Source: Verrucomicrobiota bacterium (GTDB taxonomy: Bacteria; Verrucomicrobiota; Verrucomicrobiia; Chthoniobacterales; UBA10450). From it: a stretch of 40,724 nucleotides of DNA. The notes below the pieces were generated by a model, which was given only the letters and a program-made list of their open reading frames with translations, made no database searches and was not told the DNA's origin. How positions within the stretch are numbered: position 1 is the stretch's first letter; the number at the start of each line of letters is the position of its first letter. The translations under genes were made by a program, and so were the position numbers. The stretch covers positions 1 to 40,724 of the forward strand of contig QHQO01000161.1 of NCBI GenBank assembly GCA_003221195.1, written 5' to 3'. This document shows positions 1-40,724 of this stretch, piece by piece.

Positions 1-2
1 TT

Positions 3-144
3 GCCTAACTAATCACCACCGCGCGGACTGCCCGAAGAGACGCTCCACCTCCCAACCCCAGTCGGCAAAAATGTCCGATCCTTATGGGGCCGGCGGAGCT
101 ACACACTTTTTCCTTGATTAAGAACCTGCATCGTTTGGTTAGGC
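3..144 (-). other. attC-like integron recombination site
   Basis: GCCTAAC (3-9) and GTTAGGC (138-144) form an inverted R''/R' pair matching RYYYAAC/GTTRRRY, 142 bp apart, beginning 16 bp after the cassette ORF stop. Inner L boxes are not clearly recognisable. Confidence 0.65.
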
Positions 145-160
145 GAATAACGTGGCAGCA

Positions 161-487
161 TCACTGATTTTTTTCACGAGGCTTTCCACCAGCGCGCCGC
201 TCCTTGACCCATGAAATAAGACACATCAAGCCGATAACCAAGAAGCCGACTCCGGCGGCACGCGCTGGCAAGCCCGAGGCGGACATCTGAGGAGAGTATA
301 ACCAGTGCCCGACGTAGCCGGTGATGAGCGTCCGAATTCCGAGTGCTGTAGCCAGTAAGCCAACAACTAGCTTGCCCCAGTCACTGCGGCGGGAACTATT
401 CGGCAAAACCAATAAGAGGAGAAAAACCGCAATGCACAGGAGGCCGATCAGGAGCATCCCGAGCAATAGATTACCAAGAGCTGACAT
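161..487 (-). CDS. integron cassette-encoded small multi-pass membrane protein (108 aa, unknown function)
   Basis: ORF track 161..607; in-frame ATG at 487-485 lies 3 bp after the GTTAGGC core (497-491, minus strand). Protein MSALGNLLLGMLLIGLLCIAVFLLLLVLPN... is strongly hydrophobic. Confidence 0.6.
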   Translation of the reverse strand: MSALGNLLLGMLLIGLLCIAVFLLLLVLPNSSRRSDWGKLVVGLLATALGIRTLITGYVGHWLYSPQMSASGLPARAAGVGFLVIGLMCLISWVKERRAGGKPREKNQ

Positions 488-490
488 ATC

Positions 491-497
491 GCCTAAC
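491..497 (-). other. attI-like core site GTTAGGC (attI/cassette junction)
   Basis: GTTAGGC on the minus strand, 69 bp upstream of the divergent intI ATG (567) and just before the cassette ORF start. Confidence 0.6.
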
Positions 498-566
498 GAG
501 AATTCGGCCCCAAAAATCTGTATAATCCAGTTGCCTTTACCTGGGCCAATCACTAAAAGCGATCTC

Positions 567-1607
567 ATGACCCCGGCATCTGTACCGCCCGGTGTTCCGG
601 GGAGCAAGCCGAAAAAGCTCCTCGATCAGACGCGTGATGTCCTGCGGCTGAAACATTACAGTCTTCGCACCGAACGGTCGTATTGTGATTGGATCGAGCG
701 TTTCATCCGTTTCCATCGACTGCGCCACCCCAGGGAAATGGGCGTGACGGAGATCACGCAATTTCTCACGCATTTGGCGAGAATCGGGAATGTCTCGGCG
801 GCGACGCAGAACCAAGCGTTGAGCGCATTGTTATTCCTCTATCAGAAAGTGCTCAAACAAGAAGTTGGCTGGATTGATCAGGTAGAGCGAGCCAAGAAGC
901 CCAAGCGCATCCCGATGGTGCTGACCCGGGATGAGGTCCACAAAATCTTCGCGCATATGCACGGGACGCCGCGACTTATGGCTGGGTTACTTTACGGAAG
1001 CGGCCTTCGTCTAATGGAATGTGTTCGCTTACGAGTAAAGGACGTGGATTTCGGATATGCGCGAATCACAGTGCGCGACGGTAAAGGCGCGAAAGATCGC
1101 CTAACGATGTTGCCAGTGAATCTCGCAGCGCCCTTGGAGCGACATCTGGCGAAAGTGAAAGCGCAACACGAGCAAGATCTCGACGATGGATTTGGCGAAG
1201 TGTATTTGCCCGGCGCGTTGGCATGCAAATACGAAAGTGCGGCTCGATCCTGGGCCTGGCAATTTGTGTTCCCATCATCGCGAATTTCGATAGACCCCCG
1301 TACAGGCCTACGCCGCCGGCACCATGTCGACGAGAATGTCTTGCAAGTGGCAGTGAAGCACGCGGTACGCGCTTCCGGAGTTCACAAGCCAGCCACTTGT
1401 CATACGCTACGTCATTCGTTCGCGACGCACTTGTTGGAAAACGGATATGACATTCGCGCCGTGCAGGAGCTGCTCGGACATTCACCCCGTGAGATAACAA
1501 AAACTTATGCCAAGGTATTGCTATGTGTATGTCTTGCGTTCGCTAAAGGACAATCAGTTTTATGTTGGATTGACCAGAGATGCGCCTGTGCGAGTGCAAC
1601 AACATAA
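567..1607 (+). CDS. intI: integron integrase (tyrosine recombinase), C-terminus altered by insertion
   Basis: Integron-integrase hallmarks: YLPGALACKYESAARSWAWQFVFPSSRISIDPRTGLRRRHHVDENVLQVAVKHAV (IntI-specific patch), HTLRHSFATHLLENGYDIRAVQELLGHS. Probable ATG at 567 (ORF track start 321 overlaps attI/cassette). C-terminus after LLGHS is encoded by inserted DNA. Confidence 0.85.
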   Translation: MTPASVPPGVPGSKPKKLLDQTRDVLRLKHYSLRTERSYCDWIERFIRFHRLRHPREMGVTEITQFLTHLARIGNVSAATQNQALSALLFLYQKVLKQEVGWIDQVERAKKPKRIPMVLTRDEVHKIFAHMHGTPRLMAGLLYGSGLRLMECVRLRVKDVDFGYARITVRDGKGAKDRLTMLPVNLAAPLERHLAKVKAQHEQDLDDGFGEVYLPGALACKYESAARSWAWQFVFPSSRISIDPRTGLRRRHHVDENVLQVAVKHAVRASGVHKPATCHTLRHSFATHLLENGYDIRAVQELLGHSPREITKTYAKVLLCVCLAFAKGQSVLCWIDQRCACASATT

Positions 1608-1768
1608 CAACGGGCTGGTTACCTCAACCAAGAAACGCACGCCGTTTGAGCTTGTTTATTGGGAAGGCTGTCTCAACGAAAGTGACGCAGGCACGACGTG
1701 AGAAATATCTCAAAAGTGCGTGGGGCAAACGTTATATCAAAGCCCGATTGCGGCAATATCTCACGGGG
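1485..1768 (+). mobile_element. short TIR-bounded insertion carrying a GIY-YIG ORF, interrupting intI
   Basis: Perfect 12-bp inverted termini CCCCGTGAGATA (1485-1496) / TATCTCACGGGG (1757-1768), extendable to 15/16 (1481-1496 vs 1757-1772). Removing 1485-1773 restores the intI frame and consensus. Confidence 0.75.
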
Positions 1769-1771
1769 TAA
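1507..1771 (+). pseudogene. GIY-YIG nuclease family protein, single frameshift
   Basis: Frame A: MPRYCYVYVLRSLKDNQFYVGLTRDAPVRVQQHNNGLVTSTKKRTPFELVYWEGCLNESDA; frame B: ARREKYLKSAWGKRYIKARLRQYLTG*. One extra G near 1690 separates the halves. YVYVLRS/FYVG and REKYLK match small stand-alone GIY-YIG proteins. Confidence 0.8.
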
Positions 1772-1773
1772 AG

Positions 1774-1848
1774 GACGTGAGCACTACGATGATTTACACG
1801 CACGTGCTCAATAAGCCGGGGATTGGAGTAAAGAGCCCGCTGGATTAA
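1774..1848 (+). pseudogene. displaced original 3' end of intI
   Basis: Translates to DVSTTMIYTHVLNKPGIGVKSPLD*, the canonical IntI C-terminus with catalytic Tyr; out of frame with the upstream intI ORF because of the insertion. Confidence 0.9.
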
Positions 1849-1908
1849 AAGTTCGCGATGGCGAGGACACCATCGCCAACACGCGAGACGCGTGCGCTAC
1901 CCGAACCC

Positions 1909-4900
1909 TCAGGCCCGCACCGGCACGCTGGCGGTGCGCTCGAGTTTGCCCCAGCTTACCCAGGCGCCTTTGATCGCGCGCAGGATCGCTTTCCAGATGC
2001 AGTAACTCAGCATCGGACGGTAAATCAGGCGCATCGGTAAAATGCGCCAGGCGCGCAGGATCGGTTCGCGTTCCAGAATGCAGGCGAGCGTGGCGAGAAG
2101 CACGTCCATCGCCAGGAATGTGATCACGAACGGCAGCACCGCATTCCATGTGCCGAATGGGAGCGAGGCAAGCAGGAACAAGTCTACCATCGGCGTAATG
2201 GCCACCAGAATGATCTGGAAAAACCAGATACTCGGCAAACTGAACCAGCCGAGCGCGCGATAGTTCCAGTTGAACACCATGTCGCGATGTTTCCATAAAC
2301 ATTGCAGCGTGCCATAGGCCCAGCGAAATCGTTGTCGTGCAAGTGTGCGCACACTTTCGGGCGCTTCTGTCCACGCAATCGCGTCGGGCACGTAAACGAT
2401 GCGTTGCCGATGCCTGTGCAACGTGAGCGTCAGATCGGTGTCTTCGGCGAGCGTTTGCAGACTCAGCCCGCCCGCTTCATCGATTGCATCCTTGCGTACT
2501 GCGCTGATCGCGCCGGGGACGACGGTGATGCAATCCCAGCGGGTGTAAGCGCGCCGGTCCAGGTTAAAACCGCACGTGTATTCCAAAGCCTGACACCGCG
2601 CGATGAACGTGCGCAAGTTGCCGACCTTCGCGTGACCTGACACAGCGCCGATGCGCGCATCAGCGAATGGCTCAAGCAGGCGCGGGAGCGTATCGCGCTG
2701 ACATTGTGTATCAGCATCAATGAAAACAATGATGCCGTGACGCACAGCGGCCAGGCCGCGTTGGAGAGCTTGCGCCTTCCCACGGTTTTCCTGTCGCAAT
2801 AAGCGAACACGCGGCTCGCTGTTCGCAGCGCGCTCCACTTCGGTGGCAGTTGCGTCCCGCGAGCCGTCATCCACAACAACGACTTCAATTTCGCCTTTAT
2901 AGTCGGTGGCAAGAAGTGTGCGCAAAGTTTCGGCAATCACTTTGCCTTCGTTGTAGGCAGCAATCACTACACTGACTGGCTCCGTGAAATTTGTCTTTGG
3001 TCCGCGTCGAAAACGATAAGCAAGCCAGATAACAATCAGCGTGCGAACGACCACAAGCGCCGTCGCCACGATCATGAACGCCCAAAGAAATTCCTCGATG
3101 GTGTGGTAAACGCGAAAGCCGGTGCTGCTTACCAGACGCGTGAGCGATTGCCCATTATTTTGCACGACCGGCATCAACGCGTCGCGTGTCGTGCCCAGCA
3201 GCGTGCTCAAAGGCACCACGGTATCGCCCCGCTTATGCAGCCAATCCAAAATGCGCGGAAGCGCTTCCACTGTTTGGGAACGGTCTCCACCTGCATCGTG
3301 CAGCAAAATGATGCTGCCATCGCGACGTTGTTGCTTTACGCGCTGCAGGATGACGTCCGCGCCCGGTTTTGACCAATCCTGCGGGTCGATACTCTCCAGA
3401 ACGATGAGATAATTGAGGTCTTCCGCGATCTTCAGCGGTGTCAATTCACTCAGTTGCGTTGGACTGCTATCAGCGGCGTAAGGCGGACGAAACAATGTGG
3501 TGGCGCGACCTGTTATCGTTTCGAGCAAAAGCTGCGTCGCATTCAGCTCTACCCGGATATGTTCGGGCCAGCAGAGCGCGAGATTGGGATGATAGTAAGT
3601 GTGGTTCCCGATCTCGTGCCCTTCGTTAACGATGCGACGAACAAGATTTGGGTATCGTTCCGCGTTCACTCCCACGAGAAAAAAGGCCGCTTTCACATTT
3701 GCTGCTTTGAGAATGTCTAAAATCTTTGGCGTCCATCGTGGGTCGGGGCCGTCGTCAAAAGTGATTGCGACCTGATGCTCGCCGCCAGCGCCCTGGTGAT
3801 AAAGCGTTGGGAATTCTGCAAACCTCACGTACTTCGCCGTGAGATAGCCCTCCGCGTCCACAGCGAGTTTTCGCCTCCCGTCGGTGCGATCCTCGTCAAC
3901 AGTGACAATTTCGCCGTCGCCGACATCGGTTATTGTGTCGGTCGATTTTATCAGTTCGAGCGCCTGCCGCGTCTGATTATCCAAATTGAATTCGCGGGAG
4001 ACATTTAACGCATCCCAAATCGCCGGGTCTTCGCTGCCGAGCCGATAAAGGGCGAACCCGCCAGCCTTCTTATCGCGCACCTCGCGCAGTTGGTTAACAA
4101 ACGTGACCGCATCCAGAAACCAGACGGCATGCTCCTTATCTTCATCCTGAAAATAAAAATACGGGCTGTAAGCCGGGCCTCGCACTTCCGCGCTCTCGAT
4201 TTCGGCGTCATTAGCGCGGCTCATCGCTTCCGAAAAACTGATCATCTCAGCTTTTCGTCCGCCGATCGTCCAATCGTATCCGTAACTGCCGATTGCGAAG
4301 ATCCATTGCTTCGTGTCGGCATCCTCCAGCAGGCTGTGCAGCCAGCCTTCAAACCACGAGCGCGATGCCAGCGGCCCGGGCGGATCCGTGTCCGAGGTTT
4401 CGTCAAACAACATCGCTACAAAACGATCGACGTTATCGGAAAGCGCCTCGAAATCGATGTAATCCAATTCCTGGTTAGGCTGAACGCACAGCCAAAGCTC
4501 CTTGTTATCGTCGTGCAACGCGTCAGCAAACTTGTCGATGAATCCAGTGATGTCTTTTTTGTAAGCCGGGTCGATTTGCTGCCAGTCGACCACAACGCCC
4601 GCTGCTTTCGCGTTGCGCAAGACGGAAAGCACACGCTGGATAAACCGGTCCTGTCTTTGCGCCGGTCCGTGCGCGAGATTTTCAATCGCTTCCGGCTCCC
4701 ACGTGTCACCGACAAGATTTGTCAGCAGCGGCAGAAGCGCGATGCCCTTGTTTGCGGTCAGTTTCGATAGCCGGGTGTCTCCGTCGATTTGTAAATCGCC
4801 CAAGCCATCGATCACGGTCATCCATTCCGGGCAGAGATGTGTAATCTGTCCTGCGTGTTCCTCGAGCGACGCGTAGCTGTACGGATCACCGTTCCCGTAG

Positions 4901-5298
4901 AACGCCAGGCGCACTTCGTTATTGGGCGATTTCTTCGCCGAAAGCTTGCGGGGTGAAGGCGCCGGCGCCGCGCCGGCAAGCTTTCTCGCCGCTTGTCGCG
5001 CTTGGGCGAATTTCTGCCACAGCAACGAACTTGGAGACAATTGGTCGGCCGGATTTTGCTTTTGCAACGCTTTCAACTGGCCTTTCAATTGTCGCAGTGA
5101 AAACGGCACATTCATTTTCGGCGTGACGAAAAGCGTCTGAACAAACACGACCGTCCCGAGAAAAAATAGTACGCTCGCAATAAGGAGGATCAGACGCAGG
5201 CGCGGCCAACGCTTTCCCGTCGGATCGGAGAAAACGAACGGCGTGACTTCTTCTGGGGGGAACTCCCGCATGCGGTGCCTATAATCGCTCAAGCGCAA
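1909..5298 (-). CDS. fusion protein: TM + GH18-like domain + polysaccharide deacetylase (CE4/NodB) + family 2 glycosyltransferase with C-terminal TM helices
   Basis: HQVAITFDDGPDPRWTPKILDIL...EIGNHTYYHPN (NodB motifs); VSVVIAAYNEGKVIAETLRTLLATDY...VVVVDDGSRD...RQRFRWAYGTLQ (GT2 QxxRW-type); N-terminal VRLAFYGNGDPYSYASLEEHAGQITHLCPEW...GVVVDWQQID resembles GH18. Confidence 0.88.
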   Translation of the reverse strand: MRLSDYRHRMREFPPEEVTPFVFSDPTGKRWPRLRLILLIASVLFFLGTVVFVQTLFVTPKMNVPFSLRQLKGQLKALQKQNPADQLSPSSLLWQKFAQARQAARKLAGAAPAPSPRKLSAKKSPNNEVRLAFYGNGDPYSYASLEEHAGQITHLCPEWMTVIDGLGDLQIDGDTRLSKLTANKGIALLPLLTNLVGDTWEPEAIENLAHGPAQRQDRFIQRVLSVLRNAKAAGVVVDWQQIDPAYKKDITGFIDKFADALHDDNKELWLCVQPNQELDYIDFEALSDNVDRFVAMLFDETSDTDPPGPLASRSWFEGWLHSLLEDADTKQWIFAIGSYGYDWTIGGRKAEMISFSEAMSRANDAEIESAEVRGPAYSPYFYFQDEDKEHAVWFLDAVTFVNQLREVRDKKAGGFALYRLGSEDPAIWDALNVSREFNLDNQTRQALELIKSTDTITDVGDGEIVTVDEDRTDGRRKLAVDAEGYLTAKYVRFAEFPTLYHQGAGGEHQVAITFDDGPDPRWTPKILDILKAANVKAAFFLVGVNAERYPNLVRRIVNEGHEIGNHTYYHPNLALCWPEHIRVELNATQLLLETITGRATTLFRPPYAADSSPTQLSELTPLKIAEDLNYLIVLESIDPQDWSKPGADVILQRVKQQRRDGSIILLHDAGGDRSQTVEALPRILDWLHKRGDTVVPLSTLLGTTRDALMPVVQNNGQSLTRLVSSTGFRVYHTIEEFLWAFMIVATALVVVRTLIVIWLAYRFRRGPKTNFTEPVSVVIAAYNEGKVIAETLRTLLATDYKGEIEVVVVDDGSRDATATEVERAANSEPRVRLLRQENRGKAQALQRGLAAVRHGIIVFIDADTQCQRDTLPRLLEPFADARIGAVSGHAKVGNLRTFIARCQALEYTCGFNLDRRAYTRWDCITVVPGAISAVRKDAIDEAGGLSLQTLAEDTDLTLTLHRHRQRIVYVPDAIAWTEAPESVRTLARQRFRWAYGTLQCLWKHRDMVFNWNYRALGWFSLPSIWFFQIILVAITPMVDLFLLASLPFGTWNAVLPFVITFLAMDVLLATLACILEREPILRAWRILPMRLIYRPMLSYCIWKAILRAIKGAWVSWGKLERTASVPVRA

Positions 5299-5379
5299 AA
5301 ATAAGAAAATCCGATTCTGTTATTCGAGATCGTGCCCTCCAATGACTGAACGGCAAACTGCGCGGCAGGGACCTAGGTC

Positions 5380-5488
5380 GCCTCGCCCTTTCAGGGAGAG
5401 GGGCGGGTGAGGGTCTAGTTTTGGTAACGGACCTCCGCGCTCGAACCCCTCACCGCTATCCTCTCCTCTTGACAAGGGGAGAGGCGGA
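5380..5488. repeat. intergenic inverted-repeat element (CCCTCACC...CTCTCC...GGGAGAGG type)
   Basis: CCTCGCCCTTTCAGGGAGAGGGGCGGGTGAGGG faces CCCCTCACCGCTATCCTCTCCTCTTGACAAGGGGAGAGGCGG. Confidence 0.6.
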
Positions 5489-5583
5489 AACTGCGGAAAA
5501 TATGTCTGGCGTGGATTGCTTGTCCTATCACCCAAAATTCGGCGTTGGACGCTGAGCGTACGATGTTGAACGTTGGATCCTGA

Positions 5584-6132
5584 ATGCACATCGAAGCCGA
5601 CTCACTTCCAACTGGGCACGCCGGTATCCTAGGGCGCTTAAAAAAAGGCCCAACCATCCATTCGAGCGCATGGGTTGTCCCGGGAGCAACGGTGATTGGC
5701 GACGTGATTTTGGAGGAAGAATCGAGCGTATGGTACGGCGCTGTGCTTCGTGGCGATATCAATCGGATCGTCGTCGGCCCGCGGTCGAATATTCAAGATA
5801 ACGCCGTCGTTCATATCGACACAGGTTATCCAACAACCATGGGCGAACTGGTTACCGTTGGTCACACCGCCGTCGTACACGCATGCAAAATCGACAATGA
5901 AGTGCTGGTTGGGATGGGCGCCATCATTCTCGACGATGTGGAAGTCGGGGCGCGCTCGATCATCGGAGCAAACGCTCTTGTCACAATCGGGACGAAAATT
6001 CCCCCGGGATCGCTCGTGCTCGGATCACCGGCGAAAATACGCCGCCAACTTACTCTGGATGAACAAAAGGATATCGCCCGGTGGGCTTGGAGCTATGTCG
6101 AAACGGCAAAGCAATATCGCGAATTTTACTAA
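5584..6132 (+). CDS. gamma-class carbonic anhydrase family protein (left-handed beta-helix hexapeptide repeats)
   Basis: IHSSAWVVPGATVIGDVILEEESSVWYGAVLRGDINRIVVGPRSNIQDNAVVHID...GHTAVVHACKI. Confidence 0.9.
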   Translation: MHIEADSLPTGHAGILGRLKKGPTIHSSAWVVPGATVIGDVILEEESSVWYGAVLRGDINRIVVGPRSNIQDNAVVHIDTGYPTTMGELVTVGHTAVVHACKIDNEVLVGMGAIILDDVEVGARSIIGANALVTIGTKIPPGSLVLGSPAKIRRQLTLDEQKDIARWAWSYVETAKQYREFY

Positions 6133-6165
6133 ACAATTTGCTACCAGAAAAAACATCAAACATCG

Positions 6166-6660
6166 ATGAAAACGACTTTCGGTTCCGCATTAGCTGTGCT
6201 CTTAGCCCTGGGCTTCTCCTTGGCGCGGTCCTCTGCCGAAGAGACGCAGTCCGCAGACATGCGCCTTTATCCGCCGACGACTATTGAATGGAAAGCAGCG
6301 CCAGCGGCATTGCCTCCTGGCGCAAAGATGGCTGTACTCGAAGGCGACCCAACCAAAGAAGGCCCGTTCGTGGTGCGTTTTCAGTTTCCTGAGGGCTATC
6401 ATATCCCGCCGCATACCCATCCGAAAACCGAGCGAGTCACTGTGATTTCGGGTGCTCTTTATTTTGCGACCGGAGAAGCGCTTGATCGCGGCAGCGCAAA
6501 AAAACTTCCGGCTGGCTCCTTCGGTTACTGGCCGGCCGGAATGAAACACACGGCGTGGTCTGAAGGTGAAACAGTTATCCAACTTCATGGCGTCGGACCG
6601 TGGCAGATCAATTACGTGAATCCCGCCGATGATCCGAGGAACGCAAAGAAATCACCCTAA
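6166..6660 (+). CDS. secreted cupin-domain protein
   Basis: N-terminal signal peptide; GYHIPPHTHPKTERVTVISGALYFATGEALD...GSFGYWPAGMKHTAWSEGETVIQLHGVGPW. Confidence 0.85.
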   Translation: MKTTFGSALAVLLALGFSLARSSAEETQSADMRLYPPTTIEWKAAPAALPPGAKMAVLEGDPTKEGPFVVRFQFPEGYHIPPHTHPKTERVTVISGALYFATGEALDRGSAKKLPAGSFGYWPAGMKHTAWSEGETVIQLHGVGPWQINYVNPADDPRNAKKSP

Positions 6661-6782
6661 CCGGTAGGGCGCGACCGGTGGGCGCGCCGATGGCGTTTCA
6701 CAGTATGGAGCCGCGGGGACGCATGCGACATAGACGGGCAGCTCGTTAGAGCGAGAGAGCGGGGGCGAACGAGTCAAACACG

Positions 6783-7928
6783 CTACAAGTCACGCGCGAG
6801 TTCGCGCGCTTTCTCGCGCAATAATTCTCCAGCACGTTTCATTTGTTCCTTCTCGCTCATGTCAGAGCGCGCGAGTTGATCGACTTCATCAAACAACTCG
6901 TGCACCTGTTGGTTTCCGTCATAACGCCCAGCAATTGCGAAAACTTTCTTGCCAAGTTTTCGCGCCAATCTCGCAACCCCTGCAGGCGTTTTTCCCTCCA
7001 AAGTCTGCCGATCCAAGCTCCCCTCGCCCGTGATGACAACATCGACACCTTTCATTTTTGATTCCAGCCCGACGGCTTCTGCAACGACATCGAAGCCGGG
7101 CCGAATCGTCGCTCCGCAGAAACTCATCAGACCAAATCCGAGTCCACCCGCCGCGCCCGCGCCGGGCCTGTTGCGATAATCAAAATCAAATTCCTTAGCG
7201 ACAATATCAGTTAACCTGGTGAGTGCCCGTTCCAAGAGATTGAGCTCATTCTTCGTCGCGCCCTTTTGCGGACCAAATACTCGCGTCGCCCCATTTTCGC
7301 CGAGCAACGGATTCTGCACATCAACTGCAGCAATGATTTTCGGCAAATTCAAATCTTGCGGTCTTTCGATCCGACTGAGATTGACCAAATCGGTCACGCA
7401 TCCTCTGTCTTTTTCTTTCTGTTGCTCGCTTGCTGCGCCGAAACCTGGCGAAGGCGGGTGCTCATAATCGAATCGAAACCCCAAAGCCCTTGCCATCCCA
7501 GATCCGCCATCATTCGTTGCGCTGCCGCCAAGACCGAGAATGATTTCGTTCGCTCCTCGACCAGCTGCGTCCAAAATCATTTCGCCAACACCGAACGTGG
7601 TCGCGTAAACGGGGTCTCGTTCGCTTTCAGATAGTCGACGCATTCCGGCGGCTTCGCTCATTTCCAGCACCGCCAGTTTCCCGTCTTTAATCCACGCGTA
7701 ACGCGCCTCGATTTCACGACCGATTGGATCGTGTGCTTTGCATTTCAACCATGACCCTCCGCGCGCTTCGCAAATCGCTTCTGCCGTTCCCTCACCACCG
7801 TCCGCCATCGGCACGATGTCGATCTCGGCGTCCGGCAAAGCGTCGCGCAGACCTTTCGCAATGTTTTCGGCGACTTCTCGCGCGTTGAGTGCGCCTTTGA
7901 ATTTATCCGGAGCGATGAGGACTTTCAT
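6783..7928 (-). CDS. glycerate kinase
   Basis: MKVLIAPDKFKGALNAREVAENIAKGLRDALPDAEIDIVPMADGGEGT...GLGGSATNDGGSGMARALG...VVITGEGSLDRQTLEGKTPAGVARLA. Confidence 0.93.
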   Translation of the reverse strand: MKVLIAPDKFKGALNAREVAENIAKGLRDALPDAEIDIVPMADGGEGTAEAICEARGGSWLKCKAHDPIGREIEARYAWIKDGKLAVLEMSEAAGMRRLSESERDPVYATTFGVGEMILDAAGRGANEIILGLGGSATNDGGSGMARALGFRFDYEHPPSPGFGAASEQQKEKDRGCVTDLVNLSRIERPQDLNLPKIIAAVDVQNPLLGENGATRVFGPQKGATKNELNLLERALTRLTDIVAKEFDFDYRNRPGAGAAGGLGFGLMSFCGATIRPGFDVVAEAVGLESKMKGVDVVITGEGSLDRQTLEGKTPAGVARLARKLGKKVFAIAGRYDGNQQVHELFDEVDQLARSDMSEKEQMKRAGELLREKARELARDL

Positions 7929-8010
7929 GGTGGCACAGGCCGGCGGGCGTCTCGCCTGCCGGATCGAGCAGGCTAGAAGCCCTCTCGCCCAACAGACGAG
8001 AACATCTGTG

Positions 8011-9465
8011 CTACGATTGCAACTTTCGTTCCAAAATTTCTCCGGCCAACTGCGGATTAGCCTTCCCTTTTGATAATTTAATCACCTGCCCCTTAAGAAA
8101 ATTTAGGGAGGAGATATTACCGGCTTTGAAATCCGCGACCGGCTTGGGATTCGCGGCGATTACTTCGTCGCATAATTTTTCGATAGTGCTTAGATCGCTT
8201 AGTTGTTCGATCCCCTTTTCTTTCACAATCGTGGGCGCCGTTCTTCCACTCGCAAACATCTCCGCGAAAACCTCTTTACCTTGCTTGCCGCTGATTTTTC
8301 CGCTGTCGATCAGATTGACCAACTCATCAAAGGCCTCTGGTGGAATCGGACAATCGGTGATGGTTTTACCGGCGCTGCTAAGAGCGTTCTGCAGGTCGTT
8401 TAGAATCCAGTTTGCGATATTCTTCGGTTTCTTTGCGCCTTTAGCTGCCGCTTCAAAATAACGCGCCACATCAAGATCGTTCGCCAGCACGGCAGCATCG
8501 TACGGGCTCACCTGGTATTGCTGCACAAAACGGTCTCGTTTCGCTTTCGGCAACTCAGGCACCCGCTGTCGAACTTCGGCCAGAAGCACTTCAGTTTTTA
8601 CCGGCACAAGGTCAGGATCCGGGAAGTAGCGGTAATCATGCGCGAATTCTTTTGTCCTCATCAAAAACGTTTCGCCGGCTGTATCGCTCCAACCCCGTGT
8701 CTCTTGCTCGAGTGTGTCGCCATTTTCTAGTGCACTAATTTGACGTCGGATCTCGTACGCCAGGGCGCGTCGCACTCCACTGAGTGAATTCAGGTTCTTG
8801 ATCTCGATCTTCGCTCCAAGCTCTGTCTGCGACTCCGGTCGCACCGACACGTTGCAGTCACAGCGGAGTTGCCCCTTCTCCATATCGGCATCGCTTACCG
8901 CTCCGTAGATCAAGATTTGCCTGAGAGACGTCAGAAACGCGAACGCTTCCTCCGGCGAGTTGATTTCCGGTTGCGTCACGATCTCCATCAACGGTATGCC
9001 GGCACGATTGAAGTCGATTCCCGTGCTGTTCTCAAGGTGGAAGCTCTTGGCCACGTCTTCCTCGAGATGAATGCGCACGAGATGCACTTCCTTGTCGGGC
9101 GTAGCGATATTTTTCTGTGCGTCCTTCGGGTAAGCCAGATCGTGCAATGGGACGGCGCCGTTGGAGCAAAGCGGCATGTCGTACTGCGAGATCTGATAGT
9201 TCTTCGGCATGTCTGGATAGAAATAGTTTTTGCGATCGAACTTGCAGATGGGTGCAATGTCGCATCCGAGCATGAGTCCAGTCAGCACCGTCATGCGCAG
9301 CGCCTCCTGATTCATCACTGGCAATGCGCCAGGCAAACCAAGACAAACCGGGCAGGTGTGCGTGTTCGGTTCCGCTCCGAACTCAACCGGCGAAGCACAA
9401 AACATCTTCGAGCGCGTGTTAAGCTGGACGTGCACTTCCAGACCGATGGTGGCGAGATACTTCAT
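8011..9465 (-). CDS. gatB: Asp/Glu-tRNA amidotransferase subunit B
   Basis: MKYLATIGLEVHVQLNTRSKMFCASP...KNYFYPDMPKNYQISQYDMPL...YRYFPDPDLVPV. Start placed at the internal Met (9465). Confidence 0.95.
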   Translation of the reverse strand: MKYLATIGLEVHVQLNTRSKMFCASPVEFGAEPNTHTCPVCLGLPGALPVMNQEALRMTVLTGLMLGCDIAPICKFDRKNYFYPDMPKNYQISQYDMPLCSNGAVPLHDLAYPKDAQKNIATPDKEVHLVRIHLEEDVAKSFHLENSTGIDFNRAGIPLMEIVTQPEINSPEEAFAFLTSLRQILIYGAVSDADMEKGQLRCDCNVSVRPESQTELGAKIEIKNLNSLSGVRRALAYEIRRQISALENGDTLEQETRGWSDTAGETFLMRTKEFAHDYRYFPDPDLVPVKTEVLLAEVRQRVPELPKAKRDRFVQQYQVSPYDAAVLANDLDVARYFEAAAKGAKKPKNIANWILNDLQNALSSAGKTITDCPIPPEAFDELVNLIDSGKISGKQGKEVFAEMFASGRTAPTIVKEKGIEQLSDLSTIEKLCDEVIAANPKPVADFKAGNISSLNFLKGQVIKLSKGKANPQLAGEILERKLQS

Positions 9466-9508
9466 GCGATTCCGTATATTCGTTGAAGCGTTAAAGCGTT
9501 GCTGCCTT

Positions 9509-9603
9509 GTCATGTTGAGCGGAGCGAAACATCTCTAGCTGTTGGCTTGGGGCAACTCGAACTCCAGAAGGGATCAGAGATTCTTCGCTTCATTCAGAAT
9601 GAC
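9509..9603. repeat. TGTCATTCTGAGCGAAGCGAAG-family inverted repeat, copy 1
   Basis: TGTCATGTTGAGCGGAGCGAAACATCTCT ... CAGAGATTCTTCGCTTCATTCAGAATGAC. Confidence 0.75.
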
Positions 9604-9623
9604 GGAGGACGGTTCCAACCGCT

Positions 9624-10616
9624 TCAACGCTTTAGCGGTTTAGCAGGTGGCGAATTCTGCTCCAGCGCATAATCGAGCGCGCGCTGAATGTCGAATTTCC
9701 TGACTCGCTCTGCGAGGACCGGATCATTTGCCGCATCGATGACACGAGGATTTTGAAGGAGATCGACGAAGCGCCTCTGCGCGATCAGATCGGCGATTTC
9801 CGGATCGCTTCGCAACGCGACGATCTTTGGATGCTCGCTCAATTCGCGGGCACCCGGGAACGTTAGAAATTTCTCCGCGCGTTCCGGGCTGGAAAGAACG
9901 TTCCCCGCTTTCTCCAGCGTTTCATATGTTCTCTGCGAAATCGGGTCGGCGCCCTTGAACACGCTTCCAAGCAGACCTAGTTCGAGCGAATTCTTCAGGC
10001 GTGCCAGTGATGTCGCGAGCGCCGGCGCGCGATCGTCTGATTCCGAAAGAAAATGGCGGCGCACATCGAGAGCACGGGAGGTTGCATCTTGTGCATCATG
10101 CGCTGATGCGCGCGGCCGGCTGCGAGCCTGCCCTTCAGCGAGAGCGCCAATCGCTCGCACACTCGCAACGGTCAGCCAAAGCAAAAAAACGCCGAAAAAC
10201 AATCCAATGATTGCACCCGAAAAACCGTAAAGAAAATAGACCAGTCCGGATTCCTGCTGGGAAGTTCGCTTAAACAAAATCGCTCCGATGCCGCTTATGA
10301 GCGCATAGACGGCCAGGGCAAGTATTGCGCCGCATAAGATCGACAAAAGGGGGTCAGGTATTTTGAAAAAGGACCGCGCCGCAGGAACACACAAGCCGCC
10401 TCCAAGAAACGCAGCCCCGTAGGCAGCGGCAAGAGCGATAAGGCGCATGACTTGACGCATCAAGCCCAATCGCCAACCCCGCACGACTTCGAATAAAATC
10501 AAAATGACGCCAAAAGAAATGAAGACTACCTGCCAAAGTGGCGACCCGGCGACTGACGGAATTGCGGATTGCGGATTTTGGATTGCGGATAGGTGAATGC
10601 CTACGAACGACCTCAT
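9624..10616 (-). CDS. CvpA family membrane protein
   Basis: FEVVRGWRLGLMRQVMRLIALAAAYGAAFLGG...; multiple TM segments. The annotated N-terminus (SAIQNPQSAIPS) reads through an intergenic repeat, so the start is uncertain. Confidence 0.65.
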   Translation of the reverse strand: MRSFVGIHLSAIQNPQSAIPSVAGSPLWQVVFISFGVILILFEVVRGWRLGLMRQVMRLIALAAAYGAAFLGGGLCVPAARSFFKIPDPLLSILCGAILALAVYALISGIGAILFKRTSQQESGLVYFLYGFSGAIIGLFFGVFLLWLTVASVRAIGALAEGQARSRPRASAHDAQDATSRALDVRRHFLSESDDRAPALATSLARLKNSLELGLLGSVFKGADPISQRTYETLEKAGNVLSSPERAEKFLTFPGARELSEHPKIVALRSDPEIADLIAQRRFVDLLQNPRVIDAANDPVLAERVRKFDIQRALDYALEQNSPPAKPLKR

Positions 10617-10618
10617 AT

Positions 10619-10709
10619 TGTCATTCTGAGCGAAGCGAAGAATCTCTGATCATTTCTGAAGGGGCAGCCAGGAAACAGCCAGGGATGTTTCGCTTCGCTC
10701 AATATGACA
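10619..10709. repeat. TGTCATTCTGAGCGAAGCGAAG-family inverted repeat, copy 2
   Basis: TGTCATTCTGAGCGAAGCGAAGAATCTCTGATC ... CCAGGGATGTTTCGCTTCGCTCAATATGACA. Confidence 0.85.
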
Positions 10710-10742
10710 GTGCTGATACTGGATAGTTCTGGCATTTCGATC

Positions 10743-11855
10743 TCACTGTTCCGCACTCGACATTCCGCGATCTGCAATCATGATTGCACGCTGCCGCAAA
10801 GCATGATCGCAAAGCACCAGCGCGGCCATCGCTTCCACGATCGGCACCGCTCGGGGAAGAACGCACGGATCATGGCGTCCGCGGGCAGCGAGCTGAGTTT
10901 GCTTGCGTGAACTGGTCACGGTCTTCTGTTCATGGGCGATCGTAGCTGTCGGCTTGAACGCGACACGAAAATAAATCTCCTCTCCATTACTGATGCCGCC
11001 CTGCGCGCCGCCAGAATTGTTAGTTGCCGCGCGAATTCTCCCGCCGCGTATTTCAAATGGATCGTTATGCTGCGAGCCCCGCATCCGCGTCGCGGCAAAA
11101 CCAGAACCAATCTCGAATCCTTTCGTTGCCGGTATGCTCAGCATCGCTTTAGCCAGATCTGCATCGAGCTTGTCGAAAACCGGTTCGCCGAGTCCGGGCG
11201 GAATGCCGCGCACCACGCATTCAATAACGCCACCAACCGAATCGCCTTTGTTGCGAATCTCTTCGATCAGCGACACCATCTTTTTCGCCGCCACGGTATC
11301 CGGGCAGCGAACAATATTCTTCTCGATCTCCTTCCCCTTTACGGTGGAACGATTGATTTTCGCAACGACTTCGTGAATTTGCGTGACGTAGGCGACAATC
11401 TCGAATTCCGCATACAGCACTGACAATATTTTCTTTGCAACTGCGCCTGCTGCCACTCGGCCGATAGTTTCCCGCGCTGAAGCGCGGCCACCGCCCTGCC
11501 AGTTCCGTATTCCATACTTGGCTTCATAAGTGAAATCGGCATGCGAAGGCCGAAATTTCTCTGCGATCTCCATGTAGTCCTCCGGTCGCGCGTCTTTGTT
11601 GCGCACGAGAATCGCGATCGGAGTACCGAGTGTTTTGCCTCCAAAGATACCTGACAGAATTTCGCATCGATCTTCTTCTTTCCGCTGCGTTGCAATTTTA
11701 CTTTGACCCGGACGGCGGCGGTCCAGCTCCCGTTGGATCCGTGCCTCAGACAGTTCAATATTCGGCGGGCAACCGTCGATGACCACGCCCACGCCGCCCC
11801 CGTGCGATTCGCCAAAAGTGGTGACGCGAAAGAGCTGGCCAAAGGTGTTGGACAT
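10743..11855 (-). CDS. aroC: chorismate synthase
   Basis: [31 protein letters not shown]...[15 protein letters not shown]...[22 protein letters not shown]. Confidence 0.96.
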
Positions 11856-11865
11856 TAAACTATTG

Positions 11866-11948
11866 TAGCACAGGCATCTTGCCTGTGGGGCCAGCGGGCG
11901 TCTCGCCTGCGGAAATCCCCACTCGGCAGGCGAGATGCATGCCTACCC
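11866..11948. repeat. dispersed GC-rich palindromic repeat (GTAGCACAGGC..TGCCTGTGG.../GGCAGGCGAGATGC)
   Basis: GTAGCACAGGCATCTTGCCTGTGGGGCCAGCGGGCGTCTCGCCTGC...CGGCAGGCGAGATGCATGCCTACC; related to 7927-8010. Confidence 0.6.
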
Positions 11949-11967
11949 CACCGCCGGGACGGCCGTG

Positions 11968-12453
11968 TTACTGTTTCGTGCTCTTGGGAGCAGGAGGCGA
12001 CAAAAGCTGAGGCGACCGTGGCGGCACGGGCGAGGACTGCACAATGGACGTTGTCGTCTGTCCATGAACGAGAAAGCGATCCAGCACGCGATCCAAAGAC
12101 GCGATTTCGGGCAGGTGCACTTTGAGAATGAAACAATCTTCTCCGGTGACTCGATGACATTCCACTATCTCGGGAATTTGTTGAGCAAGCGCCGAGATTT
12201 TTGGCACGTGGCCGGGTAGTGGCCGGATTCTGACGAACGCTGTGATATCATGCCCTGCCGCTTTCGGATCCAGTTCGAGACGATAGCCGGCGATCACACC
12301 ACTTTTTTCTAAACGTCGAACGCGCTCTTTCGCCGCTGGATTGGACATCCGAATTTTTCTGGCCAGCTCGGCGGTCGACATTCGTGGATTCCGTTGCAAG
12401 AGCTTCAGAATTTCAATATTCTTGTGATCTTCTAATATTTCCTTAATATTCAC
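11968..12453 (-). CDS. Lrp/AsnC family transcriptional regulator
   Basis: MNIKEILEDHKNIEILKLLQRNPRMSTAELARKIRMSNPAAKERVRRLEKSGVIAGYRLELDPKAAGH. Confidence 0.92.
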   Translation of the reverse strand: MNIKEILEDHKNIEILKLLQRNPRMSTAELARKIRMSNPAAKERVRRLEKSGVIAGYRLELDPKAAGHDITAFVRIRPLPGHVPKISALAQQIPEIVECHRVTGEDCFILKVHLPEIASLDRVLDRFLVHGQTTTSIVQSSPVPPRSPQLLSPPAPKSTKQ

Positions 12454-12478
12454 GGATCTCCCCCCCTAATACATTAAA

Positions 12479-12495
12479 AGTTATCACTGATAACT
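12479..12495. promoter_or_regulatory. candidate Lrp-family operator
   Basis: Perfect 17-bp palindrome AGTTATCA-C-TGATAACT between divergent lrp-like and eamA-like genes. Confidence 0.5.
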
Positions 12496-12548
12496 AGAGT
12501 CTACCTTATTTATGCTTGTTCTCATGGCTCAATGATCTATTTATAATT

Positions 12549-13445
12549 ATGACGGACGAGATCATTTTTCCGACAAAGCCAATAGCCGGGGAACGGCCGC
12601 GCACAGCGGAACGTATTCCGCCGGAGGCTTTTTTTATTTGCAGCGCCATTTTTCATTATCTTGGGCCAGCCTTTGCAGTGCTTCTCTTTGCCAGGGTTGA
12701 TGTATTAGGCGTCGCGTGGCTGCGGATTGCAAGCGCGGCGGTAGTGTTCGCAGTCTGGAAGCGTCCCTGGCGTTTATTCGCTGAATTGGAGACACGCGAG
12801 CGGCGAACCGTGATCGCATTAGGTTTCGTGCTGGCAATCATGAACGTCTGTTTTTATCTGGCGATCGATCGGCTGCCATTAGCGACAGTCGGGACAATTG
12901 AGTTTCTCGGACCAATCGTGCTGGCAGCATTCGGTGTGCGGACGATGCGAAATCTTGCCGCTCTACTACTCGCGTGCGGCGGGGTGTTCCTGTTGACCAG
13001 CGTGCGGATCAGCGGCGAGCCGATTGGATACATTTTCGCATTTGCGAATTGCGCGCTATTCGTTCTTTACATTCTGCTTGGGCATCGGATCGCCGCGACC
13101 GGTGGCCGCGGTGGAGTTGAACGTCTGGCACTGGCAATGGTTATCGCGAGTCTTGTGGTCACCCCTATTGGATTAAAAAACGCGTTGGTCGCAGTGTTCG
13201 ATCCAAGTCTTCTTCTCGCTGGCGCCGGCGTCGGTATTTGTTCCTCCGTCATCCCTTACATCTGCGATCAATTTGCAATGGCGCGATTATCGAAGGCCAC
13301 TTTTGCTCTTATGCTGTCCCTGTTGCCTGCGACAGCATGTCTGGTCGGAATAGTCGTGCTGCGACAGGTTCCGTCGATTTCCGACCTAAGCGGCGTCGGT
13401 GCAGTGATAGCTGGGGTCGCTTTAAAACGAAGCGCACATGGTTAG
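12549..13445 (+). CDS. EamA/RhtA-type transporter (DMT superfamily)
   Basis: Multi-TM ORF; LPLATVGTIEFLGPIVLAAFG..., LSKATFALMLSLLPATACLVGIVVL. ATG at 12549 preferred over the TTG at 12516. Confidence 0.85.
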   Translation: MTDEIIFPTKPIAGERPRTAERIPPEAFFICSAIFHYLGPAFAVLLFARVDVLGVAWLRIASAAVVFAVWKRPWRLFAELETRERRTVIALGFVLAIMNVCFYLAIDRLPLATVGTIEFLGPIVLAAFGVRTMRNLAALLLACGGVFLLTSVRISGEPIGYIFAFANCALFVLYILLGHRIAATGGRGGVERLALAMVIASLVVTPIGLKNALVAVFDPSLLLAGAGVGICSSVIPYICDQFAMARLSKATFALMLSLLPATACLVGIVVLRQVPSISDLSGVGAVIAGVALKRSAHG

Positions 13446-13644
13446 AAGCCATCACATAAATAGGAAACGGGTACGTTGCTTGAGATTTGGCGTTACAGCA
13501 ATGCGCGAGGAGGGAGAATATCTTTCATGGATCTGTGACCGACGAGCAACGCCGCTGCAGCGGCAAAGATCCGCAACCCTCCGGGCTAAGCTCTGCCGCC
13601 CGCCAGAGCTTAGCGCACACATTCCCTATTTATGTGATGGGTTC
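13445..13644. mobile_element. MITE-like non-autonomous element
   Basis: 20-bp TIRs GAAGCCATCACATAAATAGG (13445-13464) / CCTATTTATGTGATGGGTTC (13625-13644), 19/20; flanking TTA (13442-13444, 13645-13647). Internal palindromes GCCGCTGCAGCGGC and GCTAAGCTCTG-N8-CAGAGCTTAGC. Confidence 0.78.
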
Positions 13645-13664
13645 TTAAACGGAGGTGTTAAAGG

Positions 13665-14642
13665 ATGAATTATACAAATCTTGGTAAAACGGGACTCAAG
13701 GTATCCCGAATCTGTCTGGGCTGCATGAGTTACGGACTCGAGGAGAGAGAGTGGGGTCTGAATGAGGAACAAGGTCGGCCTTTCATTAAACGAGCGCTCG
13801 AGCTTGGCATTAACTTTTTTGACACAGCCAACATGTACGGGAATGGCAGGAGCGAAGAAGTTTTGGGCCGTGCGCTGCACGATTTTGCGAAACGGGATGA
13901 GACAGTCATCGCGACGAAAGTCTATTTCCCGATGCGTCCCGATGTGAATGGGCGTGGATTGTCCCGCAAAACGATCATGACAGAGATCGACCATAGTTTG
14001 CGGCGACTAGGAACGGATTACGTCGATCTTTATCAGATCCACCGTTGGGATTACGATACGCCGATTGAAGAGACACTAGAGGCCCTTCACGACGTCGTAA
14101 AATCAGGAAAGACGCGTTACATCGGGGCATCATCGATGTTTGCCTGGCGATTCTGCAAGGCTCTTTACCTGGCCGATCTCCACAGTTGGACGCGTTTTGT
14201 TTCGATGCAGCCGCATTACAATCTGCTGAATCGTGAAGAGGAACGGGAGATGTTACCTCTTTGCCTGACGGAGGGTATTGGTGTGTTGCCATGGAGCCCA
14301 CTGGCGCGCGGTCGCCTTGCTCGCGCCTGGGAAACGCAGTCGAGCACTACTCGCGGTCAGACTGATGAGTACGGCAAAAAACTTTATTCCGGGACTGAGA
14401 AAGCGGACAAACCGGTTGTAGAGCGCGTGGGAGAAATTGCCAAGGCGCGAGGCATCCCTCGCGCACAGATCGCGCTCGCGTGGTTGCTTCACAAGCCTGC
14501 GGTAACGGCGCCGATTGTTGGCGCAACTAAACTTCACCATCTCGAAGAAGCAGTGGCAGCTCTGAACGTGAAACTATCCGACGCGGAAATCGAAGCGCTC
14601 GAGGCGCCATACGTGCCTCATCCGATCGCCGGATTCGAATGA
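13665..14642 (+). CDS. aldo/keto reductase
   Basis: MNYTNLGKTGLKVSRICLGCMSYG...GINFFDTANMYGNGRSEEVLGRAL...DLYQIHRWDYDTPIEETLEALHDVVKSGKTRYIG. Confidence 0.95.
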   Translation: MNYTNLGKTGLKVSRICLGCMSYGLEEREWGLNEEQGRPFIKRALELGINFFDTANMYGNGRSEEVLGRALHDFAKRDETVIATKVYFPMRPDVNGRGLSRKTIMTEIDHSLRRLGTDYVDLYQIHRWDYDTPIEETLEALHDVVKSGKTRYIGASSMFAWRFCKALYLADLHSWTRFVSMQPHYNLLNREEEREMLPLCLTEGIGVLPWSPLARGRLARAWETQSSTTRGQTDEYGKKLYSGTEKADKPVVERVGEIAKARGIPRAQIALAWLLHKPAVTAPIVGATKLHHLEEAVAALNVKLSDAEIEALEAPYVPHPIAGFE

Positions 14643-14720
14643 GCAAGATTTCGAGAGCGAACGTGGCAGAAGACATCGATGCCGGGTAAGCTTTTAACTA
14701 ACGCCAATCAACTTAACCCT

Positions 14721-15089
14721 ATGCTTCCTGATTACGTCGACTTCTTAATCAAACGATTTGAGAACCCGGATGAGGTTCGCACTTTTGAGAAAGGACGGTT
14801 CGAACTCATCAAGATCGGCGGAATGACGATCGGCCGGGCGACGTATGAGCCCGGCTGGAAATGGTCGGAGCATATCGCACCCGTTGCCGGGACGTCCCTT
14901 TGCCAGGTGGAGCACATCGGCATGGTGATCTCGGGACAAGCTGCATGCGCGATGGAGGATGGAAGATCTTACGTCATGAAGCCTGGAGACATCTTTTACA
15001 TCGGTCCCGGGCACGATAGTTGGGTGGTGGGCGATCAACCTTATGTTTCGCTTCACTTTCTCGGAGCGGAAAAATACGCGCATGACTAA
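14721..15089 (+). CDS. cupin-domain protein
   Basis: GWKWSEHIAPVAGTSLCQVEHIGMVISGQAACAMEDGRSYVMKPGDIFYIGPGHDSWVVGD. Start ATG 14721 (MLPDYVDFL) or 14679. Confidence 0.85.
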   Translation: MLPDYVDFLIKRFENPDEVRTFEKGRFELIKIGGMTIGRATYEPGWKWSEHIAPVAGTSLCQVEHIGMVISGQAACAMEDGRSYVMKPGDIFYIGPGHDSWVVGDQPYVSLHFLGAEKYAHD

Positions 15090-15150
15090 GAGGACTTCTG
15101 CCGTTTCGAAATCCACTGCACCGCACCATACGTTGGCGAGCGTATGCGAG

Positions 15151-16311
15151 CTAAATCGCTTCGAGCGCGCTCTTCAAATCGTCGATTAAATCGCGGACAT
15201 CTTCCACGCCCACCGAAAGCCTGACGAGCGAATCGGTAACGCCCAGTTCTTCGCGCCGCTCCTTCGGGACCGACGCATGCGTCATGAGCGCGGGATGATT
15301 AACGAGGCTTTCTACACCACCCAAACTTTCGGCCAACGCAAAAAGGTGCGTATTTTCTAAAAAGCGCCTGGTGTCCGCGAGATCACCTTTCAAGATGATC
15401 GTTACAATTCCGCCAAAGCCGCGCATTTGCTGACGCGCCAGATCGTGGTGCGGATGGGACTTTAGCCCCGGATAACGGACGGATTTTACCTCTCGCTGTT
15501 CCTCCAACCAGCGCGCAATCTCAAGGGCGTTTGCGCAATGGCGCTCCATTCGGAGCGGCAATGTTTTTAAACTGCGCAGCACAAGAAAACTGTCGAACGT
15601 GCCGGCGATTGCGCCGACTGAGTTTTGCAGGAACGCAATTTGATCGCCGAGTTCCTTGTTGTCGCCGACTACGACGACTCCGCCCACCAGATCGGAATGA
15701 CCGTTCAAATACTTTGTCGCAGAATGCACCACTATGTCGAATCCAGTCTCAATCGGGCGTTGAATCCACGGCGTCGCAAATGTGTTATCGCAAACTGAGA
15801 TGATTTTGTGCTCCCGCGCGATCTTCGCGATTGCTTCAAGATCGATCAGCTTCAGTAGTGGATTGCTCGGCGTTTCGATCCAAACCATGCGCGTATTGGG
15901 TTTGATGGCGCGCTCCAGATCTTTCGCGTCTGTCAGATCAGCGTAAGTAAAATCAAGGTTCGCCGACCGACGCCGCACCTTATCGAACAACCTGAATGTA
16001 CCGCCGTAAAGATCGTCACTTGCAACGATATGCGACCCGCTCTCGAGCAGTTCAAGCACTGTCGCCATCGCGGCGAGGCCAGAGGCAAATGCGAAGCCGC
16101 GCGTACCGCTTTCCAGATCGGCGATGCACTTTTCATAAGCCAGCCGGGTGGGATTGATCGAGCGCGCGTAATCGTAGCCTTTGTGCTTTCCCGGACTTTC
16201 CTGCACGTACGTCGATGTTGCATAAATCGGCGTCATCACCGCACCAGTGGAAGGGTCGGGCGCCTGCCCCGCGTGAATCGCACGGGTGGCGAATTCGAGT
16301 TGCTTTTTCAT
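15151..16311 (-). CDS. metB: cystathionine gamma-synthase/lyase-type PLP enzyme
   Basis: TRAIHAGQAPDPSTGAVMTPIYATSTYVQESPGKHKGYDYARSINPTR...VVHSATKYLNGHSDLVGG...LAESLGGVESLVNHPALMTHASVP. Confidence 0.92.
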   Translation of the reverse strand: MKKQLEFATRAIHAGQAPDPSTGAVMTPIYATSTYVQESPGKHKGYDYARSINPTRLAYEKCIADLESGTRGFAFASGLAAMATVLELLESGSHIVASDDLYGGTFRLFDKVRRRSANLDFTYADLTDAKDLERAIKPNTRMVWIETPSNPLLKLIDLEAIAKIAREHKIISVCDNTFATPWIQRPIETGFDIVVHSATKYLNGHSDLVGGVVVVGDNKELGDQIAFLQNSVGAIAGTFDSFLVLRSLKTLPLRMERHCANALEIARWLEEQREVKSVRYPGLKSHPHHDLARQQMRGFGGIVTIILKGDLADTRRFLENTHLFALAESLGGVESLVNHPALMTHASVPKERREELGVTDSLVRLSVGVEDVRDLIDDLKSALEAI

Positions 16312-16366
16312 ATCGGTTTCATCTAACCACGGATGACGCGGATTTCTCGGAGAAAATTTGGCGCGC

Positions 16367-16460
16367 TGTCATTCTGAGCGGAGCGAAGAATCTCTGATCA
16401 GGTGTTCCGATAATCGTGAAGCGTCAAATCCAGAGATGTTTCGCTTCGCTGAACATGACA
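16367..16460. repeat. TGTCATTCTGAGCGAAGCGAAG-family inverted repeat, copy 3
   Basis: TGTCATTCTGAGCGGAGCGAAGAATCTCTGATC ... CAGAGATGTTTCGCTTCGCTGAACATGACA. Confidence 0.85.
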
Positions 16461-16502
16461 AAAATGGCGGCGGTCATCCGGTTCATCCGCGCAAGCAGCG
16501 AT

Positions 16503-17918
16503 TCACTGCTTCGGCATGTGCAACCGCAAGTATGAGAGCAGATCGGAACGCGTGACCAGCCCGAGGAATTTGTCGTCTTCCATCACAATAGCCACCCGGC
16601 CGCGATCAAATACGTCCAAAAGATCTTTGATAGTCGCTTTGGGCGAGAGTGTTTCGAGCTTGGACGTCATCGCATTTTTGACCGGATCATTAAAGTGCAG
16701 GGGATCGCGGTGTACTTTCACAAGAATATCGGATTCATCGATAATCCCAAGCGCGCGTCCATCTTGATCGACCACGGGAAGCTGCGAGACATCCGCTCCA
16801 CGCATCCGTTTGAACGCGGTCAGCAACGTGTCCGTCGGTCCAATGGAAATTACTTCGCCAGCTTCGTAACGATGCGAGATGAGATCGCTCAAATCGCCAT
16901 GCGGCGGACGATGAATGAAACCTTGCTCCGCCATCCAGAAATCGTCGAACATCTTGGAAAGATATTTGTTCCCGGTATCGACCACAAAGCTGACGACGCG
17001 CTTCGGTTTCGTCTGTTTACGGCAATAACGCAGCGCCCCGGCGACCAGTGTGCCCGTGGAAGATCCACCGAAAATTCCTTCCTTGCGCAACAGTTCGCGC
17101 ACTGTTGCAAAGCTTTCCGCGTCATCAATCTCAAATGCTTCGGTTACGAGCGACATGTCGGCAATCTCAGGAATAAAATCCTCGCCGATGCCTTCGACCG
17201 CCCAACTGCCTGCTTCGAGCAGCTTGCCCGACTTAATGTACTCGAAAAGTATGGAACCCTTCGGGTCGGCCAAAACCATTTCGATGCCGCGCCGCGGTTT
17301 AACGCGATTAAAAAATCGCCCGAGACCAGTCAGCGTCCCACCAGACCCGACGCCTACGACAACCGCATCGACATCGTGCCGCATTTGCTCCCAGATTTCC
17401 GGTCCTGTGGTGCGCTCGTGCGCTAAAGGATTTGCAGGATTCCCGAATTGATTCACATAGAACGCGCCCGGGATTTCCTCGGCAAGTCGCGCAGCCACAT
17501 CCTGGTAATATTCAGGATGGCCGCGCGTCACGTCCGAACGTGTGATCCGCACTTCGGCGCCGAGCGCTTTCACATGCGAGATTTTTTCCTGCGACATTTT
17601 ATCGGGGATTACGAGTAAGACGCGGTAGCCTTTCGCGCCTGCAACCAGCGCAAGACCCAAACCGGTGTTGCCTGCTGTGGCCTCAACAACCGTGCCGCCG
17701 GGCTGCAATTTCCCTTCGTCTTCCGCAGCTTCGATCATCGACAGCGCGATGCGATCCTTGATCGATCCGCCTGGATTTTGATTTTCAAGCTTGAGAAAAA
17801 GCTGACATGGACCCGTGTCGAGCTGCGTGACTTCTACCAACGGTGTGTCGCCAATCAGCGACAGAATTTGCGGCGGACGTTTTGAATTGATGTGGGGAAC
17901 GGTGGGAGTTTCGAGCAT
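16503..17918 (-). CDS. cystathionine beta-synthase (PLP domain + CBS pair)
   Basis: GDTPLVEVTQLDTGPCQLFLKLENQNPGGSIKDRIALSMI...VEATAGNTGLGLALVA...VGSGGTLTGLGRF plus C-terminal CBS domains. Confidence 0.92.
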   Translation of the reverse strand: MLETPTVPHINSKRPPQILSLIGDTPLVEVTQLDTGPCQLFLKLENQNPGGSIKDRIALSMIEAAEDEGKLQPGGTVVEATAGNTGLGLALVAGAKGYRVLLVIPDKMSQEKISHVKALGAEVRITRSDVTRGHPEYYQDVAARLAEEIPGAFYVNQFGNPANPLAHERTTGPEIWEQMRHDVDAVVVGVGSGGTLTGLGRFFNRVKPRRGIEMVLADPKGSILFEYIKSGKLLEAGSWAVEGIGEDFIPEIADMSLVTEAFEIDDAESFATVRELLRKEGIFGGSSTGTLVAGALRYCRKQTKPKRVVSFVVDTGNKYLSKMFDDFWMAEQGFIHRPPHGDLSDLISHRYEAGEVISIGPTDTLLTAFKRMRGADVSQLPVVDQDGRALGIIDESDILVKVHRDPLHFNDPVKNAMTSKLETLSPKATIKDLLDVFDRGRVAIVMEDDKFLGLVTRSDLLSYLRLHMPKQ

Positions 17919-17927
17919 TGCGAATCC

Positions 17928-18476
17928 TTAGGGGGAGCCTATTGCCGGTTCGCCTTTATGCGACCATTCCGATTTGCTGTCTTCGAGAAACTGCTGGAGC
18001 ACAGGGAAACGGACCTCGCCGTAGTTCAATGCGTAGCGGAGATCGCCGCCTTTGTAAATCCAAGTCGTAGGAATCCACGAAAGCGGCATCCCGGCGAATT
18101 GCTTGATTTTGCCGTCACCCTTGCGCGGCCCCGGATCAGCCAGGATCGTGACGTTCGGTTGGTCCGTAATTTGGAATTTCTGCAAGATCGCATGGCCGTC
18201 CTCGCCATCGTTCCAAATAGATACGAAATAGAATTTCACCTGCGGATTCTCTTTGGCCATTTTGAGCCAGCCGCCGCTCTTCAATTCTGCCTGGCAATTG
18301 GAGCACCAAGGCGCCCAAAGATGCACGACGCTGAGATCGGGTGATTTGATCGCTTCGAGAATTTTTTGCTCGGCGGGGGACGCAGCGCGGAGTGATGTGG
18401 CTGTGAGAAGCGTGGCGAAGATCAACAATCGGAACAGCAACATATCGATGTTGAAAGATAGAGGGGAAACGCCCAA
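17928..18476 (-). CDS. thioredoxin-fold secreted protein
   Basis: Signal peptide; LSVVHLWAPWCSNCQAELKSGGWLKMAKENPQVKFYFVSIW. Confidence 0.82.
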   Translation of the reverse strand: MGVSPLSFNIDMLLFRLLIFATLLTATSLRAASPAEQKILEAIKSPDLSVVHLWAPWCSNCQAELKSGGWLKMAKENPQVKFYFVSIWNDGEDGHAILQKFQITDQPNVTILADPGPRKGDGKIKQFAGMPLSWIPTTWIYKGGDLRYALNYGEVRFPVLQQFLEDSKSEWSHKGEPAIGSP

Positions 18477-18678
18477 CGCTCAACGTCCAACGCCAACATT
18501 CAATGTGGGTCATTCGGGCGGAGCGAGGAACCCCACATTCGAAGCCAGGGTCACGCGAACTATTCTGGGTGAAGCAGCAGTGATTGGGTGAGTCCTTTGC
18601 TTCGCTTAGGACGACGCCTGCGGTATCCTCGGCTGTCATTTGACCTGCGCGCGGAAAATGCATACTATGGCGTCCCGC

Positions 18679-18751
18679 TTCCGCGGCCCAGCTTCGCGGA
18701 AATCTTCCCCGAAGAAGTTCGGGGCTATCCCGAAAATTTCGGGAAAGGAGG
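18679..18751 (+). promoter_or_regulatory. structured rpsA leader: three consecutive hairpins ending at the SD
   Basis: TTCCGCG/CGCGGAA (18679-18685/18695-18701), CCCCGAA-GAAG-TTCGGGG (18707-18724), TCCCGAAA-A-TTTCGGGA (18728-18744), SD AAAGGAGG (18744-18751), ATG 18765. Confidence 0.65.
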
Positions 18752-18764
18752 CTCATTTAATTTT

Positions 18765-20504
18765 ATGATTCACATGCAGGATGTAATGGCCAAGCCGATG
18801 CCGGACTTCCGGGAGGGAAGCATCGTCAAGGGACGCATTTTGGAAATTCGCCCGCGCGAAGTGTTGGTGGATGTCGGATACAAATCCGAGGGCGTCATTC
18901 CGTTGGCAGAATTTGATGATGTTGATTCCCTCGAGGTCGGCGACGAGGTGGAGGTGCTTCTGGAGCGGCTGGAAAACGAAGAAGGTATGGTTGTTCTCTC
19001 GAAGGAGAAAGCCGCCTACCGCCAAAATTGGAACAAGATCGTGGGTGTGTTCCAAGGTGACGGCCTCATCAAAGGCAAGGTGAAATCGGTAGTGAAAGGC
19101 GGCCTGATGGTGAACATCGGCGTTGAGGCATTTTTGCCGGCATCGCAAATCGACGTCGTTCCACCAAAGGATTTGCAGCAATTCGTTGGCAACACGTACG
19201 ATTTCAAAATCGTTAAGCTCAATGACGATCGCAAGAACGTCGTGCTGAGCAGGCGCGAAGTAATCGAGAAGGAGCGAAGCGAAAAACGCCTGAAATTCAT
19301 GGAAGGCGTTAACGTGGGCGACCGCGTAACCGGCACGGTGAAAAACATCACTGACTTCGGAGCATTCATCGATCTCGATGGGATGGATGGGTTGTTGCAC
19401 GTCACCGACATGACCTGGGGTCGGCTGGGGCATCCGAACGAGTTATTGAAGGTCGGGCAGCAGTTGGAAGTAGTCGTGCTGGACATCAACAAGGAAAAAG
19501 AGCGCGTGTCGCTGGGGCTTAAACAAACTCAGAAGAATCCGTGGGACCAGATCGAGGAACGTTTCCCGGCAGGCCAGCGCATCAAGGGCAAGATCACCAA
19601 TCTTGTTCCCTACGGCGCGTTTGTTGAGATCGAAGAGGGCGTGGAAGGACTAATCCATGTCTCCGAGCTTTCGTGGACGAAGCGCATCATGCGTCCATCT
19701 GACATCCTCAGTGTTGGCCAGGAAGTCGAAGCTGTCGTGCTCGGCGTGAACAAAGAAGAACAGAAAATTTCATTGGGTCTTCGCCAGCTCGAGCAGAACC
19801 CTTGGGATGAAATCGAAAAGAAATTCACCATCGGCAGTCAGGTGAAAGGCAAGATTCGCAACATGACCGCGTATGGCGCGTTCGTGGAGCTAGAGGAAGG
19901 CATCGATGGAATGATTCACGTCTCAGATTTGAGTTGGACCCGCAAGATCAATCACCCCAGCGAAGTCTTTAAGAAAGGCGACGAAGTCGAAGCCGTTGTC
20001 ATCGACATCGACAAGGTAAACCAACGGATCAGCCTTGGAATCAAACAACTTACCGACGATCCCTGGAAAACAATCGATGAGAAATACAAGATCGGCGACC
20101 TTGTCAAAGGCAAGGTAACGAAGCTTGCCAGCTTTGGCGCCTTTGTGCAGCTGCAAGACGATATCGATGGCCTCGTGCACATCTCGCAATTGAGCGAAGA
20201 TCACGTCGCGAAGGTAAAAGATGTGCTCAAAGTCGGTCAGGAAGTCGAAGCTCGTGTCATAAAAGTGGACAAAGTTGAGCGCCGCATTGGATTGTCGATC
20301 AAGGCCGCGAATTACACCGAGGAACAACTGCGCAAGGAAGCGGAAGCTCTCGACATCCTCCGCCCAGGCGAAGACATGGTCGGCCTTGAGAAAGCATTCG
20401 CCGCAGCCGAACAGGAAGAATATCGCCCCGGCGAATCTAAGAAGGCAGAAAACGAATCAACCGAGCCTAAGCGCGAGTCGAAGAAAGACTCGAAAAAGAA
20501 ATAG
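18765..20504 (+). CDS. rpsA: 30S ribosomal protein S1
   Basis: Multiple S1 domains (GTVKNITDFGAFIDLDGMDGLLHVTDMTWGRLGHP..., GKITNLVPYGAFVEIEEGVEGLIHVSELSW...). Start ATG 18765 follows AAAGGAGG. Confidence 0.96.
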   Translation: MIHMQDVMAKPMPDFREGSIVKGRILEIRPREVLVDVGYKSEGVIPLAEFDDVDSLEVGDEVEVLLERLENEEGMVVLSKEKAAYRQNWNKIVGVFQGDGLIKGKVKSVVKGGLMVNIGVEAFLPASQIDVVPPKDLQQFVGNTYDFKIVKLNDDRKNVVLSRREVIEKERSEKRLKFMEGVNVGDRVTGTVKNITDFGAFIDLDGMDGLLHVTDMTWGRLGHPNELLKVGQQLEVVVLDINKEKERVSLGLKQTQKNPWDQIEERFPAGQRIKGKITNLVPYGAFVEIEEGVEGLIHVSELSWTKRIMRPSDILSVGQEVEAVVLGVNKEEQKISLGLRQLEQNPWDEIEKKFTIGSQVKGKIRNMTAYGAFVELEEGIDGMIHVSDLSWTRKINHPSEVFKKGDEVEAVVIDIDKVNQRISLGIKQLTDDPWKTIDEKYKIGDLVKGKVTKLASFGAFVQLQDDIDGLVHISQLSEDHVAKVKDVLKVGQEVEARVIKVDKVERRIGLSIKAANYTEEQLRKEAEALDILRPGEDMVGLEKAFAAAEQEEYRPGESKKAENESTEPKRESKKDSKKK

Positions 20505-20657
20505 GTGGCTGCCGCAATCGGGTGTGCGCGGACTGAATCGAGTTGATCGGCACGTTAGGCTTTTCAAATTACGCCGATCACGCCTGAGCGAGACGCGACC
20601 GGGCATGAGTTTTCATGCTAGCCCATGTCGAAATGAAGGTCGCGGAAATCCCCGACA

Positions 20658-22682
20658 ATGCGGGTCAGATACTCCTCTAAGCTTTGGTACGGTCTCGTTG
20701 CCTACTTGGCTTCGGTAGGCGGTACCGTCCTGCTGGCGAGTGAGCTTGATCGGCCTTGGGCGGTGCTGCTGCTCATCAGCGCAGCAGTGCTGGCGGTGAT
20801 CGTCTGGGGGCGACAAGAATGGATACCGGCGTTTCCGCGCTATCCTGTCACTCGCGTAACCTTCTTTAAGCGCAGCAGCTTTATCCATTGGTTCGTGTTG
20901 CTAAGTGCGTTCCTGGTCGCGCTGGCAGGCGACCTTCGTTACCTCGCCGTTCCGAAGGAAACTTTTGGGCTAGCCGGTCTTCTATGGCTCGCGAGCATCG
21001 GCTTTTTGCTGTGGTCTAGTTTTGTTTGGTCGCAATCAACCCCGGATTATACCCATGAGCTACACCTCCCAAGATGGACTGCTTGGGAGATGGTGATATT
21101 CGCTAGCTTACTGCTGGTGGCGTTGCTTGCCCGAATTTGGAATCTGACTGGCTTTCCTGACAATATTTACCCGGACGAGGTCATGACCGGCACCGTCGCC
21201 ACTCAGTCTTACATAAATCCGACCGGTCGCAGTCCGTCGGTTTTCAGCACAGCGTGGAGCGGGATAGATTTACCTGCTCTGTGGTTCTGGATAGTTGGAT
21301 GGTTTGTTAAGGTCGGTGGTAGCTCACTTGCGATGCTAAGGCTTCCTGCGGCTTTATTCGGCGCCGCTACAGCGGTCCCGTTGTATGGACTAATACGCGG
21401 CACATGGGGTAGATACGCCGCAATAAGCGGGACAGCGATCCTGGCCTTCAGCGCGTCTAATATCCACTTCAGCCGGCTCGCACTTAATAACATAACAACT
21501 CAGTTCTTCTGGACAGTCTGCTTCTTTTTTTTGTTGCGTGGCCTGCGATCACGCCGGCCGTTTGATTGGATATTCGCGGGCTTGTCGGCCGGGCTAAGTG
21601 AGTACTTCTACTATGGTACCCGGCTCTTGCCATTTATCCTGATTCTGTACTTCTGTTACATACTGATTTTTCACTGGAAGCAGGGGCGTGATTACCTGAT
21701 GAATTTCGGACTGCTCGCCGCTGGCTACTTGATAGGGTTTGGCCCGCTCCTAGTGCAGTTTATACGGCACCCCCATCTTTATTTCGGCCGGGGAGCAAGC
21801 CTAATGATATGGTCTCCTCACGTTACAGCCAGTTTTCAGGATTTGCAGAACGCTTGGAAAACGGTTTGGCCTGTAATCCGCGAGAATTTTCTTGGCATGA
21901 GCACTCATAATTCACAGGACATTATTTACTATGCGCCGCTGCTCCTGCCTGCTGAAGCCGCAATACTTGTATTAGGGGTTGCTTTGCTCGTATGGCGCTG
22001 GCGTCACCCAGCCGCTTTTCTTATGCTGATTTCGGGACTCGGTGTCTTATTCGTCGGCGGCACGCTCGTCGCCTATTCCAACAGTGTTCCGCCTCTAATT
22101 AACCACTGGACTCCAGCTTTCCCGGCTTTTTATGTTGCGCTAGCCGTACCTATAGGAGCGTGGGCGACATCTGCGAAGGTAGAATTGCCGACAAAGGTGC
22201 GTTGGGTGGTGCCTGCGACTCTTACTGTCGGTTTATCACTGCTCGGATGGGCCAACCTGAATTTCTACTTTCATGACTATTACGCCGATCCCGCGAGTCT
22301 AAGGAGCGGCTCGTACATATCCGCCCAGCAGAACTACGAAGTTCAAACCGCCCAGAGTCGATATCGGTCTTCACTCGGTCCTGGATACCATGTGTTTACC
22401 ATCGGCAAAGGCTCGCCAGCATATGATGCCACGACGATGCGATATCTGGTGGCGAAGCAGCAGTGGACAATGTTAAACAACCCTCCCGCTGAGTTGCCCT
22501 CGATCGCCGTTGAGAAGAACGGGCTGGCGTTCCTATTCTTTGCAGGAAACGAACAGTACCGGGAACTGGTCCATAAGCTATATCCAGGCGGCGCGGATGG
22601 CGAAGTGACGACAAAGAGCGGCAAGCACCTGTTCTACACGTACGTTATTACTCCGGCACAAGCGGAAGCGATCCACAAGTGA
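20658..22682 (+). CDS. multi-pass membrane glycosyltransferase (GT39/ArnT-like)
   Basis: 674 aa, many TM helices; GFPDNIYPDEVMTGTVATQSYINPTG...LPAALFGAATAVPLYGLIRGTWGRYAAISGTAILAFSASNIHFSR. Confidence 0.8.
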   Translation: MRVRYSSKLWYGLVAYLASVGGTVLLASELDRPWAVLLLISAAVLAVIVWGRQEWIPAFPRYPVTRVTFFKRSSFIHWFVLLSAFLVALAGDLRYLAVPKETFGLAGLLWLASIGFLLWSSFVWSQSTPDYTHELHLPRWTAWEMVIFASLLLVALLARIWNLTGFPDNIYPDEVMTGTVATQSYINPTGRSPSVFSTAWSGIDLPALWFWIVGWFVKVGGSSLAMLRLPAALFGAATAVPLYGLIRGTWGRYAAISGTAILAFSASNIHFSRLALNNITTQFFWTVCFFFLLRGLRSRRPFDWIFAGLSAGLSEYFYYGTRLLPFILILYFCYILIFHWKQGRDYLMNFGLLAAGYLIGFGPLLVQFIRHPHLYFGRGASLMIWSPHVTASFQDLQNAWKTVWPVIRENFLGMSTHNSQDIIYYAPLLLPAEAAILVLGVALLVWRWRHPAAFLMLISGLGVLFVGGTLVAYSNSVPPLINHWTPAFPAFYVALAVPIGAWATSAKVELPTKVRWVVPATLTVGLSLLGWANLNFYFHDYYADPASLRSGSYISAQQNYEVQTAQSRYRSSLGPGYHVFTIGKGSPAYDATTMRYLVAKQQWTMLNNPPAELPSIAVEKNGLAFLFFAGNEQYRELVHKLYPGGADGEVTTKSGKHLFYTYVITPAQAEAIHK

Positions 22683-22854
22683 TTTTCCGTGCTATCTTGA
22701 ATGTTCTAGCTAGCGGCCTGCGGCGGTTGCATGTGGCCCGCGCTTTCATGCGAAGAGATGGTCGCAAATCCATGGCGACAGCGGTTCTGGCGCGCTGTTG
22801 AATCCGCTGCAAACTCGACAAGCCAATCTCAAATGAGTAACAAATCGGCAGGTC

Positions 22855-23190
22855 ATGCCATTTGATCCTTCTCAGTCCAAACCGCGATTATGGATAATCG
22901 CGATCGCTTTGTCATTCGCGATGGCTGGCTGCGGAAACTCCACCATCGTAGGCAAATGGCGCTTGATGGGAGGATCAAATGCAATCCTGTGGGAATTTTC
23001 GGCAAATGGTGCCGTCCTTATCGGGGACGTGCGCGGCCGGTACAAATTCGGTGACCAGGACCGAATCAAAATCGAGACGCCATTCGCAACGACAGTTTAC
23101 CAGATAACAATTTCCGGCGAGCGGATGACGCTGCAAGAACCCGGCGGCTCCAAGCTCGAGTTTACGAGGATAGGAGAAACGCAGCGCTGA
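22855..23190 (+). CDS. putative lipoprotein of unknown function
   Basis: LWIIAIALSFAMAGCGNS signal with lipobox; 111 aa. Confidence 0.65.
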   Translation: MPFDPSQSKPRLWIIAIALSFAMAGCGNSTIVGKWRLMGGSNAILWEFSANGAVLIGDVRGRYKFGDQDRIKIETPFATTVYQITISGERMTLQEPGGSKLEFTRIGETQR

Positions 23191-23227
23191 CTTGTGTTTC
23201 GGTAAAGCCTAGCGATTTCATCATTGG

Positions 23228-24049
23228 TTAGCTCTTTTCGGACCGCGCTTTTTTGTTCATGCCGCGCCTGGAGTTTTTGTTCCTTTGTGAGTTGCCTGAT
23301 GTTCCGCTAGCGATTGGTGGCGTGTGATGGAGCGCCAACGCGCGGGTGAGACCTTTTTCGTCGGTAAGATCAAGACGCAGCGGAGTGATGGAAACCCAGC
23401 TGTGTTCGACTGCCCAGCGATCGGTTCCTTCCTCTGCTCCCTCAAGGGGCGTAATAGTGAACCAGTAAATTGGACGGCCCATTGGATCCTTGCTCGGGAC
23501 CACTTTTCCGTCGTACTGCCGCACAGACTGGCGCGTCCAGCGAATGCCTCGCGGTTTTGGAGGCAAATTCACGTTGACGAGCGACATCGCTTTTTCTTCC
23601 AATAGCAACTCCAGCACCTTCGTCACATATGGCTCAAGGGCAGAGAAATTCGGTTCCTGTTTATCACTGAACTCTGTGCTGATGGCGATTCCGCGCAGAC
23701 CGAGTAAAGCTGCCTGTTTTGCCGCCGCAAGCGTTCCGGAGTGCCAGCAGGAGTTGCCGAGATTTAGACCAAGATTGATTCCCGACAGGACAACATCAGT
23801 ATGCTGCCACTGATGGGTCCCAAGTGCGACGCAATCGGCGGGCGTGCCGTTTACCCTGTAAGCGTCGAACTCGTCGAGGCGAATCCGTTTGTATCGCAGC
23901 GGCCGTGAAGCGGTAATAGCGTGGCCCATCGAAGATTGCTCGACGTCGGGCGCAACGATGCGCACTTCGCCAAAGCGCGACGCCACTTTCGCTAGGGCCA
24001 GAATGCCGGGACTATAGATTCCATCGTCGTTCGAAATCAAAATTCGCAT
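23228..24049 (-). CDS. surE: 5'-nucleotidase SurE
   Basis: MRILISNDDGIYSPGILALAKVASRFGEVRIVAPDVEQSSMGHAIT...VNGTPADCVALG...VLSGINLGLNLGNSCWHSGTLAAA. Confidence 0.95.
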   Translation of the reverse strand: MRILISNDDGIYSPGILALAKVASRFGEVRIVAPDVEQSSMGHAITASRPLRYKRIRLDEFDAYRVNGTPADCVALGTHQWQHTDVVLSGINLGLNLGNSCWHSGTLAAAKQAALLGLRGIAISTEFSDKQEPNFSALEPYVTKVLELLLEEKAMSLVNVNLPPKPRGIRWTRQSVRQYDGKVVPSKDPMGRPIYWFTITPLEGAEEGTDRWAVEHSWVSITPLRLDLTDEKGLTRALALHHTPPIASGTSGNSQRNKNSRRGMNKKARSEKS

Positions 24050-24126
24050 GTCTTTATTTTATGAAACGTGTGCCAGATTGTTTTTGGCCGAACCGTTCCA
24101 GGTTGTATCTACGATTGCGAAAGAGG

Positions 24127-25053
24127 ATGCGAATCACATTGATACACAATCCGAAGGCTGGCGATGCAAAACATGGCAAAAGGCAATTGATGGCAGCACT
24201 AGCCAAAGCTGGACATCACGCCACTTATCAATCCACGAAAGAACCGGGCCTCAAGAAGGCTCTCAAGAAACCGACCGACCTCATGCTTGCCGCCGGCGGA
24301 GACGGGACTACTGCAAAGGTCGCGTCCCAGCTCGTCGACAGCGGCATTCCCTTAAGCGTGCTGCCGCTCGGCACGGCGAATAATCTCGCTCGTGCGCTCG
24401 GCTTCGTCGCTTCTCCCGAGGAAATTATTACGAGGCTCGAAGACGGAAGGAAGCGGGCATTTGATGTCGGATTTGCGTATGGGCCGTGGGGTGAACGCTA
24501 CTTTTTTGAAGCAGCAGGCGGCGGCCTCCTTGCAGATTACGTTCGAGCCGCGAAAAAAGAGGAAAAAAAGAACAAAACGATTAAGAAGCTTTCCAAAGAG
24601 CAAGAGATGGCTCGACACAGCGCGCTGTTATGCCGGATGCTGCACGATTATCCGGCGCGTAAATGGAAGATCGAGCTCGACGGAAAAGACATTTCCGGGC
24701 GCTACATTCTTTGGGAAGCAATGAATATTCATTCCGTCGGTCCTGCACTTTATTTGGCGCCGCGAGCCGGCACCAGAGATGGACGATTCGATTTTGCCTG
24801 CGCACGCCCAGCCGATTCCGCGCTTCTGGCGAAACACTTCGAAGCACGCGTAAATGGGAAGAAGAGCAATTCTCCGCTGCCCGCTCGAAAATTCCGCAAA
24901 TTAAAGGTTGTTTGGAAAGGACCAGCACTTCATTTGGACGACAAGCTTTGGCCCAAGAAGAAGCAGAGCGGCAAATATTCCAGTGAAATTGAAATCACTG
25001 TGAAACCGTCGGCGCTGATCATTCTGCAACCAGCGCCCGCCGTCAAAACCTAG
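24127..25053 (+). CDS. diacylglycerol kinase-family lipid kinase (YegS-like)
   Basis: MRITLIHNPKAGDAKHGKRQL...DLMLAAGGDGTTAKVASQLVDSGIPLSVLPLGTANNLARALG. Confidence 0.9.
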   Translation: MRITLIHNPKAGDAKHGKRQLMAALAKAGHHATYQSTKEPGLKKALKKPTDLMLAAGGDGTTAKVASQLVDSGIPLSVLPLGTANNLARALGFVASPEEIITRLEDGRKRAFDVGFAYGPWGERYFFEAAGGGLLADYVRAAKKEEKKNKTIKKLSKEQEMARHSALLCRMLHDYPARKWKIELDGKDISGRYILWEAMNIHSVGPALYLAPRAGTRDGRFDFACARPADSALLAKHFEARVNGKKSNSPLPARKFRKLKVVWKGPALHLDDKLWPKKKQSGKYSSEIEITVKPSALIILQPAPAVKT

Positions 25054-25093
25054 AATGCCGGTGTTTCCCTTGGAACAGGGGTTATTTCCCTGC

Positions 25094-26491
25094 TCAGAAT
25101 TCGGCGCTGCCAGGCGTGCGCGCGAACGGGATAACGTCACGGATGTTCGGGACGCCAGTGATGAACATTAGCATTCGCTCGAAGCCGAGGCCGAAGCCGG
25201 AGTGCGGAACGGTGCCGTAACGGCGAAGATCGAGATACCATTTGTAGTCGGCTGGGTCCATGTTGTATCGGTGCATGTTTTCCTCCAGCATATCCAGCCG
25301 CTCTTCGCGCTGGCTGCCGCCGACGATTTCGCCAATTCCCGGCACGAGGAGGTCCATTGCGGTCACTGTCTTCCCGTCATCATTCAAACGCATGTAGAAC
25401 GGTTTGATTTCCTTTGGGTAATTGAAAACCGTGACCGGGCACTGGAAGTGTTTCTCCGTCAACCAGCGCTCGTGTTCTGATTGCAGATTCAATCCGTAAT
25501 CAATCGGGAACTCGAATTTCTCTCCGCTCTTTTTTAACAGCTCGACAGCTTCAGAATAGGTGATCCGCTGAAATGGGCGGTCTACCACAAAATCAAGTCG
25601 CGCAAGTAACTCTTTGTCCACGAACTTGCCGAAAAGTTCCATCTCATCCGGGCAATGTTCGCGCGCGTGTGCGACTAGATACTTAACAAACTCCTCGGCG
25701 AGGTCCATGTTGCCCTTCAGATCGCAAAACGCCATTTCCGGTTCGATCATCCAAAACTCGCTGGCGTGCCTGGACGTGTTGGAGTTCTCAGCGCGAAAAG
25801 TGGGTCCAAAGGTGTACACTTTGGACAACGCCAGCGCGAAGGCTTCCGCTTCAAGTTGGCCGCTTACGGTCAGATACGTCGGCCGTGCGAAAAAGTCGTT
25901 CGTATAATCGGTCTTGCCATCGGCGGTTCGCGGTATTTTCTCGGCGTCGAGTGTTGTGACCCGAAATAGTTCTCCAGCCCCTTCGCAATCGCTGCCGGTG
26001 ATAATTGGCGTATGAACATAAACGAAACCGCGGTCCTGAAAAAACTGGTGAACAGCAAACGCGAGCCTGCTCCGCACGCGAAAGACACTACTGAAAAGAT
26101 TTGAGCGAGGACGCAGATGGGCGATTTCGCGCAGAAATTCAGGCGTGTGCCCCTTCTTTTGCAGCGGATAGGAATCATCGGTAGTTCCTACGATCTCGAT
26201 GTTGTTCCCAACCAGCTCCCATCTTTGTCCTTTGCCTTGCGAAGGAACCAACGCGCCAGTTACGCTGACTGATGCTCCCGTTGTGAGCCGTTGAACCGCC
26301 GGGTAATTCGGCAACGTGTTCTTCGCGATAACCTGAAGATTGCGCAGGGTGGACCCGTCGTTCAGTTCGACAAATGAGAAATCTTTGGAATCGCGTCGCG
26401 TCCGCACCCAGCCCTGCACTCGAATCGAATCGATTGGCGCGGTGCTTTGCAAAGCATCCTTAATCGGAGTGGGAGAAATAGGTTTATCCAT
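25094..26491 (-). CDS. asnS: asparaginyl-tRNA synthetase
   Basis: [33 protein letters not shown]...[23 protein letters not shown]...[34 protein letters not shown]. Confidence 0.95.
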
Positions 26492-26574
26492 ACGCCTCAA
26501 CCAAACGTTCTACGTTCAACACTCAACGCTCAATGTTCAACGCTCAATTCGTAATCGCATGACGATCCCCACAG

Positions 26575-26660
26575 AACTTGTAGCCACCGGCCTATGGCCG
26601 GTTATCCAGGCTATGCGTCTTGCTCAAGTCAAACGGCCCACAGGGCCGTGGCTACAGAAC
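26575..26660. repeat. palindromic intergenic repeat (TTGTAGCCACCGGCC...GGCCGTGGCTACA)
   Basis: CTTGTAGCCACCGGCCTATGGCCGG ... GGCCCACAGGGCCGTGGCTACAG. Confidence 0.6.
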
Positions 26661-28615
26661 TAGCCTAGCGGAAGCCAGTTCCCCGGCTGCGGCGGCAGTT
26701 TGACGCCGTTAAGTGAGAGATAAGTGTACTCCTGCAAAAGACGCTCGTAATCATCCAATAGCCTCATGGCATCGTTAGGCTTAAGGCGATCGGTTTTGAT
26801 GGCATCGTCGACCTGTGTCTTGAGTAGCCGCATCAACTCGATTTTGTCCCACTGCGTCATGGCCAGAACTTCGCCGATGGTACTGCCACCGATCACTTCT
26901 TCGATGTACCAGCCGGACTCCTCATCGGGATCGAGAAAAATATGCACCTCGGTTACTCGGCCAAACAAATTGTGCAGGTCACCCATGATGTCCTGATACG
27001 CGCCGACCATGAACACGCCGAGGTAATACATCTCGCCCGGCACAATGCGATGCAGCGGGATCGTATCACGCACATCCTGTAAATCGGTGAACTTCGAGAC
27101 CTTTCCGTCGGAATCGCACGTGATGTCAACAATCATTCCGTGACGATCGGGCGGCGTGTTAAGCCGATGGATCGGCATGATCGGAAACAATTGACCAAGC
27201 GCCCAGTGATCGAGCAGCGATTGAAAAACCGAGAAATTGCAGATGTACTGGTCACCGAGGGTCGTCTCGAGCTGCTTGACTTCTTCGGGAATGAAACGCA
27301 AGCCGCGATGCATGTTCACAATCTGCTGTGCCAGCTGCCAGTAGATGGTGTCGATCTTTGCTTTTGATTCGAGATCGAGCAGACCAAATTCGAATGTCTG
27401 TTGCGCTTCCTCCTTGATCTGCCGGATGTCGTGCAAGCTCTCAATGCGATTGCCGCGCTTAAGCCGTTGTTTCACATCGAGGATATCGCCCACCAGCTTG
27501 TGATCTTTCTCGCTCGCGGTGACGCGCAACTTCGGCGCCGTTTTCTCGATCGAACTAAACGCTTCCATCACCAGCACGGAATGATGCGCTACGATCGCGC
27601 GACCCCCTTCACTCACAATCGCCGGATGCGGAACGCCTTCCGAATCGCAAACATCCATGATATTCCACACGACGTCGTTGGCGTATTCCTGGAGAGAATA
27701 ATTTGCCGAACTATCGAAGTCGCTACGCGAGCCGTCGTAATCGACGCCGAGCCCGCCGCCGACATCCAAATATCCGAGTTCATGCCCAAGCTTCGCAATC
27801 TTTGCATAATAACGGGCCGCTTCGCGGACCGCGCGCTTGATGATTGAAATATCCGGAACCTGCGACCCAACGTGGAAGTGAATGAGTTTGAGGCAATGCG
27901 CCAGGCCTGCGGCCTTTAGCATTTCGCTCGCGGCAATGAGACTTGTGGTATCGAGACCGAACTTCGCGTTCTCGCCCCCGCTCGGCGCCCATTTGCCCGC
28001 GCCTTTGCTGTAAAGGCGGACGCGAATGCCGATGTGCGGTTCGACGCCGACTTCCTTTGCCGCGCGGATCGTTTGCTCAAGCTCTTCGAGTTTCTCAGCA
28101 ACGATGACCACTTTCTTGCCGAGCTTGCAGCCAAGCAGCGCGATGCGGACGAACGCCGCGTCTTTGTAGCCATTGCAAATGATGAGACTTTCGGGGTCCT
28201 GGTGCATCGCCAGCGCAGCGACCAGTTCCGGCTTGCTTCCGGCTTCGAGACCGAAGTGAAATTGCTGGCCGGCATCGACAATTTCTTCGATAACTTCCCG
28301 CAATTGATTGACCTTGATCGGAAAAACGCCGCGATATTCATTTTTGTAGCCAAACTCCGTGATCGCGTTTTGGAATGCGCGATTAACCGTTTCGACACGG
28401 TGGCGGAGCAGATCCTGAAATCGGATGACGAGCGGGAAACTTAAACCGCGATTGCGTGCTTCATTTACGACTTCCAGGATGTCGATGGTGCCACCGTTTT
28501 GCTGCAAAGGCTGCGCGACGACGTTGCCTGTTGCGTTGATAGTAAAATATCCCCCGCCCCAACCGTCGACATTATAAGTCGCGATCGCTGCATCAACGTC
28601 CCATTCGTTTTTCAT
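26660..28615 (-). CDS. speA: biosynthetic arginine decarboxylase
   Basis: VDGWGGGYFTINATGNVVAQP...PIKVNQLREVIEEIVDAGQQFHFGLEAGSKPELVAAL...YLDVGGGLGVDYDGS. Start placed at MKNEWDVDAAIATYNVDGWG. Confidence 0.94.
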   Translation of the reverse strand: MKNEWDVDAAIATYNVDGWGGGYFTINATGNVVAQPLQQNGGTIDILEVVNEARNRGLSFPLVIRFQDLLRHRVETVNRAFQNAITEFGYKNEYRGVFPIKVNQLREVIEEIVDAGQQFHFGLEAGSKPELVAALAMHQDPESLIICNGYKDAAFVRIALLGCKLGKKVVIVAEKLEELEQTIRAAKEVGVEPHIGIRVRLYSKGAGKWAPSGGENAKFGLDTTSLIAASEMLKAAGLAHCLKLIHFHVGSQVPDISIIKRAVREAARYYAKIAKLGHELGYLDVGGGLGVDYDGSRSDFDSSANYSLQEYANDVVWNIMDVCDSEGVPHPAIVSEGGRAIVAHHSVLVMEAFSSIEKTAPKLRVTASEKDHKLVGDILDVKQRLKRGNRIESLHDIRQIKEEAQQTFEFGLLDLESKAKIDTIYWQLAQQIVNMHRGLRFIPEEVKQLETTLGDQYICNFSVFQSLLDHWALGQLFPIMPIHRLNTPPDRHGMIVDITCDSDGKVSKFTDLQDVRDTIPLHRIVPGEMYYLGVFMVGAYQDIMGDLHNLFGRVTEVHIFLDPDEESGWYIEEVIGGSTIGEVLAMTQWDKIELMRLLKTQVDDAIKTDRLKPNDAMRLLDDYERLLQEYTYLSLNGVKLPPQPGNWLPLG

Positions 28616-28798
28616 TTGGCCAAAGCGCGCAGGGGATGAATGCCGTAAAACGCACAATGATTCAGCCTGCCTAACATGCAAGCGAGTAGGTCCAAAAATC
28701 TCATGCGGCTCACGTGTTGCCACGTATCGCATGAAAAGAATGCGACCCATGCGATGCACGTCGCTTGTTTTTCGTTTCCCTGCGGATAACGTTCGCTG

Positions 28799-29269
28799 GT
28801 GAACAAAACGGTGATCGAAGTGCAGGTGCGCGCGGTTTTGCCGACAAGCGGCGGGTGTGCCGTGTTCCTCGGCAACAACGACAAAGTCTTCATCATTTAT
28901 GTCGATCAAACCGTGGGCAGCGCGATTACGATGTTCATGCGCCAGATTACCAAGGAGCGTCCGCTCACTCACGATCTGATGGCGCATTTACTGACTGCTC
29001 TGGGCGCAAAGGTCGAGCGAGTCATCATCAATGACCTAAAAAATGCCACCTACTACGCGCGAGTCATCATTCGCGTCCAAAATGAATTACATCAAAAAAA
29101 GATTATCGAGCTCGACGGGCGCCCGAGTGACTGCATCGCGATGGCCACTCAGCAAAAGGCACCCATCTATGTGAGTCAGGACGTCTGGGACGAAGTGGAC
29201 GATATGAGCGATGTCTTGCGCAAGATGGAGGAAGAAGGTCTGAAGCCGGATCCCGAGGCGGAAGAGTAA
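28799..29269 (+). CDS. bifunctional nuclease domain (DUF151) protein
   Basis: VQVRAVLPTSGGCAVFLGNNDKVFIIYVDQTVGSAI...LGAKVERVIINDLKNATYYARVIIRVQNELHQKKIIELDGRPSDCIAMA. Confidence 0.9.
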   Translation: MNKTVIEVQVRAVLPTSGGCAVFLGNNDKVFIIYVDQTVGSAITMFMRQITKERPLTHDLMAHLLTALGAKVERVIINDLKNATYYARVIIRVQNELHQKKIIELDGRPSDCIAMATQQKAPIYVSQDVWDEVDDMSDVLRKMEEEGLKPDPEAEE

Positions 29270-29357
29270 AAAGTTAAAAAAATTCCGCATCCATCGCTCG
29301 GACGCCGTTCCCGTATTAACTTTGTAACTCTTTTAACTTTTTAACTTTTATTGGGCT

Positions 29358-31124
29358 TCAGCCCAAAAGATCGCCGTAACGCTTGTCCGCTAATTCGAGG
29401 CACCGCGCCAGAATCTCCGAGGAAGTATTCAGCTTGAGTGTTTCCTCGACCAGCTCGCGGCATTCAGGAAGAGCCAGACTTTGCACCGCGCGTTTCACTC
29501 GCGGAACCGACGTCGCCCCCGCGCTCAGTTCATCCATGCCAAGACCGAGCAAAAGCGGAACGAGCGCGACGTCTCCGGCCATTTCTCCGCAAACACCCAC
29601 CCAGATGTGATGCGCATGCGCCGCTTCGGCGATCATTTTTAACAAACGCAGTATTGCCGGATGCGTAGGCTCATAAAGGTGTGCGATCTTTTCGTTCACT
29701 CGGTCGACTGCGAGCGTATACTGGATCAGATCGTTGGTTCCGATGCTGAAGAAATCGACCTCGGTTGCGAGGACATTGGCGCAGATGGCTGCGCTTGGGA
29801 TTTCAATCATCGCGCCAACCTCGATCTCTTCGTCCAAAGGAACGCCCGACCGGCGCAACTCTTGATGGCACTCAGCGAGGACGGCCTTGGCACCTCGCAA
29901 TTCCTCCAGACGCGAGATCATGGGAAACATGATTTTTATGTTCCCGACAGCGCTGGCACGGAGAATAGCGCGCAACTGCGTTTTAAAAATGTCTATGTTC
30001 TCGAGACAAAGACGAATAGCACGCCAGCCAAGGAAAGGATTTAACTCGTCAGTGATATCCACCGTACCAGGAGCCAGTTTGTCGCCGCCTAGATCAAATG
30101 TTCGGATAATTAGCGGATCAGGCCGGACGCGCTCTGCTACTTTCCGATAGGTTTCGAATTGTTCGTCCTCTGTAGGCAGGGTAGTACGATTCAAATAAAG
30201 GAATTCCGTGCGATAAAGTCCGATGCCCTCTGCGCCATTGGCTGCGACGGCCTCGACGTCTTCCGGGAGTTCAATGTTTGCGGAGAGCACAATGTGACGA
30301 CCATCGCGCGTGGTTGATCTTGTCGTGCGCAGTTCTTTGAGTTGTGCCACAACCCTGGCCCTTCTTGATTCAAGCTCTGCGTAGTGCCCGATCGTTTCCG
30401 GTGCCGGATTGACAATTAGCAGGCCATCACTCCCATCGACCAGCACGTGTTGGCCAGTCTCGAGCTTCGCGGTAATATCGTGCAATCCGACGACCGCCGG
30501 GATGTTAAGAGAGCGCGCCAGAATCGCCGCGTGCGATGTGCGGCTACCCAGATCGGTCGCGATCCCGAGCACGTTTGCGCGGTTCATGCTTGCCGTGTCC
30601 GAAGGAGTAAGATTATGCGCAACGAGAATGTGCGACTCGCTCAGGGCAAGAAACGTCTTGGGAGCTTTGCCCTGCAGATTGCGAACCACGCGTTTTGTCA
30701 CGTCCTGAATATCGAGCGCACGTTCTCGAAGGTAAGGATCGTCGATCTTATTCAGAGTCTCAGCGTAACGTGTGGCAACTTCCTGGAAGACCCACTCGAC
30801 ATTGCAAAGTTCGGTTTCCAGCTTCCGCAGCACTTCGTCGATCAGCGTCCGATCCTCGACGACAAGTAGATGCGCATCGAAAATGGCTGCATCCTTTGCT
30901 CCAATGGATTCCGCAATGCGCTGCTGCATTTCCAGAATCTGCATGCGCGTTTGAATAAGCGCGGTCTCAAACCGCCCGATCTCGTCCGGAACCTGGGAGG
31001 GCGCGATCCGGTACCGCGGAACATCATCCAAGTCATCGCGCACGACATGGATCTTGCCGCAGGCCATTCCGGGCGAAACGCCTGCTCCTTCAAACCGGAT
31101 TTCCTGACGCTCGCCGCCGCTCAT
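29358..31124 (-). CDS. ptsI: PTS enzyme I (phosphoenolpyruvate-protein phosphotransferase)
   Basis: GVSPGMACGKIHV...VLGIATDLGSRTSHAAILARSLNIPAVVGL...GAEGIGLYRTEFLY...FSIGTNDLIQYTLAVDRVN...VCGEMAGD. Confidence 0.96.
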   Translation of the reverse strand: MSGGERQEIRFEGAGVSPGMACGKIHVVRDDLDDVPRYRIAPSQVPDEIGRFETALIQTRMQILEMQQRIAESIGAKDAAIFDAHLLVVEDRTLIDEVLRKLETELCNVEWVFQEVATRYAETLNKIDDPYLRERALDIQDVTKRVVRNLQGKAPKTFLALSESHILVAHNLTPSDTASMNRANVLGIATDLGSRTSHAAILARSLNIPAVVGLHDITAKLETGQHVLVDGSDGLLIVNPAPETIGHYAELESRRARVVAQLKELRTTRSTTRDGRHIVLSANIELPEDVEAVAANGAEGIGLYRTEFLYLNRTTLPTEDEQFETYRKVAERVRPDPLIIRTFDLGGDKLAPGTVDITDELNPFLGWRAIRLCLENIDIFKTQLRAILRASAVGNIKIMFPMISRLEELRGAKAVLAECHQELRRSGVPLDEEIEVGAMIEIPSAAICANVLATEVDFFSIGTNDLIQYTLAVDRVNEKIAHLYEPTHPAILRLLKMIAEAAHAHHIWVGVCGEMAGDVALVPLLLGLGMDELSAGATSVPRVKRAVQSLALPECRELVEETLKLNTSSEILARCLELADKRYGDLLG

Positions 31125-31237
31125 GCACCTGCCAGAGTAAAGCAGATGTCAAACAATGCGAGAGCCTCTTCGTAGACCTTAAGGAGACAGCGCCGCCCGG
31201 AGGGCTTTCGGGGTTGTTGCAGCGCGGCGAGCTTACC

Positions 31238-31549
31238 TTACTCCTCGTTAAAACCCGCCTTGATCAAGGCCTCGAGTTCTTCCATCGCCTTGTCAGCGTC
31301 GGGGCCTTCGCAGCGGATGTGAAGCTTTGATCCCTGGCCAGCGGCCAACATCATCAAGCCCATGATGCTTTTCCCATTTACTTCTTCCCCTTCCTTGGAA
31401 ACCCAGATTTCCGAGCGATGACGACTCGCAATCCGCACAAACATGGCCGCTGGCCGCGCGTGAAGCCCCAGCCGATTGGTAATCGGAATCTCTTTTTCGA
31501 CCTTTTGGGCAGCTGCGGAGCGGCCGGTTTTTCTATACAGCAAGCCCAT
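31238..31549 (-). CDS. ptsH: HPr phosphocarrier protein
   Basis: ITNRLGLHARPAAMFV (phospho-His site) and EEVNGKSIMGLMMLAAGQGSKL (regulatory Ser site). Confidence 0.95.
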   Translation of the reverse strand: MGLLYRKTGRSAAAQKVEKEIPITNRLGLHARPAAMFVRIASRHRSEIWVSKEGEEVNGKSIMGLMMLAAGQGSKLHIRCEGPDADKAMEELEALIKAGFNEE

Positions 31550-32577
31550 TACACTGCTCCCTTCCCTGCTGCGCCGGAGTCATGCGAAGGCGGGCGCTCC
31601 ATCAAACTGAGCAGTCTAGCGTTAAAATCGACTGCACTGTTTTGTCCGAGACCCTTCAATTTTTCGTCCATCGCCGCGACCTCGATCAGGCGCGCCATAT
31701 CGCGACCGGGCCTTACCGGAATGGTCACATGCGGCACCGGAAGCCCGAGGATTTCATAGAATTCCCGATCCAGCCCGATCCGATCGACCTCGTCCACGTC
31801 TTGCCAATCCTTCAGCGTGACCACGAGGTCGAGGCGCTTCTCGATTCGAATGCTGCCAATGCCGAAAACCTTCGCCACATCAATAATGCCAATGCCGCGC
31901 ACTTCCATGTGATTACGAGTCAATTCGGGCGCTGTCGCCATGAGCTCGCGGCCTTCGAGCGAAGTGATCCGGGTCACGTCGTCGGCCACGAGGCTGTAAC
32001 CGCGCTCGATCAACCCCAAGACGCATTCGCTCTTGCCGATTCCGCTCGCACCGCGGATCAAAACGCCCACACCCAGGATGTCCACCATGCTGCCGAACTC
32101 CGTTACCGTCGGGGAAAAATCCATCTCTAGAGCAATTGTCGCCGCGTTAATGAACTTCATGGTAATCATCGGAGTGCGAAACACTGCGATTTTTGCCTCT
32201 GCCGTCACGCCTAGCAACTCCGGCGCAAGACGAAACCCCCGCGACATGACCAGGCACGGAATTTTGCGCTCGCACAATTTTCGAAATCGTTTTACGCGCA
32301 ACTTCGAAGGCAAACTTTTGAGATAGGAATGCTCGGCTGCACCCAGCACCTGCACACGTTTCTCAGCGAAATAAGTATAGAAGCCCGACAGAGCAAGGCC
32401 GGGGCGGTTGATAGTGGGCTCGCGAATTTTGCGATGGAACCCCACCTGCGGCCCCTCTAGTTTCATCTGCAGCTTTTGAGCGTGCGAGTTGTAAAAGCTC
32501 TCGACCGTAACAACCGGGACGCTTTTCTGTCGATCGCTTGGAGATGTGATCGTCTGGGTGCCGAGTTGTTCCGCCAT
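31549..32577 (-). CDS. hprK: HPr kinase/phosphorylase
   Basis: GVLIRGASGIGKSECVLGLIERGYSLVADDVTRI...MEVRGIGIIDVAKVFGIGSIR. Confidence 0.95.
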   Translation of the reverse strand: MAEQLGTQTITSPSDRQKSVPVVTVESFYNSHAQKLQMKLEGPQVGFHRKIREPTINRPGLALSGFYTYFAEKRVQVLGAAEHSYLKSLPSKLRVKRFRKLCERKIPCLVMSRGFRLAPELLGVTAEAKIAVFRTPMITMKFINAATIALEMDFSPTVTEFGSMVDILGVGVLIRGASGIGKSECVLGLIERGYSLVADDVTRITSLEGRELMATAPELTRNHMEVRGIGIIDVAKVFGIGSIRIEKRLDLVVTLKDWQDVDEVDRIGLDREFYEILGLPVPHVTIPVRPGRDMARLIEVAAMDEKLKGLGQNSAVDFNARLLSLMERPPSHDSGAAGKGAV

Positions 32578-32679
32578 GAGGATTAACTTCTAGCGTGGAT
32601 ACGGAGCGATTTCCAATATGCGTCGCAGCACAGACTCGCTGCTGCATGCAAGGATGCCAAGATCCGAGCGAACTCTCTA

Positions 32680-33021
32680 TTAGCGTTTCTCCTGATCTTG
32701 ATAGCGGATCACTTTCGCCTTTTCGAGCGTGACGAGACCGCCGCCCATCATTTCATCGAGCACTGGCAGGAATGCATTTACCTTTTCTTCAGTATCTACG
32801 ATTTCGATCACCATTGGAAGATCCATGGATAAGCGAAGGATCTTGGCAGTGTGCAAGTGACTTGATTTTCCAAAACCCATTGGCCCGCGCAACACGGTTG
32901 CGCCTGCCAGTTGCAGTTCGCGTGCTTTCAAGACAATCGCCTCGTACAGCGGTCGGTGCTGATAACGATCACTTTCACCGATAAAAATCCGCAGGAGGAC
33001 AGCGTCTTCTGGAAGGTGCAT
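32680..33021 (-). CDS. DUF190 family protein
   Basis: LRIFIGESDRYQHRPLYEAIVLKARELQLAGATVLRGPMGFGKSSHLHTAKILRLSMDLPMVIEIVDTEEKVNAFLPVLDEM. Confidence 0.9.
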   Translation of the reverse strand: MHLPEDAVLLRIFIGESDRYQHRPLYEAIVLKARELQLAGATVLRGPMGFGKSSHLHTAKILRLSMDLPMVIEIVDTEEKVNAFLPVLDEMMGGGLVTLEKAKVIRYQDQEKR

Positions 33022-33030
33022 GGCTTGTTT

Positions 33031-33420
33031 CTATTTCGGCAATAGTGCAAGAGCAAGAATGCGTCCAAGCCATACCGCTGCGACGCAGCAAGCGAATGAG
33101 AGCGCCATGTTCAGGCAGGCCCTGAACCAATCTCCGTCCCGAGCGAGGTCGAGCGTTTGTAAGCTGAATGATGAAAACGTAGTGAAACCTCCACACACGC
33201 CGATCATGAAGAATTGACGAAGCCGCGGTGACACAAGAAGCGGCCCTTCCGGATCCGTAAATGCGGCAAAGAACCCGATAGCGAAGGATCCCGTGACGTT
33301 CACGACGAGCGTTCCCAGAGGGAAAAGCTCCCCGGCCGTTTCAGCAACAAACCCCGATGCCCAGAATCGCACTCCAGTCCCAAGTGCACCGCCTAGCATC
33401 ACCAAAATGTAATTGAGCAT
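33031..33420 (-). CDS. crcB: fluoride channel CrcB/FluC
   Basis: MLNYILVMLGGALGTGVRFW...LFPLGTLVVNVTGSFAIGFFAAF...FFMIGVCGGFTTFSSFSLQTL. Confidence 0.95.
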   Translation of the reverse strand: MLNYILVMLGGALGTGVRFWASGFVAETAGELFPLGTLVVNVTGSFAIGFFAAFTDPEGPLLVSPRLRQFFMIGVCGGFTTFSSFSLQTLDLARDGDWFRACLNMALSFACCVAAVWLGRILALALLPK

Positions 33421-33426
33421 TAAAAA

Positions 33427-33503
33427 ACTCCTTCCGTTTGGAAGGAGTCATTAGCTCACGCGGTTTTCCCAGCCTTCAGCGGGGACGGCAAACTCCATTG
33501 CCT
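33427..33503 (-). ncRNA. fluoride riboswitch-like leader with overlapping terminator/SD hairpin
   Basis: Minus strand: AGGCAATGGAGTTTGCC...AAAACCGCGTGAGCTAATGACTCCTTCC AAAC GGAAGGAGTTTTTTAATG; pseudoknot GGAGT/ACTCC; immediately upstream of crcB. Confidence 0.85.
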
Positions 33504-33583
33504 TGAACACACTCTACCGAACGTTCGTTTCGGGTCAACCGGACGTCCTTAGGATTCCTCTGCTTCCGCTGGAAGGACAGAAA

Positions 33584-34369
33584 TTACATCTTGAAGCGCT
33601 CGCCGAGGTAAAGCTGACGGCTGATGGGATCATCGATGAGAAAATCCTTTGTGCCTTCGCTCTCGACGCGGCCATCGAAAATCAAATACGCGCGGTCGAC
33701 GATAGAAAGAGTCTCGCGCACATTGTGATCGGTGATCATGATCGCAAGGCCCGATTTGCGCAGGTTTACGATAATTTGCTGCACATCGTAGACGGCGATG
33801 GGATCCACGCCGCTGAACGGCTCATCGAGCATCAACAATTTCGGCTGCGTGACGAGCGAACGCGCAATTGTTAATCGACGTTTCTCTCCGCCGCTCAACG
33901 TAAGCGCTATATTTTTGGCGATCCGCTCAATGCCAAACTGATGCAGCAGTTGATCGCAACGGTTGCGCCGTTCGGCCTTGCTTAGGGGCAGCGTTTCCAA
34001 AATGGCGAGGATGTTTTGTTCAACTGTCATCTTCCGGAAGATCGATTCTTCCTGCGGTAAATAGCCCATGCCAAGTCGCGCGCGCTTGTACATCGGATAG
34101 TCAGTGACGTCGGTGTCCGAAAAAATCACCCGACCGCTGTTTGGCCTGATCAGGCCAACGATCATGTAAAAACTCGTAGTCTTACCTGCTCCATTCGGTC
34201 CGAGTAGTCCCACAATTTCGCTAGCTCCAACATGCATGTTGATTCCGTCGACAACCGCTCGGCCTCCGTAAATCTTAACCAGTTGGTCGGTACTCAGTAC
34301 GGTCTCCGCTTTCGTTGTGGCCGGCGACGGAGCTTTCGGAGTCGAAACAGGCGCAGCTTGGCTAATCAT
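33584..34369 (-). CDS. lptB: LPS export ABC transporter ATP-binding protein
   Basis: LVKIYGGRAVVDGINMHVGASEIVGLLGPNGAGKTTSFYMIVGLIRPNSG...LSGGEKRRLTIARSLVTQPKLLMLDEPFSGVDPIAV. Confidence 0.95.
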   Translation of the reverse strand: MISQAAPVSTPKAPSPATTKAETVLSTDQLVKIYGGRAVVDGINMHVGASEIVGLLGPNGAGKTTSFYMIVGLIRPNSGRVIFSDTDVTDYPMYKRARLGMGYLPQEESIFRKMTVEQNILAILETLPLSKAERRNRCDQLLHQFGIERIAKNIALTLSGGEKRRLTIARSLVTQPKLLMLDEPFSGVDPIAVYDVQQIIVNLRKSGLAIMITDHNVRETLSIVDRAYLIFDGRVESEGTKDFLIDDPISRQLYLGERFKM

Positions 34370-35088
34370 GGCTTTGGCAGAGACGGACCGGGTGACGCTT
34401 GCGCGGCGGGAGTTTGGGACGAATTCGCTTGTCCCTTTTTCTCTTCGTTCGGCTGCTGGACAATTTGAGTGCGACTGGGTCCATGCGTCCTTAGCTGACT
34501 GTTTTGACTAATGATCATGATCGTATCAGGGCTGGTCGCCACATGCAGGTTTTGTCCCTCTTGCACCCGCGGTGTTCCCACCAATTCAACATCGCCCGTC
34601 GTAGCTGTATAGGTGGCTTTATCGGAGCGGCCAACAGCGCGCGTCGGCGGGCCGCCATTCGGATCGGGCCGGTCGCGCACAAGCCCAACACTCCCTTCTG
34701 CGACGGCTTTCTCCAAGCTCTGGTTTTGTCCCTTTGTAATGAACACTGTCAATTTGTCAGATTGAAGATTGAAACGCGGATCGACTACCTTCACACGGCC
34801 GCTAAAGATGCCCATGTTCTTGGTTGAATCAAAAAAAGCCTCGTCCGAATAGATTTCCGTTGTCGTCGGTTCATTGGGTTGCAGCCCAGTAGCGCTCGAG
34901 GCAAATAAGTTCGTGCCGGCCGATTTATCTTCTTTCTTTTTGTCCTTGTTTTTCGCTTTGTCTCTCGCTGGTTTCTCAGCCTTCTTGGCAGGCACGGGCG
35001 AGCCCGCTGGCGCAGCGGCAATCTGCTCAGCCGAGCGCGCCCCGATCGCGCATGCGATAAACAAGACTAACACCCCTAATTTTCTCAT
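34366..35088 (-). CDS. lptA: LptA/OstA-like periplasmic protein
   Basis: Signal peptide, Lys-rich linker, SDEAFFDSTKNMGIFSGRVKVVDPRFNLQSDKLTVFI; lies between lptB and lptC-like genes. Confidence 0.8.
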   Translation of the reverse strand: MRKLGVLVLFIACAIGARSAEQIAAAPAGSPVPAKKAEKPARDKAKNKDKKKEDKSAGTNLFASSATGLQPNEPTTTEIYSDEAFFDSTKNMGIFSGRVKVVDPRFNLQSDKLTVFITKGQNQSLEKAVAEGSVGLVRDRPDPNGGPPTRAVGRSDKATYTATTGDVELVGTPRVQEGQNLHVATSPDTIMIISQNSQLRTHGPSRTQIVQQPNEEKKGQANSSQTPAAQASPGPSLPKP

Positions 35089-35636
35089 TCGGTCGTGTTG
35101 GGTTTTGCCGTTAGATGAGATTTGTCAGTGATCACCATCTTTACATTTCCGCTCAATCGTCCGGTCTTCGAATTCGTGTCGAATTGCACCGAATCACCAG
35201 CGATGTTGAAATCCGACCGCTGAATGGTTGTGCGCTCCTGTGAGCTTAGAATCCGAGTCTTCAAATCCAGCACCGATGTGAGCATGTCGATTTGCAGGTC
35301 AGGCTGACTCTGCGGAGTGTAGGTTGTAATTTTAAGATGCTGAAAGCCTACGTGCTCCTGGTCAATCCGGTGAGCAGTCCCGGCTTCGAATTTTCCCCTT
35401 AAACGACCGTCACCATCGAAATCTGGCAATACAAGGCCCTTGGCTTCGTGCCCAATTGGCAGCGGAATGTTCGTCAAGCTCTGTTCCCCGGGAGACTCGC
35501 CCGCCGTCGCTGACATGCCCGCCTTCTTTTTACGACCTTTTGACTGACCTGATACTTGCGGCGCCGCTATTACAACGCACATCAACACCGACACTAACCA
35601 AAGCGACAAAACCCGGCGGAGATGAGAGCCGGTCAC
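35085..35636 (-). CDS. lptC: LptC-like LPS export protein
   Basis: N-terminal TM; HLKITTYTPQSQPDLQIDMLTSVLDLKTRILSSQERTTIQRSDFNIAGDSVQFDTNSKTGRLSGNVKMVI. Probable GTG start at 35636 preceded by GGAGGAG. Confidence 0.75.
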   Translation of the reverse strand: MTGSHLRRVLSLWLVSVLMCVVIAAPQVSGQSKGRKKKAGMSATAGESPGEQSLTNIPLPIGHEAKGLVLPDFDGDGRLRGKFEAGTAHRIDQEHVGFQHLKITTYTPQSQPDLQIDMLTSVLDLKTRILSSQERTTIQRSDFNIAGDSVQFDTNSKTGRLSGNVKMVITDKSHLTAKPNTTE

Positions 35637-35688
35637 TGGAATCTCCTCCTCCCTCGACGCAATATCCCTGTTACCCGGTCGATTGCGG

Positions 35689-36525
35689 TCAATCGCCCCT
35701 ACCTGAGACGGCAGCATGAATAGCCTTTAACACGCGCAGGTGCTTCGGCAAATCCTTTAGGGGAATCTGATTTGGCCCATCTGATAACGCACGGCTCGGG
35801 TTTTCGTGCACCTCCATGAAGATTCCGTCGCACCCGGTCGCCATCGCTGCTCTCGCCAGCGCCGGCGCCAAAACACCGTCACCAGGTGTTGAGTCCCCTG
35901 CCCCACCCGGCCGCTGCACCGAATGGGTCGCATCAAAAATCACGCGATAGCCGGCGTCGCGCAGCCAATAGAGTGAGCGCATATCGGCAACGAGGTTGTT
36001 ATAGCCAAAACTAGTGCCGCGCTCCGTGAAACAGAATTTCTCATTGCCGAACGCAATCAACTTCTCGGCGATATTACGCACGTCCCACGGCGCAAGAAAC
36101 TGGCCTTTTTTCACATTGATCGCGCGATCCGTTTCCGCAGCTGCGTGCAGGAGATCGGTTTGGCGGCAAAGAAATGCCGGGATTTGCAACATATCAATCT
36201 TCTCGCCAGCAATTTCGGCTTCGGCAGAGGAATGAACATCCGTTGTGACGGGAATTTTCAAATCCCGGCCGATGACTGAAAGAATCTCGCAACCTTCGCG
36301 TACTCCGATTCCGCGAAAAGAGCGCACCGAAGTTCGATTCGCCTTGTCATACGAGGCCTTGAAAATGAAATCGATATCTTCGGCCGCGCAGATTTCAGCG
36401 ATCTTCCTAGCCATCCGCCGGACAAACTTCTCCGACTCAATCACGCACGGCCCGAGGATGAACGTCGGACGTTTGCCGCCAATGGTAACTTTGCCAACAC
36501 GCAATGGCTTCATTTTCTCGCTCAT
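35689..36525 (-). CDS. kdsA: 3-deoxy-8-phosphooctulonate synthase
   Basis: ILGPCVIESEKFVRRMARKIAEIC...DFIFKASYDKANRTSVRSFRGIGVREG...QIPAFLCRQTDLLHAAAETDRAINVKKGQFLAPWDVRNIAEK. Confidence 0.96.
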   Translation of the reverse strand: MSEKMKPLRVGKVTIGGKRPTFILGPCVIESEKFVRRMARKIAEICAAEDIDFIFKASYDKANRTSVRSFRGIGVREGCEILSVIGRDLKIPVTTDVHSSAEAEIAGEKIDMLQIPAFLCRQTDLLHAAAETDRAINVKKGQFLAPWDVRNIAEKLIAFGNEKFCFTERGTSFGYNNLVADMRSLYWLRDAGYRVIFDATHSVQRPGGAGDSTPGDGVLAPALARAAMATGCDGIFMEVHENPSRALSDGPNQIPLKDLPKHLRVLKAIHAAVSGRGD

Positions 36526-36536
36526 ATTTATTCAAC

Positions 36537-36650
36537 GTCATCCCGAGCCGCGAAAACGGCGAGGGACCTCGCAATCGGGCGAAACATTACGCAAATAAGC
36601 CAGTGCGACCAATTACCAACTGTGAGGTTCCTCGCTCCGCTCGGAATGAC
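36537..36650. repeat. diverged GTCATCCCGAGC...CTCGGAATGAC inverted repeat
   Basis: GTCATCCCGAGCCGCGAAAACGGCGAGGGACCTC ... GAGGTTCCTCGCTCCGCTCGGAATGAC. Confidence 0.6.
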
Positions 36651-36657
36651 CGCCTTT

Positions 36658-37371
36658 TTAGTCAGTGATTGAACCTGTGGGCCTCACCAAATCGTAAATT
36701 GCAAATGGCGCATACAGCGCGAGAAAGAACGACAAGGCCAGTCCGTGCATTTGCAGAAGGTACAGCGGGCGCGAATCGGAAAGAAAACTCAAAATCGAAA
36801 ATGCTTCCGGTTTGTGCAGCAAAAATCCATAATTAAAACCTGTCAGTTTGTCAGTAATGAACGTGACGACAAAATAAAACTCCGACCAGAGAAACGCGCG
36901 CACGATCGACATGGGATATGGCCGGTATCGCCGCGTCAACATCAGGAAGACAACGCCGATGATGATCCCGCAATGCGAGGTGAAAAAGCTAATGAATCGC
37001 CAATCTGGAAAGCCAAAGCGGAGGTTTGGCGTGAGCACGGCCTGCAGCGTGCCGCCAATTCCCCAGAAATATGCTACCTCGAACCAGCGCTGATTTCCGG
37101 TGCACATTGCCACGATGACAACCACCATGCCCCAATCGCATAGTTGCATCGGCAGCATCTGTTGCCAGGTCGTGATGCCGCGGCTGCGGATAAAAATCAA
37201 ATAGACGACGTAGTTCAACACAAGGACTGCAGAGAGAACGCCGACGATCACTTTTTCGGCACGGAGTGATTTTGTGCGCCAAACGATCGCAGCCAGCACA
37301 AACGGCAGAACAATCGTGAGGAAAATAACGGTGAGATGCGGCAAACCGTACGGTTGGAATTCAGGTTCCAT
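36658..37371 (-). CDS. TIGR02206/YwaF-like integral membrane protein
   Basis: MEPEFQPYGLPHLTVIFLTIVLPFVLAAIVWR...MQLCDWGMVVVIVAMCTGNQRWFEVAYFWGIGGTLQAVLTPNL. Confidence 0.8.
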   Translation of the reverse strand: MEPEFQPYGLPHLTVIFLTIVLPFVLAAIVWRTKSLRAEKVIVGVLSAVLVLNYVVYLIFIRSRGITTWQQMLPMQLCDWGMVVVIVAMCTGNQRWFEVAYFWGIGGTLQAVLTPNLRFGFPDWRFISFFTSHCGIIIGVVFLMLTRRYRPYPMSIVRAFLWSEFYFVVTFITDKLTGFNYGFLLHKPEAFSILSFLSDSRPLYLLQMHGLALSFFLALYAPFAIYDLVRPTGSITD

Positions 37372-37378
37372 GCGTTGT

Positions 37379-37442
37379 TGTAGTGGCGGTTGTATCAACC
37401 GCCGAATCTTATAGAAAGGCGTTTGACACAAGCGCCTCTACA
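37379..37442. repeat. palindromic intergenic repeat (TTGTAGTGGCGGTTG...CAAGCGCCTCTACAA)
   Basis: TTGTAGTGGCGGTTGTATCAACCGCC ... AAGGCGTTTGACACAAGCGCCTCTACAA. Confidence 0.65.
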
Positions 37443-37469
37443 ATTCCTGCGCAAGGACGGCAGTTTAAT

Positions 37470-38315
37470 TCAACGAATTACCCACAAGTTACACGGAATG
37501 ACATCGGTGACCCAAGCAATATTACTCGGCAATTGTTGGATTGCTCCGGCACTTTTCTGCAGCGGCACCACGAGCAAATCAGCTTTCACCGATTGAACAA
37601 AATCCGAGGCAGCCAATCCGGTGTTTCCGCGGATGCAGCGTGCTTCGATCGGGACGTCGGTCGCGCCGGCCGACAAGACGAATTCCTCCACTGCGGCTTC
37701 CTCATCCTCCGCTCGGGGCTTTTCGTGTCCCTTGGCACTCACGCGAATCGATTCGCGTGCCTGATCGAACGTCGTGATGATCCGAATAACATAAAGTCGC
37801 TCGCATGATTCCGCCGCAGCGAAGGGCAGCGTCCTTTTCAAAGCCTGCAACCCTTGATCTGAATAATCCGCCACGAAAACAATCCGGCGGAGCGGTCTCG
37901 GTTTTATTGCGGGTCTTGTGAAAAGCATGACTGCGCAGCGCGCTTCGCGCACCAGCCGGCGAGCGACATTGCCCAAAAACGGGTGCAATACTGCCTCCTT
38001 TTCCAGTGCGCCCGCGACAATCATGTCGATTTTTTCCCGCGCCAGCGCGCCCAGAATAGCTTCTGCAGGGGTTCCTTTTTCATAATGAATCGCCGAGTCA
38101 GGCGGAAGCTGCAGTTGCGCGAGCGCGTCTCTAAACTTGTTTGCCGTTTCCTCATCTCCTTCGCCCACATAAATCAGATGAAGATGAGCGGAAAAGCGTT
38201 CTCGAATGCGCTTTGCCTCCGCGAGCACTTGCTTAAACCGCGGAGAGAACGTGCTCGCCACGGCGATGGTTTTGTATGGCGATGGATCACGCATGCGAGC
38301 AATTTGATGGAGCAC
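37470..38315 (-). CDS. tandem universal stress protein (Usp) domains
   Basis: YKTIAVASTFSPRFKQVLAEAKRIRERFSAHLHLIYVGEGDEE...AREKIDMIVAGALEKEAVLHPFLGNVARRLVREARCAVMLF; second repeat from RRIVFVADYSDQGLQAL. Confidence 0.8.
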   Translation of the reverse strand: MLHQIARMRDPSPYKTIAVASTFSPRFKQVLAEAKRIRERFSAHLHLIYVGEGDEETANKFRDALAQLQLPPDSAIHYEKGTPAEAILGALAREKIDMIVAGALEKEAVLHPFLGNVARRLVREARCAVMLFTRPAIKPRPLRRIVFVADYSDQGLQALKRTLPFAAAESCERLYVIRIITTFDQARESIRVSAKGHEKPRAEDEEAAVEEFVLSAGATDVPIEARCIRGNTGLAASDFVQSVKADLLVVPLQKSAGAIQQLPSNIAWVTDVIPCNLWVIR

Positions 38316-38469
38316 GAACTTTAGGCAAACGGCTTCGCCACGTTAACTCGTTAAAGCGTTTGGTCGTTTGGTCATTCGCCTGCCACCCCGTAGCGAAAGC
38401 GAAGGCGGGTGCTTCGTCATTCTCTTCAATACGCTTTTCATTTTCCAATTCCTCTGCGAATTTTCGCCA

Positions 38470-38946
38470 ATGCGATGTGCAATTTATCCGGGGAGTTTTG
38501 ATCCGATCACGAATGGTCACCTCGATGTAATCGAGCGTGCTCGAAAATTGTTCGACGAAGTGGTAGTGGCTGTGGCGCACAACGACGAGAAGCAACCTCT
38601 TTTCTCCCTGAAGGATCGTCTCGGCTTGCTGCGCCAAACAGCGGGGAAAATCGACAATGTGCGAATCGCTGAGTTCGAAGGATTACTGGTCGAGTTCGCC
38701 AGGAAAGAAGAAGCCGGGGCGGTAATCCGTGGCTTGCGCGCGGTTTCCGACTTTGAAATTGAATTTCAAATGGCCTTAATGAACCGGAAATTGGATGCTG
38801 CGGTAGAAACAATTTTCCTCATGCCGAAGGAGGAATACACTTATCTAAGTTCTCGCATTGTTAAGGAAATCGCGCGCCTCGGCGGGGATGTCTCCGGTTT
38901 TGTTCCGGCTTGTGTTGCCAAGGCGCTGAGCACGAAATTTGGCTGA
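38470..38946 (+). CDS. coaD: pantetheine-phosphate adenylyltransferase
   Basis: MRCAIYPGSFDPITNGHLDVIERARKLFDEVVVAVAHN...VIRGLRAVSDFEIEFQMALMNRKL...YTYLSSRIVKEIARLGGDVSGFVP. Confidence 0.96.
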   Translation: MRCAIYPGSFDPITNGHLDVIERARKLFDEVVVAVAHNDEKQPLFSLKDRLGLLRQTAGKIDNVRIAEFEGLLVEFARKEEAGAVIRGLRAVSDFEIEFQMALMNRKLDAAVETIFLMPKEEYTYLSSRIVKEIARLGGDVSGFVPACVAKALSTKFG

Positions 38947-38967
38947 TAATATTCGAGGGTTTGACGC

Positions 38968-39417
38968 GTGAAAATTCATCTCAGACAAATTCCTGCGCAG
39001 GGTTTGCATTTGGACGGGGATGAGGATTGCCCGATCCACGACCTTGAAGCAGAAGGAATTCGTTGTGCCGGCCCAACGCATTACAACATCGACGTGGGCG
39101 TTGCTGGAGGGGCCCTTTGGGCAAGAGGCTCGCTGTCACAACCGGTGGAGCTGCGTTGCGTATCGTGCCTGGAGAATTTTGTGCACGACATTCAAGTGCC
39201 CGCATTCGCCGTACACACCGAGCTGCGTGGCCCCGAGACGGTCGACCTCACGCCGTTTATTCGCGAGGATCTTTTGCTCAATCTGCCAGCGCATCCACGT
39301 TGCGACGTAGACGGCAATCGTGTTTGCAAACCGAAACAATCGAAGAGCGTTGAGCAAGATACGAAGCGAAAATTGGATTGGAGTGCGCTGGATAAGTTGA
39401 AGATCGAGAACCGTTAA
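38968..39417 (+). CDS. DUF177/YceD family protein
   Basis: Upstream of rpmF; VELRCVSCLENFVHDIQVPAFAVHTEL...DLTPFIREDLLLNLPAHPRC. Confidence 0.85.
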   Translation: MKIHLRQIPAQGLHLDGDEDCPIHDLEAEGIRCAGPTHYNIDVGVAGGALWARGSLSQPVELRCVSCLENFVHDIQVPAFAVHTELRGPETVDLTPFIREDLLLNLPAHPRCDVDGNRVCKPKQSKSVEQDTKRKLDWSALDKLKIENR

Positions 39418-39505
39418 ATCGTTGAATCGTTACATCGGATCACGAATTTCAAATTACGAATCACGTTTGTCTTTTTCAGGCTACATGCTTTAGTCACCGC
39501 CTGCC

Positions 39506-39688
39506 ATGGGAGTCCCAAAACGCAAAACATCCAAGATGCGGTTACGCACGCGCAAAGCGGCGAACCGCTGGCATGCTGCACATTTGAACAAATGTCCCCA
39601 GTGCGGGAGCACCGTTCCCTCGCACATCGCCTGCCCCTCGTGCGGTTACTACCGCGGCCGGCAGGTGCTCACGCTTGAGGGCAAATAA
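39506..39688 (+). CDS. rpmF: 50S ribosomal protein L32
   Basis: MGVPKRKTSKMRLRTRKAANRWHAAHLNKCPQCGSTVPSHIACPSCGYYRGRQVL. Confidence 0.96.
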   Translation: MGVPKRKTSKMRLRTRKAANRWHAAHLNKCPQCGSTVPSHIACPSCGYYRGRQVLTLEGK

Positions 39689-39727
39689 GTTGCATTCGGC
39701 GGCTAAAGTCCGCAAAGTTTCAAACCG

Positions 39728-40724
39728 ATGAAGATCGCCCTCGACGCGATGGGCGGTGACTTTGGCCCGCCTAACCTCGTTGCTGGCGCCGTTATGGCGT
39801 TGCGTGAGTACCCTCACATCAATAAACTTTTTCTTGTCGGTGACTCCGCGCGGATCGAAGAGGAACTTAGGAAGCATGGCTGCAACGACAGCCGGATCGA
39901 GATCACACATGCGACGCAGGTAGTAGATATGAGCGACCGCGCATGGTCGGCGGTCAGACGAAAGAAGGATTCATCAGTAAGCCGCGCCTTCGACCTCGTG
40001 AAGCACGGGCAAGCGGATGCAGTGGTGAGCGCAGGTCACACGGGCGCGTCCGTCGCCGCGGGCACGATTAAACTTCGCACGTTGCCAGGAATCGATCGAC
40101 CAGGTATCGCGGCCGTGCTTCCGACTGAAACGAACGTCTTCGTTTTGATCGATGCAGGGGCAAATATCGATGCGCGCCCAGAACATCTTCTTCAGTACGC
40201 GTTCATGGGCTCGGTCTATTCACGTCACGTGCTCCATTACAAGAATCCTACCGTTGGTTTGGTCTCGCTCGGCGACGAGGATGTTAAGGGCACCGAATTA
40301 ACCAAGGAAGTGTTCAAGATGCTGAAACCAAGTTCGCTGAACTTTGTCGGCAACATAGAAGGTCGGCATTTGTTTGAGGACCCGGTGGAGGTTGTGGTGT
40401 GCGACGGATTCGTTGGCAATGTCATCTTGAAAACGTGCGAATCGATCGCCGTGGCAATGTTTCAATGGCTCAAGCACGAACTCATGCGCACAACAATGCG
40501 AAAGGCCGGCGCGTTCCTCGCTAAGGGTGCTATTGGAACAATTAAGGACAAGACGAACTATGAAGAATATGGCGGCAGCCCGCTTCTCGGCGTAAACGGC
40601 ATCTGCATCATCGCGCATGGCGCGAGCACGCCGCTGGCAATCAAGAACGCGCTGCGAGTGGCGGCGGAGTCGATTGAACAGCAGGTAAACCCGCATATCG
40701 TCGAGGAGATTCGCCGTTACTATG
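39728..40724 (+). CDS. plsX: phosphate acyltransferase PlsX (runs off window end)
   Basis: Own reading: MKIALDAMGGDFGPPNLVAGAVMALREYP...DAVVSAGHTGASVAAGTIKL...VVCDGFVGNVILKTCESI...NYEEYGGSPLLGVNGICIIAHG; no stop before 40724. Confidence 0.93.
   Translation, partial: MKIALDAMGGDFGPPNLVAGAVMALREYPHINKLFLVGDSARIEEELRKHGCNDSRIEITHATQVVDMSDRAWSAVRRKKDSSVSRAFDLVKHGQADAVVSAGHTGASVAAGTIKLRTLPGIDRPGIAAVLPTETNVFVLIDAGANIDARPEHLLQYAFMGSVYSRHVLHYKNPTVGLVSLGDEDVKGTELTKEVFKMLKPSSLNFVGNIEGRHLFEDPVEVVVCDGFVGNVILKTCESIAVAMFQWLKHELMRTTMRKAGAFLAKGAIGTIKDKTNYEEYGGSPLLGVNGICIIAHGASTPLAIKNALRVAAESIEQQVNPHIVEEIRRYY

Follow-up and report, generated by a model that had tools for sequence, protein, structure and literature searches.

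Analysis of the window, a stretch of 40,724 nucleotides from a Verrucomicrobiota bacterium (GCA_003221195.1, contig QHQO01000161.1), revealed an integron integrase gene (intI) that is interrupted by a short element with terminal inverted repeats and a GIY-YIG nuclease ORF. The identity of the interrupted gene, already named in the original prediction, was confirmed with TIGR02249 (E=2.4e-126). The locus contains the following features.

567..1480, + strand: 5' part of the host intI, reading to ...VQELLGH (TIGR02249; Phage_integrase PF00589; match within the same genome at C19:618-1520)
1481..1496, + strand: left terminal inverted repeat, TTCA-CCCCGTGAGATA (repeat search; identical sequence at the ends of homologous elements)
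1485..1768, + strand: element core CCCC...GGGG (limits from empty sites and paralogous copies)
1507..1701, + strand: catalytic half of the GIY-YIG ORF, 64 aa up to the frameshift stop (PF01541, E=1.3e-11; comparison with intact relatives)
1702..1771, + strand: C-terminal half of the GIY-YIG protein in the shifted frame, ending ..KYLKSAWGKRYIKARLRQYLTG and a stop codon in the right repeat (ORF 1580-1771; alignments)
1757..1772, - strand: right terminal inverted repeat, TATCTCACGGGG-TAAA on the + strand (repeat search; conserved in homologues)
1771..1848, + strand: 3' part of the host IntI, KDVSTTMIYTHVLNKPGIGVKSPLD and a stop codon, which holds the catalytic tyrosine (uninterrupted relatives read GHKDVS; tblastn junction 274/276)

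The near-perfect repeats predicted at the ends were recovered: TTCACCCCGTGAGATA (1481-1496) and TATCTCACGGGGTAAA (1757-1772) are 16 nt long, complementary at 15 of 16 positions (94%), and separated by 260 nt, and their 12-nt core (1485-1496 and 1757-1768) is perfect. The inner ORF had been described as a GIY-YIG gene with its YLTG codons and stop in the right arm. The family assignment stood (PF01541), but comparison with intact relatives showed that the reading frame shifts near 1690; the window copy is therefore perhaps non-autonomous and possibly dead. It is the sole copy with repeats in its own genome (3.1 Mb, 276 contigs). Removal of 1485-1773 had been expected to restore the host frame. 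The frame and the net insertion of 289 bp were correct, but the exact junctions were not: intact integrase relatives read GHKDVS rather than GHSDVS, and the host sequence there is CA-N-AAG-GAC, so that the serine codon is part of the element, which places the actual junctions near 1480/1481 and 1770/1771. We agree that the window site shows no target-site duplication. Two observations concern the neighborhood of intI. Upstream of the gene, GCCTAAC (3-9) and GTTAGGC (138-144), about 130 nt apart, form an attC-like pair; the first positions of the window thus probably belong to a small cassette array of that integron. Beside intI, positions 1909-5298 of the - strand encode a protein of 1129 aa that resembles, by eye, a fusion of glycoside-hydrolase-like, polysaccharide deacetylase, and glycosyltransferase parts with membrane segments.

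The nuclease has a length of about 85 aa. An alignment of 24 diverse sequences revealed that Y8, Y19, H33, and E53 are invariant and R29 nearly so, with the residue spacing of GIY-YIG enzymes such as I-TevI. The AF2 model (pLDDT 90) had its best PDB fold matches in UPF0213 (1zg2) and Slx1, and 1zg2 was also the closest solved structure by sequence (E=1.9e-4). The subfamily has a C-terminus of its own, ..WGKRYIKNRLxNYLTG, and in most copies the right arm encodes the YLTG and the stop codon. A search of NCBIfam returned no family above the cut-off for the nuclease, and PHROG gave no match. For the pairs L111/L113, L087/L103, and L086/L094, dN/dS was about 0.09 to 0.13 (e.g., 0.049/0.556 and 0.057/0.538), which indicates purifying selection on the nuclease. 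Slx1 is a structure-specific nuclease that cuts branched DNA, and a hairpin or cruciform formed by the repeat would thus be an attractive substrate for the element-encoded protein.

The distribution of the repeats was analyzed by comparison of genomes, mostly MAGs. All eight of the closest homologues (54 to 75% identity; in sister species, among 39 relatives) were flanked on both sides by the repeat, which was absent from the more distant GIY-YIG genes checked in relatives. The exact 16-mer occurred in 12 of 35 genomes of the genus and in 2 of 289 of the phylum sample, and the reversed pattern had no match. For a wider view, 80 homologous loci were collected from GTDB genomes regardless of their flanks. 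They came from Verrucomicrobia, Bacteroidetes, Ignavibacteria, KSB1, Planctomycetes, Cloacimonadota, Omnitrophota, Deltaproteobacteria, Blastocatellia, and several Patescibacteria, and homologues with these ends thus occur in about ten phyla. Of the 80 loci, 66 had a strong inverted repeat in their flanks (score of at least 10), compared with 0 of 240 shuffles. Copies of the GIY-YIG gene within these repeats, as the original prediction implied, were thus found at many unrelated loci, and the GIY-YIG gene was the only recurrent ORF between the ends. Repeats were not clear around eight GIY-YIG relatives (L101, L128, L130, L131, L136, L140, L143, and L304). A crude check of the remaining GIY-YIG homologues of the phylum sample, in which about half of the ORFs were not located, confirmed repeats for G271. 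Phage, plasmid, and viral contigs yielded no copy with repeats and one partial plasmid match of 42%.

The end consensus is TTYA-CCCCGTGAGATA, with CCCCGTGAGATA, CCCCGTTAGATA, CCCTGTTAAATA, CCCCGTGAAATA, and others as variants; these differ in GTGAG, GTTAG, GTGAA, or GTTAA, with GTGAG the commonest. Both arms carried the identical variant at 75 of the 75 loci with both arms detected, in a comparison that tolerated up to two mismatches and in which a few arms are therefore weak. Usually, only one of the two arms is coding. The variants still matched where the right arm lies outside the ORF (L132, L147, L150, L152 to L155, L159, and L160). On a protein tree from which the C-terminus had been removed, and which has few columns and weak support, the left-arm variant required 9 changes, compared with 20.2±0.85 for shuffled labels. 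The end variants thus follow the nuclease lineage. It was also considered whether the internal palindrome of each repeat (TCAC-CCC-GTGA) acts as a functional hairpin; it is not kept in the GTTAG variants.

Empty sites were obtained from sister species and by codon reconstruction in interrupted genes. The limits that they define coincide with the repeats to within a few bases, in line with the boundaries originally predicted. At Site A, the empty sequence is 'acgcagTGAAgaaa' and the filled one is 'acgtag-TTCACCCC..GAGG-TGAA-gaaa'. At the LLGH/K site of the integrase, empty genes read 'CAC AAG GAC', and L081 and L082 are filled as 'CA-TTCA..GGGG-TAAA-'; the window copy (L001) has one extra A. 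In L108, L112, L126, and L100, a host TTCA or TTTA is kept on the left and TRAA is gained on the right; in L120, L124, L135, and L085, a host TGAA or TAAA is kept on the right and TTCA is gained on the left. The outer 4-mer (TTYA or TRAA) therefore belongs to the host at one end and to the element at the other, so that the moving unit is CCCC...GGGG plus one 4-mer. These junctions give a rule: insertion takes place at a TTYA tetranucleotide, which may lie on either strand, the net gain is the CCCC...GGGG core plus 4 bp, and no regular target duplication arises.

At most arms the 4-mer is TTTA or TTCA, and at many a purine precedes it. The near-identical L159 and L160, which occupy different loci, differ in the left 4-mer (TTCA and TTTA) and share TAAA on the right, as expected if one 4-mer is host-derived and the other element-derived. 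Junctions were off by about 1 nt at L001, L031, L109, L084, and MetF, and the fit was poorer at L149 and L106. Equal 4-mers flank 5 of 71 GIY copies and 3 of 24 short units; L129 and L145 are flanked on either side by TGAA, and the two 4-mers are likewise identical at L215 and L218. A pairing rule between host TTYA and element TRAA was unsupported by the counts (23 TTCA/TAAA, 5 TTCA/TGAA, 6 TTTA/TGAA, and 6 TTTA/TAAA).

Examination of the interrupted genes revealed a bias. A tyrosine recombinase adjoins 27 of 85 GIY-YIG copies, and at least 17 of the 85 split an integron integrase whose protein sequence resumes within about one residue (within six at L149). These insertions occupy about nine positions, near residues 15, 48, 54, 127, 141, 196-200, 251-253, 274, and 277, and all point in the direction of intI. 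The genomes hold roughly 0 to 5 such genes of about 1 kb in 3 to 7 Mb, so random insertion would place well under 1% of copies there. The integron integrase is thus a strongly preferred target. Some same-site copies are probably related by descent, so that independent events are fewer than copies; L001, L081, and L082 are divergent elements at one identical integrase site. In the right flank of L108, the last ~23 codons of intI recur downstream of the insertion (gaps of 138 and 387 nt), a pattern suggesting that the end of the integrase was partially duplicated.

Besides the integrase, the YhcG/DUF1016 nuclease recurs as a host, with about 10 copies recognized by eye from motifs such as AGQMN and LVAIELK; insertions lie at several conserved motifs (L055/L137, L100, L106, L119, L120, L129, L135, L141, and L145). 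In L055, the frame is open through the insert and gives a 506-aa ORF. By a rough ORF criterion, the upstream ORF was co-directional in 55 of 61 cases. Two further sites were observed. In several species, an element or short unit lies at a C-terminal site of a dehydrogenase-like gene, NKEAF/K followed by the stop (L027, L047, L061, L090, L105, and L138), for which L068 is the empty allele. In Galbibacter sp. EGI 63066, an isolate, two near-identical GIY-YIG relatives that lack clear terminal repeats (L130 and L131) follow the GGAGF motif of two sugar epimerase-like genes; the insert is succeeded by an intact 5' end of the gene, a layout also seen for homing genes that restore their target.

The same ends were also found on units without a gene. 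Solo units of 64 to 67 bp occurred in unrelated places (L062, L061, and beside L027 and L047). The pattern CCCCRTKAGATA was present in 43 of 46 nuclease-holding genomes, and its reversed control had no match. Repeat copies numbered 211 in a Cloacimonadota bin, 66 in Bacteroidetes GWA2_32_17, 41 in a 0.8-Mb Harrisonbacteria bin, and 39 in another genome, with a maximum of about 100 pairs of gene-less units in a single genome. Inspection of 40 stretches revealed mostly paired ends 46 to 110 bp apart with differing interiors, and arrays of short units with GGGG-TTCA-CCCC or GGGG-TGAA-CCCC junctions. All seven multi-copy genomes searched for the nuclease hold a GIY-YIG homologue with adjoining repeats. 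In G350, most short units read have GTTAG ends and the best GIY-YIG copy has GTGAG, which counts against movement by the GIY-YIG nuclease. In this Cloacimonadota genome, a repeat-bounded unit (L224, G350:C15, 143-250) encloses a complete tRNA-Val (CAC) gene, the sole match in an Rfam search of the units; units may thus be able to acquire or transport genes.

These data make it likely, as far as comparison of sequences can tell, that the window copy belongs to an IS-like element family whose sole gene encodes an ~85-aa Slx1/UPF0213-like GIY-YIG nuclease and whose ends are 12- to 16-bp repeats of TTYA-CCCCGTGAGATA or sister variants. The comparative data also lend support to the original proposal of a putative mobile unit made of terminal repeats and a GIY-YIG nuclease without a classical transposase. 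We infer that the GIY-YIG protein itself performs the movement. The nuclease would recognize the repeat, probably folded into a hairpin or cruciform, and would cut both the element ends (TTYA^CCCC) and the target (TTYA^). The strand CCCC...GGGGTRAA, excised or copied, would then be attached 3' of TTYA in the host, whose repair functions would complete the insertion. Short units would move in trans, as REPINs are thought to do with RAYT, and copies would persist where host transcription carries the ORF. The GIY-YIG enzymes known to us hydrolyze DNA without strand transfer, so that the joining step would need a host function or a new activity.

IS200/IS605-type transposition yields the same insertion geometry, and for this reason the main rival is that PATE- or REP-like units are moved in trans by a resident HUH Y1 transposase (IS200/IS605 or RAYT), with the GIY-YIG gene as passenger or accessory. 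IS200/IS605 elements and PATEs share with the element the insertion 3' of a short tetranucleotide, the lack of a regular duplication, the supply of one 4-mer by the element, the small size, and trans-mobilized short forms; palindromic short units and tandem arrays also fit, and Y1_Tnp is present in 29 of 33 host genomes. However, Y1_Tnp (PF01797) was not found in G364 (41 repeats), G372 (9 repeats), G376, and G377, all small MAGs, and four Y1 loci examined lacked such repeats. The ends co-vary with the phylogeny of the GIY-YIG protein, whose gene is the sole recurrent one inside. The element has neither a Y1 HUH TnpA nor a TnpB. The ends of IS200/IS605 are subterminal hairpins and not terminal inverted repeats, whereas the ends of the element are inverted repeats of each other, which allows either orientation relative to the target. 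We give this rival a small chance of being correct. REPIN-RAYT (TnpA-REP) systems (e.g., PMC8266576 and PMC8049555) resemble the element in their high-copy, short, palindromic paired units, tandem arrays, one or few nuclease genes within the same repeats, and co-evolution of enzyme and repeat. In contrast to the element, RAYT (PF01797) is an HUH tyrosine enzyme; the units of the element have heterogeneous interiors (one with a tRNA gene) and also lie inside genes. On this evidence, the element works like a REPIN or IS200-type system but belongs to neither, its enzyme coming from another superfamily. A homing-type process, in which the nuclease introduces double-strand breaks into conserved sites of genes and the element is copied in by recombination or repair, with the repeats aiding repair or protecting the ends rather than serving as transposon ends, is possible but on balance unlikely. 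The preference for conserved motifs of integron integrases and YhcG, the divergent elements at one integrase site, and the Galbibacter relatives all speak for it. GIY-YIG homing endonucleases (I-TevI and free-standing Seg-type enzymes) share the catalytic fold and residues, the insertion at conserved motifs, and the selfish persistence. Against it stand the many unrelated insertion sites, the gene-less high-copy derivatives, and the sole common target, a 4-mer with a preference for a preceding purine, for which flanking homology is unnecessary. The element, unlike those enzymes, has terminal inverted repeats and neither an intron nor room for one (compact copies have ~25 to 45 nt beyond the ORF). 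Since insertions favor conserved gene motifs, homing can be reconciled in part with movement by the GIY-YIG protein.

The remaining explanations are weaker. It is very unlikely that the units are non-autonomous MITEs of an unrecognized DDE transposon with a captured GIY-YIG gene; terminal inverted repeats are common to both, and the short derivatives resemble a MITE family, but no longer unit with another protein gene was seen among the loci examined, the fixed-length target duplication is absent from most empty sites, and the nuclease, which is under purifying selection, travels with the ends across phyla. Origin as an integron gene cassette, or by IntI-driven insertion, is hardly credible. 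Some ends contain GTTAGAT, which is similar to the attC core GTTRRRY; integrases are the most frequent host, and an Aeromonas integron has a cassette with a GIY-YIG ORF (PMC10609294). This explanation is contradicted by the boundaries, which lie at TTYA/CCCC and not at the G/TT of attC sites; the core-like boxes are inverse in order to those of attC, the commonest variant (GTGAG) has no GTT, and insertions occur inside the intI coding sequence and in many other genes. A chance inverted repeat, or a coding artefact of the conserved YLTG C-terminus encoded in the right arm of most copies, was rejected as having a negligible probability, because the noncoding left arm matches the right at variable positions, arms persist outside the ORF, and none of the 240 shuffles scored. 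A group I intron or known RNA around the ORF was also rejected (no Rfam match; <50 nt of noncoding DNA in compact copies).

The closest solved structures by sequence and fold belong to UPF0213/Slx1-like proteins (1zg2 and Slx1), but these are cellular repair proteins or of unknown role and are not known within repeats. Neither the element nor its nuclease had a match in Rfam or PHROG or one above the threshold in NCBIfam. A search limited to the open-access literature, without preprints or subscription papers, revealed neither a bacterial GIY-YIG element bounded by terminal repeats nor a relevant paper containing the repeat sequence. The element family is thus apparently undescribed. To our knowledge, autonomous prokaryotic transposable elements use DDE, HUH, or serine/tyrosine recombinase chemistry or reverse transcriptases. 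The fullest form of the reading is evenly poised in our estimate: a new class of prokaryotic transposable element with a single-domain, ~85-aa GIY-YIG nuclease as sole mobility protein, hairpin-folding inverted-repeat ends, strand insertion 3' of TTYA, gene-less units spread in trans, and integron integrase genes preferentially broken across several phyla.

If this reading is true, another kind of mobilizer would be at work from Verrucomicrobia to Patescibacteria, at high copy, and its elements of ~275 to 295 bp would be among the smallest autonomous ones known. It would explain many of the small GIY-YIG genes ending in YLTG in MAGs, and it would raise the question of how a plain hydrolytic nuclease can drive insertion. 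The data suggest that an enzyme that simply cuts DNA can take the place of a transposase. Through its bias for integron integrases and YhcG nucleases, the element family inactivates gene-capture engines and perhaps engines of defense.
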